In this document: positions 1 to 64,000 of the stretch, piece by piece
How positions within the stretch are numbered: the first letter of the stretch is position 1
How the letters are laid out: each line of letters begins with the position of its first letter
Assembly: GCF_019317285.1 (NCBI RefSeq)
Contig: NZ_CP079218.1
Location: 4,774,001-4,838,000 of the forward strand
Reading direction: 5' to 3'
Origin: Pedobacter sp. D749
GTDB lineage: Bacteria > Bacteroidota > Bacteroidia > Sphingobacteriales > Sphingobacteriaceae
Length of the DNA stretch: 64,000 nucleotides
Notes under the pieces: generated by a model
What the model saw: only the letters and a program-made list of their open reading frames with translations
The model's database searches: none
What the model was told of the DNA's origin: nothing
Translations under genes and position numbers: made by a program

Positions 1-1674
1 TAGTCCGCTACGCGATTCTAATATGGCGTCAGAAACAGCTTTTAAAGCCTGGTCCTGTCCTACCACACGCTTTTTAAGGTATTGCTCCATATTGAGCAGT
101 TTTTCTTTTTCACCGGCTTGCAATTTACCCATTGGGATGCCCGTTTTATAGGCCACTATAGAAGCAATATCCTGTTTGGATATACGGTCGCTTTTTTCTG
201 CCGCATATTTTTTTAATTCCTGAAGGCTGCTATTGATATAACCTTGGTATTCATCTGCAGTTTCGAAGGCATCGGTCTGTGTCTCATCAGTTAAACGACC
301 CAATAAAACCGGGCTTAACTTATTCTGAAGTAATGAAAAAAGCCATTTATAATCTGCAAATCGATCAGCTTCTGATTGGTCCACGCTTGCATTCAGCGTT
401 TCCAGCTCTGTTTCCAAACTATCAATTACCTGATCAGAGGTATCATTCATCATTTTCATCGCCGCCATAGTCCTGTCTAACAGATCAAAAGCTGAGTCAG
501 GGAGCCTTCTATCTTTCATGTAACGTTTGGCGAGGCGTACACATTCGCCCAAAGCATCGGGTTCAATGCTTAAAGTATGGTGTTCTTCGTATTTTACAGC
601 CAGTTTCTGCAACATTTTAATGGTGCTCTCTTCATTTGGCTCATTTACCTGAAGCACTTCAAAACGCCTGCTAAAAGCCTGTTCTGGCTCAATAATCTTA
701 CGGTATTCATCAATAGTTGTGGCGCCGATTACCGTTATTTCGCCACGGGCGAGTTCTGGTTTCAATAAATTGCCAATGCCAGCACCTAATGGGCCTTTGC
801 TATCTAACAAAGTATGGATTTCATCAATAAAGAGTACTGCTTTTTCAAACTGTTTTATTTCTTTGATGATGTTTTTTAAACGGTCTTCGATTTCTCCTTT
901 GTAAGATGCACCCGCGATTAACGAACCTAAATCCAATTCGAAAAGCTGAACTGGCTTTAAACTTTCAGGAACGTTCTGATTCACAATATCAATAGCAAAG
1001 CCATCTACCAAAGCTGTTTTACCCACGCCGGCATCGCCTGTAAGAATTACATTTGGCTTAGTTCTGCGGCAAAGAATTTCCATCATTTGCCTTGTTTCTT
1101 TATCTCGGCCAATTATGGGGTCAGTTTTACCATCCCGAACCAGTTGTAAGCGATCTATGCAGTATTTATACAGCGCATTACCTGTACTTTTATTTTCAGC
1201 ACCAGCGGTTGTTTTATCTGGTGAAACTACCCTCGAAATTTCTTCATCATTTACATAGAGATCCAAAATTTCACGTTCCTTGATCGGAAAAGATTTTAGC
1301 TGATCGGGCTGAAAACCGATACCCGGTTTTGCAAGTGCGGTTAGCACACAAACCGGTGTAATTAAATCAAGTCCAAGCTTAATTCGTACATTATCCGATT
1401 CTTCGAAAATTACTGCAATTTCTGGCGCACCGTTAACGGTATCGCTAAGACCTGCTGATTTCGGCTGCTCATCAATCCGAACTTCAGCCCACTCGCTAAT
1501 GTATTCCTCATCCTTCCCAATGGAAGTAATAAATGATCTTAATCCAACATCTTTATGCATTAATCCTTTGAGCAAATGAGCTGCAGAAAACACTTCGTTC
1601 CTGTATTCTTTTGCCAGCGACTGTGCAATGTGCAACGCTGTTTTTACCGATTCGCTTAAGTTTGTAACTGCCAT
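1..1674 (-). CDS. tssH: TssH/ClpV AAA+ ATPase of the type VI secretion system (partial, N-terminal part)
   Basis: The gene is cut by the left window edge; 558 codons from the start are present. The product is a Clp/Hsp100 double-ring ATPase that in T6SS takes apart the contracted TssB/TssC sheath in the cytoplasm. An N-terminal Clp-N-like repeat region (about residues 1-150) is followed by the first AAA+ module, with Walker A GDAGVGKT at residues 213-220 (K219) and a Walker B segment with D284/E285. The start at 1674 gives the usual Clp N-terminus (MAVTNLSESVKTALHIA) and leaves 5 nt after the tssR stop, so it is the last visible gene of the minus-strand tssO-O-P-R-H operon. ClpB is the alternative, but the neighbours settle it as ClpV. 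Confidence 0.88.
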   Translation of the reverse strand, partial: MAVTNLSESVKTALHIAQSLAKEYRNEVFSAAHLLKGLMHKDVGLRSFITSIGKDEEYISEWAEVRIDEQPKSAGLSDTVNGAPEIAVIFEESDNVRIKLGLDLITPVCVLTALAKPGIGFQPDQLKSFPIKEREILDLYVNDEEISRVVSPDKTTAGAENKSTGNALYKYCIDRLQLVRDGKTDPIIGRDKETRQMMEILCRRTKPNVILTGDAGVGKTALVDGFAIDIVNQNVPESLKPVQLFELDLGSLIAGASYKGEIEDRLKNIIKEIKQFEKAVLFIDEIHTLLDSKGPLGAGIGNLLKPELARGEITVIGATTIDEYRKIIEPEQAFSRRFEVLQVNEPNEESTIKMLQKLAVKYEEHHTLSIEPDALGECVRLAKRYMKDRRLPDSAFDLLDRTMAAMKMMNDTSDQVIDSLETELETLNASVDQSEADRFADYKWLFSLLQNKLSPVLLGRLTDETQTDAFETADEYQGYINSSLQELKKYAAEKSDRISKQDIASIVAYKTGIPMGKLQAGEKEKLLNMEQYLKKRVVGQDQALKAVSDAILESRSGL

Positions 1675-1679
1675 AGCCT

Positions 1680-4055
1680 TTAGTTGGTTGTAGGCAATAC
1701 TGCCGGGTTAAAATTATCTTCAGTAATGTAATAGTATATTTTGCCGTTTGAAATAAACTGTTGTTCAATCTGCGTAGCTCTTTTAATCTGCTGAACTGAC
1801 TGGTTTAATAATTTAATGTAAGTTTCAAACTCTTCCAGCGGCATTTTAGAGGTGTTCTTTAAATCACTTACCATGTATTTGGATAAAAACTCATTGTTTA
1901 AAGGCAAACCTGTAACCAGCTTAATGTAGTTACTTAAAGTCATGGCCTTGATATCACTGGATGATATTTTCATACCCAAAAACTGTTTAGGCATTCTTAC
2001 ATAGTTTTTAACCAGTTTCCTTCTAAAAGAAGACTGATCGGCCTGAAGGTTTTGCCCCAGCATAATCGAAAATACATCTACAATCTGCTTGTACTCCATA
2101 TTATTTAATACAATAGCATATTGTAAATTGGAGCGGTTATTTTTTACTACATCAGCAGATAAGTTAGCAGTAGTGTAATATTTAAAAGCATTATGCGGCA
2201 TGCGGTCTGCTACTTCTGCACCAACAGGTTCTGGCAATAACCCTTCTACCTCAGTAGATAGGTTTTTACGCGATATACCTGTTAAGCGGAAGGCGCTATC
2301 CAACGAGCTGATCTGGTTATAGATATCTGAATTGGTTTCTTTTACAAAACGGCGCAGGGCGATCGTCATACTCTGGTTTGAATTTACTGATCCTTTGGTC
2401 GGGAAAACCACCCCGCCCTGGATTAAACTGTTTTTAGGATAATCTAAATAATAAGAAATAGAATCCTGTAAACTTGTATTATAAGGCTGAAAACTTTTTA
2501 AACCTTCCCCTTTTACCATCGTATTTTTTCTGTATTCTGCAGAACGGATAGCAGACTCCGAAACGAGTTTGCGCGATTGGATAACAAAATCGTTAAACGA
2601 CTGGTTAAAATCACTATACACCTGTAAAGCTAAAATGCGGGCATCAGCAAGGGCAACCTGTTCGCTCAGCTCATTAATCAGATAATTGTTCGTTCCACCT
2701 GAATTTCCGGTACTACCCACCAATATAATTAAGTTGGTTTCGTTCTTTTTCGCTTTAAATAAGTTTATCCCTGCTTTTAACGCGCTAAAAACCGGTTCTT
2801 CCGAAATCTCGCCATTACACCTCATGGTATTTTTTGCCTGGTTTGATAAGAAAGTCATCAATTTCCTGTAATCGTCCTGGATCGGGCTAACAAAAATACC
2901 CTGCTGTCCACATCCGGTTTCACCACGGTACACTACACCCCCAAAGTTTACTTTGGTTCCTTTACCAAAATCGCCCATAATATTTTCGAAAGAAGCAATA
3001 GTATTCGTCATTCCGGAGAAATACTTGGTCATTGGGCTTCCGCCATCCATTACGAACACAACATTTACTTTTGTTTTATTTTTGCGCAGCTTCAGGTAAT
3101 CCTGATAGGAAAGTGAAGAACCATTAATAGTTAATAGCTTATTGTCTTTTTTGTTGTAAACATCTGCAGCAATACCTACCATGTTACTACCCTCATCATT
3201 TGAAACAACAGGCACACTACGCAGGATCAGGTTTTCTCTTGACAATAAGGGATCTATTACGAAAGCTGTTCCTTTATCCATGCCATTTTTAATGGCCAGT
3301 GCGGTAGAATCATCCGTATCATAGTCGCCTGGTTTAACGGAGGTGATGTACAAACGATCTCCCCAGCTATGTATAGCCTCGGCAGAAACCCATCCATAGA
3401 TACTTTTTAAGGCAGTATCTGCAACCAGCTGGTCATCAGAACCGATCAGGTATTTTTTGCCATCTTCCGATTTTTTATAGATGTAGGCAATTTCGTGCAA
3501 CCTCACCTTGGTGCGTCTGTCTTTAAGTTCAGGTGTGTTGTAAACCAAAATTGAATCGGTAGTATCGAAATAGAATTTCGGCTCGGTTAACGCATTTTTT
3601 CCGTTAACTATACCAATGGCCTTTTCAGCGTAACCCGTTTTTTGGTTAGAGAACGCACGTTGCCATAAAAGTAGTTTGGATTTGGCAATCCACCCATAAC
3701 TGATGGCGCTTTTTTTATCGTTAATTTTTCTTCCCCTGATCATTCCGGCTTTATACTTGATCAGTTTCAGATAGCCATTTTGCTCTTTTGAAACATAAAA
3801 AGGTTCCATAAAGCTAATTTTTTTCATGATCAGGCTTCCACCAGGTGCTGTTGTCGTATAATTATCTTCACGATCGGAAAAAACAATCCACGGCAAACTG
3901 CTGCTGCGGGTGTTCTCGTTAACATTTATGCTTTCAGCTGGCCTTTCGTATGATTTAGGCATGTATTTTACTTTTTTGCCAAAGGATGCCGGTGATTGTG
4001 CATAGGCAAACGATATTCCTAAAAACAGGATGGTTAAGGCATAATATTTTTTCAT
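1680..4055 (-). CDS. tssR: TssR-like protein of T6SS subtype iii
   Basis: A 791-residue exported protein with signal peptide at residues 1-19 (ending SFAYAQ). Size, periplasmic location and place between tssP and tssH match TssR, a component specific to the Bacteroidota T6SSiii trans-envelope complex (TssN-Q-O-P-R). About residues 330-480 look like a von Willebrand factor A fold: a hydrophobic strand ending in D337-G-G-S, a regular helix/strand alternation, and a later strand LIILVGS. The cation-binding motif would be degenerate (DGGS rather than DxSxS). The first 250 residues look like SH3-type beta segments. The function is known only as part of the membrane complex. The name rests mainly on position and length. 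Confidence 0.72.
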   Translation of the reverse strand: MKKYYALTILFLGISFAYAQSPASFGKKVKYMPKSYERPAESINVNENTRSSSLPWIVFSDREDNYTTTAPGGSLIMKKISFMEPFYVSKEQNGYLKLIKYKAGMIRGRKINDKKSAISYGWIAKSKLLLWQRAFSNQKTGYAEKAIGIVNGKNALTEPKFYFDTTDSILVYNTPELKDRRTKVRLHEIAYIYKKSEDGKKYLIGSDDQLVADTALKSIYGWVSAEAIHSWGDRLYITSVKPGDYDTDDSTALAIKNGMDKGTAFVIDPLLSRENLILRSVPVVSNDEGSNMVGIAADVYNKKDNKLLTINGSSLSYQDYLKLRKNKTKVNVVFVMDGGSPMTKYFSGMTNTIASFENIMGDFGKGTKVNFGGVVYRGETGCGQQGIFVSPIQDDYRKLMTFLSNQAKNTMRCNGEISEEPVFSALKAGINLFKAKKNETNLIILVGSTGNSGGTNNYLINELSEQVALADARILALQVYSDFNQSFNDFVIQSRKLVSESAIRSAEYRKNTMVKGEGLKSFQPYNTSLQDSISYYLDYPKNSLIQGGVVFPTKGSVNSNQSMTIALRRFVKETNSDIYNQISSLDSAFRLTGISRKNLSTEVEGLLPEPVGAEVADRMPHNAFKYYTTANLSADVVKNNRSNLQYAIVLNNMEYKQIVDVFSIMLGQNLQADQSSFRRKLVKNYVRMPKQFLGMKISSSDIKAMTLSNYIKLVTGLPLNNEFLSKYMVSDLKNTSKMPLEEFETYIKLLNQSVQQIKRATQIEQQFISNGKIYYYITEDNFNPAVLPTTN

Positions 4056-4096
4056 ATTCTTTGTAGATGAGCTTAAAATTAGGTTAAGATGTTAAT

Positions 4097-5077
4097 CTAT
4101 TTTGTTTTTGCCGGAGCATCAGTAGCTGCTGTTGCTTCAGGCTGGGCCGTTCCTGAGTGTTGTTTAATATTTAATAAACTTGCACAGGTAGAGTTGGGCT
4201 TAATGGTCAATTGTGCTTCATCCACCGCTATTTCTCCTCCAAAAGTCAGCCCCATACAGTACGAATAAATATCAGTCTGTTTTTTCTTACCATTCATTTC
4301 TACATTTACAGTTACTTTTTCGTTGCTGCACATGTATTTGTTAATGAGATAGTAATAATTTGCATTAAAATCAGCTCCGTTTGCAATGGCTTGCAGGCGT
4401 GCTCTGATATCATCAATGGTTTTACGTTCTCCATCGCCAGGAGCAACCAGGTCATCTACGATTTCGGCATTTGGATCAGTAATTAAAATGGTTAAAAAAG
4501 CGGGCTTACGGGCTTTATCCGACCGAAGACGAACTACGTATTTCCCTGGTGTGCGGTAGGTGTATAAGGCTGTTTTCCCTTTTACATCCACACGGCCAGT
4601 TTCGCCGAAGGACCATTCGAAGTCTTTTCCTTCTCCATCACCCTCAAGCCTGATCTCTTCGTTAACCAAACCAGCGGTAGGGCCACTAATGGTTAACACA
4701 CTATCTACAGCCACTGTATGAACGGTATCGCGTACAGTAACCGGAAATTCCTGGCGGAGTTCCCCATCAACAGTTAAGCGTACAATGTAGGTGTCGGGTT
4801 TGGTGTAATGGTACGAACCTGTTTTTGTTGTGGCCTTTTCGCCATTACCAAATTCCCATAACCATTTCGAGGCCTTTGGGGTATTATCGGTAAAAACTAA
4901 ATCTTCGTTTAAATAAATTTCATCCTTAAGGATTCTCGCATCAATTGTCCTTTTTTCGAACAATGAACTTTTAAATAAAAAGATCAGACCTGTTAAGAGC
5001 AGTACAGCCAGCAGGATGTAGAGAATAACATAGCCTTGCGAATTTGAATTAACTTGCTTGGTGTTTGTGTCAGACAT
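4097..5077 (-). CDS. tssP: TssP-like PKD-domain protein of the T6SSiii membrane complex
   Basis: A 326-residue protein with one N-terminal transmembrane helix (about residues 16-36) and a periplasmic part. Two PKD-like beta-sandwich domains are visible: WLWEFGNGE...YTYIVRLTV-type segments at about 45-115, and FEWSFGETG...GKYVVRLRS at about 135-200. A C-terminal domain with three to four cysteines (CSNEK, YSYCMG, STCASL) and an Ala/Thr-rich tail follow. It lies 33 nt after the tssO stop and 41 nt before tssR. The position and the single-pass topology fit TssP; which of TssP or TssQ it corresponds to is less certain, although it has no lipobox, which argues against TssQ. Confidence 0.6.
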   Translation of the reverse strand: MSDTNTKQVNSNSQGYVILYILLAVLLLTGLIFLFKSSLFEKRTIDARILKDEIYLNEDLVFTDNTPKASKWLWEFGNGEKATTKTGSYHYTKPDTYIVRLTVDGELRQEFPVTVRDTVHTVAVDSVLTISGPTAGLVNEEIRLEGDGEGKDFEWSFGETGRVDVKGKTALYTYRTPGKYVVRLRSDKARKPAFLTILITDPNAEIVDDLVAPGDGERKTIDDIRARLQAIANGADFNANYYYLINKYMCSNEKVTVNVEMNGKKKQTDIYSYCMGLTFGGEIAVDEAQLTIKPNSTCASLLNIKQHSGTAQPEATAATDAPAKTK

Positions 5078-5110
5078 AGGTAGCGTTTTTTTATAGGTTG
5101 TTTTGGTATT

Positions 5111-5596
5111 TTATCTTGCAGATATTGTTTGCTGTAATTGCCGTCTGTTGGTAATGCAATCATCTAACTGCTTTTTATGCAGCTCAATATCTGAAATATT
5201 TCTGTTTTGTTCTTGTCTATCGTAAAATAATCTATCGTATAACTGTGCAGTGTGAACAAAGATTTTATAGCGTGAATCTGATGCCTTGCGGTCAAACGCA
5301 GCTTTGATTGAACCTAATGAAAGCTGGATATCGTTCTTTAAAAAAACGGCCTGCACATTTGGGTTATAACGTGTGATCTGTTTAAATGTAGTATCAATAG
5401 TTGGCATGGTTTCTTTCACCATATTTTCGAATGCTTCGTTCTCGTTAATCTTAACTTCAAGTTCTGTTTTAGAAATTTCGTACTTCGATTTATCGGTATA
5501 AAAAATCCCAAAGCTCAAAAGCCCAACAGTGAAAACGAACAACGCTGTAAAAAACAAGAATTGTTCACGTCTTTCTTTTATGCTTATTTTAATCAT
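5111..5596 (-). CDS. tssO: TssO-like T6SS transmembrane protein (second copy)
   Basis: 161 residues: a short basic cytoplasmic N-terminus, one transmembrane helix (about 13-33), then a helical periplasmic part rich in charged and polar residues that is likely coiled coil. It has the same architecture and size as the product of the gene just upstream, from which it is separated by 19 nt. Two such proteins in a row are consistent with the two TssO-type membrane-complex subunits of Sphingobacteriaceae T6SSiii loci. No catalytic motif is seen. A structural role in the inner-membrane complex is inferred from context. Confidence 0.65.
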   Translation of the reverse strand: MIKISIKERREQFLFFTALFVFTVGLLSFGIFYTDKSKYEISKTELEVKINENEAFENMVKETMPTIDTTFKQITRYNPNVQAVFLKNDIQLSLGSIKAAFDRKASDSRYKIFVHTAQLYDRLFYDRQEQNRNISDIELHKKQLDDCITNRRQLQQTISAR

Positions 5597-5615
5597 GATG
5601 TTTTAATTACTTGCC

Positions 5616-6128
5616 TTACCTACCGTTTCTAATTCTTTGTGCTGCAGATTGGTTTGCCTTTTGGCACTCGTTTATACGTTCTTTGTACCGCTGGATATCA
5701 CTCCTTGATTGGAAAAGCGAATCCTGTAAATCGGCCATTGCACCAACATTATTGTTTAGTTTTCCGTACAGATCGAAACTCGGACTTGGTTCTGTTTTTT
5801 TAGAAATTAATTCTTTTATCTTATTATTAGCGCTCTGGATATCACTAAGCAGGATACTTTGCTTGCTCATTTCATTTGCATTATAATCGCGATATTGGGC
5901 AAGTTCTTTGAAACGGACCTGAATAAGGTCAAAATTTGTATTGATATCTTTTCTTAGGTAAGATAGTTTATCGCTTTCCTTTACCTTTTTATCAAGCAGA
6001 GTATATTCATAGTCTGATGCGGCAAAAAAGAGATAAATACAGAGAATGGAAAAAAGCGTTAGAAATACAAAGTTGATAATGAACCTCGTATAGGAAGTTC
6101 TGATTTCGATGGCATTGATGGGTTTCAT
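5616..6128 (-). CDS. tssO: TssO-like T6SS transmembrane protein (first copy)
   Basis: 170 residues with one N-terminal transmembrane helix (about 17-35) followed by a long helical periplasmic domain that looks coiled coil (KKVKESDKLSYL, QSANNKIKELISKK). It is the first gene of the minus-strand operon and diverges from tssE across a 180-nt gap. Architecture and position fit TssO, the conserved single-pass subunit of Bacteroidota T6SS. It and the next gene probably arose by duplication, but they have diverged so far that little identity is left outside the general layout. Confidence 0.65.
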   Translation of the reverse strand: MKPINAIEIRTSYTRFIINFVFLTLFSILCIYLFFAASDYEYTLLDKKVKESDKLSYLRKDINTNFDLIQVRFKELAQYRDYNANEMSKQSILLSDIQSANNKIKELISKKTEPSPSFDLYGKLNNNVGAMADLQDSLFQSRSDIQRYKERINECQKANQSAAQRIRNGR

Positions 6129-6308
6129 AGAGCATTAAATAGTTTTTACATAGCATTAGTTATCATATTAATCTGACATCTCTTTCACCTTAAATCACTC
6201 AAACTTTTTCAAATTAATATTGTCTATAACAATTTTTAATATTTGTTGTTTGATAATAAAAACGATTTTATTTCTTTTACTTTTAGCAAACTTTAAGCCA
6301 AACCCTTT
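6129..6308. promoter_or_regulatory. Divergent intergenic region driving the two T6SS operons
   Basis: This 180-nt AT-rich spacer separates tssO (minus) from tssE (plus) and must hold both start signals. By eye there is no clear match to the Bacteroidota pattern TTTG - about 19 nt - TAnnTTTG on either strand, so the promoter positions remain open. Confidence 0.4.
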
Positions 6309-6743
6309 ATGTCTGAAAATTTTTACAACAAACCCTTCAGATTTAAGTCTCTTTTCTCAGGTACTGGGCTTCAGCCAACTGACCTTGGAAGATCGATTTC
6401 GCACCATATCGAACTGATCATTTTCACACGGTATGGGGAGCACCGGTTTCGCAACGACTTTGGCTGTGAAATATGGGACCTTGATTTCGAATTAATCGTG
6501 AGTGAAAGCCTCTGGGAGGAAAAATTCCGCAAATCGTTGCTTAAATCCATTACCGATTATGAGTTCAGGATCTATAATACTTCGGTTGAAGTGCGCATTA
6601 CGGAAGTAGAAAATGTATATCCTTTGCGTAAGATAACAGAGATCAAAAAAAAGGTTGATATTAGTGTACGGGCACTGATAAAAACGACAGGCGAAAAATA
6701 TTTTTTCAATACAGCATTATTCCTCAGCCCGCTATCTACCTAA
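6309..6743 (+). CDS. tssE: TssE, gp25-like T6SS baseplate protein
   Basis: 144 residues of the GPW/gp25 family. The core block is visible: SISHHIELIIFTRYGEHRF (about 30-48), then a DFGCEIWDL segment and C-terminal strands on either side of a VENVYP loop. TssE forms part of the cytoplasmic baseplate wedge and starts sheath polymerisation. It lies 26 nt upstream of tssF, in the same direction, forming a baseplate gene pair. The ATG at 6309 is chosen because family members start with a short polar stretch before the first helix. Confidence 0.85.
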   Translation: MSENFYNKPFRFKSLFSGTGLQPTDLGRSISHHIELIIFTRYGEHRFRNDFGCEIWDLDFELIVSESLWEEKFRKSLLKSITDYEFRIYNTSVEVRITEVENVYPLRKITEIKKKVDISVRALIKTTGEKYFFNTALFLSPLST

Positions 6744-6769
6744 TCTAAAACGCCCCAAATATCCTACAC

Positions 6770-8635
6770 ATGAAACCAGTTTTTTACTCATCGAAAGATG
6801 AAATCCGAAATAGAATTTTAAAAAATGCCGAAGATTTTTGGAATGTTAAAGACAGTAACGACTTCGATCCGCTGGTTAGGCTGATTATTGAAGCCTTAAG
6901 CAACGAGCTTTTTAATGTTGCCAATGATGTTAAAAATTTAGAGAACAGGATTTTTGATAAGATCAGCCGCATTTTAGCCCCCGATCATTTAACTTCTTCG
7001 TTACCTGCTCATGCCATTATGCATGCCAGACCGATTGAGCAGCAGGATTATCTTTCCCCTTATTCGCAGTTTGCATTTAAGAAAAACATCCCTCAGGAAA
7101 ACGATAAGGCAAAAAAAACCGATATTTTTTTTAGTCCGCTGCATACCGTAAAAGTAAATAATGCTGCTATAAAATATATTGTTACCGGAAATACCCTGTT
7201 TAATGTAGAACAATTGGGTAAACAGCCCATTCACAATACACTTCCCGGTACTTCGGTAGAGAAAAACACGATGTATATCGGTTTTAGTGGAATTAAAGAC
7301 TGGATGGATTTTAATAAACTGAACTTATTTTTCGACTGGAAAAATTATTCGGTACCTGAAAACACTTATGATCTGCTCTCGCTGGGAAAATGGTTCTACA
7401 AAAATAATGAACTCGCGGCCTATACTGAACGTTTTATGGACGAGCCTTTAACGGGTAAGGTACAGGCACCTTTTCATCACAAGCAATTGCTTAATCTGAT
7501 TAAAGCAGATGTTTTACAGTTTTACAGCAATAGGTTTATTACCCTGGGCGATCTTAACGACTTCAATATCGACGAAAGCGGGGAACTCCCTCCAGCGTTT
7601 TCAAACCTGTTCCAGCCAGCGGTTTTAAACCAGATCGACAATTCGGTAAAATGGCTTAAAGTAATTTTTCCGGCAGCGATAAACCAGGAAATGCTGAACG
7701 AGCTTCATATTTATATCAACGCGTTCCCGGTAGTTAATAAACGGTTAAGCCAGATTAAACACCGGCTTAAAACAATGAAAAATATTATCCCGATTAAAAC
7801 GGAATCGCTTGACCAGATGCTCGCGGTAGAAAACCTGAAGGATAATAAAGGGAAAAGTTATAACGAAATTCCATACACCAACGAGAATGAAAAAGGCGAT
7901 GGTTCTTTCTCGATCAGATACGGAGGAACAGAGCGTTTTGATACCAGGAATGCAAAAGAACTGGTTGATTATCTTTTTGAGCTCTTACGGGATGAAAAAG
8001 CAGCTTTTACAGCTTATGGACCTGATTTTTTAAGTACCATCCTTAAAAACCTGGAGCAGAATATTGCCCTGATTGAACAAAAAAGTCGTTCGGCGCTGAA
8101 AGATATTAAAGAGTTGCCAAGCTACATTGTATTAAAACCGATTGATGATGCGGACATTTTATTTCTGGATATCTGGGTTACCCAGGCCGAAGAAGCCAAC
8201 CACATCAATGCGGGTAGCCGTTTAGTGGTATACGATAACAATAGAGTAAATGCTGAAAGTATCTTTTTATTAAGCCAAACAAAAGGCGGCCGGTCACGGT
8301 TGAATTCCACCAACCGGGTGCAGGCTTATAAATATGGCTTAACCACTGCCGACCGGATTATTACGAAAGCCGATGTGATCAATTTTTGCCGTTACGAACT
8401 GGGCAATAAGTTAAAGGGCATTACGCTTGCCAAAGGTTTGATTATGGACAATAAACCGAATGCGGGTTTTATTAAAACGACCGATATTCTGATCGAGCCT
8501 GCAGATCAGCTGAACCTAAGCACACAGGACTGGGAAGAACTGTTGAGTTTGACACTGGCAAAATTAAATTTAAGAAGCACCATGAATATACATTATCGCT
8601 TGCTGTTGAAGCCGACGATGTACAAGGTGGTTTAA
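6770..8635 (+). CDS. tssF: TssF, T6SS baseplate subunit
   Basis: 621 residues, close to the usual TssF length. The N-terminus carries the family hallmark: a helix ending FDPLVRLIIEALSNELF, then the segment LAPDHLTSSLPAHAIMHARP (about residues 75-95), which corresponds to the conserved 'P' region after the first helices of TssF proteins. TssF together with TssG forms the baseplate wedge that bridges the spike and the TssK adaptor in the cytoplasm. It is co-transcribed with tssE. The gene ends in a repeat-bearing spacer facing the inverted tssG. Confidence 0.85.
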   Translation: MKPVFYSSKDEIRNRILKNAEDFWNVKDSNDFDPLVRLIIEALSNELFNVANDVKNLENRIFDKISRILAPDHLTSSLPAHAIMHARPIEQQDYLSPYSQFAFKKNIPQENDKAKKTDIFFSPLHTVKVNNAAIKYIVTGNTLFNVEQLGKQPIHNTLPGTSVEKNTMYIGFSGIKDWMDFNKLNLFFDWKNYSVPENTYDLLSLGKWFYKNNELAAYTERFMDEPLTGKVQAPFHHKQLLNLIKADVLQFYSNRFITLGDLNDFNIDESGELPPAFSNLFQPAVLNQIDNSVKWLKVIFPAAINQEMLNELHIYINAFPVVNKRLSQIKHRLKTMKNIIPIKTESLDQMLAVENLKDNKGKSYNEIPYTNENEKGDGSFSIRYGGTERFDTRNAKELVDYLFELLRDEKAAFTAYGPDFLSTILKNLEQNIALIEQKSRSALKDIKELPSYIVLKPIDDADILFLDIWVTQAEEANHINAGSRLVVYDNNRVNAESIFLLSQTKGGRSRLNSTNRVQAYKYGLTTADRIITKADVINFCRYELGNKLKGITLAKGLIMDNKPNAGFIKTTDILIEPADQLNLSTQDWEELLSLTLAKLNLRSTMNIHYRLLLKPTMYKVV

Positions 8636-8860
8636 AGTTTTTGATGTGGGCTATAATCCGCTCTAATACAAAAGTCGTCCTCTCGACCGCAGCAAAGCGA
8701 AGTGGAGAGATCTATATATACAGATTTAGCTATGCTGAGCAATTGTGGTTCTTGACTTCATTGCACTCTGCCCGACGGTATTATGAAAATATCGATCGTG
8801 TGGAATTGTTTGGTGCCTCGCAAGGGCAACCTTCCTCGGCTTGCCGCAGGCCATTATTAG
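8636..8860. repeat. Spacer with a degenerate interspersed inverted repeat (REP/MITE-like)
   Basis: The stretch 8674-8779 is a decayed copy of the same dispersed repeat seen intact at 37861-37944 and 44939-45044. It shares the order CTCGAC...TGGAGAGATCTAT...GATTTAGCT...GCTGAGC...CTTGACT...TTGCACT. It sits between convergent tssF and tssG, next to the inversion of tssG. Any ORF read through it is fortuitous. Confidence 0.65.
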
Positions 8861-9799
8861 TTAAAGATATACCGTATAACCCAGGTAAGCACTTTCACCA
8901 CCCTCACTCAATACTGTTTCCTGATAATCGGGTGCGGTAAGGAGCTCTACATTTACTTCGGCATCAACAGGCATCAAATAACTGATAGCCATATCCAAAA
9001 TGGCCCTGTTTTTCTGTCCGGGGATAAATTTAATTAGTTCCTGTGGCAAAGTAGGGCCAATATTAATGTTATACGCTTCGTGTTCGGGGGTAAAACTATC
9101 GCCTATGATGGTATCAATACCAAGTGCGCTCCCACCCAATTCCATCTGCATGTCTTCAGCAATTTTTACCGGGGTAATATTGGCTGTAGCATCGACAATG
9201 GTAAGTGGCAGGTTAAATAATGCGGTTAGCACCTTCGATACAAAATCGATGTCGTTTCGTTTCTGCTGAATCTCAGGCAGCAGGTGCATCCAGATAATAC
9301 TCTGCTCTTTATTGAGCAGATTAAACTCATCCCAGCCAAATTCAAAAATCTGACTTAAATCGGAATAGGTTGTTTTTTTATCGAGCATATTCTCATATAG
9401 CTCGGTCATGATCCTTACATAATTGATCTCGGCATCAAAAGGCGTAAAAAATAACCTGGCCTCTTTTTCTTCCTCCCTCCTGTCTCTGATGTCTTTGACC
9501 ATCGACTCCTCATCCATGCCCGCACTACCGGTTGGTGGACGGTGAAAAAGCCCCTCAGGCAACATATCATACAAACCTTCACGGTTGGTATTGATACGAA
9601 TACGTTCGTGCCTTCTTTTTTCAGAATAATAAGTATTGGCATTTTCGATATCTTTCGCAAATGCACGTTTATCAGGCCCCAATGGGATAATTTCGATCCG
9701 ATCGGCATCAATCACCTTACGTTCTATCAGGTCGGCGGCGTGGGCAACGGCCTTATAATCTGTAAATAGTTCGTTATTAATCAAAGTTTCTTTTTTCAT
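8861..9799 (-). CDS. tssG: TssG-like T6SS baseplate subunit
   Basis: 312 residues. The C-terminal half resembles TssG: an LGGSALGIDTIIGDSF-type segment (about 225-245) and a following block in which helices alternate with the pattern LPQELIKFIPG, then a domain ending in a short beta hairpin. TssG binds TssF in the baseplate wedge. It is transcribed against tssF and away from tssN, whereas T6SS baseplate genes are commonly co-directional, so a local inversion is possible. The assignment rests on weak sequence resemblance plus its place between tssF and tssN; no other tssG candidate is in the window. Confidence 0.68.
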   Translation of the reverse strand: MKKETLINNELFTDYKAVAHAADLIERKVIDADRIEIIPLGPDKRAFAKDIENANTYYSEKRRHERIRINTNREGLYDMLPEGLFHRPPTGSAGMDEESMVKDIRDRREEEKEARLFFTPFDAEINYVRIMTELYENMLDKKTTYSDLSQIFEFGWDEFNLLNKEQSIIWMHLLPEIQQKRNDIDFVSKVLTALFNLPLTIVDATANITPVKIAEDMQMELGGSALGIDTIIGDSFTPEHEAYNINIGPTLPQELIKFIPGQKNRAILDMAISYLMPVDAEVNVELLTAPDYQETVLSEGGESAYLGYTVYL

Positions 9800-9880
9800 T
9801 AAACTTTAAGGCTTCATTTTTGTTATAGGTTAAATTTTAATTATCGAAAAAATAACAATTATAATCAAATACTAAGATAC

Positions 9881-9888
9881 TATATTTG
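9881..9888 (+). promoter_or_regulatory. Possible -7 element of the tssN-tssK promoter
   Basis: TATATTTG matches the Bacteroidota -7 consensus TAnnTTTG and lies 26 nt before the tssN ATG. No convincing -33 TTTG is present at the expected distance, so the call is weak. Confidence 0.3.
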
Positions 9889-9914
9889 TAGTACATCACA
9901 TCTATAAAAATTTA

Positions 9915-10808
9915 ATGGACGTTCAATCATTTTTTATCCGCTTTCTCTTATTCCCGCTGATTTTCATGGTATCAACAGCGGTGCTTTCTATCATTAACAA
10001 GAAGAACCAGTTTCTCAATAACAAACGACTCATCGTAAGTGTTCTGTTAATTGGCATTATTTTGGCCATCCCGGGTTTTTTAGGCTTTCTAAACTTCAAT
10101 TTTATGCCCTGGGGTTACATTATCTGCTGTATATTTTACCTTTTAATGGGAACGGTTTTCGTTTACCTGTTAACCAAATACTACCCGAAGGATATGCTGG
10201 AGCGTAAAGTTTTTATCTTTTTTGCCACATTAATTTCGACTATTTTATCTGTTTATTTATTCCAACTGGCATTTAACTGGTTAAGTGCGGTAAACTTTGG
10301 GTGGTTCGGTGCGGGCAGTATTGCCTGTTTCTTTGTGCCACTTATTTTTTGGTGGGCCTATGTTTCCTTATTGGAGATTCCGTCTGAAATTTACAAAATC
10401 TGGAGATACCCTGATACGCCACTGGATATTAACATGGACCATGTAGACTTTAACCGTTTATTGGTATTGGAACTTGAGCTTTATAAAAAAAGCAGTGATC
10501 CGGAGCCTTTGAAAGTAAAGGTAAAAGCGGTAGAAAACATGAACTTCGGGATCTGGTTCCACAAGTTTATCGACGATTATAATTTAAAGTTTGCCAAAAG
10601 TCCGGTGGAATTCAGGAGCGACGATATGGAAAATTATAAATGGATTTTCTTTATTAAAACTTCCTTCTTTAAACGGAATATCTTTATTGATCCGGATCTG
10701 GATATCATTGAAAACGGAATTACCGAAAAAATGACGATTTACGCTAAACGGGTATCTGAAAATATTAACAAACCAAATGAAGTTGGAGAAAGTGCTATCT
10801 TTATCTAA
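9915..10808 (+). CDS. tssN: TssN, T6SSiii inner-membrane protein
   Basis: 297 residues. Five or so hydrophobic segments fill about residues 5-160, followed by a soluble, charged C-terminal domain (about 170-297) that should face the cytoplasm. This layout, and its place directly before tssK (22-nt gap), match TssN, which with TssO/P/Q/R replaces the classical TssJLM membrane complex in Bacteroidota. The classical tssL and tssM are not seen in the window. The start at 9915 follows a short AT-rich leader with a TAnnTTTG element. Confidence 0.75.
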   Translation: MDVQSFFIRFLLFPLIFMVSTAVLSIINKKNQFLNNKRLIVSVLLIGIILAIPGFLGFLNFNFMPWGYIICCIFYLLMGTVFVYLLTKYYPKDMLERKVFIFFATLISTILSVYLFQLAFNWLSAVNFGWFGAGSIACFFVPLIFWWAYVSLLEIPSEIYKIWRYPDTPLDINMDHVDFNRLLVLELELYKKSSDPEPLKVKVKAVENMNFGIWFHKFIDDYNLKFAKSPVEFRSDDMENYKWIFFIKTSFFKRNIFIDPDLDIIENGITEKMTIYAKRVSENINKPNEVGESAIFI

Positions 10809-10830
10809 TCTATAATTAAAAACATCTACC

Positions 10831-11970
10831 ATGATAAAGCCGCTAAAATATAAATCCATTAACTGGATTAATGGCATGAAGCTCTCCAGTGATCATTTTA
10901 CCTTGAGTGATCTCTACTTGCAGGACTTTGTACGCGATGCCGCCTCTCTACATTTAAACAATAGCAATTACGGTTTTTTACCCCCTTTTGCGGGTTATAA
11001 AAGTTCGCATGATATCGAAATTATCGAAAAAGCAACTAACCATATAGAGGTGAGGGTAAGGTATTGTAATGCCATTACACCTGAAGGTTGCCACATTGAT
11101 ATTGTACAATCGGATAATATGGACACGCTGGTACACAACCACTATTTTGGGCAGTCGGAGCCGCGTAACTACGTTATTTTATTGGTAGTGAGTCCGTTTA
11201 ACCGGGCGCCCGCTGGCACACCAAATCCTGAAGAAAGCCCGATTCGCTACCCTGAACTCACTAAAAGCTATTCCATCGCTGTTTTACCGGAAAGTGAAGT
11301 GAGTTCGCAAACAGCAGACAGCTATTTTCTAACAATTGGACAGGTTTATTATGAGAATGGCAGATTATCGATCAACAATAATTATATCCCGCCAAGCTCA
11401 ACCATAACAAGCCATCCGGCATTAATCAGGTATTATGAGTCATTCAGTGTTTTATTGAATGATTTACAATTGGCTGCATTTAAGATTATTGATAAAACAG
11501 CAGGCCGCGATAATATTACTCCTCTTGGTAAGAATATCCGTCTGATTTCTGAAAAGATTGTAGATTATATTGCAGGTTTATTTTACGAATACCGAAACAT
11601 TGCACACCGCGAATCGCCTGTTGTTTTAGCAGGTTACTTTTCTAGTCTGGCACATATCTTTTTTACAGCTATAAAACTGATAGATCCGCGTGAACGGGAA
11701 GAGCTGCTTAAATATTTTTACGAGTGGAAAGATGTAACTCCAGGAAACTTTGAAGAGCTTTTAGCTAAAACCATTGAATTGGTTTACGATCATAAACAGA
11801 TTAACAACAGCATGGTAATGGCCAACGAATTTATGAATGTGTTGGTAGCCCTCTGGAATAAATTGAGTGGATTAGAATATATCGGGCAGCGCAAGGAAAA
11901 TATTGTGGTTGCCGAACAGCAGGTTGTACAACAGGTACAAGCCAGAAAAACCTGGACTTTGCTGGATTAA
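10831..11970 (+). CDS. tssK: TssK, T6SS baseplate-membrane adaptor
   Basis: 379 residues, the subtype iii length (proteobacterial TssK are about 440). The N-terminus has the characteristic W..GM.L...HF pattern (INWINGMKLSSDHF, residues 10-23), followed by the beta-rich shoulder domain and a helical neck and head. TssK trimers join the TssEFG wedges to the inner-membrane complex. It is the last gene of the tssN-tssK unit and is followed after 28 nt by a strong terminator. Confidence 0.85.
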   Translation: MIKPLKYKSINWINGMKLSSDHFTLSDLYLQDFVRDAASLHLNNSNYGFLPPFAGYKSSHDIEIIEKATNHIEVRVRYCNAITPEGCHIDIVQSDNMDTLVHNHYFGQSEPRNYVILLVVSPFNRAPAGTPNPEESPIRYPELTKSYSIAVLPESEVSSQTADSYFLTIGQVYYENGRLSINNNYIPPSSTITSHPALIRYYESFSVLLNDLQLAAFKIIDKTAGRDNITPLGKNIRLISEKIVDYIAGLFYEYRNIAHRESPVVLAGYFSSLAHIFFTAIKLIDPREREELLKYFYEWKDVTPGNFEELLAKTIELVYDHKQINNSMVMANEFMNVLVALWNKLSGLEYIGQRKENIVVAEQQVVQQVQARKTWTLLD

Positions 11971-11998
11971 ATTATTTCTCGGAGTAAATTTTGTAATT

Positions 11999-12031
11999 AA
12001 GCTGTACCCATAACCCGGGTACAGCTTTTTT
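11999..12031 (+). terminator. Rho-independent terminator after tssK
   Basis: A perfect 11-bp stem (AAGCTGTACCC / GGGTACAGCTT) with a 7-nt loop is followed by a run of six T. It marks the right end of the T6SS locus. Confidence 0.9.
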
Positions 12032-12304
12032 AATATAAATTAAAAAGCTATTCACTGACTTATACACTGCTTTGTCCAATCTTCTTCCATGACAACGTTT
12101 TTGAATGGCAATCTTGCTTTTCCATTATTTGGCTTTCACATCTGCTTTGCATCAATGACAAGTAATGGCAAGACAAAACAGCCACAGCACTATAAAACAA
12201 AGAAGACAATCGAAGTATGAACATTTGTATTACAAATTTGTCGATTATTAGTCATTCATCAGACCTAAATACATTTACTTTGCTTCCCTAACCAATATCA
12301 TTAT

Positions 12305-13063
12305 ATGAAAAAACAAAACTCACTGACAAGTGTAACCAGGAAGGTTACTTTTGTTGTGGCTGCAACCTTGGTGTTTGCAAGCGCTACATGTTTAACAGGC
12401 TGTAAAAAAGACGAAAAGATGGCGCCAGTGCCAGTTACTGCTTCTACGAAACCAGGCGCAACGGTAGAAACCTACCAATCGGGTACACATAACGGCTTCT
12501 TTTGGTCGCTTTGGAAGAGTGACGGAGCAACCGGCACAGTCAATTATGCTAATGGTGCCGCCGGAAATTACAGCATTAACTGGAACGGGTTTAACGGTAA
12601 TTTTACCAGCGGGAAAGGTTATTCGGTAGGGTCAACAACCTATAAAATAGGCTATAACCTGAGCACTTATTCAAACTCCGGAGGTGGTACTTTTGGCTGG
12701 TACGGATGGAGCAGAAGCCCTTATTATGAGTATTATGTGAATGAAACCTGGGGTTCGGTTTCACCTCATACCGGTACTTTCCTGGGAACATTTAACTCCG
12801 ATGGTGCTGCTTATAATGTATGGACCCGATGGATGACAGGTAAAAATATCGACGGTGGTGACGGTTTTAGACAGATTTATAGCTCAAGGGTTACAAAAAC
12901 TTCTACCGGACAAAATCACGTTATTACTTTTGCCAACCACTACAACAAATGGCAAAGTTACGGATATACGCTTGGTCAGTTAAATATTCCTGCAATTATG
13001 GTTTCAGAAACATGGGGCTCTAATACGAATGGCAATATCAACTGTACCATTTGGGCACAGTAA
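12305..13063 (+). CDS. GH11 endo-1,4-beta-xylanase-like lipoprotein
   Basis: 252 residues. A lipoprotein signal ends in LTGC with Cys33; the rest is a single beta-jelly-roll domain of glycoside hydrolase family 11. Family features: GNFTSGKGYSVGS (about 98-110), YGWSRSPYYEYYVNE (133-147) with E142 at the nucleophile position, and E235 in SETWGS at the acid/base position. These motifs are divergent: classical GH11 has PLVEYYIVE and EGYQSSG. GH11 enzymes cut xylan backbones; here the enzyme would be anchored to the outer membrane. No other xylan genes are nearby. It stands alone after the T6SS terminator and may have been acquired separately. A T6SS role is not suggested, because it is a lipoprotein. 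Confidence 0.85.
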   Translation: MKKQNSLTSVTRKVTFVVAATLVFASATCLTGCKKDEKMAPVPVTASTKPGATVETYQSGTHNGFFWSLWKSDGATGTVNYANGAAGNYSINWNGFNGNFTSGKGYSVGSTTYKIGYNLSTYSNSGGGTFGWYGWSRSPYYEYYVNETWGSVSPHTGTFLGTFNSDGAAYNVWTRWMTGKNIDGGDGFRQIYSSRVTKTSTGQNHVITFANHYNKWQSYGYTLGQLNIPAIMVSETWGSNTNGNINCTIWAQ

Positions 13064-13087
13064 ACATTTGTTTAAAAGGTCACAACC

Positions 13088-13118
13088 ACATACTGTCCGG
13101 CTATTGCCGGCAGTATGT
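13088..13118. terminator. Hairpin after the GH11 gene
   Basis: An inverted repeat with arms ACATACTG-T-CCGGC and GCCGGCAGTATGT (one bulged T) and a 4-nt loop lies 24 nt after the stop codon. There is no T run, so it may act as an RNA 3' end stabiliser rather than a full intrinsic terminator. Confidence 0.5.
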
Positions 13119-13183
13119 ACTGTAAGTAATTCTGATCACTTACCTGGATTAAAAATGCTTTTATTATTTAACAATTAGTTACC

Positions 13184-13708
13184 ATGAGATCCATACTTTA
13201 TTTCCTTGCTTGTTTCATTTTTATCCTCGCCGCCTGCAATTCGTCAAATCCTAAAAAAATAGATGGAAATAAAAAATCACTGATCGGAAAATGGCATCGG
13301 TTTTCCACAGCAAATGGATATAGCGAATTTGATATTGATTCGCAAAATGTAGTTTTCTATAATCAAAAAGTGGGCCGGTTCAAACTTCCTTATAAAATAG
13401 AAAATGATTCCTTAAAATACCTTACCAAAGATTATGTTGCCAAGATTACAAACTACGGTGACTCTATTCTTTTGGAAGGAAACGATAGTACTAAAGCCGT
13501 TTTGCACAGGTTTAAAGAACCGAATATTCCTTTTAAAACAATTCCTGAACAAACAGATTCTTTATCATTTGCATCATACATCGCAGATTTCGATAAAAGA
13601 TTAATCAGTGAGTTTGAGAAAGCCGGAATAAAGATTGCTAATGGTGCGGAAAAAGATCAGGGACCGGCATACGAAGAACTGTTGAAAAAAAAATCAGCAA
13701 ATAGATAA
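13184..13708 (+). CDS. Small lipoprotein, lipocalin-like, function unknown
   Basis: 174 residues with a lipoprotein signal ending in LAAC (Cys18). Residues 32-110 read as alternating short beta strands (LIGKWHRF, YSEFDID, VVFYNQKVGRFKLPYKI, SLKYLTKDYVAKI), as in lipocalin-like beta-barrels of Bacteroidota; GKW near the start of the barrel is the usual lipocalin signature. The C-terminal 60 residues are helical and charged. It is not closely coupled to the GH11 gene (120 nt away, with a hairpin between), so it may have its own promoter. No specific role can be given. Confidence 0.6.
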   Translation: MRSILYFLACFIFILAACNSSNPKKIDGNKKSLIGKWHRFSTANGYSEFDIDSQNVVFYNQKVGRFKLPYKIENDSLKYLTKDYVAKITNYGDSILLEGNDSTKAVLHRFKEPNIPFKTIPEQTDSLSFASYIADFDKRLISEFEKAGIKIANGAEKDQGPAYEELLKKKSANR

Positions 13709-13721
13709 TAACATGAATTAA

Positions 13722-13752
13722 ATGCTCCCCTAACTTTGTTTAAAGGGAGCAT
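13722..13752. terminator. Convergent hairpin between two lipoprotein genes
   Basis: Arms ATGCTCCC and GGGAGCAT around a 15-nt loop lie between the plus-strand lipoprotein gene (ending 13708) and the minus-strand cluster (ending 13761). It is probably shared by both directions. Confidence 0.5.
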
Positions 13753-13760
13753 CTTAATTT

Positions 13761-14060
13761 TCAGGCGAAGCGCCATTTTCTTATTAGCCAGTAAGCCAGG
13801 CCAAGTGCCACTACCAGCCCTCCATTTTCAGCATTGTAGAAAAATTTCCCCAATGGTGTAATTTGCACCACATATTCGCTATTACTGGTATCAAGCAAAA
13901 GGGTGTTTCTTGTTGCCCAGCCTTGCTGATTGGTATTTTCCTCGTTATGGCTGGATGATTGAAGTTCTTGGGTATGCAAAGACTTTTTGCTTTTTAAGGC
14001 GCCGCATGCCGAAAGTACCATACAACAAGCCATCAATAGGTTTAACTCAGTTTTCATCAT
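13761..14060 (-). CDS. Small lipoprotein with C-terminal hydrophobic segment (u-spanin-like topology)
   Basis: 99 residues. The N-terminus is a lipoprotein signal with lipobox LSAC (Cys19); a polar, Ser/Asn/Gln-rich middle (20-75) follows; the C-terminus has a short hydrophobic stretch (about 80-93, GGLVVALGLAYWLI) closed by basic residues. A lipoprotein with a C-terminal membrane segment could span outer to inner membrane, the layout of phage unimolecular spanins. It overlaps the upstream CHAP gene by 14 nt, so the two are translationally coupled. The homology is unknown and the spanin reading is inference from topology and neighbours. Confidence 0.6.
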   Translation of the reverse strand: MMKTELNLLMACCMVLSACGALKSKKSLHTQELQSSSHNEENTNQQGWATRNTLLLDTSNSEYVVQITPLGKFFYNAENGGLVVALGLAYWLIRKWRFA

Positions 14061-14610
14061 CCACTCCTTTCTTATTGGTCCAATCGGCGAAGTATTTGAT
14101 GGCTTTTATTGACCGCCGTTTCCGGTACCCCCCATCTCCGTCCCTGCTGCCCTCCATATTGGTATTCCCTTCAATGGTAATCAGCCAACCGCCTTCCTGC
14201 CGTTCCACAAACCCACAGTGGGCTATACGCTTCAGGTGGCTGAAGTAGATGCCGAATACTACTGCGGGGCGTACCTGTTTGGTGCGTTTATAGAATGGAA
14301 ATAAGGCCGGGCTGCAAGGTGTACGTGGTGCGGCGTAGCCGGCCTGGCCGAAAACCCAGCTTACAAAAGCCGCACACCAGGGGCTGCCCTGTTCAACACC
14401 TGTATAACGCAGGTATGTAGCTACCCGCGGCCCATCGTTGTGTCCGGAAAGTTCGCGCACACCTACTTCGTTTTTTGCAATGCACAACAGCTTTGCCCTA
14501 TCTGGCATGGCCATGTTCGGCGCCTGGTTTATGTTATAGCGGCCAGGCAGGCTATGCCCGCTAAAAAGAGCAAAGCAAACGATGCCCAAAAAAATCTTAA
14601 CTGTTGCCAT
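14047..14610 (-). CDS. CHAP-type peptidoglycan amidase/endopeptidase
   Basis: 187 residues. A hydrophobic N-terminus (residues 5-18) looks like a signal or signal-anchor sequence. The catalytic domain shows the CHAP/NlpC pattern: C79 in SPWCAAFVSWVF, H132 in AHCGFVE and N150 in EGNTN. Such proteins hydrolyse peptide bonds in peptidoglycan and act as phage endolysins or remodelling enzymes. The first 82 nt overlap the 3' end of the upstream membrane-protein gene in another frame; a later start (Met33, 14514) would remove both the overlap and the signal. It overlaps the downstream lipoprotein gene by 14 nt. Confidence 0.75.
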   Translation of the reverse strand: MATVKIFLGIVCFALFSGHSLPGRYNINQAPNMAMPDRAKLLCIAKNEVGVRELSGHNDGPRVATYLRYTGVEQGSPWCAAFVSWVFGQAGYAAPRTPCSPALFPFYKRTKQVRPAVVFGIYFSHLKRIAHCGFVERQEGGWLITIEGNTNMEGSRDGDGGYRKRRSIKAIKYFADWTNKKGVDDEN

Positions 14611-14903
14611 GATGTGAGTTGTTTAAATCGTAAAACCATATCTGTTAAATTAAGCAGGCCAAGGCTGAGCCAAAAGCGGTACAAAAGCCACCAGGAAATT
14701 TGCATTAGGGCCACATAACACAACAGGCCAAGCAAAATTAGCTGCCAAATACCTGCATCGAGCAGGGCAGCGGTAGGTTCGAAGGTTCTTAATAAATTAG
14801 GGAGGGTAAGCCAGCCTAGAATTAAGATGATGGCCAGCATCAGTTTTTCGAGTAGTTGCCTTTTTGGCGTTAGCGCCGTTAAAGCCAGTTTTAATGTTTT
14901 CAT
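14529..14903 (-). CDS. Three-TM small membrane protein (holin-like)
   Basis: 124 residues from the Met at 14903, which has AGAAAAG just upstream; a longer form from 14942 is possible. Three hydrophobic helices at about 21-40, 53-75 and 104-123 are separated by short basic loops. The third helix is encoded in the region that overlaps the start of the CHAP gene. Size and topology match class I holins, and it lies directly upstream of a peptidoglycan hydrolase. There is no sequence-level proof of a holin role; it could be any small membrane protein. Confidence 0.5.
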   Translation of the reverse strand: MKTLKLALTALTPKRQLLEKLMLAIILILGWLTLPNLLRTFEPTAALLDAGIWQLILLGLLCYVALMQISWWLLYRFWLSLGLLNLTDMVLRFKQLTSWQQLRFFWASFALLFLAGIACLAAIT

Positions 14904-14966
14904 ATCTTTTCTGTTAAATAGCCCAAACCTGCAACATTGCATGGTTTGGGCGGGTTATGAATTAAA

Positions 14967-15604
14967 CTAAGGAATGGTATAGGTACCCAGGTACTGGCTG
15001 TTTGCCACGGCCATGGCATCGCGTTTCACTGCAAAAGCCCACCCATGAAAAACATCACCACTAAAGCCGGCGCCAATTACCGCGGTGTAAGTCATTGCGG
15101 CGCGCTGCGCGTCTTCGTACACCAGGTACATGCTTTTGGTAGCGTTAAAAAGCACTACAGTAAGCGAGTCATCGGTAAAAGAATTGTAGCGTTTAAAATG
15201 CTCTGCCAGTTCAGTACCAGATCTGCCCCTTGCAGGCTTGCATTAAGGCCATGAAAAACCGAAAGCGAACCTCTGCTAACCACCACCTGCGAAAAATCGA
15301 TCACAAAATCCGGGTAGCTACCGCTAACCGCCTGGTTTAAGAAGATTTTTACCGCTGCATTGTAGCCTGTAATTTTGTTCAGCTGTTTATCTTTAAAGCC
15401 AATGTTTAAAATGTCTTTAATAGGGCTCAGGTAGAGCGCGGCGAGCGCAAATTTAGCACGCTGGGCCAGTTGGGGTTCGGTACTGGGTTTGCTGCTTTTT
15501 TTTGGCAAGCCCCTCAGGTAATCGATGCTGCGCCAGTTGCTGCCAATTACACTGCCTACTTTGCCAGAGAATGCGCCATTTGCGCCTTTTGAATAAGTTG
15601 CCAT
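14967..15604 (-). pseudogene. DUF6266-type protein gene broken by a one-base frameshift
   Basis: The N-terminal half is read from 15604 (MATYSKGANGAFSGKVGSV, then a GSNWRSIDYLRGLPKK block) and stops at 15155. The C-terminal half continues in another frame from about 15183 to 14967 and contains the rest of the family pattern (SMYLVYEDAQRA ... WAFAVKRD ... NSQYLGTYTIP). Adding one T next to the TT at 15184-15185 (plus strand) restores a single frame of about 212 codons reading NATNSFTDDSLTVVLFNATK. The family is widespread in Bacteroidota and its function is unknown to me. Either a real recent frameshift or a sequencing error explains it. Confidence 0.75.
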
Positions 15605-15869
15605 AATTTTTGTTTTTTATTGAAAAAATGTTTGTATCAAAGGATTTCTGTTTATACCGGTATGTTTAAATCCATGCTCAAACTTAGCGGCCTGGCAGCG
15701 TTATCACCTTATTTTGGACTGAAATGAGCTAAATTGAGCCAATTTGCAGGGATTGTGAGCTAAAATGGGCCGTCACAGCTAGCTCGTGGTGTATAAACCG
15801 TGGGAACTTGTGGCAGCCAACTTAAGGGCAGCATAACCATAACGAGTGTAACTGATCGGCCAAAACAGC

Positions 15870-15911
15870 CCCCGGCTTTACCTTTTAGGTAACCAAAGGG
15901 TAAAGCCGGGG
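15870..15911. repeat. 13-bp perfect inverted repeat in a GGGTAA-rich spacer
   Basis: Arms CCCCGGCTTTACC (15870-15882) and GGTAAAGCCGGGG (15899-15911) are exact reverse complements around 16 nt. It is followed to about 15983 by repeated GGGTAA/GGTAAC words (15908-15927, 15951-15959, 15973-15982). The spacer 15605-16002 holds no other gene. It lies between the HTH gene and the DUF6266 gene, so it could be an operator region or a hairpin in the transcript. Confidence 0.7.
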
Positions 15912-16002
15912 TAACCATGGGGTAACCCTGGGGTTAACTTGGTGTACAGAAAGGGTAAACAACTGGTAAAGAAAGGGTAAACAATGTCTTATGCTGTCTT
16001 CT

Positions 16003-16281
16003 TCAGATACGGCCTTTTCGCTGGCTCTCCAGGTAGGCGGCCAGCAGATCCTTCAGGTAAAAACGATCGCCACCCGGTAGTTTTACAGGCTTTAACGTGC
16101 CATCTTTTACCTTACGTTTGTACGTGCTTTCGCTAATGTTTAAGTAATCTTTAACCTGCTGGCGGGTGAGTTGCACATCAGGGTCGCCGAAAAGATCGAT
16201 AAAAGTAAAGGTGAGTTGTTCTTTGTTGAGTACGAGGTAAATATTGTACATTACCTGTACCAGCGCTTCAAGGTTATTCAT
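16003..16281 (-). CDS. Small excisionase/MerR-like helix-turn-helix protein
   Basis: 92 residues. The C-terminal half is a winged helix-turn-helix of the excisionase (HTH_17) type: QLTRQQVKDYLNISESTYKRKVKDGTLKPVKL...RFYLKDLLAAYLE. The N-terminal 35 residues form a helix with no known motif. Such proteins are common in Bacteroidota mobile elements, as regulators or recombination directionality factors. It is the first gene of the minus-strand cluster that ends at 13761. No integrase is seen nearby. Confidence 0.75.
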   Translation of the reverse strand: MNNLEALVQVMYNIYLVLNKEQLTFTFIDLFGDPDVQLTRQQVKDYLNISESTYKRKVKDGTLKPVKLPGGDRFYLKDLLAAYLESQRKGRI

Positions 16282-16744
16282 AAGGCGTAAAATTTAAAAC
16301 ACGAAACCATTTTGCGAAAGGCTGATGAGGCGTTCCTCAACCAGATCCGAAAGAGGTTTCTATTCTGACATTCAAGCAGTTAAACCCATAGCACTGAAGC
16401 GGCTCAAATCGGTTAGAAATACGGTTTTTACCTGTAAATTTTAGCGCCAAACAGCACCAAAAGCTGTTTAACAATCCCAATAAAATTCAAGTTAATGGTA
16501 GATATGTAAATTCAAATTCATTGGGGCGACAACTTTTCCCAAAGTCATGGGCAGCCCCGGCTAAGGCTACGTTTTGTTAACGTTTCTTTCGGGATTCCAT
16601 CTACGGTAATATGGGTTTTATGTGCTCACTGAATCGCTTACCTTTTGCTTAATCCGAAAAAATGAATAATTTGGAGTTTTCAGAAAACGAAAAAACCTGT
16701 AAACATTTTATTTACAGGTTTTTAGTTAAATATAAACTATTTTC
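16282..16744. other. Gene-free spacer between the HTH gene and tRNA-Asp
   Basis: No ORF of convincing composition, RNA gene or repeat is recognised here apart from the tRNA terminator at 16691-16723. A weak GGGGC/GCCCC inverted repeat around 16525-16560 could be a small hairpin. Confidence 0.4.
16691..16723 (-). terminator. Terminator of the first tRNA-Asp
   Basis: A perfect 13-bp stem (AAAAACCTGTAAA / TTTACAGGTTTTT) with a 7-nt loop lies 22 nt beyond the tRNA 3' end on the minus strand, and its T run lies in the distal arm. Confidence 0.85.
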
Positions 16745-16849
16745 GCGGAATGGACGGGACTCGAACCCGCGACCTCCTGCGTGACAGGCAGGCATTCTAA
16801 CCAGCTGAACTACCACTCCTTTTGTTCTTCTTTAAAGTTCGAACCTCTT
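16745..16849. repeat. 105-bp direct repeat, copy 1 (tRNA-Asp and upstream region)
   Basis: Exactly the same 105 bases occur at 32550-32654, in the same orientation. The copy includes the whole tRNA and 30 nt of its upstream region. Confidence 0.95.
16746..16819 (-). tRNA. tRNA-Asp (GTC)
   Basis: A 74-nt cloverleaf on the minus strand: acceptor GGAGTGG / CCATTCC, D arm with AGCTGGTTAGA, anticodon loop CTGTCAC (anticodon GTC), T arm GCGGGTTCGAGTCCCGT, discriminator G. CCA is not encoded. It is identical to the tRNA at 32551-32624. Confidence 0.95.
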
Positions 16850-17152
16850 TCCCTTTCGGGACTGCAAATATATACACTATATTCAGTTTATCACTATAGT
16901 AACCGACTTTTTAATTAATAAATACGTAACACACTGAGCCTCATTCTACATATTTTAATCAAAATGATTATTTAACAAAAATGATTATATCACTGAGAAT
17001 ATTGCTATCAAGCAGGTCTTAAATAAGCATACTCATCTTTATATTCATTCGGACACATAAGCTCAACAGATTGTCCCCTCTCGTATCCCGAAGATTACTC
17101 GTTCAAAAAAACAAAATGGGAAACAAGGACGGTTTGCTGATGAAATTAAACG
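16850..17152. other. AT-rich gene-free spacer
   Basis: It probably carries the promoter of the first tRNA-Asp on the minus strand (near 16850-16890). The rest shows no gene or RNA that I recognise. AAAATGATTAT occurs twice near 16963-16987. Confidence 0.4.
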
Positions 17153-17374
17153 TTAATCTGCATATTCCTCCAATATACTTAGCGTATATTTTGATAGTTT
17201 GTATTTTACGGCTACCAGGCCGAAAAATCTTTTCAAGGTAGTTGCGCTGATCATTTTTTTAGTGCTCTTAGAAATCTCTTCCGACAAAAATCTGCAATCC
17301 CAGGAAGTAACAGAACTTAGCCCGGCTTTTAAACAGACGCGGGCTCTTAGTTCTTTTAATGCTTTATCATCCAT
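17153..17374 (-). CDS. Short hypothetical protein (truncated N-terminal domain type)
   Basis: 73 residues. The stretch FLSEEISKSTKKMISATTLKRFFGLV...LSKYTLSILEEYA matches a small helical N-terminal domain found in longer uncharacterised Bacteroidota proteins, where it is followed by a variable C-terminal part. Here it stops right after this domain, so it may be a remnant or a free-standing version. It starts 10 nt beyond a strong hairpin following the ompA gene and could be read through from that operon. Confidence 0.45.
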   Translation of the reverse strand: MDDKALKELRARVCLKAGLSSVTSWDCRFLSEEISKSTKKMISATTLKRFFGLVAVKYKLSKYTLSILEEYAD

Positions 17375-17384
17375 AATTTACAAG

Positions 17385-17415
17385 CTTTCCTACCTTGGTG
17401 TGCCAGGTAGGAAAG
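17385..17415. terminator. Hairpin after the ompA-like gene
   Basis: Arms CTTTCCTACCT and AGGTAGGAAAG (11 bp, extendable with a bulge to 13) lie 8 nt past the ompA stop. On the minus strand no T run follows, so termination may be partial and the 73-residue ORF downstream may be co-transcribed. Confidence 0.55.
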
Positions 17416-17423
17416 TGTTATTA

Positions 17424-19382
17424 CTAATATTTTAAAATGGTAAATTCTGTTCTTCTATTTTGCTGATGTTCTGCTGTAGAACAGCTCACGCCATTTGAGC
17501 AGCGGTTAAGCAAACGTGTTTCGCCATAGCCTTTGGCAGTCATCCTACTTCTCGCGATACCCCGGCTTACCAGGTAATTGACTACAGATCTTGCTCTCCG
17601 TTGAGAAAGGTCCAAGTTGTAGATATCTACACCACGACTATCTGTATGAGAAGCAAGTTCAATTTCCAGGGTAGGGTTGTCCCTCATGGTGCGGACCAGT
17701 TCATTCAATATTTTTGCCGCATCAGCCCGGATATTGTCCTTGTCAAAGTCGTAATGAATATTCGCAAGTCTCAGTGTTTTACCCTCTTCAAACAACGGCT
17801 CTAAGCGCAATTCGGCATATAAAGTATCTGATTTTGTCAGCCCTTTTGTGGTTAACATTGCTGAGTCTGCGTAGAACTTTATTTTGGTTCCAAGCACTTT
17901 ATAGTCGCTTTCTTTATCAAGCTGAAAGAAGAAGGTACCATCCTGTTCATTGATTTTTTTTGCTACGATACCTGATCCGTCCTTCGACAGGGTAACTGTC
18001 ACATCAGAAAGGCGTTCCTGAGTTTTCTTGTTAAACGCTACCCCACGTAGCGCGAGAATAATTTTCGGACGGGAATAGTTGAACGTATAGATGTCGTCAG
18101 AACCCTGTCCACCTTTACGGTTAGATGCCAGATATCCGGTAATTCCATCGGGGGTTGGCCCGGTGGTAAAGAAAGCAAAGTCATCTGCAGCAGAGTTAAC
18201 AGGATACCTTAAATTTACTGCTTTCGTCCAGTTGGATTTATTACCCTTGCTGCTGAAAATATCCAGGCCGCCCATTCCGGGCAATCCGTCTGTAGAAAAG
18301 TATAGTGTACCAGTTTCACTTACCGAAGGAAACATTTCGTTGCCAGCAGTATTTACCGATGGCCCTACATTAATAGGTTTTCCCCAGGTACCGTCAGACT
18401 GCAGGTCGCTATACCAGATATCTGTTCCGCCCAATGTTCCGGGCATATCAGACACAAAATACAGCGTTTTTTCGTCGGAACTCAGACTTGCATGACCCAC
18501 GGAGTATTCTTTAGGTTTGTTATACGCAAAAGGCTGCACCTGGTAATTCCCCGTCTGCTTATTCTTAGTGTAAATATAAAGTTCGAGGTTACTTGTTTTA
18601 TATTTTCGTTTGCCAGCTTTACCCACTTCACCCTCGCTGCCCGTGTAAGTGCGGGTAACGTAAAAAACGTTTTGGGACTTGTCCGATACGAGCGGTCCCT
18701 GATGAAACGGAGCATCATTAAGGCCTGATTTTATCACCACAGGATTAGTGAGGTTATGCTCCATATCCGACATTGAGGCATAGATTTTAAGAAAGCTATT
18801 TCCCGTCCAGCCATAAGTTTTGTTCAATCCTTTGTTTTCCGGCTCTCCGGTAAAATACACAAGTTTTCCCACAGGGTAGGCTGAGAACTCCGAAAGCGGT
18901 GTGTTTACCCCCGTTTCATTTCTAATCTGGTAGGAGAGCGGATTTGCCATCCAGGTAATGGCAGAGTCGCAACCTGCAAGTTGCAAGGCCACCTGAGGCG
19001 TAAGGCCGATCTTAGTGGCATAGTCAGCAAACACCTTTTTTGCCTCTGCGTATTTAAGATTTGCTTTCAGCATTTCGCCATAATAGAGTAGGTTGATGGC
19101 CGAACTTTCAGGCATAGCGATAACGCGCGAGTACCAGGTTTCCGCAGCCTCAAAGTCGTTCATATTGCGGTAACACAGTGCGAGATTTTCAAGGTCTTTA
19201 AGTCGCGGATTATCCTTGTCCACCAGTTTTTGGATTAGGGTGGCAGCGTTTGCATAGCTATATTGATTTAAAAGCATCTGAGCCCTTTCACGGACCCCGG
19301 GTTGTTCTTGAGCATTTGCCGATCCGAGCAGGATTGAGAGGACAACAACGACTAAACTAAATTTCCTATAATGGTTGTTCAT
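17424..19382 (-). CDS. OmpA-family outer-membrane protein with TPR and WD40-like (PD40) domains
   Basis: 652 residues with a signal peptide (1-24). In order: TPR-like helices (about 30-135), a beta-propeller of PD40 repeats (about 190-420; YFVSDMPGTLGGTDIWYS and YFSTDGLPGMGGLDIFSS are blades), a carboxypeptidase-regulatory/CNA-like beta domain (about 440-520), and a C-terminal OmpA domain (about 535-650) with ASHTDSRG and NRRTEF, which binds peptidoglycan. Such proteins accompany PorP/SprF and giant adhesins in Bacteroidota and resemble the periplasmic type IX protein PorE. It is the last gene of the adhesin operon and starts 1 nt after the stop of a 45-codon ORF. Confidence 0.88.
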   Translation of the reverse strand: MNNHYRKFSLVVVVLSILLGSANAQEQPGVRERAQMLLNQYSYANAATLIQKLVDKDNPRLKDLENLALCYRNMNDFEAAETWYSRVIAMPESSAINLLYYGEMLKANLKYAEAKKVFADYATKIGLTPQVALQLAGCDSAITWMANPLSYQIRNETGVNTPLSEFSAYPVGKLVYFTGEPENKGLNKTYGWTGNSFLKIYASMSDMEHNLTNPVVIKSGLNDAPFHQGPLVSDKSQNVFYVTRTYTGSEGEVGKAGKRKYKTSNLELYIYTKNKQTGNYQVQPFAYNKPKEYSVGHASLSSDEKTLYFVSDMPGTLGGTDIWYSDLQSDGTWGKPINVGPSVNTAGNEMFPSVSETGTLYFSTDGLPGMGGLDIFSSKGNKSNWTKAVNLRYPVNSAADDFAFFTTGPTPDGITGYLASNRKGGQGSDDIYTFNYSRPKIILALRGVAFNKKTQERLSDVTVTLSKDGSGIVAKKINEQDGTFFFQLDKESDYKVLGTKIKFYADSAMLTTKGLTKSDTLYAELRLEPLFEEGKTLRLANIHYDFDKDNIRADAAKILNELVRTMRDNPTLEIELASHTDSRGVDIYNLDLSQRRARSVVNYLVSRGIARSRMTAKGYGETRLLNRCSNGVSCSTAEHQQNRRTEFTILKY

Positions 19383-19383
19383 A

Positions 19384-19521
19384 TTAATTTTTGGTTAAAG
19401 TGATCTTAATGTGTTCTATTAATTCTACCAGGCCAATAACGAAAGCCGACACGACTAAGATGGATAATAACATCAGCCAGACCACGCCGGCTGTTGCTTT
19501 TAGGATGTAACAAAGTATCAT
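19384..19521 (-). CDS. 45-residue single-TM microprotein between porP/sprF and ompA
   Basis: An ATG at 19521 opens a 45-codon ORF ending in TAA at 19384. It starts 1 nt after the porP/sprF stop (19523) and ends 1 nt before the ompA-like ATG (19382), so it fills the 140-nt space between them exactly. The product has one hydrophobic helix (about residues 11-33: AGVVWLMLLSILVV, SAFVIGLVEL) with a short N-terminus (MILCYILKAT) and a basic C-terminus (IKITLTKN). Exact packing between two genes is the strongest argument that it is translated. The function is unknown; it may be an accessory of surface-protein export or of the envelope anchor. No family is recognised. Confidence 0.7.
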   Translation of the reverse strand: MILCYILKATAGVVWLMLLSILVVSAFVIGLVELIEHIKITLTKN

Positions 19522-19522
19522 A

Positions 19523-20536
19523 TTAAAAAAATCTTGGACTCAGTAAACGAATATCCTTCCGTGGGAAGGTCATACCGAGGGTGATCTCGTGCGTACCGTT
19601 TGAGATGCTTCCGAGCCTACTCAGCGCATAATCGTAAGAATAGCCGATGCGAAAACGTTTGTCCACATAAAATTGGGCGATGCCTGAAATTGCGTTCAAT
19701 TGACTAAGATCCTGTCCATCAGTATATTTTTTCTTCCAGGTTTTTACACCCGTGCGGTATGCCCCACCGAACCATACTTTGCCACCGAAGATGACCATTG
19801 CGCCTACATCTAAACTGGTTGGCCCTTTAAAATCCTCTTTAATCATAATACTCGGGCGCAGTTTAGTATCTTCATTCAGATCGACCAACATGCCCGTAAT
19901 CAAATACATATGACGCTGGCGCCTGATATTTTCATTACTACCATCACTCCAACGGAAGATTGCATTGTCGTAGGATTTAGAAAATAGATCCATTACAGAC
20001 GCGCCAATATAAAATTTAGGACTCGAGTAGTACACTCCAAACCTGGCATCAGGAATGATATTGCTGATTTTACCAACCGGCAGCGATTGATCACCACCAT
20101 CTACCGGGTTAAGCATGCTTCCATCTAAGCCATATTGTGTGAGGCCGACACCAACACCAAAACTTAATCTTCTTGTGTCCTCATCATTTAACCGGATTCG
20201 GTACGCATAATTGACATAAGCAGAATTTGCCGATTGCGGACCGAGCTTATCAGCCGTAATCTGTAAGCCCAGGCCCATTCTTTTCGTATACGGATCCAGA
20301 ACCCCATCGATAGAAATCTGCCCGGTCCTCGGAGCACCTTGAATCCCTGTCCATTGGCTTCTGAGGGCCATCTGGGCAAACCATTCCTCCTTATAACCGG
20401 CATAAGCAGGGTTTACGCTCAATGAATTGAAAATATATTGTGTAAACTGGATGTTCTGCTGCGCAAGAACCGGAGTAGTTCCACAACATAGCAAAGCTGC
20501 TACCAGTATTAATTTATTTATGCCTTTTATCTTCAT
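19523..20536 (-). CDS. PorP/SprF family outer-membrane protein
   Basis: 337 residues with a signal peptide ending AQQ at about 26. The start of the mature protein has the family signature: QNIQFTQYIFNSLSVNPAYAGYKEEW (residues 27-52), in particular NPAYAG. The rest alternates short beta strands with turns, as in a small barrel (TRRLSFGVGVGLTQYG, ...YYSSPKFYIGASVMDLFS). Family members work with type B CTD cargo of the type IX secretion system; SprF is needed for SprB output in Flavobacterium. It follows the adhesin gene by 35 nt and so is its likely dedicated partner. Confidence 0.92.
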   Translation of the reverse strand: MKIKGINKLILVAALLCCGTTPVLAQQNIQFTQYIFNSLSVNPAYAGYKEEWFAQMALRSQWTGIQGAPRTGQISIDGVLDPYTKRMGLGLQITADKLGPQSANSAYVNYAYRIRLNDEDTRRLSFGVGVGLTQYGLDGSMLNPVDGGDQSLPVGKISNIIPDARFGVYYSSPKFYIGASVMDLFSKSYDNAIFRWSDGSNENIRRQRHMYLITGMLVDLNEDTKLRPSIMIKEDFKGPTSLDVGAMVIFGGKVWFGGAYRTGVKTWKKKYTDGQDLSQLNAISGIAQFYVDKRFRIGYSYDYALSRLGSISNGTHEITLGMTFPRKDIRLLSPRFF

Positions 20537-20571
20537 AGCTTTTTTGATATGGCCGGTTGCCCGGCCTATAC

Positions 20572-23500
20572 TTATTTTTTAATTAAAACCCAACCTTTTT
20601 TAATCTGCTTATCGTTGCCGTTTCTCAGCGTGATCATGTAGTAATAGGTGCCTGCGTTTAGGCCCTGACCGTCCCATGTGTTTTTGTAGTTGCTGTTACG
20701 GTATACTTCATTACCCCATCTGTTAAAGATTGCTATTTCTACCTGTTGGTAGTTTTCGATACCTACGATTACGAACAGATCATTCTTTCCATCACCATTA
20801 GGCGTAAACACATTAGGTATAAAGAAGCCCGTTACATCGATAGTCGCGATAGCCACATTGGTCCAGTTTCCATTCTCGTCTTTTACGCGGTAAGTAAACT
20901 GATCTTTCCCGGTGTAGCCGCTATATGGCGTATAGATTACAGTTCCGTCAACATTAACTACCAGTGTTCCATGCGCCGGAGACGAGATAACTTCAACCGT
21001 CGATCTGTCGAATGGAGATCCGTCGATCCTGTCGTTGGTAAGTACAGGAATTGATACCGGCTTATTGTATTCCGTTTCTGCATGATCATCAATTGCGATC
21101 GGTTTAGAAGGAATCACCGTAATTGTTACCGTTGCAGTGTTAGAAACCTGACCGTTTTCATCGGTGACGGTATATGTAAAAGTATCCGTTCCGGTATATC
21201 CGTTATCAGGTGTATAATTTACTGTACCATCTGTATTCACCTTAACCGTACCATGAGCAGGATTGGTAATCACAGTTGTACTTGCAGGCACTAAAGGCTT
21301 GCTTCCAGGAAGATCATTAGTTTGAACATTGACGGTTACCGGTTTATTTTGCTGCGTTTTACCAGCGTCATCTTTCGCTACAGGCGGCTTAGCTAAAGGT
21401 GTTTCCGTAGCCGTATCATTGTCGGTATCTGTACCCGATGTGTCTTTCACATCGTTGCCTTTAGGATCTTTGGCCGTTGCCACTGCTGTGTTTGTTACCT
21501 TTCCGTTATCAATATCTGCAGCTGTAATTTTATAAGTTTCCTTATGAGTTACCGTGGCACCTGGTGCAAGTGCTCCAGGGATCACTTTTGTACCAGCAAA
21601 GATCAAAGGATCATTAAGAACAATATTGCTCAATGTTGTGTTTCCTGTATTAGTGATCGTGAAGGTGTATTCGATGTTGTTGTTTAACACGAAAGCACCC
21701 TGTACACCAGTTCCCACGTTAGTTACCTTTTTAACAAGTACCAAAGCACCAGTTTGTGGAAGTGGTGTAACCGTGCAATCCGGACAGGCAGGATCAACAG
21801 GAGGCGTACCAGGACCTGAAGGGTTACCGCTTTCAGACTGATCGGTAACGTTGTTTCCTTTAGGATCTTTACCCGTTGCTGTTGCAATGTTGTAAACAGC
21901 ACCTTTATCAATATCCGCTTGTGTTACCGTGTAAGAAGCAGTAAATGTAGTTAAGTCGGCAGCACCAGGAAGTAAAGTTACCGGACCACCGGTTACTGTT
22001 ACTTTAGGGTCAGTAATAACGATGTCACTTACCGTTACGTTACCAGTATTTTCAACTTTGAAGGTATAGCTGATCTTGTCGCCAAGGTTTACTTTACCGT
22101 CACCGTTGGTATCTGCATAAGTTCCGGTTTTAGTTAATTTAATGACCGGGGTTTGTGGAAGTGGAGTAACCGTGCAATCCGGACAGGCAGGATCAACAGG
22201 AGGCGTACCAGGACCTGAAGGATTACCACTTTCAGACTGATCGGTAACATTGTTTCCTTTAGGATCTTTACCAGTTGCTGTTGCAATGTTGTACACAGCA
22301 CCTTTATCAATATCGGCCTGTGTTACAGTATAAGAAGCAGTGAATGTATTTAAGTCGGCAGCACCAGGAAGTAATGTTACCGGTCCGCCAGTTACGGTTA
22401 CTTTAGGGTCAGTAATAACGATGTCACTCATCGTTACGTTACCAGTATTTTCAACTTTGAAAGTATAGCTGATCTTGTCGCCAAGGTTTACTTTACCGTC
22501 GCCATTGGTATCTGCATACGTTCCGGTTTTAGTTAATTTAATAACCGGGCTTTGTGGAAGTGGAGTAACCGTGCAATCCGGACAGGCAGGATCAACAGGA
22601 GGCGTACCAGGACCTGAAGGATTACCACTTTCAGATTGATCGGTAACATTGTTTCCTTTAGGATCTTTACCTGTTGCTGTTGCAATGTTGTAAACAGCGC
22701 CTTTATCAATATCGGCCTGTGTTACCGTATAAGAAGCAGTGAAGCTTGACAGGTCTGCTGCACCAGGAAGTAAAGTTACCGGGCCACCAGTTACGGTTAC
22801 TTTAGGGTCAGTAATAACGATGTCACTCACTGTTACGTTTCCAGTGTTTTCAACTTTGAAAGTATAGCTGATCTTGTCGCCAAGGTTTACTTTACCATCG
22901 CCATTGGTATCTGCGTAAGTTCCGGTTTTAGTTAATTTAATAACAGGAGTTTGTGGAAGTGGGGTAATCGTACAATCCGGACAGGCAGGATCAACAGGAG
23001 GCGTACCAGGACCTGAAGGGTTACCACTTTCAGATTGATCGGTAACATTGTTTCCTTTAGGATCTTTACCCGTTGCTGTTGCAATGTTGTACACAGCACC
23101 TTTATCAATATCGGCCTGTGTTACCGTATAAGAAGCAGTGAAGCTTGACAGGTCGGCTGCACCAGGAAGTAAAGTTACCGGGCCACCAGTTACGGTTACT
23201 TTAGGGTCAGTAATAACGATGTCACTCACTGTTACGTTTCCAGTGTTTTCAACTTTGAAAGTATAGCTGATCTTGTCGCCAAGGTTTACTTTACCATCGC
23301 CATTGGTATCTGCGTAAGTTCCGGTTTTAGTTAATTTAATAACCGGGCTTTGTGGAAGTGGTGTGATTGTACAATCCGGACAGGCAGGATCAACAGGAGG
23401 CGTACCAGGACCTGAAGGGTTACCACTTTCAGACTGATCGGTAACGTTGTTGCCTTTAGGATCTTTACCAGTTGCTGTTGCAATGTTGTAAACAGCACCT

Positions 23501-26500
23501 TTATCAATATCGGCCTGTGTTACCGTATAAGAAGCAGTAAATGTATTTAAGTCTGCTGCGCCAGGAAGTAATGTTACCGGTCCGCCAGTTACGGTTACTT
23601 TAGGGTCAGTAATAACGATGTCACTCACCGTTACGTTTCCAGTGTTTTCAACTTTGAAAGTATAGCTGATCTTGTCGCCAAGGTTTACTTTACCATCGCC
23701 ATTGGTATCTGCGTAAGTTCCGGTTTTAGTTAATTTAATAACCGGGCTTTGTGGAAGTGGTGTGATTGTACAATCCGGACAGGCAGGATCAACAGGAGGC
23801 GTACCAGGACCTGAAGGGTTACCACTTTCAGACTGATCGGTAACGTTGTTGCCTTTAGGATCTTTACCAGTTGCTGTTGCAATGTTGTACACAGCACCTT
23901 TATCAATATCGGCCTGTGTTACAGTATAAGAAGCAGTGAATGTATTTAAGTCGGCAGCACCAGGAAGTAATGTTACCGGTCCGCCAGTTACGGTTACTTT
24001 AGGGTCAGTAATAACGATGTCACTCATCGTTACGTTACCAGTATTTTCAACTTTGAAAGTATAGCTGATCTTGTCGCCAAGGTTTACTTTACCGTCGCCA
24101 TTGGTATCTGCATACGTTCCGGTTTTAGTTAATTTAATAACCGGGCTTTGTGGAAGTGGAGTAACCGTGCAATCCGGACAGGCAGGATCAACAGGAGGCG
24201 TACCAGGACCTGAAGGATTACCACTTTCAGATTGATCGGTAACATTGTTTCCTTTAGGATCTTTACCTGTTGCTGTTGCAATGTTGTAAACAGCGCCTTT
24301 ATCAATATCGGCCTGTGTTACCGTATAAGAAGCAGTGAAGCTTGACAGGTCTGCTGCACCAGGAAGTAAAGTTACCGGGCCACCAGTTACGGTTACTTTA
24401 GGGTCAGTAATAACGATGTCACTCACTGTTACGTTTCCAGTGTTTTCAACTTTGAAAGTATAGCTGATCTTGTCGCCAAGGTTTACTTTACCATCGCCAT
24501 TGGTATCTGCGTAAGTTCCGGTTTTAGTTAATTTAATAACCGGAGTTTGTGGAAGTGGAGTAACCGTGCAATCCGGACAGGCAGGATCAACAGGAGGTGT
24601 ACCAGGACCTGAAGGGTTACCACTTTCAGAATGATCGGTAACGTTGTTGCCTTTAGGATCTTTACCCGTTGCTGTTGCAATGTTGTAAACAGCACCTTTA
24701 TCAATATCCGCTTGTGTTACCGTGTAAGAAGCAGTAAATGTAGTTAAGTCGGCAGCACCAGGAAGTAAAGTTACCGGACCACCGGTTACTGTTACTTTAG
24801 GGTCAGTAATAACGATGTCACTTACCGTTACGTTACCAGTATTTTCAACTTTGAAGGTATAGCTGATCTTGTCGCCAAGGTTTACTTTACCGTCACCGTT
24901 GGTATCTGCATAAGTTCCGGTTTTAGTTAATTTAATGACCGGGGTTTGTGGAAGTGGAGTAACCGTGCAATCCGGACAGGCAGGATCAACAGGAGGCGTA
25001 CCAGGACCTGAAGGATTACCACTTTCAGACTGATCGGTAACATTGTTTCCTTTAGGATCTTTACCAGTTGCTGTTGCAATGTTGTACACAGCACCTTTAT
25101 CAATATCGGCCTGTGTTACAGTATAAGAAGCAGTGAATGTATTTAAGTCGGCAGCACCAGGAAGTAATGTTACCGGTCCGCCAGTTACGGTTACTTTAGG
25201 GTCAGTAATAACGATGTCACTCATCGTTACGTTACCAGTATTTTCAACTTTGAAAGTATAGCTGATCTTGTCGCCAAGGTTTACTTTACCGTCGCCATTG
25301 GTATCTGCATACGTTCCGGTTTTAGTTAATTTAATAACCGGGCTTTGTGGAAGTGGAGTAACCGTGCAATCCGGACAGGCAGGATCAACAGGAGGCGTAC
25401 CAGGACCTGAAGGATTACCACTTTCAGATTGATCGGTAACATTGTTTCCTTTAGGATCTTTACCTGTTGCTGTTGCAATGTTGTAAACAGCGCCTTTATC
25501 AATATCGGCCTGTGTTACCGTATAAGAAGCAGTGAAGCTTGACAGGTCTGCTGCACCAGGAAGTAAAGTTACCGGGCCACCAGTTACGGTTACTTTAGGG
25601 TCAGTAATAACGATGTCACTCACTGTTACGTTTCCAGTGTTTTCAACTTTGAAAGTATAGCTGATCTTGTCGCCAAGGTTTACTTTACCATCGCCATTGG
25701 TATCTGCGTAAGTTCCGGTTTTAGTTAATTTAATAACAGGAGTTTGTGGAAGTGGGGTAATCGTACAATCCGGACAGGCAGGATCAACAGGAGGCGTACC
25801 AGGACCTGAAGGGTTACCACTTTCAGATTGATCGGTAACATTGTTTCCTTTAGGATCTTTACCCGTTGCTGTTGCAATGTTGTACACAGCACCTTTATCA
25901 ATATCGGCCTGTGTTACCGTATAAGAAGCAGTGAAGCTTGACAGGTCGGCTGCACCAGGAAGTAAAGTTACCGGGCCACCAGTTACGGTTACTTTAGGGT
26001 CAGTAATAACGATGTCACTCACTGTTACGTTTCCAGTGTTTTCAACTTTGAAAGTATAGCTGATCTTGTCGCCAAGGTTTACTTTACCATCGCCATTGGT
26101 ATCTGCGTAAGTTCCGGTTTTAGTTAATTTAATAACCGGGCTTTGTGGAAGTGGTGTGATTGTACAATCCGGACAGGCAGGATCAACAGGAGGCGTACCA
26201 GGACCTGAAGGGTTACCACTTTCAGACTGATCGGTAACGTTGTTGCCTTTAGGATCTTTACCAGTTGCTGTTGCAATGTTGTACACAGCACCTTTATCAA
26301 TATCGGCCTGTGTTACAGTATAAGAAGCAGTGAATGTATTTAAGTCGGCAGCACCAGGAAGTAATGTTACCGGTCCGCCAGTTACGGTTACTTTAGGGTC
26401 AGTAATAACGATGTCACTCATCGTTACGTTACCAGTATTTTCAACTTTGAAAGTATAGCTGATCTTGTCGCCAAGGTTTACTTTACCGTCGCCATTGGTA

Positions 26501-29500
26501 TCTGCATACGTTCCGGTTTTAGTTAATTTAATAACCGGAGTTTGTGGAAGTGGTGTGATTGTGCAATCCGGACAGGCAGGATCAACAGGAGGCGTACCAG
26601 GACCTGAAGGGTTACCGCTTTCAGACTGATCGGTAACATTGTTTCCTTTAGGATCTTTACCCGTTGCTGTTGCAATGTTGTAAACAGCACCTTTATCAAT
26701 ATCGGCCTGTGTTACAGTATAAGAAGCAGTAAATGTATTTAAGTCTGCTGCGCCAGGAAGTAAAGTTACCGGTCCACCGGTTACGGTTACTTTAGGGTCA
26801 GTAATAACGATATCACTTACCGTTACGTTACCCGTATTTTCAACTTTGAAAGTATAGCTGATCTTGTCGCCAAGGTTTACTTTACCGTCGCCATTGGTAT
26901 CTGCATACGTTCCGGTTTTAGTTAATTTAATAACCGGAGTTTGTGGAAGTGGTGTAATTGTACAATCCGGACAGGCAGGATCAACAGGAGGCGTACCCGG
27001 ACCTGAAGGGTTACCACTTTCAGACTGATCGGTAACGTTGTTTCCTTTAGGATCTTTACCCGTTGCTGTTGCAATGTTGTAAACTGCACCTTTATCAATA
27101 TCGGCCTGTGTTACCGTATAAGAAGCAGTAAATGTAGTTAAGTCTGCTGCACCAGGAAGTAAAGTTACCGGACCACCGGTTACGGTTACTTTGGGGTCAG
27201 TAATAACGATATCGCTGACCGTTACGTTACCAGTATTTTCAACTTTGAAAGTATAGCTGATCTTGTCGCCAAGGTTTACTTTACCATCGCCATTGGTATC
27301 TGCGTAAGTTCCGGTTTTAGTTAATTTAATAACCGGGGTTTGTGTGATGATCGTTTCAGTAGGCGTATCATTTAAAGCAGTAGATCCCGAAATATCACTT
27401 ACAGGTGTATTGATTGGATCCTTAGCAGTAACAGTAGCCTGGTTTGTTACCTTACCAGCATCAACATTAGCCTGAGTAACCGTATATGTACCTGAGTAAG
27501 TCCATACTTCGCTAACACTAAGCAACTGATCGTTACCAGTATCGCCCGTAGGGCCAGTTAAGGTAACAAAAGGCAGACTTTCAGCTAAAGCGACCGTGTT
27601 CAATATTACATCCCCTTCGTTTTTGACTTTAAAGCTGTAATTAATCACATCACCAAGTTTGAAAGTGCCACCAGCACCGCTACCCGTATTCGTTATCGAT
27701 TTAACTAAAGATATTTTCGGATTGGTACCAATGGTGATCGTTACCGTAATCGGGTCAGAATCTACCAGATCGCCCGTAGTAAGTTTGTAGGTGTATGTAT
27801 CCGTACCGATATAACCATTTGTTGGCGTATAGGTAATTGTTCCATCACCATTAACCACAACAGAACCGTGCGTTGGATTAGCCACTTTACTAACAGTGGT
27901 ACCCGATGCACTGACACCATCGTTAGATTTTACAACTGTTGTAACCGGAGTGTTCAATGCAGTTAAACTAGCATCATCAACACCAACCGGTTTAATGCGG
28001 ACAGTAATTGTACCCTGATTACTTACAACACCTGCATTGTCTTTTACCGTGTATTTAACCGGCGTTGCAATACCGATAAAGGCAGGCTCAGGGTTAAAGG
28101 TAACTTGTCCAGTTGCCGGATCAACGGTATAAACACCCTGGTTGGCTACCGTAAGACTGGTACTATAGGTATTTGTTGTTGGGTTAAATAGTAAAACTGT
28201 TGTTTTATTGATTGTTGCGTTACCGTTTGGATCCGTATCGTTTGCAAGAACGTCAATAATCAAGTCAGTGTCTATAGTAGTAGATACTCCATCGTTTACA
28301 GCAACCGGAACCTGATCAACGGCAAAGTTTACCGCTGTTACATCCATGCTTAAACCAGGTATCACTACTGTAACCCGCATGTCAGGCACACCAGTTTCAA
28401 ACCCCGTCTGACTGTTGTTAACTCCAAACGCATCACCTACAGCATTCCAGCCAGTGGGTATTGTTGGCGGGATATTAGCTATTGTATTGGTTCCGTTTAC
28501 CGGCACATTAACAGTAGAAATAGCCACACTATACGTCCCCTTATTCAGGTTGGCAAATTGATAGCTGCCATCAGCGGCAACAGGCGTTTTAGCAATAATT
28601 TTATTCGTGTTATCTAATAAGTAAGCGTATAGTGGAGATCCGCCGAGCGTGTTGATTCCTGTTCCGGAGATTTGATTATCACTCAGGCCGTTTCCGTCGT
28701 TAATCACATTTCCAGAAATTGACGGACCAATAATATCTTTCAGCTTGTAATCTTCTGTTTCACCATCGGCAGCGAACGACGTACTTCGCTCATCTACCGG
28801 CGTAGCAGGATCATCAATTAGAGTACTTGTTGTTATTCTGATCCGTGCATAGAGCGGCCCGGTTTTGATGTCATTAATAAAAGACGCATTAGGATAAGTA
28901 AGCGTTACTGTATAATTGGAAGCATTGGCCGGAACAGTAACACTGATCATTTCATTGGGAGAAAAAATACCATCCCCATCAAAGTCGACCCACCCACGTA
29001 CCACAGCAGGTACGTTTTTAGTATTAGTAACCGGAAATCTAATGACATAATCCCCAGCCTGATTCACCTTAACGTCGGCTAATGCCGAAGCATCAATCGT
29101 GTTTTCATCATTATTCTGCGTATTGTTATCTGCATTAGCCAGGGGCCCATGAGCACCCAGACCATCCGCATCTACATTTGGCGAACCGATATACACTGTA
29201 GCCTCAGGCGTTAATGGTGTAGTAGGGTAATTAACAGTGGCATAATCGCCGTCACCAGGAAAATAATCGGTGATCAAAAATTTATCAATATAATGGCCAA
29301 CTTTATCACCATAAGAAATCGGGGCATCCCCAAGATCAAAAGGCAAGACAAAACCGATAGCCATGGCGGTAATACCAGAACCTTTCATCTCTACATCCAG
29401 CAGGTTGCTTGCATTGTGGGCAAACATAACTGCCTGGATACCAAAATTGCCTGGCGTAAGGTTAGCAGAAAGTTTAAATTTCTTACCTGCATTAGAGAGC

Positions 29501-30132
29501 AACATTCTATAGTGGTCATCATTAGCGTTACCATTGGTACGCTTGTTTAGCAGCTGCCAGGCAATAGAAGAAGGCGATGTTCCCTGGATATATTCACCAC
29601 CAGCATCAATAGATTCAGCATCGCCGATCACCATACCTGGGTAAGTAATATTTGTCCAGACCCCGTTCATCAAGATATCAACTTTTACGTCGATATCGAA
29701 CTTGATTGTTGCGCCGGTTGTGGTAGCAAGACCCGAATTTACCACACCTCTGGAATTGGGCTTAGTAAGTCCGTTTCCAGAATAGATCAGGTCGAGCCCA
29801 TCACCGGAATATTGACCAGGCGTATAGGCTACCATATTTCCGCCAGCATTAGTAGTGCGGTTAGAAATGATGGCCGTAATGCGGACTGTTGGGGAGAACA
29901 TCCAGCGGTACGTACCATTTACCACATTGTTACTGTTAAAAGCAGCTGGCTTTTCAGTCAGGGTAGCATTATCCCAGGTAAGCCAGTATACAGCTTTGGT
30001 AAGATCGCCAGCTGTTCCGCCAATGGCATATTGTGCCCTGGCGTTGTTTACGAAAAAAGTTAGAGCAACGAGCAATCCAATTGCGTACCGAAATCGTAAG
30101 TTTCGTTTTAAATAAAGTAAAAATTTTTCCAT
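20572..30132 (-). CDS. Giant type IX-secreted adhesin with 14 tandem DUF7507-like repeats
   Basis: 3186 residues. Signal peptide about 1-33 (ending NNARAQ); an N-terminal lectin-like/GEVED region (about 40-470, DGETEDYKLKD); a carboxypeptidase-regulatory domain; Ig/CshA-like modules (IDVLANDTDPNG; YTPTNGYIGTDTYTY); one diverged DUF11/DUF7507 unit; then 14 units of 133 residues (932-2793), each with a DTNGDGKVNLGD Ca2+-loop motif and a CPDC pair; another diverged unit and two more Ig-like modules; and a gliding-motility-type C-terminal domain (about 3100-3186, IPNVFTPNGDGKNDLF to the final KGWVLIKK). The last is a type B CTD used by the type IX system. It is probably a long surface fibre for attachment or gliding, as for SprB-class proteins. 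Repeat number may vary. Confidence 0.93.
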   Translation of the reverse strand: MEKFLLYLKRNLRFRYAIGLLVALTFFVNNARAQYAIGGTAGDLTKAVYWLTWDNATLTEKPAAFNSNNVVNGTYRWMFSPTVRITAIISNRTTNAGGNMVAYTPGQYSGDGLDLIYSGNGLTKPNSRGVVNSGLATTTGATIKFDIDVKVDILMNGVWTNITYPGMVIGDAESIDAGGEYIQGTSPSSIAWQLLNKRTNGNANDDHYRMLLSNAGKKFKLSANLTPGNFGIQAVMFAHNASNLLDVEMKGSGITAMAIGFVLPFDLGDAPISYGDKVGHYIDKFLITDYFPGDGDYATVNYPTTPLTPEATVYIGSPNVDADGLGAHGPLANADNNTQNNDENTIDASALADVKVNQAGDYVIRFPVTNTKNVPAVVRGWVDFDGDGIFSPNEMISVTVPANASNYTVTLTYPNASFINDIKTGPLYARIRITTSTLIDDPATPVDERSTSFAADGETEDYKLKDIIGPSISGNVINDGNGLSDNQISGTGINTLGGSPLYAYLLDNTNKIIAKTPVAADGSYQFANLNKGTYSVAISTVNVPVNGTNTIANIPPTIPTGWNAVGDAFGVNNSQTGFETGVPDMRVTVVIPGLSMDVTAVNFAVDQVPVAVNDGVSTTIDTDLIIDVLANDTDPNGNATINKTTVLLFNPTTNTYSTSLTVANQGVYTVDPATGQVTFNPEPAFIGIATPVKYTVKDNAGVVSNQGTITVRIKPVGVDDASLTALNTPVTTVVKSNDGVSASGTTVSKVANPTHGSVVVNGDGTITYTPTNGYIGTDTYTYKLTTGDLVDSDPITVTITIGTNPKISLVKSITNTGSGAGGTFKLGDVINYSFKVKNEGDVILNTVALAESLPFVTLTGPTGDTGNDQLLSVSEVWTYSGTYTVTQANVDAGKVTNQATVTAKDPINTPVSDISGSTALNDTPTETIITQTPVIKLTKTGTYADTNGDGKVNLGDKISYTFKVENTGNVTVSDIVITDPKVTVTGGPVTLLPGAADLTTFTASYTVTQADIDKGAVYNIATATGKDPKGNNVTDQSESGNPSGPGTPPVDPACPDCTITPLPQTPVIKLTKTGTYADTNGDGKVNLGDKISYTFKVENTGNVTVSDIVITDPKVTVTGGPVTLLPGAADLNTFTASYTVTQADIDKGAVYNIATATGKDPKGNNVTDQSESGNPSGPGTPPVDPACPDCTITPLPQTPVIKLTKTGTYADTNGDGKVNLGDKISYTFKVENTGNVTMSDIVITDPKVTVTGGPVTLLPGAADLNTFTASYTVTQADIDKGAVYNIATATGKDPKGNNVTDQSESGNPSGPGTPPVDPACPDCTITPLPQSPVIKLTKTGTYADTNGDGKVNLGDKISYTFKVENTGNVTVSDIVITDPKVTVTGGPVTLLPGAADLSSFTASYTVTQADIDKGAVYNIATATGKDPKGNNVTDQSESGNPSGPGTPPVDPACPDCTITPLPQTPVIKLTKTGTYADTNGDGKVNLGDKISYTFKVENTGNVTVSDIVITDPKVTVTGGPVTLLPGAADLSSFTASYTVTQADIDKGAVYNIATATGKDPKGNNVTDQSESGNPSGPGTPPVDPACPDCTVTPLPQSPVIKLTKTGTYADTNGDGKVNLGDKISYTFKVENTGNVTMSDIVITDPKVTVTGGPVTLLPGAADLNTFTASYTVTQADIDKGAVYNIATATGKDPKGNNVTDQSESGNPSGPGTPPVDPACPDCTVTPLPQTPVIKLTKTGTYADTNGDGKVNLGDKISYTFKVENTGNVTVSDIVITDPKVTVTGGPVTLLPGAADLTTFTASYTVTQADIDKGAVYNIATATGKDPKGNNVTDHSESGNPSGPGTPPVDPACPDCTVTPLPQTPVIKLTKTGTYADTNGDGKVNLGDKISYTFKVENTGNVTVSDIVITDPKVTVTGGPVTLLPGAADLSSFTASYTVTQADIDKGAVYNIATATGKDPKGNNVTDQSESGNPSGPGTPPVDPACPDCTVTPLPQSPVIKLTKTGTYADTNGDGKVNLGDKISYTFKVENTGNVTMSDIVITDPKVTVTGGPVTLLPGAADLNTFTASYTVTQADIDKGAVYNIATATGKDPKGNNVTDQSESGNPSGPGTPPVDPACPDCTITPLPQSPVIKLTKTGTYADTNGDGKVNLGDKISYTFKVENTGNVTVSDIVITDPKVTVTGGPVTLLPGAADLNTFTASYTVTQADIDKGAVYNIATATGKDPKGNNVTDQSESGNPSGPGTPPVDPACPDCTITPLPQSPVIKLTKTGTYADTNGDGKVNLGDKISYTFKVENTGNVTVSDIVITDPKVTVTGGPVTLLPGAADLSSFTASYTVTQADIDKGAVYNIATATGKDPKGNNVTDQSESGNPSGPGTPPVDPACPDCTITPLPQTPVIKLTKTGTYADTNGDGKVNLGDKISYTFKVENTGNVTVSDIVITDPKVTVTGGPVTLLPGAADLSSFTASYTVTQADIDKGAVYNIATATGKDPKGNNVTDQSESGNPSGPGTPPVDPACPDCTVTPLPQSPVIKLTKTGTYADTNGDGKVNLGDKISYTFKVENTGNVTMSDIVITDPKVTVTGGPVTLLPGAADLNTFTASYTVTQADIDKGAVYNIATATGKDPKGNNVTDQSESGNPSGPGTPPVDPACPDCTVTPLPQTPVIKLTKTGTYADTNGDGKVNLGDKISYTFKVENTGNVTVSDIVITDPKVTVTGGPVTLLPGAADLTTFTASYTVTQADIDKGAVYNIATATGKDPKGNNVTDQSESGNPSGPGTPPVDPACPDCTVTPLPQTGALVLVKKVTNVGTGVQGAFVLNNNIEYTFTITNTGNTTLSNIVLNDPLIFAGTKVIPGALAPGATVTHKETYKITAADIDNGKVTNTAVATAKDPKGNDVKDTSGTDTDNDTATETPLAKPPVAKDDAGKTQQNKPVTVNVQTNDLPGSKPLVPASTTVITNPAHGTVKVNTDGTVNYTPDNGYTGTDTFTYTVTDENGQVSNTATVTITVIPSKPIAIDDHAETEYNKPVSIPVLTNDRIDGSPFDRSTVEVISSPAHGTLVVNVDGTVIYTPYSGYTGKDQFTYRVKDENGNWTNVAIATIDVTGFFIPNVFTPNGDGKNDLFVIVGIENYQQVEIAIFNRWGNEVYRNSNYKNTWDGQGLNAGTYYYMITLRNGNDKQIKKGWVLIKK
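21754..27339 (-). repeat. Array of 14 tandem 399-bp in-frame repeats in the adhesin gene
   Basis: Fourteen copies, each exactly 399 bp (133 codons), with no length change. Copies differ by a few codons (VSD/MSD, TTF/NTF/SSF, CTIT/CTVT). Units 4-7 and 11-14 show the same variant order. Two stretches, 21857-23490 and 24650-26283, are identical over 1634 bp at an offset of 2793 bp (seven units). Short-read assemblies could have collapsed or expanded it. Confidence 0.97.
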
Positions 30133-30211
30133 GCGATAAGTTTATCTTTCCCCTTACACATAGGGGAGCGTTAAGTGGGCGCAAAGATGACTTATGCAGG
30201 CATTAGTAACG

Positions 30212-30252
30212 GATCATCCATATGGGCAGGCGTACTTCCCACATGGATGATC
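30212..30252. promoter_or_regulatory. 15-bp inverted repeat between the araC-like gene and the adhesin gene
   Basis: Arms GATCATCCATATGGG and CCCACATGGATGATC (one mismatch) surround an 11-nt loop. It begins at the stop codon of the upstream regulator and ends 79 nt before the adhesin ATG. No T run follows on the minus strand. It could be an operator, an attenuator, or an RNA stabiliser. Confidence 0.6.
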
Positions 30253-31373
30253 TATGTTGATGTGACCTCTTGCAGGTACTCTGAAGGCGTGAGGCCAACT
30301 ATCAATTTGAAGTTTCTATTAAACGAAATCTTTGAATTAAAGCCACTTGCGAGAGCAAGTTGTTCTATAGTTAGCTTGCTCCCGGATTTATTATCGAGCA
30401 TATGGCAAGCATATGCTATGCGGTGCTTGTTAACGAAGCTGGTAAAATTGGTCTGCAGCTGCAAATTGAATGTTTGCGTAAGGTGGTGGGCTGGAATTTT
30501 AAGTTGGAGTGCAAGATTTTCCAGGGAAAGAGACGGATCAAGGTAAGGTTTTTGCGCATCCATCAGATCATTAAGTCTGGAAGTATATTCCTGCAGCTGG
30601 AGATCCGATAATTTCGACTTGGCATATAAAGGGGTTGCGTCTTTATCAAGAGCATCCTCTAAAGGTCGCTCGCCATCAGCGCGGTGAATCTTAAGGAACA
30701 TATTTTTCAGATAACCGAGAATCAGGACTGTGATAATCAGCATGAACGTATAAATAGTTGTTCGAAACACATAGCTGCTTTGTGCGGCAGTACCATGTTT
30801 AGCTATGGAGATGCTTACAGCAATAAAGAACATACTGACAAACAGCATCATAATTCCGCCCACTAATATGATATTACGTTTCCGCTTCATGTGCAGGATT
30901 GCATTGCTTCCGTTACTAAAGATGCCCGTAAAGGTGTAGCCTAAAAGAGAGCATACCGAGCACAATGCACTTATTCGCATCACTGGCTTGAAAATATGGG
31001 GATCCTTATACCAACCGTAGATTGCCGAATGGATAAAGATAACGAAGAAGATTGCGAATGGGGTTAAATGAATCAATACCCTACCCGTAGAAATCGTCTT
31101 TCCTTTCATTGCCCGAAGCGCAAAGTAAAGAAAAGGACCGTAGACAAATATGAAAGGCATCATCCTATCCAACCACCGCTCGTGTATGTAGAAATTCTCC
31201 AGATAAAAGACATAAAATGCATGGAAAAACACAAATATGGAAAATGCGTTGATGACTTTTCCAAACAAATCTTTTTTGTTGTATTCAAATCCGATATAGA
31301 TGTTTATCGCACTAACAGTTCCTGTCAACAATAGCAGGTAGGGAATCAGTGGGAATATTGCCGGTTCATTCAT
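30252..31373 (-). CDS. Membrane-bound AraC-family transcriptional regulator
   Basis: 373 residues. Six to seven transmembrane helices (about 1-225) are followed by a linker and a C-terminal AraC helix-turn-helix domain (about 270-370): LSLENLALQLKIPAHHLTQTFN, then IEQLALASGFNSKISFNRNFKLIVGLTPSEYLQ, the standard second-HTH signature. Such Bacteroidota proteins sense through the membrane part and bind DNA through the tail. It starts 5 nt after the stop of the upstream paralogue and precedes the adhesin operon in the same direction, so it may control that operon. The signal is unknown. Confidence 0.85.
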   Translation of the reverse strand: MNEPAIFPLIPYLLLLTGTVSAINIYIGFEYNKKDLFGKVINAFSIFVFFHAFYVFYLENFYIHERWLDRMMPFIFVYGPFLYFALRAMKGKTISTGRVLIHLTPFAIFFVIFIHSAIYGWYKDPHIFKPVMRISALCSVCSLLGYTFTGIFSNGSNAILHMKRKRNIILVGGIMMLFVSMFFIAVSISIAKHGTAAQSSYVFRTTIYTFMLIITVLILGYLKNMFLKIHRADGERPLEDALDKDATPLYAKSKLSDLQLQEYTSRLNDLMDAQKPYLDPSLSLENLALQLKIPAHHLTQTFNLQLQTNFTSFVNKHRIAYACHMLDNKSGSKLTIEQLALASGFNSKISFNRNFKLIVGLTPSEYLQEVTST

Positions 31374-31378
31374 AGGTG

Positions 31379-32383
31379 CTAAGGGGTACGCTGAGGATCT
31401 AAGTAAGTTCGCTGGTATTCTTGTGGTGTTAAATTAGTGATTTGCTTAAAATATTTATTGAAAGACGTTTTTGAGTTGAAACCGCATTCATAAGCTAAAG
31501 ATTCAATGGTAAGCATGCCGTTGCTGGATTTCATTTGTTCAATAGCATAGCTGATTCTATACTGAGCTACGAACTTATAAAATGTGAGCTTCATGTGCAC
31601 CGTAAATATTTGAGAGAGCAGGTGTTTTGGGATGTCTAATGTTTTAGAAAGAAGCTCCAATGACAGGTCGGATTTGAGATAAATATTTGTGTTGTCAAAG
31701 CAGTCGGTGATCATTTTTCTGTAGCGCTCTGCCATCTCAGTACTCAACTGCGAATTAGCATACATAGGTGTTACGGCGTCTTCCAGCTTCGCTGGAAGCG
31801 CTTTTGGCGCATTCGCCAGGTATCGAAAAACCAGGAAACTCATGCTCAATAACAGAAAATAACTAAAGAAACGGTAGTCAATCCGCATGTCAATTTTAAA
31901 TACGTTCCAGCATAAATACATCAGGATCATTAGTGTGGCAATGATGATATATATGGCAGCGCACATGACCAGCAGGTCGGCAGCAAGTGTATTTTTTGCC
32001 GAGTACAGTTTATTGAGTGTCAGGCAGCTGTATGTTATTAGTGATATAGAGATCACCAAATAGGAATTTTGGTAAAGCGCAAATGAGCTACTGGCCCATG
32101 TATAATGAAAGATTGTGGTAAACCATACATATGCATAGAGAACCGTGGTAAGCGCCGCCGGTATTAAATGTAAGCCATCTTTACTGGTCGTTCGGGGCCC
32201 AGATAGAGATCGTAAAGCAAGATGGAGCAGTGGTCCAAACAACATCCATGCGGGGTTCCATAAACGCTCATTAAACTTTATTTCATTTGTGATCCATTGA
32301 AATTTGTAAAAGACAACATAAATTCCAAGGCAAGCTGAGAGCAAAATTAATTTGTTGAAGGTATCGGCTAGCTTTAAAAGCAT
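31379..32383 (-). CDS. Second membrane-bound AraC-family regulator, tandem paralogue
   Basis: 334 residues with the same design as the downstream gene: six to seven hydrophobic helices (about 5-200), a short linker with the shared motif TPMYANSQLSTEM (TPLYAKSKLSDLQ in the neighbour), and an AraC HTH domain ending in ESLAYECGFNSKTSFNKYFKQITNLTPQEYQ. The two arose by duplication but have diverged strongly in the sensor part, so they may respond to different signals. First gene of this unit; tRNA-Asp and its terminator lie upstream. Confidence 0.85.
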   Translation of the reverse strand: MLLKLADTFNKLILLSACLGIYVVFYKFQWITNEIKFNERLWNPAWMLFGPLLHLALRSLSGPRTTSKDGLHLIPAALTTVLYAYVWFTTIFHYTWASSSFALYQNSYLVISISLITYSCLTLNKLYSAKNTLAADLLVMCAAIYIIIATLMILMYLCWNVFKIDMRIDYRFFSYFLLLSMSFLVFRYLANAPKALPAKLEDAVTPMYANSQLSTEMAERYRKMITDCFDNTNIYLKSDLSLELLSKTLDIPKHLLSQIFTVHMKLTFYKFVAQYRISYAIEQMKSSNGMLTIESLAYECGFNSKTSFNKYFKQITNLTPQEYQRTYLDPQRTP

Positions 32384-32512
32384 TTTTTATTAATCATCAA
32401 GGATATTCGACTATCAACAAAGTTACCCTTTTCTAAAATATTTTTAGTGATTTCGGTTGTTCAGTTTGTTATTAAGGAAAGGGAGCAAGCGGGATTCTTG
32501 GGGGCATTAAAC

Positions 32513-32547
32513 AAAAAAGCCTCAACTTTTGCAAGTTAAGGCTTTTG
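32513..32547 (-). terminator. Terminator of the second tRNA-Asp
   Basis: A 14-bp stem with one mismatch (AAAAGCCTCAACTT / AAGTTAAGGCTTTT) just past the tRNA 3' end on the minus strand, followed by T residues. Its sequence is unrelated to the terminator of the first copy. Confidence 0.85.
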
Positions 32548-32549
32548 TT

Positions 32550-32654
32550 GCGGAATGGACGGGACTCGAACCCGCGACCTCCTGCGTGACAGGCAGGCAT
32601 TCTAACCAGCTGAACTACCACTCCTTTTGTTCTTCTTTAAAGTTCGAACCTCTT
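32550..32654. repeat. 105-bp direct repeat, copy 2
   Basis: Exact copy of 16745-16849; the offset is 15,805 bp. Beyond the exact core, weak similarity continues for about 30 nt (TTTCG...TGCAAATATA...ACTATAT) into the tRNA promoter region. Confidence 0.95.
32551..32624 (-). tRNA. tRNA-Asp (GTC), second copy
   Basis: Identical in all 74 positions to the tRNA at 16746-16819, with anticodon GTC in the loop CTGTCAC. Same orientation. Confidence 0.95.
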
Positions 32655-32727
32655 GTCTCTTTCGAGGTTGCAAATATAGAGACTATATTTTAATTCGCAA
32701 ACTTTTTTTTCAAAAATATTTAACTCC

Positions 32728-33801
32728 TTAACCTACAGCACCTTCCTGCATCTTCTCTGCATTTTCTGCGAACTGGAGTGCGTCAATAATCTCCTGGATA
32801 TCCCCATCCATAATACTTGGCAGGTTATACATCGTTAATCCGATACGGTGTTCGGTAACACGTCCTTGTGGATAGTTATAAGTTCTGATCTTAGCCGAAC
32901 GATCTCCGGTTGACACCATTGTTTTACGTTTAGCAGCAATATCACCATTCTTTTTCTGCAATTCGATATCGTAAAGTTTACTACGCAACATCTCCATCGC
33001 AATTACACGGTTACCCAACTGAGAACGTTCTTGTTGACATACCACTACAATACCCGACGGTTTATGTGTTAACTGCACCTTGGTTTCTACCTTATTTACG
33101 TTCTGTCCACCGGCACCGCCCGAGCGCGAAGTTTGCAACTCAATATCAGCAGGGTTAATATACAGATCAATTTCTTCTGCTTCCGGTAAAACTGCTACTG
33201 AAGCCGCTGAGGTATGCACACGGCCCTGCGTTTCCGTATCTGGCACGCGTTGTACGCGGTGTACACCACTTTCGTACTTTAACTGACCATAAACATCATC
33301 GCCATTCACTTTCAGAATTACCTCTTTATAACCGCCCGCTGTACCTTCAGTTACATCAACAGTCTCCACTTTCCAACCCTTAGTTTCGAAATAACGGGTA
33401 TACATGCGGTATAAATCGCCCGCAAATAAAGCCGCTTCATCGCCACCAGTACCTCCGCGAATCTCAAAAACTGCATTTTTAGCATCTTCAGGGTCTTTAG
33501 GAATCAACATCAAGCGGATATTGCTTTCCATTTCTTCCTGCTGTTTTAACAAAAGATCGAGTTCTTCTTTTGCCATTTCGCGCATTTCAGCATCTTTCTC
33601 TGTAGCTAAAATTTCTTTGTTGGCATCAATATTACTCATTACATTTTTGTAGATTTTATATTCATCTACAATCTTGCCTAAATCTTTATATTCTTTATTT
33701 AAAGCCGCAAAACGTTTCATATCCTGAATGACATCCGGATTGCTCAACGATTCTTCCACATCTTCCCAACGCAGCTTTATAGCTTCTAATTTATCTAACA
33801 T
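32728..33801 (-). CDS. prfA: Peptide chain release factor 1
   Basis: 357 residues from the Met at 33801 ([10 protein letters not shown]), the usual RF1 start; an upstream in-frame Met at 33861 would add 20 residues with no family support. RF1 ends translation at UAA and UAG in the ribosome. The GGQ motif that triggers peptide release is at 231-233 ([13 protein letters not shown]), and the stop-codon reading loop is in [14 protein letters not shown], where PxT reads PDT. The length is typical. It is followed by the tRNA-Asp promoter region on the same strand. Confidence 0.95.
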
Positions 33802-34486
33802 ATTTATTCTTGTTGAAATTTCCTGACGGCGGGTATAGGCCCAAAAATTCAGGAAATGCAAAAATAAGGAAAAAAGCTGAATTAGTTTGTTTAGGATTAT
33901 AGGTTAATTGGTTAACTTTTTGAACTGGTTAATCGCTTGGACGTAATGCGAGATAAAATAAAACAATATGTTGTCCGTTAGTCAAAAATTCTAAAAAGTT
34001 GATTTAAGGTTTTGGAAATGAGCAGTTCCTCTCCTATGGCAGCCGGTAGCCCCGCTATCACTCCAAGTCCTCGCTGCGCTGTGGGCTTTCCGTTTTATCG
34101 GGTTTAGGAACACAGGGAGGGTGCAGTTAGGCCCAATGCGACCCTCAATAGTAGCATGAACCTGCGTAACTAAACGGGATTGTAGTGGCAGCTCCCGATT
34201 TTCCTTCAAAATCGGGACTATAACGGAAAGCCCGACGAACATTAAGAAAAGTTACATACACTGCTTTCCAAAAAAACAGACTATATAGTTGGAATAATAG
34301 TTTTAGGCTGAGAAAAGTGCTATTTAAAGGTTTTGGAAATGGGCAGTTCCTCACTTATGGCGGCCAGTAGCCCCGCTATCACTTCAAGTCCTCGCTGCGC
34401 TGTGGGCTTCCCGTTTTATCGGGTTTAGGAACAGAGGGCGGCACAGCTAGGCGATGTGCAACCCAAATAGCTAAACGGCTCAAAAA
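33802..34486. repeat. Gene-free spacer with two direct copies of a ~138-bp repeat
   Basis: Copies at 34006-34144 and 34327-34464 (offset 321 bp) share long stretches such as TAGCCCCGCTATCACT, GTCCTCGCTGCGCTGTGGGC and CCGTTTTATCGGGTTTAGGA, with scattered changes. Each holds a small CCCGATAAAACGGG hairpin on the minus strand. Translations across it are not protein-like. It resembles dispersed intergenic repeats of Bacteroidota genomes. Confidence 0.8.
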
Positions 34487-35236
34487 TTAAGCCTCTGGCT
34501 TGTAATATTCCAATTTTAAATCAACACCATCAAAAACCCCATAAGAATTATAATTAAGCCATTCGCCAATATTTACATAGCGGCTTCCCTTACCCAAATC
34601 AATATCAAGCGGCAGGTGTCTATGTCCGAAAATAAAGTAATCGAAATGCGCTTTCTGCAGATGTTCTTTGGCATAAATGGCCAGCCATTCTTTATCCTCG
34701 CCTAAAAAAACTTCTTTTTCGGTTTGTGCAGCCCTACTGCCCTGGCTCCATCCATTTGCAATGCCGATGCCCAGGTTTGGATGCAAACGGGCAAACAACC
34801 ATTGACAAAGTTTGCTTCTAAAAATTTTCCTTAAGAATTTATATTTGTTGTCTCCAGGCCCTAAACCGTCGCCATGGTGTAGATAAAATTTCTTACCTCC
34901 TCTTTCGATGATCAATTCATCACTTACAATTTCCATCCCGATTTCCTGAATGAAATAATCGCGCACCCACATATCATGGTTGCCTTTAAAAAAATAGATT
35001 TTTATCCCGGCATCAGCCATAGTTGCCAATTTACCCTGCAGGCGAATAAAGCCTTTAGGAATTACTTTCGAATACTCGAACCAGAAGTCGAAAATATCGC
35101 CCATCAAAAACAATTCGCCACAATTTGGTTCTATAAAATCTAACCAACTTACAATGCGCGCTTCACGGACACGGCTTTCGGCATAATTGGGCGTACCTAA
35201 ATGAAAATCGGAAGCGAAATAAATATTTTTTGCCAT
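34487..35236 (-). CDS. lpxH: UDP-2,3-diacylglucosamine diphosphatase family protein (LpxH-like)
   Basis: 249 residues of the calcineurin-like metallophosphoesterase fold. The metal ligands are all present: D10/H12 (SDFH), D47 in GDIFD, N86/H87 in GNHD, H121 in HHGDG, and H205/H207 in GHRH. LpxH removes UMP from UDP-2,3-diacylglucosamine to give lipid X in lipid A synthesis at the cytoplasmic face of the inner membrane. Length and the FWFEY segment after GDIFD fit Bacteroidota LpxH homologues; other phosphoesterases of the family cannot be fully excluded. A single gene between repeat-filled spacers. Confidence 0.82.
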   Translation of the reverse strand: MAKNIYFASDFHLGTPNYAESRVREARIVSWLDFIEPNCGELFLMGDIFDFWFEYSKVIPKGFIRLQGKLATMADAGIKIYFFKGNHDMWVRDYFIQEIGMEIVSDELIIERGGKKFYLHHGDGLGPGDNKYKFLRKIFRSKLCQWLFARLHPNLGIGIANGWSQGSRAAQTEKEVFLGEDKEWLAIYAKEHLQKAHFDYFIFGHRHLPLDIDLGKGSRYVNIGEWLNYNSYGVFDGVDLKLEYYKPEA

Positions 35237-35699
35237 GGATTTTTCAAAGGTAAGGCAAAAAGCTTAAAAAGACTAAAGAGGGGAAGACCACACAAAGACT
35301 AAAGCTTAAAGGCCAAAGAATAAAATAATGAGCCAAACTCAGTGTAAATCTGTGTTTCCGTGGCAAAAAACTTAATGCCCTTAATTTCTCAATGGTAAAA
35401 ACCCTAAGGTAAAGGCTGAAAAACCAGTACAAAGACTAAAACTTAAAATATCTTAATCTGTGCAATCAACCCGAAGGTAAAAAAGCTGAAAGACTAAGGC
35501 GAAAGAATAAAATAACGAGCTAAACTCCGTGTAAATCTGTGTTTCCGTGGCAAAAAACTTAATACCCTTAATTTCTCAATGGTAAAAACCCGAAGGTAAA
35601 GGCTGAAAAACCAGTATAAAGACTAAAATTTAAAATACCTTAATCAGTGTAATCAAGCCGAAGGTAAAAACATATATTAGTAAATAAATCTGTTTCACT
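35237..35699. repeat. Spacer with a two-copy 187-bp tandem repeat
   Basis: Copies occupy about 35296-35482 and 35483-35669 with an exact period of 187 bp; shared words include GTGTAAATCTGTGTTTCCGT and CTTAATTTCTCAATGGTAAA. A few substitutions separate them. The repeat runs up to 30 nt before the peptidase start codon, so it may include that gene's leader. No protein-like ORF. Confidence 0.8.
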
Positions 35700-37826
35700 A
35701 TGAAAAAACAAATTCTATTAAGCTTACTTGCACTAAGTCTGCTTGCATGTAACCAAGGCAAAAAACCTGCAGAAAAAATAACATTAATGAAATACCCTGA
35801 AACAAAGAAAGATAGCACAAAAGATAATTATTTCGGCACCACTATTGCCGACCCTTACAGATGGCTGGAGAATGATACCTCTATAGAGACAAAAGCCTGG
35901 GTTATAGCCGAAAATAAGGTTACCCAAAACTATCTCGAGCAAATCCCCTATCGTGCGGACATTAAAAAACGCTTAACTGAAATCTGGAACTACCCGAAAG
36001 AATCAGCTCCATTTAAGGTTGGCGAATATTATTTTTTCACAAAAAATGATGGCCTTCAAAACCAAAGTATCTGGTTTATTAAAAAAGGATTAGATGGCAA
36101 AGAAGAAGTTTTTCTTGATCCAAATACACTCACAAAAGATGGAACAGCAGCCGTTTCGCTTTTGGGCTTCTCTCACGATAAAAAATACCTGGCCTATTCG
36201 GTTGCGCAAGCTGGATCAGACTGGAGCAATATTTACATAATAGAAATAGCCAGCAAAACCAAATTAGCCGATGAGCTAAAATGGACAAAATTTTCTGGCG
36301 CAGCCTGGAAAGGCGATGGTTTTTACTACAGTAAATTTGACGAACCTGCTAAAGGAACCGATCTTTCTGCAGCCAATAAATACCAAAAAGTGTATTTCCA
36401 TAAATTGGGCGATCAGCAACAAAATGATCAGTTAATTTTTGAAGATAAAACCAATCCAAATCTATATTTCGGAGCCAATGTTACCGAAGATGAACGTTTT
36501 CTGGTGGTTTATGCCAGTGCCGGCACTTCAGGCAATGCACTATATTACCAGGACTTAAAAGCACCCGGAAGCAAAATTGCCCTACTGGTTAAGGGCTTCG
36601 AAAACAACCACAGTGTTGTTGATAATATTGGTGATAAACTACTGGTAAACACCGACCTTGGTGCGGAGAACAAACAAGTGGTTTTGGTTGATCCTAAAAA
36701 TTCAGATCCTAAAAACTGGCAGAAGATTATTCCTGAATCGAAATTGGCTTTAGAAGGTATTGGAACTGGCGGAGGATTTCTTTGGGCTTCTTACTTAAAA
36801 GATGCAAGCACCAATATTATTCAGTTTGATTTAACAGGAAAGAAAATTGGCGAAGTAAAACTACCAGCAATTGGAACTGTTGGAGGCTTTGGAGGCTACA
36901 AAGAAGATAAAGAATTTTTTTACACCTTTTCCAATTTCACCATTCCCGGCACCATCTACCGTTACGATGTGGGCAAAGCTGAATCGATTTTATATAAAAA
37001 GTCAGAATTAAAGTTCAATACAGACGATTTTGAAACCAAACAAGTATTTTATCCATCAAAGGATGGCACTAAAGTACCCATGTTCATTGTACACAAAAAA
37101 GGCATCAAACTGGATGGCAATAACCCGGTTTATCTTTATGCATACGGCGGTTTCCAGATTAGTTTAACGCCGGGGTTCAGCCTGTCAAGGATGTTATTTT
37201 TAGAGCGTGGTGGCATTTACGTTCAACCGAGTTTACGGGGCGGGAGCGAATATGGCGAAGCCTGGCACAAAGGCGGCATGTTAGCAAAAAAACAAAACGT
37301 TTTCGACGATTTTATTGCCGCAGCTGAATACCTGGTTAAGGAAAAATATACCAACCCATCTAAAATTGCCATTTCGGGCGGCTCAAACGGCGGTTTACTA
37401 GTTGGAGCTTGTATGACTCAACGACCTGATCTTTTCAAGGTAGCTTTACCAGCCGTTGGCGTGCTCGACATGTTGCGCTACCATAAGTTCACTGTAGGCT
37501 GGGGCTGGGCTGTTGAATACGGAACCAGCGATAAAAAAGAGGATTTTGATTACCTGATTAAATATTCACCGCTCCATAACATAAAAAGCGGGGTGAATTA
37601 TCCGGCCACATTAATTACCACAGCGGATCACGATGACAGGGTGGTACCGGCACATTCATTTAAATTTGCGGCAACCTTACAGGATAAATACAAAGGTGAA
37701 AACCCGGTTTTAATCCGAATAGAAACTAAAGCGGGTCATGGAGCAGGCAAGCCGACAACGAAAATGATTGAAGAGGCGGCTGATGTATGGAGCTTTGTAT
37801 TCCAGAATTTAGGAATGAGTTGGTAG
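35700..37826 (+). CDS. Prolyl oligopeptidase (S9A) lipoprotein
   Basis: 708 residues with a lipoprotein signal (LLAC, Cys17). The N-terminal POP segment follows (DPYRWLEND, about 52-60), then a seven-blade propeller (about 100-425) and the alpha/beta hydrolase domain (430-708). The catalytic triad is S562 (GGSNGG), D645 (DHDDRV) and H680 (KAGHGAG). The enzyme cleaves short peptides after proline; the anchor would place it in the periplasm or at the outer membrane. Full length for the family. Standing alone, it is probably monocistronic. Confidence 0.93.
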   Translation: MKKQILLSLLALSLLACNQGKKPAEKITLMKYPETKKDSTKDNYFGTTIADPYRWLENDTSIETKAWVIAENKVTQNYLEQIPYRADIKKRLTEIWNYPKESAPFKVGEYYFFTKNDGLQNQSIWFIKKGLDGKEEVFLDPNTLTKDGTAAVSLLGFSHDKKYLAYSVAQAGSDWSNIYIIEIASKTKLADELKWTKFSGAAWKGDGFYYSKFDEPAKGTDLSAANKYQKVYFHKLGDQQQNDQLIFEDKTNPNLYFGANVTEDERFLVVYASAGTSGNALYYQDLKAPGSKIALLVKGFENNHSVVDNIGDKLLVNTDLGAENKQVVLVDPKNSDPKNWQKIIPESKLALEGIGTGGGFLWASYLKDASTNIIQFDLTGKKIGEVKLPAIGTVGGFGGYKEDKEFFYTFSNFTIPGTIYRYDVGKAESILYKKSELKFNTDDFETKQVFYPSKDGTKVPMFIVHKKGIKLDGNNPVYLYAYGGFQISLTPGFSLSRMLFLERGGIYVQPSLRGGSEYGEAWHKGGMLAKKQNVFDDFIAAAEYLVKEKYTNPSKIAISGGSNGGLLVGACMTQRPDLFKVALPAVGVLDMLRYHKFTVGWGWAVEYGTSDKKEDFDYLIKYSPLHNIKSGVNYPATLITTADHDDRVVPAHSFKFAATLQDKYKGENPVLIRIETKAGHGAGKPTTKMIEEAADVWSFVFQNLGMSW

Positions 37827-37860
37827 CGTATTTTTTGTCATTCTGAACTCCATAGAATGT

Positions 37861-37944
37861 CGTCATCTCGACTGGAGCATAGCGAAATGGAGAGGTCTAT
37901 CCAGACAGATTTCTCGACTGCGTTGCACTCCGCTCGAAATGACG
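37861..37944. repeat. Interspersed inverted repeat (REP/MITE-like), copy B
   Basis: The ends CGTCATCTCGA and TCGAAATGACG are near-perfect reverse complements, with a middle that contains TGGAGAGGTCTAT. The same family is at 44939-45044 and, degraded, at 8674-8779. Confidence 0.8.
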
Positions 37945-38163
37945 ATATCTTGTATTACTCATCACGGAAAATTATGCTTCTAATATGTCATTATTATATT
38001 TTCCCCACTAAACCCATAGACCAATTATAATTTGCTTTAAACCACTAAAAACCTTTAACTTTTGTTTTCAATTAGCTCAAAGCATATAAAATACTGAATA
38101 TAATAGGATTGCAAAATTATCTAGAATATTTCTAAATAGCAGAATTGATAAGACTTTATTTTG

Positions 38164-38171
38164 TAACTTTG
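38164..38171 (+). promoter_or_regulatory. Probable -7 element of the ferredoxin reductase/ferredoxin promoter
   Basis: TAACTTTG is a full match to TAnnTTTG and lies 17 nt before the ATG, implying a very short leader. A possible -33 ATTG is 16 nt upstream, shorter than the usual spacing. Confidence 0.4.
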
Positions 38172-38188
38172 CGTCAAATTTTTCTTTA

Positions 38189-39199
38189 ATGATCACTACT
38201 GATATAGCCGTAATAGGCGCTGGTCCGGTTGGTTTATTTGCCATTTTTGAAGCCGGTTTATTAAAAATGCGTTGTCATTTAATTGATTACCTTCCTCAGG
38301 TTGGTGGTCAGCTGTCTGAAATTTACCCTAAAAAACCGATATACGATATCCCTGGTTATCCTTCTGTGTTGGCTCAGGAACTTATCGATAATTTAATGGA
38401 ACAGGCGAAACCTTTCCATCCAACCTTTACTTTAGGCGAGCGTATTGAAGGTTTAGAAAAGAGAGGCGAAGCAGACTTCGTTTTAACAACCAACATGGGT
38501 ACCGTTATCGAAGCTAAAGTTGTGGTAATTGCCGGTGGTTTAGGTTGCTTTGAGCCACGTAAACCAGCTGTAGAAAATTTAGAGAACTTTGAGAACGGTA
38601 AAGGTGTAAACTATATGATCCTTGACCCGGAGAAGTACCGCGACCAGAAAATGGTAATTGCCGGTGGTGGCGACTCTGCATTAGACTGGACCATTTATTT
38701 GGCAGAAGTTTGTTCTGAATTAACTTTAGTGCACAGAAGCGAAAGTTTCCGTGGTGCTCCAGATTCGGTTGCTAAAGTAATGGCTTTAGCAGAAAGCGGA
38801 AAAATCAATTTAATTTTAAACAGCAATCTGCAAGCAGTACAAGGAACTGATAAGTTAGAGCAAGTTGAAATTGTGCAGAACCGTACCATGGAAAAAACAG
38901 TGGTAGAGGCTGATCATTTAATTCCTTTGTTTGGTTTGAGTCCTAAATTAGGCCCGATTGAAGACTGGAATTTAAATATTAACAAAAGTGCAATTGAGGT
39001 TAACGTTGATGATTATTCGACAAACATTCCTGGAATTTACGCTATTGGCGATATCAACACTTACACCAATAAACTAAAATTGATTCTTTGTGGTTTCCAC
39101 GAGGCTGCATTAATGAGCCACAGCGCTTATTCTTACATGAACCCAGGTGTGAAATATACCATGAAATATACAACCGTAAACGGAGTTTCAGAATTTTAA
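38189..39199 (+). CDS. Ferredoxin--NADP+ reductase, thioredoxin-reductase-like type
   Basis: 336 residues. FAD-binding GAGPVG at 10-15, then a QVGGQLSEIYPKKPIYDIPGYP block typical of this class (38-59), and an NADPH-binding GGGDSALD at 159-166. The redox CxxC of thioredoxin reductase is absent, which with the IYDIPG signature points to ferredoxin/flavodoxin-NADP+ reductase type 2 (YumC-like). It moves electrons between NADPH and a ferredoxin. A [2Fe-2S] ferredoxin gene follows 42 nt downstream, so the pair is probably co-transcribed and functionally linked. Confidence 0.9.
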   Translation: MITTDIAVIGAGPVGLFAIFEAGLLKMRCHLIDYLPQVGGQLSEIYPKKPIYDIPGYPSVLAQELIDNLMEQAKPFHPTFTLGERIEGLEKRGEADFVLTTNMGTVIEAKVVVIAGGLGCFEPRKPAVENLENFENGKGVNYMILDPEKYRDQKMVIAGGGDSALDWTIYLAEVCSELTLVHRSESFRGAPDSVAKVMALAESGKINLILNSNLQAVQGTDKLEQVEIVQNRTMEKTVVEADHLIPLFGLSPKLGPIEDWNLNINKSAIEVNVDDYSTNIPGIYAIGDINTYTNKLKLILCGFHEAALMSHSAYSYMNPGVKYTMKYTTVNGVSEF

Positions 39200-39241
39200 G
39201 CTTTCTACTATATTTGTGAATCAATATAAGTAAGCTGAAAA

Positions 39242-39568
39242 ATGGAAAACAATATTAATATATACATGCAAGAGCCGGATGGCTCGGTTACTGAACACGT
39301 TGCACCAACTGACATGGGTTTAAGCCTGATGGAGTTTTTAAAGGCATCAGAGTACGATATTTTAGCAACATGCGGTGGAATGGCACTATGTGCTACCTGC
39401 TGTGTTGATGTATTGGAAGGCGAAGAAAAACTTAACGAAATGACAGACGATGAGTATGCCATGTTAGATACTCTGCCTGACCTGTTACCAAACTCACGTT
39501 TAGCCTGCCAATTGCAGTTAAACAACAATATGGACGGATTAAAAGTGAAATTACACGGTGTAAGCTAA
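39242..39568 (+). CDS. [2Fe-2S] ferredoxin, adrenodoxin type
   Basis: 108 residues. The cluster ligands are C44, C50, C53 and C89 (C-x5-C-x2-C...C), with an extra C54 next to the third ligand. The loop after the third cysteine (DVLEGEEKLNEMTDDEYAMLD) and the RLACQ motif are the adrenodoxin/Isc-Fdx pattern. It is the likely redox partner of the reductase just upstream; the final electron acceptor cannot be told from the sequence. The extra cysteine is not a known ligand position. Confidence 0.92.
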   Translation: MENNINIYMQEPDGSVTEHVAPTDMGLSLMEFLKASEYDILATCGGMALCATCCVDVLEGEEKLNEMTDDEYAMLDTLPDLLPNSRLACQLQLNNNMDGLKVKLHGVS

Positions 39569-39585
39569 GACTGTAAAACATATTA

Positions 39586-39626
39586 AAACAAACAAGGCGA
39601 TACGTAAAGTGTCGCCTTGTTTGTTT
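39586..39626 (+). terminator. Terminator after the ferredoxin gene
   Basis: A perfect 15-bp stem (AAACAAACAAGGCGA / TCGCCTTGTTTGTTT) with an 11-nt loop lies 17 nt past the stop codon. Confidence 0.9.
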
Positions 39627-39744
39627 AGATCTTTTCGTTAGTCGGGATTTGCAATCTCGACTTTGAGTCTCTCAGCCGGATTAAAAATCCAAAGTTCTAA
39701 AGACGGGATTACAAATCCTGCATAACGGAGTATTTTCCTGTTAC

Positions 39745-39777
39745 AGACCTCGCAGGTTTTTAAAACCTGCGAGGTCT
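39745..39777. terminator. Near-complete 33-bp palindrome after the GH2 gene
   Basis: Arms AGACCTCGCAGGTTTT and AAAACCTGCGAGGTCT are exact complements separated by one base. It sits 10 nt past the stop of the minus-strand GH2 gene and could end that transcript. A related inverted repeat lies at 63804-63851. Confidence 0.7.
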
Positions 39778-39787
39778 AAATGGTAAC

Positions 39788-42397
39788 TTATTGAATAGTT
39801 ACTTTCTGCTTATCAACATTCCAGCCATACACTTCTACAGCTAAATTACTTTGTTTACCAGTATATTCTACCGTTACCGTTTTACTTTCTCCTGGTAAAA
39901 TACTAATGTAGTTATCATCATAAAAAGCAGGTAATACGCGTTCACCAGTATTGCCATTTATTAAAGCAACACGGTTAAAAAACGCGACGGGATTTCCAGC
40001 TGCGTTACTTAAGGTTACGGCCACTTTTCCGTTTTTCTGATCAACAGCTGCAACTTTTAATTGCGTCTTTTTGATGTTTTTCAGGCCCGAATATTCGCCG
40101 TCTTTTCCGGCAAGCCAATAAAGGTTTTCACTTAAAATATTTTGCTTCTGATCTAAAATCCTTAACGAAATAAAAACACCTTCCTTTTTATCCAGCTTGG
40201 TTAAAAACTCGTTCATAGGAAAAAGTCTTCTAACTGAAGATGGACCAACCGAGTTGAAGGCCTGAGAGTAGAAATAATCTTTGCCATCCATATCGTAAGC
40301 TTTAGCCTGTACCATCAGGTTGTTTTTAGTGGTAAATCCGTTGTTTACAATAGTAACCATACTATCCAAAGGATTCATCATCACGTGCAGCGGCTCACTT
40401 CCTTTCCTTAAACCATATAAACAGGCGTTAGGATCAAGATAATAATCGTACATCTGTCCGCGCATGGCTGTCCAGGGGTTTTGAGTTTTCCAGATGATGG
40501 AACCCGTGTACCAATCCCACATTTTGTTCGAAAAACCTTCCATTAATGCCCTATACTGGTCGTAATTGGCTAGTTGAGCTTTCATTGCAAAATCTTCCGC
40601 ACTTTTTGGTTTGCCATAAGGATTCAGGTATTGCTCGTAAGAAATGTATTTATGGTAATCCCATACCGAATCGGGCTTGGCTTTGTACTGTGGTGCAACC
40701 AGGTTTTCTTTCGGAATAAAACGGAGTAGTGAAGCGTAATCGCCGACTCCTACCGATCCAACTTCCGAATTGTAAGGAAAAGTCTTTGTACCCCAAAAAG
40801 TTTTAATATCCTGTATCCCGTACGGACCATCACCATTACCACCGATTGAATTGAAAGACATTTCGTCGCTGTTAGAAAAATCGAAAAGTTTTCTCGTACC
40901 ATCCAAACGTGGTAGGATGTCATTTTTTAGGGGTTCCAAAATATCTTCGGGTGGGGTAATTTCGTTCCCTCCGCACCAAAAAGCAAGTGAAGCATGGTTT
41001 CTGATCATTTTGATCTGATCTTCTATAGCGGTTAAAGTGAGGTTATGGTCATCAGGATAATTTCTGCGTGTCCATTGGTCTTCCTTTTTCATCGGGTCTA
41101 CCCAACGGCCATTACAATCGCCACTAAACCAGAAATCCTGAAAAACCAGCAAACCATATTTATCGCAGGCATTGTAAAATTCAGGCCTTTCCAAAATTGC
41201 TCCACCCCAGATCCTGATGAGATTGAGGTTCATGTCTTTATGGTAACGTATTTCTGCATCGTAACGGGCGTCGCTAAAACGCAGCATGGCATCAGAAATG
41301 ATCCAGTTACCTCCTTTAATAAAAATCTTTTGTCCGTTTACAAAAGCGCCCATACTTTTAGTATGCTCGTTCCAGATGTTATCAATCTGACGCACTCCAA
41401 CTTTAAGCTGCTCCTGATCTAATACCTGGTTGGCCGCTACAAATTCGATTTTTACATCATATAGGTTTTGTGCTCCATATCCGCTTGGCCACCACAATTT
41501 AGGGTTTTCGAGCTGTAAATCAGGAAGTTTAACGGTGGTGGTTTTATTGGCTGCAATGGTAGCAGATTGTTTGATCAACTTTCCGGCAATCTGATATTGC
41601 AAAGTACCCGAAACCGCCTGGCCTGTTGGGTTTTCTACTTCAACTGAAACTTTAACGGTTGCCGGATTTTGTTTCCCTTCGGGTAAACGTTTGCCCGGAA
41701 CCAAAGTAATTACCTGCGGGTTCTGGATATTGATGCTTTTTGTTTTCTCAATGGTCACTTTATCCCAAATACCTGTGTTACGGTCGCGCGTAGGCTGTAT
41801 CCAGTCCCAACCGGCAGTATATTGAGTAGTTAAACCTTTAGCAATTGTTCCATCGCCACCCTGACCTCCATTAGGATTACCTGGAAAATCTGGCGGATAA
41901 ACAATTACAGCCAATCTGTTTTTTCCATTAGTAGATAACAGTTTGGTGATGTTATACTGTGCCCTAAGGTGCATACCCACCTGGGTTTTCGGATTAACTT
42001 TTTTCCCGTTTAAATAAATTTCGGCTTTATAATTTATTCCCCTAAACTGTAGCCAAACCTGTTCGTTACCTGTAGCACGTTCTTCAAAATCTTTTACAAA
42101 CCAATAGGTGTAATAATCATTACCAGTTTTATATACATCAGGAATCTTTTCGTTATTCATCCCATAAAATGGATCGGGAACTTTTTTATTGTTCAGCAAG
42201 GTGGTTAAAACCGTTCCAGGAATTGTTGCGGGCATCCAGCTATTAAGCGAAAAACCAGGTTTAGAAATTTCTGAACCATTAGCAGCTTGCACATCTTTGA
42301 TATTTGTACAAACCCAGCCCGAGTTTAGCTCGTATCGCTGCTGTGCATTTACAATGAAGGCTGAACAGCACAAAAGAAGTAGAAATATTTTCTTCAT
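39788..42397 (-). CDS. GH2 family glycoside hydrolase (beta-mannosidase / exo-beta-glucosaminidase type)
   Basis: 869 residues with a signal peptide (1-19). N-terminal sugar-binding jelly roll (about 25-210), two Ig-like domains around a TIM barrel (about 345-640), and C-terminal beta domains. The acid/base is E479 in WCGGNEI and the nucleophile E545 in YNSEVGS. The layout resembles exo-beta-D-glucosaminidases and beta-mannosidases of GH2 more than beta-galactosidases. Next to alpha-mannosidase and fucosidase genes, a beta-mannoside or amino-sugar substrate is the best inference. The enzyme acts in the periplasm. It is the last gene of the glycosidase run; upstream GH92 is 187 nt away. Confidence 0.85.
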   Translation of the reverse strand: MKKIFLLLLCCSAFIVNAQQRYELNSGWVCTNIKDVQAANGSEISKPGFSLNSWMPATIPGTVLTTLLNNKKVPDPFYGMNNEKIPDVYKTGNDYYTYWFVKDFEERATGNEQVWLQFRGINYKAEIYLNGKKVNPKTQVGMHLRAQYNITKLLSTNGKNRLAVIVYPPDFPGNPNGGQGGDGTIAKGLTTQYTAGWDWIQPTRDRNTGIWDKVTIEKTKSINIQNPQVITLVPGKRLPEGKQNPATVKVSVEVENPTGQAVSGTLQYQIAGKLIKQSATIAANKTTTVKLPDLQLENPKLWWPSGYGAQNLYDVKIEFVAANQVLDQEQLKVGVRQIDNIWNEHTKSMGAFVNGQKIFIKGGNWIISDAMLRFSDARYDAEIRYHKDMNLNLIRIWGGAILERPEFYNACDKYGLLVFQDFWFSGDCNGRWVDPMKKEDQWTRRNYPDDHNLTLTAIEDQIKMIRNHASLAFWCGGNEITPPEDILEPLKNDILPRLDGTRKLFDFSNSDEMSFNSIGGNGDGPYGIQDIKTFWGTKTFPYNSEVGSVGVGDYASLLRFIPKENLVAPQYKAKPDSVWDYHKYISYEQYLNPYGKPKSAEDFAMKAQLANYDQYRALMEGFSNKMWDWYTGSIIWKTQNPWTAMRGQMYDYYLDPNACLYGLRKGSEPLHVMMNPLDSMVTIVNNGFTTKNNLMVQAKAYDMDGKDYFYSQAFNSVGPSSVRRLFPMNEFLTKLDKKEGVFISLRILDQKQNILSENLYWLAGKDGEYSGLKNIKKTQLKVAAVDQKNGKVAVTLSNAAGNPVAFFNRVALINGNTGERVLPAFYDDNYISILPGESKTVTVEYTGKQSNLAVEVYGWNVDKQKVTIQ

Positions 42398-42468
42398 TTA
42401 TTTAAGATATTTTAGTTGATACTTATTTATGGTTAATTTTTAATGAGGATGTATTATAAATATTAACT

Positions 42469-42537
42469 GTCATCCTGAGCCTGTCGAAGGACCTTCCAAA
42501 AAGCCTTACAGGGCGTTTCGACATGCTCAACGTGACA
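42469..42537. repeat. Interspersed inverted repeat of a second type (CCTGAGCCTGTCGAAGG family)
   Basis: Ends TGTCATCCTGAGC and GCTCAACGTGACA are imperfect reverse complements, with inner CTGTCGAAGG and TTTCGACATG pairing as well. It lies in the spacer between the GH2 and GH92 genes. Confidence 0.7.
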
Positions 42538-42584
42538 ATTCCAGATAACCAGACTTAGAATATGACCTCACTCTTTATCTGGAA

Positions 42585-44843
42585 TTATTTTCCGGATATC
42601 GGCCTGTCTTCAGGTTTTACGCCCCAGGTTGCCGATGGTGTATTGCCCATATAAATCTCCATCTTTCCACCAGCAACAATAGCTTTATGAAGAATATACG
42701 ATTTACTGTAGGGCTTCCCATTCAGTACAATTTTCTGAATGTATTTGTTCTCTGCGCTATTACCTATAACCTTTATATTGAATTTCTTATTCCCAGGCAA
42801 CGAAATAACCGCATCATTAACCAAAGGTGTTCCGAAAACATAAGCTCCGTTTGCCGGATTTACCGGATAGAAACCCATTGCCGTAAAAATATACCACGCG
42901 CTCATTTGCCCCACATCTTCATTGCCGCACAAACCATCAGGCTTAGCGGAATAAAAATCTTTGTCGATTTTACGGATCAGATCGGCTGTTTTCCATGGCC
43001 GACCTGCATAAGTATATAAATAAGTGATGTGGTGGTTAGGCTCATTTCCCTGTGCATAATTACCAATCAATCCACTAATATCCGGCGAACCATTGGTTCC
43101 CAAATCTAAAGGTAAGGTAAATAGCGAATCAAGTTTATTGGTAAAGGCTTTATCCCCTCCAAAAAGATTGATCAACCCTTCTACATCTTGTGGCACCAAC
43201 CAGGTATATTGCCAGGCATTGCCTTCTACATAGTCATCTTCACGGTGTTTGGATGAAAAAGGATTGAAAGGGCTTCTCCAGTTTCCGTTGGCTAGTTTAC
43301 CCCGCATAAACTGAACACTTGGATCGAAATATAAACTGTACAGTTTCGATCTTTTACTAAAATAAATGTAATCTGCAGTTTTGTTCAATGCCTTAGCCAT
43401 TTGTGCAATACAATAGTCGTCAATAGCATATTCTAAAGCCTTACCTACTGATTCGTTTATTTTATCGGCTGGAATGTGTTTAAGCTTCTGAATATATTCT
43501 ATGCCATCTGTCTTTTGCATTGCCGATTGTTTTATCGCTTCGTAGGCCAGGTTTACATCAAAGCCCCGGTATCCTTTTAAATAGGCATCAACAATAACCG
43601 GCACCGCATGGTAACCTACCATGGTGTTGGTTTCGCTTCCCATTAAATGCCAAACAGGAAGTTTTCCCTGCTGTTTATAGATGGCCAACATCGTATTTAC
43701 CACATCGTTTACTTTATCCTGGTGAAGGATAGTGAAAAGCGGATTTGCTGCACGATAGGTATCCCAAAGGGAAAAAGTTGTTAAATTATTAAAAGCGGCT
43801 TTTTTGTATACCTTTTTATCTGTACCGAGATAATCTTTATTTACATCATTAAATAAAGATGGTGCAATCATAGTATGGTATAATGCCGTGTAAAATACCT
43901 TTTTAGTAGTGTTAGATGCTTCTATTTTAACTTTAGAAAGTTCTTTTCCCCATTTTGCATCGGCACTTTTAACGGTTGAAGCAAAATCCCAGCCTGGCAA
44001 TTCTGTTTTCAGGTTTAAAATGGCATTTTCGATACTTACAGGAGATAAAGCAACTTTAATCTGAAGTTTATCATTATTAACGGCATTAAAACTAACTGCT
44101 GCCTTAAGTTTTTTACCAGATAACGTTTTACCGCTTTTAACCACTGTGCTATCGTAAAGCGCAAGACTTTTAATCGGTTGCGAAAGTTTGATTACAAAAT
44201 ACAAACGTTGATCGTCGGCCCAGCCCTTCGAATTACGATGACCTACCAGGGTTGTAGCATCTAACTGCTTAAACGAAGCAGATACAGGTGCATCCCAACC
44301 AATGCCTTCAATTAAATCGATAATAATATGGGGATTTTCAGCACCTTTTTTAAAAGTATATTTGTGAAAACCTACTCGTTCGGTTGCAGTTAATTCTGCT
44401 TTAATTTGGTATTTATCAAGCAATACACTGTAATAACCAGCTTTAGCCACTTCATTTTGATGAGAAAATTTGGAGAGATAACCTTGCTGATCATCGGCTG
44501 TTTTGCCCTTTTCTAAAAGCAGTTTACCTGTGGCAGGCATAATCGAAATATCACCTAAATCGCCAATACCCGTTCCGCTTAAATGCGTATGCGCGAAACC
44601 AGTAATGGTATTACTGCTATAATTGTAGCCACTGCACCAATCCCAGCCTTCAAAAATATTATTCGGCCCAAGTTGTACTGCACCAAACGGAACATTGGCA
44701 CCAACGAAAACGTGCCCGTGTTTTGCCGATCCAATTATTGGGTCAACATATTGGGTTAATTTTGTTTTTTGTTGTGCAAAGATACTATTGGTAAAGAGAG
44801 AGGCTGTTAGAAGTAGAATAGACGAGGTTTTCCTGAACTGCAT
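42585..44843 (-). CDS. GH92 alpha-mannosidase
   Basis: 752 residues with a signal peptide (about 1-23). The family N-terminal block is clear: YVDPIIGSAKHGHVFVGANVPFGAVQLGP (residues 32-60), followed by WDWCSGYNY and GFAHTHLSGTG. GH92 enzymes are calcium-dependent exo-alpha-mannosidases that trim N-glycans and yeast mannan. The (alpha/alpha)6 barrel covers about 300-700, with the expected SLWDTYRA and NEDVGQMSAWY segments. It is in a run with GH29 and GH2 genes, which supports glycan trimming. Exact linkage (alpha-1,2, 1,3 or 1,6) cannot be told. Confidence 0.93.
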   Translation of the reverse strand: MQFRKTSSILLLTASLFTNSIFAQQKTKLTQYVDPIIGSAKHGHVFVGANVPFGAVQLGPNNIFEGWDWCSGYNYSSNTITGFAHTHLSGTGIGDLGDISIMPATGKLLLEKGKTADDQQGYLSKFSHQNEVAKAGYYSVLLDKYQIKAELTATERVGFHKYTFKKGAENPHIIIDLIEGIGWDAPVSASFKQLDATTLVGHRNSKGWADDQRLYFVIKLSQPIKSLALYDSTVVKSGKTLSGKKLKAAVSFNAVNNDKLQIKVALSPVSIENAILNLKTELPGWDFASTVKSADAKWGKELSKVKIEASNTTKKVFYTALYHTMIAPSLFNDVNKDYLGTDKKVYKKAAFNNLTTFSLWDTYRAANPLFTILHQDKVNDVVNTMLAIYKQQGKLPVWHLMGSETNTMVGYHAVPVIVDAYLKGYRGFDVNLAYEAIKQSAMQKTDGIEYIQKLKHIPADKINESVGKALEYAIDDYCIAQMAKALNKTADYIYFSKRSKLYSLYFDPSVQFMRGKLANGNWRSPFNPFSSKHREDDYVEGNAWQYTWLVPQDVEGLINLFGGDKAFTNKLDSLFTLPLDLGTNGSPDISGLIGNYAQGNEPNHHITYLYTYAGRPWKTADLIRKIDKDFYSAKPDGLCGNEDVGQMSAWYIFTAMGFYPVNPANGAYVFGTPLVNDAVISLPGNKKFNIKVIGNSAENKYIQKIVLNGKPYSKSYILHKAIVAGGKMEIYMGNTPSATWGVKPEDRPISGK

Positions 44844-44938
44844 GTGTATTTATAATTTCCTACGATAGATTTAAAAATCTAAAAGTAAAACGTTTTACGT
44901 TTATTTTCTCATAAAGGTGAAAGAATTATATAAAATTC

Positions 44939-45044
44939 CGTCATCTCGACTGAAGCGCAGTGGAATGGAGAGATCTATACTAGTTAGATTTAGCTTCGCT
45001 GAGCCTTCGGGTTCTCGACTGCGTTGCAATCGCTCGAAATGACG
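44939..45044. repeat. Interspersed inverted repeat (REP/MITE-like), copy C
   Basis: Ends CGTCATCTCGA (44939-44949) and TCGAAATGACG (45034-45044) with the middle block TGGAGAGATCTATAC. It is the same family as copy B and sits between the GH29 and GH92 genes. Confidence 0.85.
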
Positions 45045-45065
45045 ATCACACAAGCAAACGTCCTC

Positions 45066-46391
45066 TTACCCAATCTCCAAAGCGATTACCTGATCGGGTT
45101 CCGCATTATTTAAGGTTGTGGTAATGCTTAATTTTGATTTTTTAAAGGTATAGTTTACGGGGCTTTTATCTTTTAGCAAATAGGCTTTTTTGATTTTCTT
45201 TACCGGAACGTTCTCTAAATCAAGCGTTTTCGTTTTTCCATCAACCAGGTGGATATAAACTTTGTTGTCGCTTTGCGTAATACTTCCCCAGGCCTGTGGT
45301 TTAATAAATCCTGCTTTAGTTCCGTAAATGCTTTCTCCATAAATTTTAAGCCAGTCGCCTAAGCCGGCTAAACGATCTTGAAACTCCGGCTGAATTTTAC
45401 CACTCGGCATCGGACCAATGTTCAGTAAAAGATTGGAACCCAAACTTGCTGCTTTAACCAACATATGAACCAGTTCTTTATTTGATTTGTAATAGGTATC
45501 GCTCAAATTATATCCCCACGAATTTGAAATGGTTTCGCAGGTCTCAAGCGGTAATTTATCTGATGCCTTTTGAAAACTTAGACCTGATTTATTCTCTCCG
45601 GGAAGATCGCGTTCGAACATCTGGAAATCTTCGCCTGCAAAGGGTGTTAAGTGGTGGTTATTCCCAATCATACATTGTGGCTGAAGTTTGTGAATTAAGC
45701 CATAAATTTCATTGTATTTCCAATCAATTCGTGATGTTCTGTCTTTTGATCCTTCTGGTTCGGTTTGATCCCAATGCCCATCAAACCAGATTCCGCCAAT
45801 TTCACCATAATTGGTCAACAACTCGGTTAACTGGTTTTTCATAAACTGCAAATAACTTGCATAATCGCCTTTGCCGGTCCTGCCTGAGTTCTGCCCTGTC
45901 CGTCCGGTCTCATGCGGATAATCTTCCCTGCGCCAATCTAAAAGTGAATAATACAGGTATAGTTTTATGCCTTGCTTATGGCACTCATCGGCCATCATTT
46001 TTACGATATCTTTTTTATAGGGCGTATTCATGATGTTGAAATCAGAATATTTAGTATCCCACATACTAAAGCCATCATGATGTCTGGTGATCAGTGTAAT
46101 ATACTTCATTCCGGCATTCTTCGCCATGCTCACCCATTGTTCTGCATTAAACTCAACCGGGTTAAAAAAATCTTTAAGGTTGGTGTAATTGTGAACAGTC
46201 AACTTTCGTTCGTTCATTACCCACTCACCACTTCCTGGTATGCTAAAAGGCCCCCAGTGGATAAATAAGCCAAACCGGGCATCGTTAAACCATACTCTTT
46301 GTTTTAAGTTAGAGGCCGCAGGTGTATAATCTTGTGCTTTTAACTGTAATGCGATTAATAGTACAAGGCATATTAGGGTTAATTTTTTCAT
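45066..46391 (-). CDS. GH29 alpha-L-fucosidase
   Basis: 441 residues with a signal peptide (1-19, ending LKAQ). The TIM barrel starts with WFNDARFGLFIHWGPFSIPGSGEW (about 33-56) and includes TRHHDGFSMWDTKYSDFNI. The likely nucleophile is D204 in GGIWFDGHWD. GH29 enzymes remove alpha-L-fucose from glycan ends in the periplasm. A small C-terminal beta domain ends the protein. It is 27 nt from the S41 peptidase gene upstream, so the two may be co-transcribed; which linkage (alpha-1,2, 1,3/4 or 1,6) is cut is not evident. Confidence 0.93.
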   Translation of the reverse strand: MKKLTLICLVLLIALQLKAQDYTPAASNLKQRVWFNDARFGLFIHWGPFSIPGSGEWVMNERKLTVHNYTNLKDFFNPVEFNAEQWVSMAKNAGMKYITLITRHHDGFSMWDTKYSDFNIMNTPYKKDIVKMMADECHKQGIKLYLYYSLLDWRREDYPHETGRTGQNSGRTGKGDYASYLQFMKNQLTELLTNYGEIGGIWFDGHWDQTEPEGSKDRTSRIDWKYNEIYGLIHKLQPQCMIGNNHHLTPFAGEDFQMFERDLPGENKSGLSFQKASDKLPLETCETISNSWGYNLSDTYYKSNKELVHMLVKAASLGSNLLLNIGPMPSGKIQPEFQDRLAGLGDWLKIYGESIYGTKAGFIKPQAWGSITQSDNKVYIHLVDGKTKTLDLENVPVKKIKKAYLLKDKSPVNYTFKKSKLSITTTLNNAEPDQVIALEIG

Positions 46392-46418
46392 CAGGAAAGC
46401 AGTATAGGTAGTTTAGGT

Positions 46419-48110
46419 TTAGTCTATTGATGCGGTGGCTTTGGTTGGTTTTCCAATTACCTTGTAATTTCCGTCTCCTTTTAAAATGGCCAGAATCTGC
46501 GATTGGTTGGTAAAAAGGTTTTTAGCGGCAGCCAATTCTTTATCGTATTGAAAACTCTGCTCAATTCTTCCTTTTTCGTAAAAATAACGGCTCACAATCT
46601 GTGTTTCTAAAACTCTTTTAATTTCTGCTTTATGACTAACCAGATCCGTTTTTTTAGAAGAGGTGAGTTTATATTTTAGGTTCTCCAGATCCGTTTTTAC
46701 TTCTGCGGATTTGTTTTCCTTTTCGGCTTCAACACGTAAATCGGAAAGCAATCTTTCGGTACGGCTTTGGTAAGCCAAATCCTTATCGGCAAGGCTGCCA
46801 GAAAATGCAGCATAATCTGCATCAGATAACTGGAAAGTTTTGGCTGAAGTTAAATTTGGCTTTTCTTTCCTGTATTGATTTGCATAGTTAAAGAAAAGGT
46901 TTTTATTAAGCATTGAAATGGTAATTGGGCTTAATTTGGCTGCATCAACCACAATATCGGGATAAACACCATTACCGCTGTACACATTTCTTCCTGCTTT
47001 GGTCTGGTACATGACCATGGTAGAATCGGCAAAACGTTCGGCAATACCATCCGCATTTTTATGTGCATAATCTAATTTTTGAATACACCTGCCTGATGGC
47101 GTATAATACTTTGCAACAGTTACTTTAACCAGGCTGTTATAAGGCAGATTGAAAGTTTGCTGAACCAAACCCTTACCATAACTACGCTGCCCGATTACAA
47201 TGGCACGATCTAAATCCTGCAGCGAACCAGCAACAATTTCTGAGGCTGAAGCCGAATTTCCATTTACAAGCACCACCAACGGAACCGATGTAGAAACTGG
47301 CGCTAAAAGTGTTTTATAGGCAATGGTTTTCTCTATATTTTTGCCTTTTTGGGTAACAATAAGCTGATCCTTATTTACAAAGAGGTTCACAATTTTCACC
47401 GCTTCCTGCAAAATACCTCCACCGTTGTTTCTCAAATCTAAAACTACACCTTTTGGATTTTCTTTTTGAATGGCCAGCAGGGCATCTTTAACTTCCTGAC
47501 CAGAATTTTCCAGGAATTTATCAAGTTTAATATACCCTATTCCGTCGCCAAGCATTCCAGAATAAGAAACGTTAGGCTGTTTTATTTCATCACGGACAAG
47601 TTTTTTAGTAATTTCTTTTCCATCTCTAACCACCAACAAATCAACCGGTGTTCCTTTAGGGCCACGCAACAGCTGACTAATTTCCTGGCGGTCTTTGCCC
47701 TTTACCGCAATTCCGTTGATACTTACCACCTGATCTCCTGCCTTAATCTCACTTTTATTTGCCGGGTAACCTTCACTCACGTCGTTAATAAACAGTTTTC
47801 CATCGATAAAAACAGTGCTGGCACCAATACCTCCGTACTGCGTGCTTACATATTTTAGTTTGTAATCTTCAATTTCCGATTCGGGAACATATTCAGTATA
47901 CGGATCCAAACTATCTAACATGGCATCAATGCCTGTTTTCATCAACTGAGGGGCATTGGTATCATCTACATAGTTGATATTGATTTCTTTATAGAGTGAG
48001 GCAAAAATATCCAGGTTTTTAGAAACCAGAAATAAATCTTCTTTAAATGAAAAAGATAAAGCAGCCAGCCCGAAACCTGCTGCTAAAAGACCATATTTTA
48101 GTTTCTTCAT
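46419..48110 (-). CDS. S41 family C-terminal processing peptidase (CtpA/Prc-like)
   Basis: 563 residues from the Met at 48110 (MKKLKYGLLAAG), with an N-terminal signal or anchor segment (about 5-22). An N-terminal helical domain with DPYTEYVPESE, a PDZ domain (about 80-165, VVSINGIAVKGKDRQEI), then the protease core with the catalytic Ser in the NSASASE motif and the Lys of SYGKGLVQ; a helical C-terminal domain follows. It degrades or trims periplasmic proteins from their C-terminal ends. Position next to the glycosidase genes may be accidental. Confidence 0.92.
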   Translation of the reverse strand: MKKLKYGLLAAGFGLAALSFSFKEDLFLVSKNLDIFASLYKEININYVDDTNAPQLMKTGIDAMLDSLDPYTEYVPESEIEDYKLKYVSTQYGGIGASTVFIDGKLFINDVSEGYPANKSEIKAGDQVVSINGIAVKGKDRQEISQLLRGPKGTPVDLLVVRDGKEITKKLVRDEIKQPNVSYSGMLGDGIGYIKLDKFLENSGQEVKDALLAIQKENPKGVVLDLRNNGGGILQEAVKIVNLFVNKDQLIVTQKGKNIEKTIAYKTLLAPVSTSVPLVVLVNGNSASASEIVAGSLQDLDRAIVIGQRSYGKGLVQQTFNLPYNSLVKVTVAKYYTPSGRCIQKLDYAHKNADGIAERFADSTMVMYQTKAGRNVYSGNGVYPDIVVDAAKLSPITISMLNKNLFFNYANQYRKEKPNLTSAKTFQLSDADYAAFSGSLADKDLAYQSRTERLLSDLRVEAEKENKSAEVKTDLENLKYKLTSSKKTDLVSHKAEIKRVLETQIVSRYFYEKGRIEQSFQYDKELAAAKNLFTNQSQILAILKGDGNYKVIGKPTKATASID

Positions 48111-48298
48111 TCTCCTGTTTATTTTAATTCCAATAGTGCAGAACAATAGATTATTACCTGTTTGAAAGATTATTTAGTAATTCTGTACAAACGTAAATGT
48201 ACAAAAAGCAATAAATATTAAAAACAGCTTATTTGGACCAAGCGTAAATTAAGCGTTACGCTAAAAAGGAAGCAGAAATTGGCCTTTTAAGAGAGAAA

Positions 48299-48514
48299 CT
48301 AAAGTCTGTTGCCTTTGGTATCGGCAAGTGCTTTCTGAATTGTAAATTCGATATAGGTACGGTCGCGTTTCACCAAACGCATTAAATCTTCAATCAATTG
48401 ATCTTCTTTGCCAGGAGTAAATTCTAAAGGCTCATTCGCCAGATCGCGGTATTTCCTTAAAAACTTAGTTTTTACTTTAAATGCAGTTTCAGAAGTCAGT
48501 TGAAAATTAGCCAT
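48299..48514 (-). CDS. Small conserved hypothetical protein
   Basis: 71 residues from the Met at 48514 (MANFQLTSETAF); the longer reading from 48583 adds a low-complexity N-terminus. It is acidic and basic in alternation and helical (KVKTKFLRKYRDLA, EDQLIEDLMRLVKRDRTYIEFTIQKAL). No domain is recognised. Its reading frame and codon use resemble its neighbours. It is probably cytoplasmic. Confidence 0.6.
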   Translation of the reverse strand: MANFQLTSETAFKVKTKFLRKYRDLANEPLEFTPGKEDQLIEDLMRLVKRDRTYIEFTIQKALADTKGNRL

Positions 48515-48774
48515 GGCATATTTTATTTGATGCAAAAGTAAAAAATATTTGTTCAGGTTAATACTTTTTATGTGATGTGACAAAAAAAGTAGACATTCGC
48601 GGATTCTTTTTGCACGATAATTGTGTTAAAACTGCGTTATAAAACTCAGCCGGGTATTAAAGCCCATAAGATGTAAATTTTAAAATTGAAACCAGAACCT
48701 GCAAAAACACCATAAAAATGGCATTTGCAGCGATTTATGGAATCACTGAACTTAAAAAAAGCAAATTAAACAAC

Positions 48775-49377
48775 ATGAAAAAGATTATCTTCTCCATTGT
48801 TTTCCTAACCCTGGGTTGGGCAACATCACAGGCACAAACCTTTAATCTAGGTGTAAAAGCCGGCGTTAACTTAGCTAAAATTAATGCAGATTTTGCAAGT
48901 GAAGAAAACCGTTTAGGTTATCAGATCGGTGCATGGGCACGTATTGGCGGTGCAAGTTTTTATGTGCAGCCAGAGGCTTACATTGGCAGCAAAGGCAACA
49001 AATTCATCAGTATTCAGCAAAACAACGGTAATGAAGTAGCTGCTGAAGGAAAAGTAAAATTTACCACTTTAGATGTTCCTGTGTTGTTGGGAACAAAATT
49101 TGGCGCTAAAAATTTAAACTTCCGTGTAATGGCCGGCCCGGTAATTTCATTTATCCTGGATGAAAATTCGTCATTTAGCTCAGCCTATCAGCAAGCAACA
49201 GATTTCGACAATTACAAAAACCAGGCATTGGGTTTACAGGCCGGTGCCGGTGTAGATGTAGGTAATATTTCAGTTGATTTACGTTATGAAGCTGGTTTAT
49301 CAAACATCAGTAGAAGTGAAAAATATAGCCAGAAACCTAATTTATTTCAATTGAGTTTAGGATTTAAGATTTTGTAA
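48775..49377 (+). CDS. PorT-type outer-membrane beta-barrel protein
   Basis: 200 residues from the Met at 48775 (MKKIIFSIVFL), with signal peptide ending SQAQ. Eight or so amphipathic strands follow: FNLGVKAGVNLAKI, ENRLGYQIGAWARIG, ASFYVQPEAYIGSKG and so on up to the C-terminal LFQLSLGFKIL. This is the small beta-barrel (PorT/OMP_b-brl) class common in Bacteroidota, of unknown specific role. A strong bidirectional terminator follows. Confidence 0.8.
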   Translation: MKKIIFSIVFLTLGWATSQAQTFNLGVKAGVNLAKINADFASEENRLGYQIGAWARIGGASFYVQPEAYIGSKGNKFISIQQNNGNEVAAEGKVKFTTLDVPVLLGTKFGAKNLNFRVMAGPVISFILDENSSFSSAYQQATDFDNYKNQALGLQAGAGVDVGNISVDLRYEAGLSNISRSEKYSQKPNLFQLSLGFKIL

Positions 49378-49413
49378 ACAGCAAAAAAATGCTGTAATGC
49401 AAATTTAAAGACA

Positions 49414-49445
49414 TAAAAAAAGCCATCAATAGATGGCTTTTTTTA
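49414..49445. terminator. Bidirectional terminator
   Basis: A stem AAAAAAAGCCATC / GATGGCTTTTTTT with a 4-nt loop, flanked by A and T runs, sits between the plus-strand barrel gene and the minus-strand DUF4397 gene; it can serve both. Confidence 0.9.
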
Positions 49446-49456
49446 TAAAATTTCTC

Positions 49457-50251
49457 CTAATAAAAAGTAGTGTAAAATGTAACCGCGAGCGGATAAGTAG
49501 TACTGCCCGCCACCCCTCGTATATAAATGGTATACGCCCTGCCTTTGGTGAGTGTAAATGTTGAACCTGATGCAATTAGCGGAGTACCTGTTCCTGCAAT
49601 GTTAACAAATAGTTTTGGAGCAGGTGCTGTACCAGGACCTAAGTTTGGTATTTCTGTCCATGTGGTAGCTGTTCCATAAGCAACATTCGAAATTATCCTG
49701 GTTCCTGCAACGGCATCTTTAACCAAATCCAGATTGGGGCTGCCATTATACAGGTTAACCATGCGTACAAAGATTTTAGACGTATCTAGTGTAGGCCTGC
49801 TATCTTCAACCATTAAAGATGATGGAATTTTTTTACTTGTTGCTGTGTATTGACCTGTTGTATAAATGGTATAATACTTTCCTGCCTCCGGTGTGATCGT
49901 TGTATTAAAAACCTCCAAATTGGGATCAGGAACAACTGTTGGGATAATTTTAGCAGTTAAATTGTGTGAGCCAGGACTTGTAACGGCATAACCTAGATCA
50001 GGAAACAGGCCATTATATGCATAACCTGCATTTTCTACACCTAAACTGGATAGTGATGACGAAAACTTAGTACCATCCATATAGAAAGTAAGCGCAGGAC
50101 TACCTGGTGTAAGGTTCAGAATTTTTAGGTATGAATATTTGGGATCTGCCGGACTTATTTTTTCGTAAGCTGTATTTTCTACAAGATCGCCTTTTTTACA
50201 AGCGGAGAATAATCCAATACTAACCGCAATAAAATATAATATCTTTTTCAT
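49457..50251 (-). CDS. DUF4397-type lipoprotein in a SusCD operon
   Basis: 264 residues from the Met at 50251, with lipobox FSAC (about residue 18). Two related beta-rich domains (about 40-140 and 150-264) each begin with a KILNLTPGSPALTFYMDG or RMVNLYNGSPNLDLVKD type block, the DUF4397 pattern, and contain YTIYTTGQ and YTIYIRGV strands. It lies 23 nt after susD and is last in the susC-susD unit, the place where surface glycan-binding lipoproteins (SusE/F-like) are often found. Binding of substrate at the surface is inferred from that place only. Confidence 0.75.
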   Translation of the reverse strand: MKKILYFIAVSIGLFSACKKGDLVENTAYEKISPADPKYSYLKILNLTPGSPALTFYMDGTKFSSSLSSLGVENAGYAYNGLFPDLGYAVTSPGSHNLTAKIIPTVVPDPNLEVFNTTITPEAGKYYTIYTTGQYTATSKKIPSSLMVEDSRPTLDTSKIFVRMVNLYNGSPNLDLVKDAVAGTRIISNVAYGTATTWTEIPNLGPGTAPAPKLFVNIAGTGTPLIASGSTFTLTKGRAYTIYIRGVAGSTTYPLAVTFYTTFY

Positions 50252-50274
50252 TTTTCTTTTTAATAATGGTGAAA

Positions 50275-51831
50275 TTACGGTTGAGAGAACCACATTTTAT
50301 AGGTGTGATAATCGTTTTTGTCAGCTCCTATTTTCTTCAGCGCTTCAACATTCCATAAGTACTCAGAGTTGTAGCGTGGACGATACCGTTGCGCTGGTTT
50401 GCCTCCGTTATCGGTAAAGAAACTGGCCGGAAACCTATACACGTTTAAGTAAGGATTATTCCCTGCAGCATCCCCAACATTATAATTATATTTTCTTAAA
50501 TCGCACCATGTTTCTACAAATCCGTAGCCATACAGCGCTAAGTATTTCTGTAACATAATATCTTTTAAAGTTAAGGCTGCCGCCGTTTGCTTAACGGAAG
50601 TACTGGCCAAATAAGCTGCTTTTTCTGCAGGGGTTATGGCTGTTCCCAAAGCGCTTACAAAATCAATACTAGAGCTTATGCCATTTAGATAAGCGGTATA
50701 AGCTAAACCCAAATCGCCCTTTCTAAATGCAGCTTCTGCCTTAATAAATTGCATTTCGCTATACGTCATGATCGGAAAACCAGCATTATCTTTAAATAAA
50801 TATTTTCCTTGATTTGGCCCAGGGTTAGCGCCTCCAACTACTCCCCAAACGTTTGGAATCTGGTTTTTATTTACTGCAGTTCCGCCATCTAAAGTAAATG
50901 GTGCCGTACCTCTGAAAATAAGATCTGGTGATGCTGTTAACATGTTATTGCGACGGGGATCGATAATCAGAGGCGTGTTGGCAACGGCAAAAGTAGTACC
51001 ATCAAGCAAGGCAACCATTATTGCAGTTTGACGATAAGCACCCATATTTGCTCTTAACGGCCCAAAGAAATTACCATTTGCAGCTGTAGTTCCGGTATTG
51101 GGAACAATAAAATTATCCGCATTACCGGCTAAAGATTTATCAACATATTCGATCACTTTTGCCGGATCATAAATTGCTTTGTTAACCAGATTATTTGCAT
51201 TTCTGGCTAAAATACCATAGTTAAACTTTATCCATTTGGCATTGTCACCAGCATAAATCAAATCAGCAGGCCCAAACTTAACTACTGTACCTGCACCATC
51301 TGTTCTGGTAAAATTGGATATTGATTGATTCGCCAGCCTTACTACTTCGGCATAAACCTCTGGTTGCGTATCGTAATCATACACGTATCGATTAACATCA
51401 AAGGCTTGTTTTAAAATAATATCGCCGTGGTAATCGGTTGTAGTTTGCCAACTCCAGGCTTTCAAGGCCTGAGCCATTCCTACATAATTCCATTCCTGTT
51501 TTGCTTCAGAATCTTCAACAATCAAGTTCAAGTTTGCACCTAAACCAAAATAATTGGTTCTCCATATCTCGCCCATGGCATCGCTACCAGAAATCCAGCC
51601 GTGTTGCTCACCCACATTCACAGCTCCTCCAAAATATTGGATAAGTCCACCTAAATATCTCGAATCGAACTGAACACCCCGCTCCATCTGAGCGAACAAC
51701 GGCGGCGTTAATGTTTTGCTCGAAACTTCTTGCGGGGTAGCCGGATCTGTATTTACATCCAGATACTTTTTACACCCTGAAGTAGTTATTATTGAAGCAA
51801 AAACTGATAATAATAAATATATCTTTTTCAT
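50275..51831 (-). CDS. SusD/RagB-family nutrient-binding lipoprotein
   Basis: 518 residues with lipobox TSGC (about Cys20) followed by KKYLDVNTDPATPQEVS, the typical start of the SusD-like-2 group. The protein is helical (TPR-like), with conserved YAGDNAKWIKFNYGILARNANNL and the late WCDLRKYNYN...YRFPASFF block near the C-terminus. SusD lids a SusC transporter and presents oligosaccharide or peptide substrates. It starts 11 nt after the SusC stop. Substrate unknown. Confidence 0.92.
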   Translation of the reverse strand: MKKIYLLLSVFASIITTSGCKKYLDVNTDPATPQEVSSKTLTPPLFAQMERGVQFDSRYLGGLIQYFGGAVNVGEQHGWISGSDAMGEIWRTNYFGLGANLNLIVEDSEAKQEWNYVGMAQALKAWSWQTTTDYHGDIILKQAFDVNRYVYDYDTQPEVYAEVVRLANQSISNFTRTDGAGTVVKFGPADLIYAGDNAKWIKFNYGILARNANNLVNKAIYDPAKVIEYVDKSLAGNADNFIVPNTGTTAANGNFFGPLRANMGAYRQTAIMVALLDGTTFAVANTPLIIDPRRNNMLTASPDLIFRGTAPFTLDGGTAVNKNQIPNVWGVVGGANPGPNQGKYLFKDNAGFPIMTYSEMQFIKAEAAFRKGDLGLAYTAYLNGISSSIDFVSALGTAITPAEKAAYLASTSVKQTAAALTLKDIMLQKYLALYGYGFVETWCDLRKYNYNVGDAAGNNPYLNVYRFPASFFTDNGGKPAQRYRPRYNSEYLWNVEALKKIGADKNDYHTYKMWFSQP

Positions 51832-51842
51832 CTCTTTAATCT

Positions 51843-54800
51843 TTAAAAACCAATTTTTACACCTAAATTATAACCCCTTGGTAAGCCTACAGAACCAAAA
51901 TCAATACCTGTTCCTCCTAAACCACCAGATGCAGCACTTAATCCGTTAACCGATGGATCTACACCTTTGTAATTGGTAATCAACAGCAAATCAGTACCGG
52001 TTGCAAAAACACTGGCGCTTTTAATTACCCTGCTTTTTTCGAAAATGGTTTTTGGCAGGTTATAACTTAAAGTAATATCCTTTAGCCTGATCCAATTGAT
52101 ATCTTTTTCTAAGAAATCGGCTGTATTGTAGAGTGTTGAATAATACGTAGTTGTGATATATGGAATAACCACAACATTGTTCTTGGTTGGGTTAGCCGAA
52201 TTCTCAAGTCCATCGCGCATTACACCTGCTATAATACGGGGCACTTCACGATCGGTACTTAATTTAGATAGACCTCTGGCATATAAATATAATTCTGTCG
52301 CATTATAAATATCTCCACCCTTACGCAGATCAAGCAAAAAAGAAAGATTAAAGTTTTTATAGGTAAAGCTGTTGGATAACCCAATCATAATATCTGGCGC
52401 ACGGTCGCCCATTTGAGTAAAATTAGCATCCTTAATCGGCATTCCGCTTGCCGGATTGATTAGAAGCTGGCCGTCTTTATTCCTTAAGTAATCTATACCA
52501 GCAAAAGCAGATATTGATGTACCAACGGCATATTGTGCCCTAACGTTATCAAAAAGCCAACTGTCCGACACATAAAACACATCCTGATTTGCAGGTAATG
52601 ATAATATTTTACCTCTTGATCTTGATGCATTAGCCGAAATATCCCAGCTAAAGTTCTGCGTTTTAACCGGAGTACCTTTTATTAAAAGCTCAAATCCATG
52701 AACCCTTATTTTTCCGCTGTTAATGTACTGTAACACTGCTCCTGATGCATAACTTAAACGGGGTGCGGTAATTTGTTTATCAGAAAGGTTATGATAATAA
52801 GAGAAATCGAACGATAATCTGTTATTAAAGAAACCCAGTTCCATACCAATTTCTTTAGCGGTTGTAAATTCTGCCTCAAGATTTGGATTGCCCATATTTA
52901 CATCTAATGCATACCCCCCGCCAGTTGTTTGTTGAGCAATAAGTTTGTTATCAGTAACATATGCTACCCTGGCATCTTTACCTGATTGCCCCCATGAACC
53001 TCTTAATTTACCATAAGATAACCATCCTAAATCTTTTACTGCCTGCAAATTAGAAAACACAAAACTTAATGATGTTGCAGGATAAAAGAATGTATTATTT
53101 TTTTGTGGTAAGGTTGATGATAAATCCTGACGACCTGACAAGGTTAGGTACAGATAATTATCATATCCTAGCTCGGCATTAGCAAAGAAACCAACTTTAC
53201 GTTTTAGCTCATTTGTATAAGCAACCCTTTGCGTAGTGGGATCGATGTTATTCATGCTAAAAAAATTTGGTTGATAAAAACGCGTACCAAACTGGGCGTT
53301 AACCTGGTAAGAATCGTCTTTGATCTCTGTACCCACTCTAATTACAGGTTTAAACTTTCCAAAATCTTTTTTTGCGGTGGCTACAAAGTTGGCTGTAACC
53401 AATCTTTCATTTGCATTGTAGGTATTTAAGCCTCCACCAGCATTGGTGGTTTGAGCTTTATTGGCCTCATACGATTGAACATCATAGGCAGATAATCCGG
53501 TTTGAGAAAAAATATCTGCCCCGGCAGTTCCCTGCATACTTAACCAATTAGTTGGCGTATAGGTAAAACCGATATTGCCTAACACACGGTTCATTTTATC
53601 GTAGTTTGGATTTCTTTCTACTCCCCAGTAAGGATTATCCAGTTCGCCACTCAAGCTTCCCGTAATGGTTCTTCTTTCGCCAAGTGGTGTTAAATAATTC
53701 CGCATATCATCTGTTAATGGCCACGATAATGCACTTAACATTGGGCTACTTACTCCTTTATAGGTTTTATCTGTCCTGGATGAGATCAGGTTTAGTGAAG
53801 CATTCATGCTAATTTTATCACTAATTTTAGAAGTCGCGTTTATTTTACCGTTAATTGTATTGTACGCTGTACCCGGAATAATCCCTTTTTGATCAGTATA
53901 ACTTACTGTTGTTCTGACCGAAAGTTTTTCACTTCCGCCTTCAATGGTTGCGTTATGTTTTTGTGTAAACCCTGTTTTGTAAAAATTGCCAATGTTATCG
54001 TAGATTGTTTTATTTGCCGGATACTTTGCACCAAAGAAAGTACGGGTTCTTTGTTCCTCATCGAAAACCCCTCCTGCGCCACCACCATAAGTGGTTTGCA
54101 CTTCAGGATAACGGTAAGTATTTTCTAAACGAAAAGAATTGCTGTACGATACACGTGCGGTACCTGCTTTTGCTCTTTTTGTGGTGATTACCACAGCACC
54201 CGATGCTCCATCAGTTCCATATAAAGCTGAAGCTTCAGGCCCTTTCAAAATGGTTAGTGATTCTATTTCTTCCGGATTAATATCCATGGCTCTATTACCG
54301 TAGTCGTTCTGACGGTTAAAGGTTCCCTGGCCTACTAAATTATACTCACTGAAAGTACGGTTAGAAATAGGCAGTCCATCTACCACAAAAAGTGGCTGGT
54401 TATCACCATCAAGAGAGATACCTCCACGTATGATCATTGTTGCAGATGCGCCAGGGGTACCCATTGTAGGGGTAATTGTGGCTCCGGCAACCCTTCCCTG
54501 CAAGGCATTTAAAAAGTTGTCCCGCTGTGTATCAGCAATATCTGCCCCTTTTAATGTTTGTGCAGAATAGCCTAAAGCATCTTTTGATCTTTTGATACCA
54601 AAAGCTGTAACCACTACCTCGTTCAGGTTACCAGCATCAGGCGAAAGATTAACATTAATAGAAGAGTTTGAACCAACTGATCTTTCGAAAGTTTTATAAC
54701 CAATGTAAGAAAAGGTAAGCACGTCTGTTTTTAATGCCTTAATAGAGTAGTTTCCATCAGCATTAGTTTGTGCAACTGTAGTGCTTCCCTTTACTCTAAT

Positions 54801-54923
54801 GGAAACACCGGGTATAGGTCCATCAGTTGATGTAACCTTACCGGTAATGGTTATTTGTTGTGCAATGGCATGAGCCAGCAACAAAAACATACCAATAAAA
54901 ATTAGTAGTAGTTTTTTTTTCAT
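51843..54923 (-). CDS. SusC/RagA-family TonB-dependent transporter
   Basis: 1026 residues with signal peptide ending AIAQ (about 21). A carboxypeptidase-regulatory domain (about 22-105, ITGKVTSTDGPIPGVSIRVKG), then the plug with NALQGRVAGATITPTMGTPGASATMIIRGG and LFVVDGLPIS, then a 22-strand barrel ending in LPRGYNLGVKIGF. It pumps glycan or peptide fragments across the outer membrane using TonB. First gene of a susC-susD-DUF4397 operon that diverges from deoR. Confidence 0.95.
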   Translation of the reverse strand: MKKKLLLIFIGMFLLLAHAIAQQITITGKVTSTDGPIPGVSIRVKGSTTVAQTNADGNYSIKALKTDVLTFSYIGYKTFERSVGSNSSINVNLSPDAGNLNEVVVTAFGIKRSKDALGYSAQTLKGADIADTQRDNFLNALQGRVAGATITPTMGTPGASATMIIRGGISLDGDNQPLFVVDGLPISNRTFSEYNLVGQGTFNRQNDYGNRAMDINPEEIESLTILKGPEASALYGTDGASGAVVITTKRAKAGTARVSYSNSFRLENTYRYPEVQTTYGGGAGGVFDEEQRTRTFFGAKYPANKTIYDNIGNFYKTGFTQKHNATIEGGSEKLSVRTTVSYTDQKGIIPGTAYNTINGKINATSKISDKISMNASLNLISSRTDKTYKGVSSPMLSALSWPLTDDMRNYLTPLGERRTITGSLSGELDNPYWGVERNPNYDKMNRVLGNIGFTYTPTNWLSMQGTAGADIFSQTGLSAYDVQSYEANKAQTTNAGGGLNTYNANERLVTANFVATAKKDFGKFKPVIRVGTEIKDDSYQVNAQFGTRFYQPNFFSMNNIDPTTQRVAYTNELKRKVGFFANAELGYDNYLYLTLSGRQDLSSTLPQKNNTFFYPATSLSFVFSNLQAVKDLGWLSYGKLRGSWGQSGKDARVAYVTDNKLIAQQTTGGGYALDVNMGNPNLEAEFTTAKEIGMELGFFNNRLSFDFSYYHNLSDKQITAPRLSYASGAVLQYINSGKIRVHGFELLIKGTPVKTQNFSWDISANASRSRGKILSLPANQDVFYVSDSWLFDNVRAQYAVGTSISAFAGIDYLRNKDGQLLINPASGMPIKDANFTQMGDRAPDIMIGLSNSFTYKNFNLSFLLDLRKGGDIYNATELYLYARGLSKLSTDREVPRIIAGVMRDGLENSANPTKNNVVVIPYITTTYYSTLYNTADFLEKDINWIRLKDITLSYNLPKTIFEKSRVIKSASVFATGTDLLLITNYKGVDPSVNGLSAASGGLGGTGIDFGSVGLPRGYNLGVKIGF

Positions 54924-54976
54924 AAACTGCCTGTTTAGTTAAGGATAAGATTGTTAGTTGTTGTTAGTTAATATTA

Positions 54977-55086
54977 AAACACGCACAATAACGCATTTTA
55001 TACTAATATCACAATTGTTTTAGAATAAAAAACTATTTAGCAAGGAGTAACAAAAATTTTATCGCAATAACACGCACAAACACGCA
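54977..55086. promoter_or_regulatory. Candidate operator with CGCA boxes phased by 10 bp
   Basis: Two clusters lie in the susC/deoR intergenic region. One has CGCA at 54982 and 54992; the other has CGCA at 55063, 55073 and 55083. All boxes within a cluster are exactly 10 bp apart, that is, on one face of the helix. The clusters share the context ACACGCACAA. The arrangement fits cooperative binding by the DeoR regulator encoded next to it. Confidence 0.6.
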
Positions 55087-55140
55087 ATATTAAAAATCTA
55101 AAAATCTTTTATACATTCGCTTAAAACCAAACACCTACTT

Positions 55141-55887
55141 ATGCTGAAAAAAGAACGCCACGACTTCATTATGCGCCAGATCAATTTACATAACCGCGTA
55201 TTAACTTCTGATCTGGTTCAATTGCTTAATGTTTCGGAAGATACCATTAGACGGGACCTACAGGAACTTGTTGATGAAAACCTGCTTTACAAGGTTCATG
55301 GAGGCGCTTTATCTAAATCGTACCACAGTTCTTTTGATGACAGTACGGTTTATGCACGTGATAGTAAAATTGCCATCGGCAAAAAAGCCGTTCAGCTGAT
55401 AAAGGATGGTATGGTAGTGTTAACAGGTGGCGGAACCACAATTTTAGAGTTTGTAAAGCTGCTTCCACAGGGTTTATCTGCAACTTTTTTCACTATTAGC
55501 CCGCTGGTTGCCGTAGAATTGGCCAAATACAATAATATCGAAGTGATTTTGATTGGTGGTTTGTTTTCTAAAAATTCGCAGGTTACTTATGGTGGACAAG
55601 TAATTACACAACTATCGGAAATAAAGGCCGATTTATGCCTGATGGGAACGAGTGCCATCCATCCGGACGAAGGCCTAACAGATACTTACTGGGAAATTAA
55701 CCAACTTAAAAAGGCCATGCTGGCCTGTGCAAAAAAAACAGCCGTGCTTTGCATCTCCGAGAAATTGGATATTGCTTTAAGATTGAGAGTTTGCCCGATA
55801 GAAAGTATTAGTTACTTGATAACAGAGTTAGATTTAGATCATGAATCGCTTTCGCGTTATGTAGAAAAGCAATTGAATATTTTATAA
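55141..55887 (+). CDS. DeoR/GlpR-family transcriptional regulator
   Basis: 248 residues. An N-terminal DeoR helix-turn-helix (about 3-57: NRVLTSDLVQLLNVSEDTIRRDLQELVDENLLYKVHGGAL) is followed by the DeoR sensor domain (about 75-235) with GGTT(I)LEF and LIGGLFSKNSQVTYGG, which binds a phosphorylated sugar. It diverges from the first SusC gene and probably represses one or both SusCD units or the amino sugar genes. The effector is unknown; a sugar phosphate is usual in the family. Confidence 0.92.
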   Translation: MLKKERHDFIMRQINLHNRVLTSDLVQLLNVSEDTIRRDLQELVDENLLYKVHGGALSKSYHSSFDDSTVYARDSKIAIGKKAVQLIKDGMVVLTGGGTTILEFVKLLPQGLSATFFTISPLVAVELAKYNNIEVILIGGLFSKNSQVTYGGQVITQLSEIKADLCLMGTSAIHPDEGLTDTYWEINQLKKAMLACAKKTAVLCISEKLDIALRLRVCPIESISYLITELDLDHESLSRYVEKQLNIL

Positions 55888-55919
55888 AACGAGTCCCGAC
55901 GAAAATCGGGACTCGTTTT
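55886..55919. terminator. Bidirectional terminator between deoR and the second susD
   Basis: A perfect 14-bp stem (AAAACGAGTCCCGA / TCGGGACTCGTTTT) with a 6-nt loop separates the convergent genes and overlaps the end of the deoR stop. Confidence 0.9.
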
Positions 55920-55920
55920 G

Positions 55921-57216
55921 CTAAAAAGTTGGATCAGCAGGGGTATTCGTATTATTATCTCTTTCCTGGAAAGGATAAGGAAAGAAATTCCGTTTACGAT
56001 CGGCTAAAGGCTGATTGAACCTTCGCACATCCTCTATCTTCAATCCTGAAGCATACAGTTCGATCGAACGGTGTTTGTAAATAAGATCAAGCAACTGCTG
56101 CTGTGTATAAGGGCCAACTAGTGGCGGCAATGCTGCGGTTACCCCAAAAAGATCTGAAGTTTTGGTTACTACCTTGTTCAATTCAATTAATGAATTGGTT
56201 AGGTCTGGCTGTCTCGCCAGTGCTTCAGCCTTTATTAAAATCATCTCTCCTGGTAAGTATATCGGAAAAGGGCTTGCTGTTGCTGCTGCAAAACCATTCA
56301 TACGTAAGGTTGGGGTTGCCCCTGCCATTACCGTATAAAAAGCTATCCTTTTATCTGCAGCATCCGGAGTGTTCGCACCGGTAAGTCCTAAATTTGCGTT
56401 TAATGGCTGAAATACATTATTTGAAGAAATGATGCTAAATAGAATATTCGGTGAGGTAGCATCAAACTTGAAAAATGATGCCTTAGTTAAATCAACAGCA
56501 TTTGCTTCTGTTAATGCCAGTGGATAATTCCCTGAAAACAGTGCATATCTGGCTTTGAGTGCATGTATTGTATTTATAATATTCACATCAGAAGGAATAT
56601 TACCTAAAAAGCTGGCAGAAATTGAATTTGCAGCAATAACAGTTAAAGCATTATCCAAAACAGCAATTGCTTTTGTAAAACCAGCAGAACGGGTAATAAA
56701 AGGTATGTTTTTTCCTGTTCCATCTGGAATTTTTTCCCAGTATTGGGCCATATTTCCAATTGCCAGGGCCTTGAATATGCTGGAATAGGCAATTAATCCC
56801 GCTGCATAACCTTTGTCACCCAAATTACCGGCATTAGCAATCACTAAATCTGCATCGTAAATAATCTTGTTAGCGCTTGTCCAAAGATTAAATAAAATTG
56901 TATTTGTCCCATCAACGGTACTACCACCGGTGCTTAACTGTAACTCAGGAATATTCCCTGAATTGAGTAACCGCAGCTCGTTGGTTACAAAACCATTTGC
57001 TGCCACAGAGTTGAACATAACACCTGTACGGGTTAAAGTATAAACCCGCTGTAAACCTATTGCCACTGCAGTTAACCCTTGCTGGGTGCCCAAAGCCACA
57101 TCTGTTTTAGCTCTGGATGGATCCTGATATTCTTTCGTACATGAGGAAAAGCACAATGTTAACGAAAGGACTAAACAGGTTATATTTGCCGGAATATTAT
57201 TTCTTAAAATTTTCAT
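55921..57216 (-). CDS. SusD/RagB-family lipoprotein (second pair)
   Basis: 431 residues with lipobox SSC (about Cys26). A compact SusD: N-terminal TPR helices and the C-terminal block ALPPLVGPYTQQQLLDLIYKHRSIELYASGLKIEDVRRFN, followed by KRNFFPYPFQERDNN. It is short for the family (usual about 500), mostly because loops are reduced. It starts 17 nt after the second SusC stop, so the two are one unit. Substrate unknown. Confidence 0.9.
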   Translation of the reverse strand: MKILRNNIPANITCLVLSLTLCFSSCTKEYQDPSRAKTDVALGTQQGLTAVAIGLQRVYTLTRTGVMFNSVAANGFVTNELRLLNSGNIPELQLSTGGSTVDGTNTILFNLWTSANKIIYDADLVIANAGNLGDKGYAAGLIAYSSIFKALAIGNMAQYWEKIPDGTGKNIPFITRSAGFTKAIAVLDNALTVIAANSISASFLGNIPSDVNIINTIHALKARYALFSGNYPLALTEANAVDLTKASFFKFDATSPNILFSIISSNNVFQPLNANLGLTGANTPDAADKRIAFYTVMAGATPTLRMNGFAAATASPFPIYLPGEMILIKAEALARQPDLTNSLIELNKVVTKTSDLFGVTAALPPLVGPYTQQQLLDLIYKHRSIELYASGLKIEDVRRFNQPLADRKRNFFPYPFQERDNNTNTPADPTF

Positions 57217-57233
57217 AAACTTTCCTTTAACGA

Positions 57234-60200
57234 TTATAATTTAACTTGTAAACCCAAACTAAAAGTCCTTGGAATCGGCACCGAACCAAAATCTATATTT
57301 CTCAGTATCGTTGATTGGCCGCCAGAATTTAACTCAGGATCGTAACCCTTATAGTTGTCCCAGGAGATAAGGTTTCTACCGCTTACCGTTACAGTAAGGT
57401 CTCTTAGGAATTTTAGCTTGCCTATATTATAACTCAGCGAAATCTCTCGCAGCTTAACAAAAGATCCATCATCAATCCTCCACTCCTCAATGGCATAAAC
57501 TCCGGCAACATATCCCCTGGGCAACTGGCCAAGTTGCTCTTGTTCGGCTACTTTACCATTTCCAACACCCTGGCGAGTTCTCCAATCGGCATTCCAAACG
57601 TCGCCGCCCTGTACCGCATCAAACTGTACATGAAGATTCAATTTTTTATAGGTAAAGTCGTTTACAAATGACATGTTATAATCAGGGTTTGGATTACCGA
57701 TTACTTTACGAAGCGTTGTTCCGGTAGGCAAACCATTTGCATCGCGTTGTGGAGTAAACGTAGTGGCAGAATTTTGAATTCCCTTTTCTATCTGAGGAAT
57801 TCCTGCTGCATTTGTTAACAGACTTCCATCCGGATTACGCGCAAAAAAGGTTCCATAGAACACACCAATGGCTTCACCATTTATAATTGCAACAGGAGCA
57901 CCTGGATTTGTACTAAACAACCTTAAACCACCTACATCAAGTGCTGTATTTCTATTCCTATTGAAAACAACTGAAGTGTTCCATTTAAAATCTTTGCCTT
58001 CAACCGGAGTTCCATTCAACACAAGCTCAATCCCTTTGTTCCTTAGCGAGCCTATGTTATCTAATAAGCTGGAAAATCCTGTTGACGGCGCCTGCACACT
58101 GGCAATCAGTAAATCGCTTACTTTTTTATTGTACCAGTTAAATTGTAAACCTAATCTGTTTTTGAAGAAAGATAAATCTGTTCCCAGTTCCAATTCGCGC
58201 TGGCGTTCTGGTTTAACGTTTTCGTTAGCTAAAGTCGCACTCGAAAACAACGATGCTCTACCCAAAAACGATTGTGTAGAATAGGCATTGATCCTATCAT
58301 ATGCGCCAATACCGGTCAGGTTACCCGATTCTCCATAAGCCGCTCTTATTTTAAATGTATCCCACCAATCAGAAACGCCAAAGCTTTTCCAATAATCGGC
58401 AGAAGAAAGCACATAACTTAAGCTTCCTTTCAAGTATTCCTGTGTGCGGTTATCAGCCCCGAAAACTGAAGATTGATCAACCCTTAAGGCACCCGTAACA
58501 AATAAATGATCTTTATATTTAAAATTCTGCTGGATATATCCTCCACTTACAGACAACTCTGTTCTTCCATCTACACTTGGAAGCTGTGTTGCAGCAGCAT
58601 TTACCGTTTCTATTAATGGGGCCAAACCTCTGCCATTTACCAACTGATATTTCGTTTTTTCGTATTGAAACGAATAACCAACCTGAGTGGTTGACGAAAT
58701 CAACTCTGATAATTTAGCCTGATAAGTTGCATTAAACTCATTGTTAAACTGAAAAGCATTGTTTGTTGCTGCACTTGCGTAGCCATTTAATGTACCATCT
58801 AAAGCCGCACCACCACCATAAAAATCCGGATTTACGTTATATGCAAATGGTGGAATGTAGGTTGACCCACTCTGACCAGAATTATCAACACCTAAAGTAA
58901 AATCTAAGGTTAAATTTTTTACAGGGTACAATTTCAAATTGGCATTGGCAATAATGCGATTGGTTTCCTGACGCTGTTTTATGTCTTCTATTACCGACAC
59001 AGGATTTACCCTGCCACGTTCTCCAACAGCCATTAAATTACCATTAGCATCTCTGGCAAAAATATCATGAATGTTCCCGATAATGGTAACAGAATTCATT
59101 GGTGAAAAAAACGAATTCCCATCTGGCTTTTCATTGGCCGAACTGCGGATATAATTTAAGCCGGCACTCAATTTTGCCCATTCAGTGATTTTCTGATCGA
59201 TGTTTGCCCTGAAATTATAGCGTGTAAAATCGGTATTTTTAATAATCCCCTGATTACTGAAATAAGCTGCTGAAGTATAGTATTTTGTATTTTCATTACC
59301 ACCGGAAACAGAAATCGTATTATCTGTACCCGTAGCAGACTGAAAGATGTAATCCTGATAATTATAACGTGTTACAGGGATTTTTTGGGTCTGCAGAAAC
59401 GGAGGATCACCAACAGTCTGGATTACGTCTTGTGTAGGAAAGTTCGTAGGCGTACCAAACCTTACCGGAGATTCGTTCACCTCAACCTGTTTACGCAAAT
59501 GACTCAATGTTAAACTAGTGCTGAAATTAACCTGAGCAGCACCACTTACACCTTTTTTGGTAAAGATCTGAATTACTCCCGAATTTGCCCTAGAGCCATA
59601 AATGGCTGCAGCTGCAGCTCCGTTTAACACTTCAATACGCTCAATATCTGCCGGATTAATATCAACCATCCTATTCTGCCCAATGCTTCCAACAAAGTTT
59701 CCGCCATCATAATTGGCTGAGGTATTGGTAACCCTCGTAGTTGAATTGTTCACGATTACACCATCGATAATGTAAAGTGGCTCTGATGATGAATTTACGG
59801 AGCTAATACCTCTTAAACGAACAGATAAGCCCCCTGCAGGATCACCAGAGTTCTGGCTGATTTGAGCACCAGCCGTTTTTCCCTGTAAAGATGAGAGCAC
59901 ATTTCCACTCGGCGCTTTGTTCAGATCATCACCTTTAACGGTACTTACATAACTTCCCAGCTCTTTTCTGGTTGTTCCCTGAGATGTTCCAGTTACAATT
60001 ACTTCATCCAAACCAACAGCATCAGCACTTATGGAAGTACTTAGTTGAACCTGATCGCCTGACGCAAGATCGATCGACTGCGCTTTACTCTTGTAACCTA
60101 CGTAAGAAAACTGAATCTGATATTTGCCAGGGGCTAAATCTACGGCAAACGTATAAGCCCCATTAGAATTGGTACTTGTTGCTAAACTTGTATTAAGGAT

Positions 60201-60371
60201 TTTAACTACAACGCCTGGAATAGGCTCGTTATTTGAGGCATCAGTCACTTTCCCGCTAATGGTATAACGTTTATTTTGTGCCTGCGCCTTTTCCGTAAAC
60301 AGAAGCAGCAGAAATGGGATCAACAAGATTAAGAAGAATCCTGGCGACCATTTTAGGTAACTTTTTTCCAT
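57234..60371 (-). CDS. SusC/RagA-family TonB-dependent transporter (second pair)
   Basis: 1045 residues with an N-terminal signal segment ending EKAQAQ (about 32). Carboxypeptidase-regulatory domain (about 38-115), plug with SSLQGKTAGAQISQNSGDPAGG and LYIIDGVIV, then the barrel, ending in PRTFSLGLQVKL. Only moderately similar to the first SusC in the window. It belongs with susD2. The divergent direction of anmK does not apply: anmK is upstream in the same direction, 104 nt away, so a promoter in that gap is expected. Confidence 0.95.
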   Translation of the reverse strand: MEKSYLKWSPGFFLILLIPFLLLLFTEKAQAQNKRYTISGKVTDASNNEPIPGVVVKILNTSLATSTNSNGAYTFAVDLAPGKYQIQFSYVGYKSKAQSIDLASGDQVQLSTSISADAVGLDEVIVTGTSQGTTRKELGSYVSTVKGDDLNKAPSGNVLSSLQGKTAGAQISQNSGDPAGGLSVRLRGISSVNSSSEPLYIIDGVIVNNSTTRVTNTSANYDGGNFVGSIGQNRMVDINPADIERIEVLNGAAAAAIYGSRANSGVIQIFTKKGVSGAAQVNFSTSLTLSHLRKQVEVNESPVRFGTPTNFPTQDVIQTVGDPPFLQTQKIPVTRYNYQDYIFQSATGTDNTISVSGGNENTKYYTSAAYFSNQGIIKNTDFTRYNFRANIDQKITEWAKLSAGLNYIRSSANEKPDGNSFFSPMNSVTIIGNIHDIFARDANGNLMAVGERGRVNPVSVIEDIKQRQETNRIIANANLKLYPVKNLTLDFTLGVDNSGQSGSTYIPPFAYNVNPDFYGGGAALDGTLNGYASAATNNAFQFNNEFNATYQAKLSELISSTTQVGYSFQYEKTKYQLVNGRGLAPLIETVNAAATQLPSVDGRTELSVSGGYIQQNFKYKDHLFVTGALRVDQSSVFGADNRTQEYLKGSLSYVLSSADYWKSFGVSDWWDTFKIRAAYGESGNLTGIGAYDRINAYSTQSFLGRASLFSSATLANENVKPERQRELELGTDLSFFKNRLGLQFNWYNKKVSDLLIASVQAPSTGFSSLLDNIGSLRNKGIELVLNGTPVEGKDFKWNTSVVFNRNRNTALDVGGLRLFSTNPGAPVAIINGEAIGVFYGTFFARNPDGSLLTNAAGIPQIEKGIQNSATTFTPQRDANGLPTGTTLRKVIGNPNPDYNMSFVNDFTYKKLNLHVQFDAVQGGDVWNADWRTRQGVGNGKVAEQEQLGQLPRGYVAGVYAIEEWRIDDGSFVKLREISLSYNIGKLKFLRDLTVTVSGRNLISWDNYKGYDPELNSGGQSTILRNIDFGSVPIPRTFSLGLQVKL

Positions 60372-60405
60372 AAAATTTGGTTTTGTTAGAAGATTAGTGT
60401 TAAAA

Positions 60406-60435
60406 CAAATTTAACAAAATACCATATAAACCAAC
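60406..60435 (-). promoter_or_regulatory. Likely promoter of the second susC-susD operon
   Basis: On the minus strand, GTTG (-33 like) is 18 nt upstream of TAAATTTG, a full match to TAnnTTTG; the ATG is 35 nt further on. This is the best Bacteroidota-type promoter match that I found in the window. Confidence 0.5.
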
Positions 60436-60475
60436 TTTTTAACCTGTACAAACTTATCTACAAAATTGCGACTAC

Positions 60476-61672
60476 TTAAGCAGGCAAACTGATTTTACCC
60501 ATGCAAACAGAAGGCACACCTTGCCGGTTACCAAAATTAATCGGCTCTCCACAGAGCGTTTCGTTAGCTAAAACAGCAAATAAAACAGCCTCCTTTGCAT
60601 CTGGATTAATATTTAAATCTTCAGTGCTTAGGAATTTGCAAAAAGGCAGCCTGGTTTGAAGAAGCTGAACAAGCAGCGGATTGTGCATGCCACCACCACT
60701 CATAAATACCCGCACCCGGGCATGCGCTCCAAAACAACGTTTTATCGCATTGGCAATGGTTTCTGCTGAAAAATGGCACAAGGTTGTCATTACATCTTCT
60801 TTAACCAGATTTATTGTTGAAGACTGTTCTTGTGCCTTTAGTAAATATTCCAGGTTAAATAATTCGGGCCCGGTGGTTTTAGGAAAATCCAATTCAAAAA
60901 AACTACAATTCAACAATGCAGATAATAGTTCTGGATTAACTTTACCAGCCAAAGCAATACTGGCATTTTTATCATAAAACTGATTAAAATATTTTTGCAT
61001 ATATTGATCCATCAGCGTATTTCCGGGACCAACATCTGTCGAAAAAATTTCGCTGGCATCGGTACTCCCAGGCAAATAAGTGAAGTTTGCTATACCACCA
61101 ATATTCAACATCACCCGATCTTCACCAGCCTTAGAAAACATTAAATAATCTCCGTATACAGCCAGAGGAGCCCCCTCACCCCCCGCAACTAAATGTTTCT
61201 GCCTAAAATCGGAAAGGGTAATAATTCCGGTTTTAATGGCAATATGGTCGCCATCACCAATCTGTAATGTGCCATTAGGATAATCGGCCAGTTTGTGCAA
61301 AGATTTTGGTGCATGAAAAATGGTTTGTCCATGACTGGCGATAAAGTCGATATCCTCGTTTTTATATTCCCATTCTTTTAAAACTTCATTGATTAATTGA
61401 GCATGAACATTTGCAATGTGCGCATTCATCAGGCAAACCGATTGTAAATCGACCTCTTTTTTAGAAAATATAGCCTTTATTTTTGCCCTGAAATCATCAG
61501 TATAATCGCCGGTTTTAAATTTTAAAACACGGATATCAGTTTCAGCACCGCTTCCCTTTACCAAACAGAGGGCAATATCCAATCCATCCATTGAAGTCCC
61601 ACTCATCAATCCGATAATTAAACGTTCTGACTTGCCTGCTTTTGAGTATAACTTTTGGATCTGCTTGTTCAT
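60476..61672 (-). CDS. anmK: Anhydro-N-acetylmuramic acid kinase
   Basis: 398 residues. The nucleotide-binding motif GLMSGTSMDGLD lies at 21-32, and further ASKHA-fold elements are visible (ASHGQTIFHAP, NIGGIANFTYLPG, DVGPGNTLMDQY, VFMSGGGMHN). AnmK converts anhydro-MurNAc from cell-wall turnover to MurNAc-6-phosphate with ATP, opening the anhydro ring. The length is typical for the family. It lies head to head with the NagB/PIG-L fusion gene, with a 151-nt gap between starts, which fits shared control of amino-sugar use. Confidence 0.93.
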   Translation of the reverse strand: MNKQIQKLYSKAGKSERLIIGLMSGTSMDGLDIALCLVKGSGAETDIRVLKFKTGDYTDDFRAKIKAIFSKKEVDLQSVCLMNAHIANVHAQLINEVLKEWEYKNEDIDFIASHGQTIFHAPKSLHKLADYPNGTLQIGDGDHIAIKTGIITLSDFRQKHLVAGGEGAPLAVYGDYLMFSKAGEDRVMLNIGGIANFTYLPGSTDASEIFSTDVGPGNTLMDQYMQKYFNQFYDKNASIALAGKVNPELLSALLNCSFFELDFPKTTGPELFNLEYLLKAQEQSSTINLVKEDVMTTLCHFSAETIANAIKRCFGAHARVRVFMSGGGMHNPLLVQLLQTRLPFCKFLSTEDLNINPDAKEAVLFAVLANETLCGEPINFGNRQGVPSVCMGKISLPA

Positions 61673-61823
61673 ATTAATTTTTATCTTAAAAGATCAAACG
61701 TTTGTCTGCCCCTTTAATTGAATTTTATGTAAATACTTGCAATAAATGTAAATAACCTTTGTTAGAAATTGGGCATAACTCTCTATATTTACTGCTCCGT
61801 ACATTAAAATCCATATAAAAAAA

Positions 61824-63749
61824 ATGGCTAGATTAAATCTACTGGAGGAGACACGTTTCGAGAAATTACTTGTAAGCGTGTTCGAAAATCCAAAAATTGC
61901 TTCAATTAATGTAGCACATCGCATTGCCGAGCTCATTAAATCAAAACAAGCAAGCAACACACCTGCAGTACTGGGCTTAGCAACAGGTGTTACCCCAATT
62001 GCAGTTTATGCCGAACTGGTTAGACTGCACAAAGAAGAGGGCTTAAGTTTTAAAAACGTAATTACTTTTAACCTGGATGAATACTATCCAATGGCGCCAA
62101 CTGCAGCGCAGAGTTATGTAACGTTTATGAACGAAAACCTCTTCAATCATATCGACATCGACAAAAAAAATGTTCACATCCCTGATGGTACGCTTGCACT
62201 GGAAGATATTCCTGCTTTCTGTCTGGAATACGAAAAGAAAATCGGCGATCTTGGCGGTCTTGACATCCAGATTTTAGGAATTGGCCGTACAGGTCACATC
62301 GGATTTAACGAGCCGGGTTCTGCGCCAAATTCTGGCACACGTTTAGTCACCTTAGATGATTTAACACGCCGTGATGCTGCACGCGATTTTGGTGGAAAAA
62401 CCTTTGTACCAACAAAAGCCATTACCATGGGTATTGGTACAATTTTCAAAGCAAGAGAAATTATATTAATGGCCTGGAGCCGTAAAAAAGCTTCAATCAT
62501 CAAAAAAGCCGTTGAAGGCGAAATTTCAGGTGAGGTTCCGGCAACATACCTTCAACTTTCTGAACATGTAGAGTTTATCCTCGATGCGCCTGCAGCTTCA
62601 GAATTAACCCGTTTTGATACGCCATGGCTGGTTAAAGACTGCGTTTGGACTGATGCATTGATCCGCAAGGCAGTGATCTGGCTGGCCAACACATTAAAAA
62701 AACCGATCTTAAAGTTAACGGAAGACGATTACAATAATAACGGTATGGCGCAACTGGCTACTGAAAAAGGACCAGTTTATAACATCAACATCCATATCTT
62801 TAATAAATTACAACACACCATAACTGGCTGGCCGGGTGGTAAACCCAATGCTGACGATTCTCAGCGTCCGGAAAGAGCCGAACCAGCTAAGAAAAGCGTG
62901 ATTATTTTTTCTCCTCACCCGGATGATGATGTGATCTCGATGGGCGGTACTTTTCTACGTCTGGTTGATCAGGGGCACGATGTACATGTAGCTTACCAAA
63001 CTTCGGGTAATACGGCAGTATGGGATGATGACGCACTTCGTTTTGTGGAGTTTAATGTGGATTTCACAGAGAAAATGGGCATGGACAATACGCACTTAAA
63101 GGAACTTTATCACAAGATGCGGGCCTTTATTGAGCAGAAAAAACCAAATCAGATTGATACTCCCGAGATCCAAACGGTTAAAGGACTCATTAGAAAAGGC
63201 GAAGCTATTGCCGGTGCAAGATATTGCGGTTTAGAAGATGACCATATTCATTTCCAGGCGCTTCCTTTCTATGAAAGCGGAAAAGTTCAGAAAAATCCGG
63301 TAACTGATACCGATATTGAACTTACAATAGCCTTATTGCAACAAGTTAAACCTCAACAGGTGTATGCTGCCGGCGATTTTGAAGACCCTCATGGAACGCA
63401 CATTGTTTGTTTCAAAATTATTTTAGCAGCATTAAACCGATTACGTAAAACTGAAGCCTGGGCGCAAAATTGCTGGTTATGGATGTACCGTGGCGCATGG
63501 CATGAATTTGAAACTTATGAAATCGAAATGGCGGTTCCAATTTCTCCACAAGAGCTTGAACGCAAGAAATATGCGATTTTCAAACACCAGAGTCAGAAAG
63601 ACAGGGCAGTTTTCCCTGGTGATGACTCAAGAGAGTTCTGGCAACGGGCAGAGGATCGTAACCGTGAAACGGCAAAGGCTTATGACGAACTCGGACTTGC
63701 AGAATACGAAGCTATGGAAGCTTTTGTTCGCTGGAAATTTGAAGACTAG
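61824..63749 (+). CDS. nagB: Glucosamine-6-phosphate deaminase-like domain fused to a PIG-L/LmbE deacetylase domain
   Basis: 641 residues in two domains. Residues about 1-300 are NagB-like: D85 in NLDEYYP, and GIGRTGHIGFNEPGS with H158 and E163. Where E. coli NagB has Asp141 before GH, this protein has T156. Residues about 355-635 are PIG-L/LmbE-like: zinc motif H365-P-D-D and a later DPHGTH. Together these could deacetylate and deaminate an amino-sugar phosphate in one chain; this double role is inferred. The fused form is known from Bacteroidota. It lies opposite to anmK. A terminator follows. Confidence 0.88.
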   Translation: MARLNLLEETRFEKLLVSVFENPKIASINVAHRIAELIKSKQASNTPAVLGLATGVTPIAVYAELVRLHKEEGLSFKNVITFNLDEYYPMAPTAAQSYVTFMNENLFNHIDIDKKNVHIPDGTLALEDIPAFCLEYEKKIGDLGGLDIQILGIGRTGHIGFNEPGSAPNSGTRLVTLDDLTRRDAARDFGGKTFVPTKAITMGIGTIFKAREIILMAWSRKKASIIKKAVEGEISGEVPATYLQLSEHVEFILDAPAASELTRFDTPWLVKDCVWTDALIRKAVIWLANTLKKPILKLTEDDYNNNGMAQLATEKGPVYNINIHIFNKLQHTITGWPGGKPNADDSQRPERAEPAKKSVIIFSPHPDDDVISMGGTFLRLVDQGHDVHVAYQTSGNTAVWDDDALRFVEFNVDFTEKMGMDNTHLKELYHKMRAFIEQKKPNQIDTPEIQTVKGLIRKGEAIAGARYCGLEDDHIHFQALPFYESGKVQKNPVTDTDIELTIALLQQVKPQQVYAAGDFEDPHGTHIVCFKIILAALNRLRKTEAWAQNCWLWMYRGAWHEFETYEIEMAVPISPQELERKKYAIFKHQSQKDRAVFPGDDSREFWQRAEDRNRETAKAYDELGLAEYEAMEAFVRWKFED

Positions 63750-63763
63750 TTTAAAATAACACC

Positions 63764-63799
63764 AATCCTGCTTTGTTCGCTCAAAGCAGGATTTTTTTT
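63764..63799 (+). terminator. Terminator after the NagB/PIG-L gene
   Basis: A perfect 12-bp stem (AATCCTGCTTTG / CAAAGCAGGATT) with a 6-nt loop, followed by a run of eight T. Confidence 0.92.
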
Positions 63800-63803
63800 A
63801 CCC

Positions 63804-63851
63804 AACCTGCGAAGTCTCAAAGGGCAAGAGCGCAGAAAGACTTCGTAGGTT
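63804..63851. repeat. Inverted repeat related to the palindrome at 39745
   Basis: Arms AACCTGCGAAGTCT and AGACTTCGTAGGTT (one mismatch) around 20 nt. The arm word resembles the AACCTGCGAGGTCT arm at 39764-39777, so both may belong to one dispersed family. The rest of the window to 64000 shows no complete gene; an ATG at 63991 may open the next one. Confidence 0.6.
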
Positions 63852-64000
63852 TAATGAAAAACTTACGAAACTACTCTACCACACTATCTTAGATAAACTG
63901 CGTAAGTATTACTCGCTTTGTTTTATTCTAATTTTTTTATATATTCAATCCAATTAGTCTTCCCTAATTAATTATTCAATCAATTAGAATATGAAAATAG

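Follow-up and report, generated by a model that had tools for sequence, protein, structure and literature searches.

A probable young membrane microprotein gene between porP/sprF and ompA in a type-B adhesin module of Pedobacter

Introduction

In a 64,000-nt stretch of DNA from Pedobacter sp. D749 (contig NZ_CP079218.1, positions 4,774,001 to 4,838,000 of the forward strand; hereafter, the window), an open reading frame (ORF) of 45 codons lies between a porP/sprF-like gene and an ompA gene, downstream of an adhesin gene. This raises the question of whether so short an ORF is a genuine gene and, if so, whether it encodes an undescribed accessory of PorP/SprF-dependent adhesin export or anchoring, as a sequence-only reading of the locus had proposed. 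The features concerned are the following, with positions given in the window; "the four genomes" are those that carry the ORF (see below).

19384-19521, minus strand: microprotein gene, stop included; 45 codons with an ATG start, MILCYILKATAGVVWLMLLSILVVSAFVIGLVELIEHIKITLTKN, and a TAA stop
19519-19525, minus strand: junction TAA-T-ATG (porP stop, 1 nt, microprotein start), identical in the four genomes; candidate for stop-start translational coupling
19380-19386, minus strand: junction TAA-T-ATG (microprotein stop, 1 nt, ompA start); in P. alluvionis, a TGA overlapping the ompA ATG instead
20572-30132, minus strand: 3186-aa repetitive adhesin with a T9SS type B sorting domain (TIGR04131, 57.9 bits, cut-off 35; PF13585 CHU_C) and 16 stretches of DUF7507
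19523-20536, minus strand: porP/sprF-like gene of the T9SS type-B shuttle family (Pfam PF11751, 240.6 bits; NCBIfam TIGR03519, 251.5 bits, cut-off 90.55)
17424-19382, minus strand: TPR-PD40-OmpA gene (ompA), related to PorE and CHU_0125, below both curated cut-offs
17153-17374, minus strand: 73-aa ORF without a Pfam match, closing the stretch common to the four genomes
16745-16819 and 32550-32624, minus strand: two tRNA-Asp(gtc) genes bracketing the adhesin-porP-ompA module in the window

Results

The ORF and its operon

The ORF was found exactly where it had been placed, with a single nucleotide separating it from the porP/sprF stop upstream and from the ompA ATG downstream. Chance rarely produces such an arrangement, as had been supposed: when the 139-nt insert was shuffled with its dinucleotides preserved, 0.17% of the shuffles had an ATG within the first 6 nt and the corresponding stop at most 5 nt from the next ATG, and 0.025% had a stop-free frame as hydrophobic as the ORF. 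The most hydrophobic 19-residue stretch covers residues 14-32 (KD19 2.77), and AlphaFold predicted one continuous helix from residue 2 to residue 44 (mean pLDDT 91, from a single sequence), which is a weak test, as a helix is near the default for a hydrophobic stretch. The ORF thus has the properties of a small single-pass membrane protein, a short frame with one hydrophobic helix. The proposed helix is borne out by these values, but the basic C-terminus that went with it is not, the tail VELIEHIKITLTKN being about neutral with two E, two K and one H.

The surrounding operon matches the known type-B adhesin/PorP-SprF/PorE-like module, with ompA as the candidate PorE-like gene. The adhesin carries the type B sorting domain of a T9SS substrate, the PorP/SprF-family gene follows directly downstream with at most 36 nt between them, and the ompA product has the full domain order, its best NCBIfam matches being CHU_0125 (415 bits, cut-off 620) and PorE (366 bits, cut-off 600). 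In F. johnsoniae, type-B substrates, their cognate SprF-like shuttles and PorE-like proteins are likewise encoded together (PMC12618676). The adhesin contains about 16 repeats of the DUF7507/DUF11 type, many of them nearly identical within the gene, and is also 3186 aa long in P. terrae.

Distribution among relatives

We found the ORF in 4 of 145 congeneric (Pedobacter) genomes, namely that of the window (G000), P. alluvionis DSM 19624 (G061), Pedobacter sp. PF22-3 (G140) and P. terrae DSM 17933 (G004), the frame being kept at the same place in all three relatives. The same four genomes are those with porP genes of more than 90% identity; in the next relatives, the porP is ~69% identical or less. 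Whereas the nearest relatives keep the small transmembrane ORF, it is absent elsewhere rather than decayed. It was lacking at 17 loci with ompA downstream of porP (gaps of 1 to ~35 nt) and at eight more distant porP-ompA loci (gaps of 9-86 nt), and 79 porP-ompA pairs sampled family-wide, mostly with gaps below 80 nt, had no transmembrane ORF. Once a few double-counted loci are taken into account, the ORF is missing from roughly 100 equivalent gaps in Pedobacter and further genera of its family, and in equivalent operons the gap is usually too short to hold it. A core or accessory part of the T9SS would be present with the system across species; since so many porP-ompA pairs of the family do without the ORF, it does not qualify as a general component of that system.

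Among 399 family genomes, a profile search gave only short marginal matches outside the lineage (E 0.005-0.1), which we rejected as homologues, being short and in many cases interrupted by stops, and a weak tblastn match in a further genome (G077) was discarded because it lies at an unrelated locus and has a stop. Scanning the genomes of 84,980 species with short exact-type patterns, by which very distant relatives could be missed, returned just the three relatives named above. There was no homologue in viral contigs, Pfam, NCBIfam, PHROGs or PDB, the Pfam family PF07666 (MpPF26) reaching 16.5 bits against the microprotein, under its gathering cut-off of 37.2, and a search of the literature on small proteins of the group found nothing on the locus. 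The ORF is very probably a new family, an undescribed young microprotein gene that represents neither a new kind of system nor a general T9SS part.

Selection on the reading frame

The frame is intact in all four genomes, and neither internal stops nor disabling frameshifts, which would have spoken against a gene, were seen. Near its end, the P. alluvionis copy has a 1-nt indel that shifts the frame, but the ORF still terminates at the ompA ATG by way of the overlapping TGA. Across codons 1-31, seven of the eight variable sites are synonymous, one of them a TTA/CTA leucine, and the remaining one is V28I; in codons 32-45, every variable site changes the residue. Relative to P. terrae, dN in this core is 0 and dS is 0.30, as in the flanking genes (porP, 0.29; ompA, 0.32). 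Read in the other five frames, 0-4 of the same eight sites would be synonymous.

The synonymous excess in codons 1-31 was significant by Fisher's test (P 0.0002) and by a simulation in which eight changes were placed randomly (P 0.0006; 0.06% of trials gave seven or more synonymous changes and no stop). Codon 31 was chosen as the dividing point once the data had been seen. The unsplit ORF retained the excess (Fisher P 0.018, simulation P 0.028) in these tests, which cover four related genomes and the 13 sites that vary among the first 44 codons. It also showed 12 differences in 138 positions, compared to ~34 predicted from the synonymous rate of its neighbours (P about 1e-6). The tail of residues 32-45 is compatible with neutrality (P 0.14-0.20) and appears unconstrained. 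Codon-level purifying selection acts on the hydrophobic core, and what is kept in the core is its sequence and not hydrophobicity alone, pointing to specific contacts within the membrane. We are highly confident that the ORF is a translated, selected gene.

Mobility of the module

Past the 73-aa ORF downstream of ompA, synteny breaks between the window genome and P. alluvionis on one side and P. terrae and Pedobacter sp. PF22-3 on the other. In the window, the two tRNA-Asp genes flank the module, and a release-factor gene (Pfam PCRF and RF-1) is adjacent. In P. terrae, PF22-3 and two other genomes (G020 and G149), there is no module between two tRNA-Asp genes that lie ~0.2-1.5 kb from each other next to the release-factor gene, so that this site resembles an insertion hot spot. 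A close porP is lacking from several genomes whose release factor is 98-99% identical. From these module-free sites and close genomes, it follows that the module, with its microprotein gene, has a patchy distribution and has come to lie at more than one site.

Between P. terrae and PF22-3, porP differs at 3.8% of bases and ompA at 7.5%, the latter being as far apart as either is from the window genome, and these distances suggest recombination within the module. Elsewhere in the window, a Flavo-1 RNA (RF01705) was matched in Rfam at positions 34168-34241 of the plus strand (49.9 bits, gathering score 42). In another genus of the family (g27), the porP-ompA gaps of five loci (L117, L120, L122, L125 and L140; 273-332 nt) hold a different small gene family of soluble-looking proteins of 78-96 aa (e.g., MLLERVAQYLDTRTEFAYIKDEPRLEIWVKGKEWLPILVSK...) with no Pfam match above cut-off. 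The small genes taken up by equivalent porP-ompA gaps differ between lineages.

Origin of the ORF

In several sister operons, porP and ompA are one base apart (TAAnATG) without the ORF, and hence, the simplest history is a single gain at the stop-start junction. The source DNA was not found across the 145 congeneric genomes, a genus-wide DNA search giving only short chance matches. A remnant or duplicate of the neighbours was rejected, as alignments to the 5' end of the cell's own ompA, to the 3' end of its own porP and to the loci of relatives scored like shuffles; one marginal local alignment (L116, 26 versus a shuffle maximum of 25) was not repeated with a longer locus of the same place. 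Phage and plasmid origins were set aside as well, there being no relative in viral contigs and no similar DNA in plasmids. Birth de novo is as possible as acquisition from an unsampled genome.

Discussion

Taken together, these results indicate that the ORF is probably a genuine, young and lineage-restricted gene for a single-pass membrane microprotein, gained once in a T9SS type-B adhesin module and likeliest to serve as an optional modulator. That there is no gene here, and that the frame is open by chance over a conserved RNA or DNA element or lies in recently inserted neutral DNA, would fit the few species, the lack of homologues and the neutral-looking tail. It is nevertheless very improbable, as the synonymous pattern is specific to the frame of the ORF and the divergence is far below neutral, which together make a chance ORF unlikely. 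An RNA element or attenuator was rejected because the fold of the region is no more stable than that of shuffles (z 0.31), none of 37 pairs changed on both sides, and Rfam has no match at the ORF. A signal peptide could be read into K8, the hydrophobic stretch and V-S-A at 24-26, which would suit the -3/-1 rule, with cleavage near A26 freeing residues 27-45 as a small secreted peptide. This is hardly credible, since the would-be product is variable and the would-be signal conserved, the reverse of what is expected, and the hydrophobicity runs on beyond the cleavage site.

If the ORF is a gene, the peptide might still do little, the ORF acting purely in cis as a translated spacer along which ribosomes travel from porP to ompA. 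The TAATATG at both of its ends and the termination of the P. alluvionis variant at the ompA start are in keeping with such a spacer, but no spacer is needed in sister operons, where ompA follows porP directly or after 1-40 nt, and a spacer would not call for a dN close to 0 across codons 1-31. Given this conservation of the peptide and the spacer-free sister operons, we hold a purely cis role to be improbable. The microprotein could instead serve PorP/SprF-dependent export or anchoring of the adhesin as a dedicated accessory, acting directly on PorP, on the PorE-like OmpA protein or on the T9SS. Its gene lies inside a type-B adhesin/SprF-like/PorE-like operon (PMC12618676), its core is conserved, and it occurs only with the module; against this, about 100 equivalent operons lack it, and a helix predicted to be in the inner membrane would not by itself sit with the outer-membrane PorP. 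We therefore regard this dedicated role as unlikely, and a direct action on the adhesin, PorP or OmpA proteins, taken on its own, as doubtful. As equivalent operons do without the microprotein, export and anchoring cannot depend on it in general. Of the accessory originally proposed, what stands is a conserved and very probably real gene of the adhesin-PorP/SprF-OmpA operon in four genomes, while a general function in export or anchoring does not.

We thus favor an optional modulator encoded by a gene that would have been gained once between porP/sprF and ompA and would now travel with the module. The operon mRNA would be translated into the microprotein by stop-start coupling at the TAA-T-ATG junctions, so that its synthesis would keep pace with that of PorP and the OmpA protein. 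The microprotein may insert in the inner membrane as one helix, its N-terminus probably inside, with K8 before the helix and E33 and E36 just after it, and may act through specific helix contacts, for which A26-x3-G30 is a possible packing motif. Since the core sequence, and not hydrophobicity alone, is kept and the microprotein is found only with the module, its likeliest role would be to modulate the expression, membrane insertion or export of the module's own products. It is conceivable, although rather unlikely, that a newly born microprotein has become a selected, module-specific helper which, within one lineage, regulates an outer-membrane shuttle/anchor pair from the inner membrane and is carried with a mobile adhesin module. 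As the microprotein belongs to a described type of secretion operon, direct read-outs exist in adhesin display and in the levels of PorP and OmpA. If translated and functional, it would be a clear case of a young bacterial gene with its ancestral junction still visible, the bare TAAnATG of the sister operons.

Small single-helix bacterial membrane proteins encoded beside larger partners include KdpF, CydX and AcrZ. Like these, the microprotein has fewer than 50 residues, one helix and a place in an operon with envelope proteins; unlike them, it has outer-membrane and surface proteins as neighbours, and no sequence relation to them was found. Young membrane proteins born de novo have been described in yeast (PMC7005711), and the microprotein resembles them as a short orphan with a hydrophobic helix. 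However, it is encoded in a bacterial operon and is under strong purifying selection, and de novo birth is one option for it beside an unsampled source. The closest likeness in gene order is to Fjoh_3952-3951-3950 of F. johnsoniae (PMC12618676), where, as here, a type-B substrate is followed directly downstream by a SprF-like shuttle and then by a PorE-like OmpA protein, for which the ompA product is the candidate counterpart, and the PG1035-PorP-PorE complex (PMC9143113) is made of the kinds of proteins that the flanking genes encode or, for PorE, may encode. In contrast to both, one Pedobacter lineage alone has an extra single-helix microprotein gene between the shuttle and OmpA genes.

Follow-up and report, generated by a model that had tools for sequence, protein, structure and literature searches.

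When an adhesin carries near-identical tandem domains, they are commonly taken as a means of altering its length. Whether this also holds for the stalk of a giant surface protein of the soil bacterium Pedobacter sp. D749 is the question raised by the locus analyzed here. The locus can serve as a natural counter-test, since two species had the same number of stalk units with no indels in 9.5 kb and with no unit-by-unit correspondence. We analyzed a stretch of 64,000 nucleotides (here referred to as the window) from the complete single-contig chromosome of this strain, which is 5.84 Mb in size. With a probability of roughly 0.7, the protein is a statically anchored fibrillar adhesin exported as a type B substrate of the type IX secretion system (T9SS), in which the stalk units recombine mostly length-neutrally while their count stays at 14.

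The adhesin gene spans positions 20572–30132 and, as all features described below, is located on the reverse strand. The ORF and scans with Pfam and NCBIfam models defined a protein of 3186 aa with a signal peptide (read by eye), a CshA_NR2-like tip (aa 47–262; 127.6 bits), a GEVED domain (aa 378–464) and a CHU_C sorting domain (aa 3105–3184). The sorting domain was assigned to type B by PF13585 with 97.7 bits (cut-off 27) and by TIGR04131 with 57.9 bits (cut-off 35; aa 3105–3185). Additionally, the protein carried CshA-type/Big_9 domains, 16 DUF7507 domains and further Big_9 domains ahead of the CHU_C domain.

Directly downstream of the adhesin, a PorP/SprF-family shuttle/anchor is encoded at 19523–20536 (TIGR03519, 251.5 bits, cut-off 90.55), followed at 17424–19382 by a PorE/CHU_0125-like protein with an OmpA peptidoglycan-binding domain (66.4 bits). 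The best NCBIfam matches of the latter, CHU_0125_OmpA (415 bits, cut-off 620) and PorE (366 bits, cut-off 600), were both nearly full length and both below the equivalog cut-offs. Upstream, an AraC-type regulator with a membrane region (30252–31373) and a second AraC-type regulator (31379–32383) were present in all four Pedobacter species with an ortholog. The row of five genes was kept in all four, as far as the contigs show it, and Mucilaginibacter retained the adhesin, the PorP and the OmpA protein. The genome also encodes the SprA translocon (TIGR04189, over the cut-off) and gave six CHU_C matches over the cut-off. The CHU_C/type B domain, the neighbouring PorP/SprF gene and the presence of SprA thus supported the initial annotation of the gene as a giant type IX adhesin.

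The stalk contained an array of 14 in-frame units of 399 bp (133 aa each) at 21754–27339, running from unit 1 (26941–27339) to unit 14 (21754–22152) at a spacing of 133 codons throughout and with 0 indels. Tandem repeat analysis with TRF returned a period of 399, 14.0 copies, 94% matches and 0% indels. Each unit encodes one Ig-like DUF7507 domain and a linker with a CPDC motif. Between any two of the units at most 5 amino acids differed, and 55 variable columns were found among the 14 units. Diverged cap domains are located at both ends. A DUF7507 domain with approximately 41% identity to the units precedes unit 1 (27340–27720, approximate bounds), and a DUF7507/DUF11 domain with approximately 43% identity follows unit 14 (21385–21753, approximate bounds).

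Within the array, exact tracts were found at offsets of 1, 3, 4, 6 and 7 units. A block of 1634 bp was identical between 24650–26283 (units 3.65–7.74) and 21857–23490 (units 10.65–14.74); its two copies are seven units apart, and mismatches at 21856 and 23491 delimit it. A tract of 689 bp at 23852–24540 (units 8.02–9.74) recurred at 25049–25737 (units 5.02–6.74) and at 22256–22944 (units 12.02–13.74), corresponding to offsets of 1197 bp (three units) and 1596 bp (four units). A third tract of 515 bp at 23630–24144 (units 9.01–10.30) was identical to 26024–26538 (units 3.01–4.30), with an offset of 2394 bp or six units. When the letters of each column were shuffled among the units (60 shuffles), the longest exact match was at most 171 bp, and it was at most 941 bp when the order of the units was shuffled. 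The 1634-bp block is therefore far beyond chance. The initial annotation had reported 14 indel-free units of 399 bp, the exact block broken at single flanking bases and a match of about 690 bp at four units. The units were confirmed to the base and the block at 1634 bp, while the shorter match measured 689 bp and was found at three units as well.

A single tandem duplication spanning seven complete units was considered and rejected. Units 1–3 did not match units 8–10 (28, 19 and 14 differing bases for the pairs 1/8, 2/9 and 3/10), only units 3.65–7.74 equalled units 10.65–14.74, and the seven-unit-offset copies adjoining the block differed by approximately 5%. The copied tract is thus approximately 4.1 units long and was placed at an offset of seven, which would fit a conversion tract. 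Inside unit 10, a stretch matching neither source separates the 515-bp tract from the 1634-bp tract. Such a patchwork is probably more easily produced by conversion than by one crossing-over; successive duplications and deletions could generate it as well.

The tip was searched in 145 Pedobacter genomes and was found at 95–100% identity in 4 and only in distant form (28–35%) in a further 12. The close relatives are P. alluvionis DSM 19624, Pedobacter sp. PF22-3 and P. terrae DSM 17933. In the two nearer species, P. alluvionis and PF22-3, the contigs end inside the array and its units are not countable, so that the count refers to the window and P. terrae, with one genome per species. The P. 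terrae genome is a draft assembly, and its ortholog was the only other one assembled right through the array. This gene had the same length as the window gene (9561 bp) and likewise 14 units of 399 bp with no indel. The initial expectation that the number of repeats is likely to differ was therefore not borne out in this comparison, despite a complete reshuffling of the units.

This reshuffling was evident from the comparison of both arrays. The flanks of the two genes aligned normally with 93% and 91% identity, whereas units at the same position differed by a mean of 43.2 bases against 42.6 in random pairing (permutation P = 0.74), and no circular shift of the units restored a clear match. 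Positional orthology of the units has been lost between the window species and P. terrae. The synonymous divergence (dS) was 0.25–0.32 in the flanks and 0.48 between the units. Against P. alluvionis, the N-terminal flank had a dS of 0.078, compared to 0.19–0.34 for the readable units at the same position, a divergence 3–4 times that of the flank. At the edges, orthology was still faintly visible, as the last unit of P. alluvionis was most similar to unit 14 and, in PF22-3, the first unit was most similar to unit 1. This is the pattern expected from recombination inside an array.

Complete concerted evolution towards a species-specific unit type was examined as well and rejected, as there were 0 fixed differences between the arrays of the window and P. 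terrae and many shared polymorphisms. Nearly saturated third positions allow recurrent mutation, and the excess of sharing was for this reason tested statistically. In total, 40 variable third positions were common to both arrays compared to 26 expected (P = 2e-7). Furthermore, variants of several bases were common to both species at the same place, e.g. CTxTCxAGC and TTAAATACA. Since the sharing of third positions exceeds chance and multi-base variants are shared, the data point to the reshuffling of an old pool of variants, with recurrent mutation as a possible source of part of the sharing.

Recombination among the units was further supported by pairs of incompatible sites in both arrays (314 of 946 and 1021 of 1653). 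The protein is conserved and the differences lie at silent sites, as judged from a mean dN of 0.012 and a mean dS of 0.23 within the window array, which indicates purifying selection. The 1634-bp block had 0 differences in approximately 405 synonymous sites, giving an upper bound for dS of approximately 0.007. On this basis its two copies are estimated to be younger than about one tenth of the divergence from P. alluvionis (0.078 in the unique flank), in agreement with the very recent block copying that had been proposed at first.

According to our reading, the near-identical units would trade sequence by homologous recombination so frequently that sister species no longer show positional orthology, and the 1634-bp block would be the newest exchange tract. 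The exchange would be mostly length-neutral, presumably as gene conversion, or length changes would be removed by selection, and in both cases 14 units would be retained. Purifying selection at the protein level would preserve the functional equivalence of all units.

Related stalks of other composition were found at a larger distance. In Mucilaginibacter species the tip was present at approximately 60% identity, and the three orthologs encode 1381, 1216 and 2152 aa with a few or approximately 12 Big_9 domains. The 399-bp array was absent from these three orthologs; two of them carried two DUF7507 domains without an array. Because the Mucilaginibacter orthologs carry other stalks, the stalk is a module that can be exchanged over long times. 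In another gene from Pedobacter (L082), there was an array of 11 DUF7507 units of 396 bp, with the upstream end of the protein off the contig. Its units were less uniform (17–85 differences per 396 bases). Judging from the 11 units of L082 and the different stalks of Mucilaginibacter, the length of the stalk does change over longer times. Our literature search found no publication on how many repeats the T9SS adhesins of Pedobacter carry.

The anatomy of the array belongs to a known kind, the periscope-like fibrillar adhesins. Periscope Proteins such as Sgo_0707, SasG, Rib, CdrA and CshA (Whelan et al. 2021, PMC8201768) are surface proteins in which a stalk of near-identical folded tandem domains carries an adhesive-type domain at the N-terminus, a part for which the CshA_NR2-like tip is the candidate in our protein. 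The near-identical stalk domains are common to both, as is an identity on the DNA level that is high enough for intragenic recombination. Our protein might be a true member of this group, in which unequal crossing-over freely alters the number of units between strains and the equal count of 14 is coincidental or transient. The published signature, tandem repeats of more than 50 residues with at least 80% identity (PMC8201768), fits the near-identical units, and the related stalks described above differ in length. However, strain-to-strain variation in length defines the Periscope Proteins, whereas P. terrae, the one comparable species here, had exactly 14 units in spite of complete reshuffling. 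In addition, the copied tract covers approximately 4.1 units at an offset of seven, and the other units lying between its two copies lack the match that a duplication of seven units would demand. A neutral simulation of unequal crossing-over, run until positional orthology was lost, yielded equal counts in only 4–9% of lineage pairs. This argument is suggestive, given a crude model and just two countable arrays. We therefore regard free alteration of length as unlikely, bearing in mind that equal counts could be a coincidence at approximately that frequency under the neutral model, with two counted arrays of which that of P. terrae is from a draft. The system also differs from the Periscope Proteins in its T9SS secretion and its probable PorP/PorE anchoring, compared to a Gram-positive cell-wall anchor. 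Much less credible still is an artefact, in which mis-assembly or over-polishing of the repetitive region created the identical block. Such arrays are indeed hard to assemble, and draft assemblies of two of the four Pedobacter orthologs break inside them. Nevertheless, the window originates from a genome in a single contig, ordinary diverged sequence borders the block, the reading frame is intact over 3186 aa, and the number of units is the same as in P. terrae, an agreement that falsely inserted units would produce only by chance.

A different alternative concerns the anchoring. As in the SprB-SprF gliding system (PMC12635249), a giant type B adhesin is followed here by a gene of the PorP/SprF family; a second report describes the same order, a giant type B CTD protein and then a PorP/SprF gene, for sprB-sprF (PMC12618676). 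The protein could thus be a gliding adhesin, with its SprF-like partner moving it along the cell, but we consider this very improbable. The SprF protein of the gliding system requires a C-tail with Cys-X-Cys (PMC12635249), whereas the shuttle found here has no such motif in its C-tail and carries cysteines only at residues 17–18. The PorE-like gene, a further difference from SprB-SprF, follows as in the operons of static adhesins (PMC12618676). For F. johnsoniae, that report states that type B substrates need their cognate PorP/SprF shuttle, and it proposes static anchoring for operons composed of a type B substrate, a SprF-like shuttle and a PorE-like gene. One of these is the cassette Fjoh_3952-3951-3950, a row of genes for a type B CTD substrate, a PorP/SprF-like shuttle and a PorE-like OmpA protein, which are proposed to form a static, cell-wall-anchored complex; the likeness to our locus lies in this row of genes. 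In contrast to our locus, no homogenised array of 14 units is reported for this cassette in the accessible part of the source. Based on the F. johnsoniae analogy and the shuttle without a Cys-X-Cys tail, we favour a static cell-wall-anchored adhesin over a gliding one. As gene order and the published work suggest, SprA would export the adhesin, the shuttle encoded next to it would collect it, and the PorE-like OmpA protein would most likely hold it statically on the cell wall. The array would be the stalk of this adhesin, in which 14 Ig-like beads in a chain would hold the CshA_NR2/GEVED tip off the surface.

The array reshuffles fast, and yet both species in which it can be counted have an equal number of units. 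Free unequal crossing-over accounts for this less well than length-neutral gene conversion or selection for length does, although this remains suggestive. Selection on length and conversion bias predict the same equal counts and are not separable from these data. A tentative extension is that the length of the stalk itself is conserved, with selection or a strong conversion bias holding 14 units while recombination outpaces species divergence and keeps synonymous variants older than the split. If true, this would be the reverse of a periscope, with a shuffled sequence and a fixed length. A count fixed at 14 among isolates would separate homogenising conversion from change in copy number, which are usually lumped together, and would imply selection on stalk length itself. 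What deserves further attention is the combination of fast reshuffling with a conserved number.

No claim is made for a binding of calcium by the DTNGDGKVNLGD segment in each unit, as the sole hint came from dockerin/EF-hand matches, which are prone to artefacts on a 14-fold repeat. A sequence search of the PDB with one unit gave no real match, and the model of the tip reached a pLDDT of only 39. A model of three units predicted one beta-sandwich per unit (pLDDT mostly 75–92) and linkers of low confidence containing the CPDC motif. Fold searches returned mostly generic Ig-like matches, extender repeats of large adhesins among them. Compared with the extenders of RTX and ice-binding adhesins (PDB 6xi3, 6xi1, 5irb), the fold is common but the sequence identity is low, the secretion system is different and the Z score lies in the range of generic matches (6xi3: 259 residues aligned, Z 8.3, rmsd 7.1). 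The shared feature is the use of tandem Ig-like domains within a large adhesin.

Upstream of the adhesin gene two AraC-type regulators with membrane regions were located (30252-32383), and this pair was kept in the same position in all four Pedobacter species carrying the adhesin ortholog. It was not found in the Mucilaginibacter loci with an adhesin ortholog.

In the ortholog of a Mucilaginibacter MAG (locus L047) the place of the DUF7507 array was taken by a Big_9 stalk, composed of a 258-bp repeat in about 13.6 copies (L047:12206-15735). A giant type B gene from another Pedobacter (locus L082) contained a DUF7507 array of eleven units of 396 bp, and its C-terminal end resembled that of the adhesin studied here.

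The adhesin region is flanked by two tRNA genes on the minus strand (16746-16819 and 32551-32624), both detected with Rfam at identical scores, and these are possibly duplicates. A match to the Flavo-1 sRNA (RF01705) was present at 34168-34241 with 49.9 bits (gathering threshold 42). Finally, an intergenic repeat with a 187-bp period (1.9 copies, 93%) was located at 35309-35670. Full-length copies were found in the genome at this site only, while short pieces of 24-59 bp were dispersed elsewhere.
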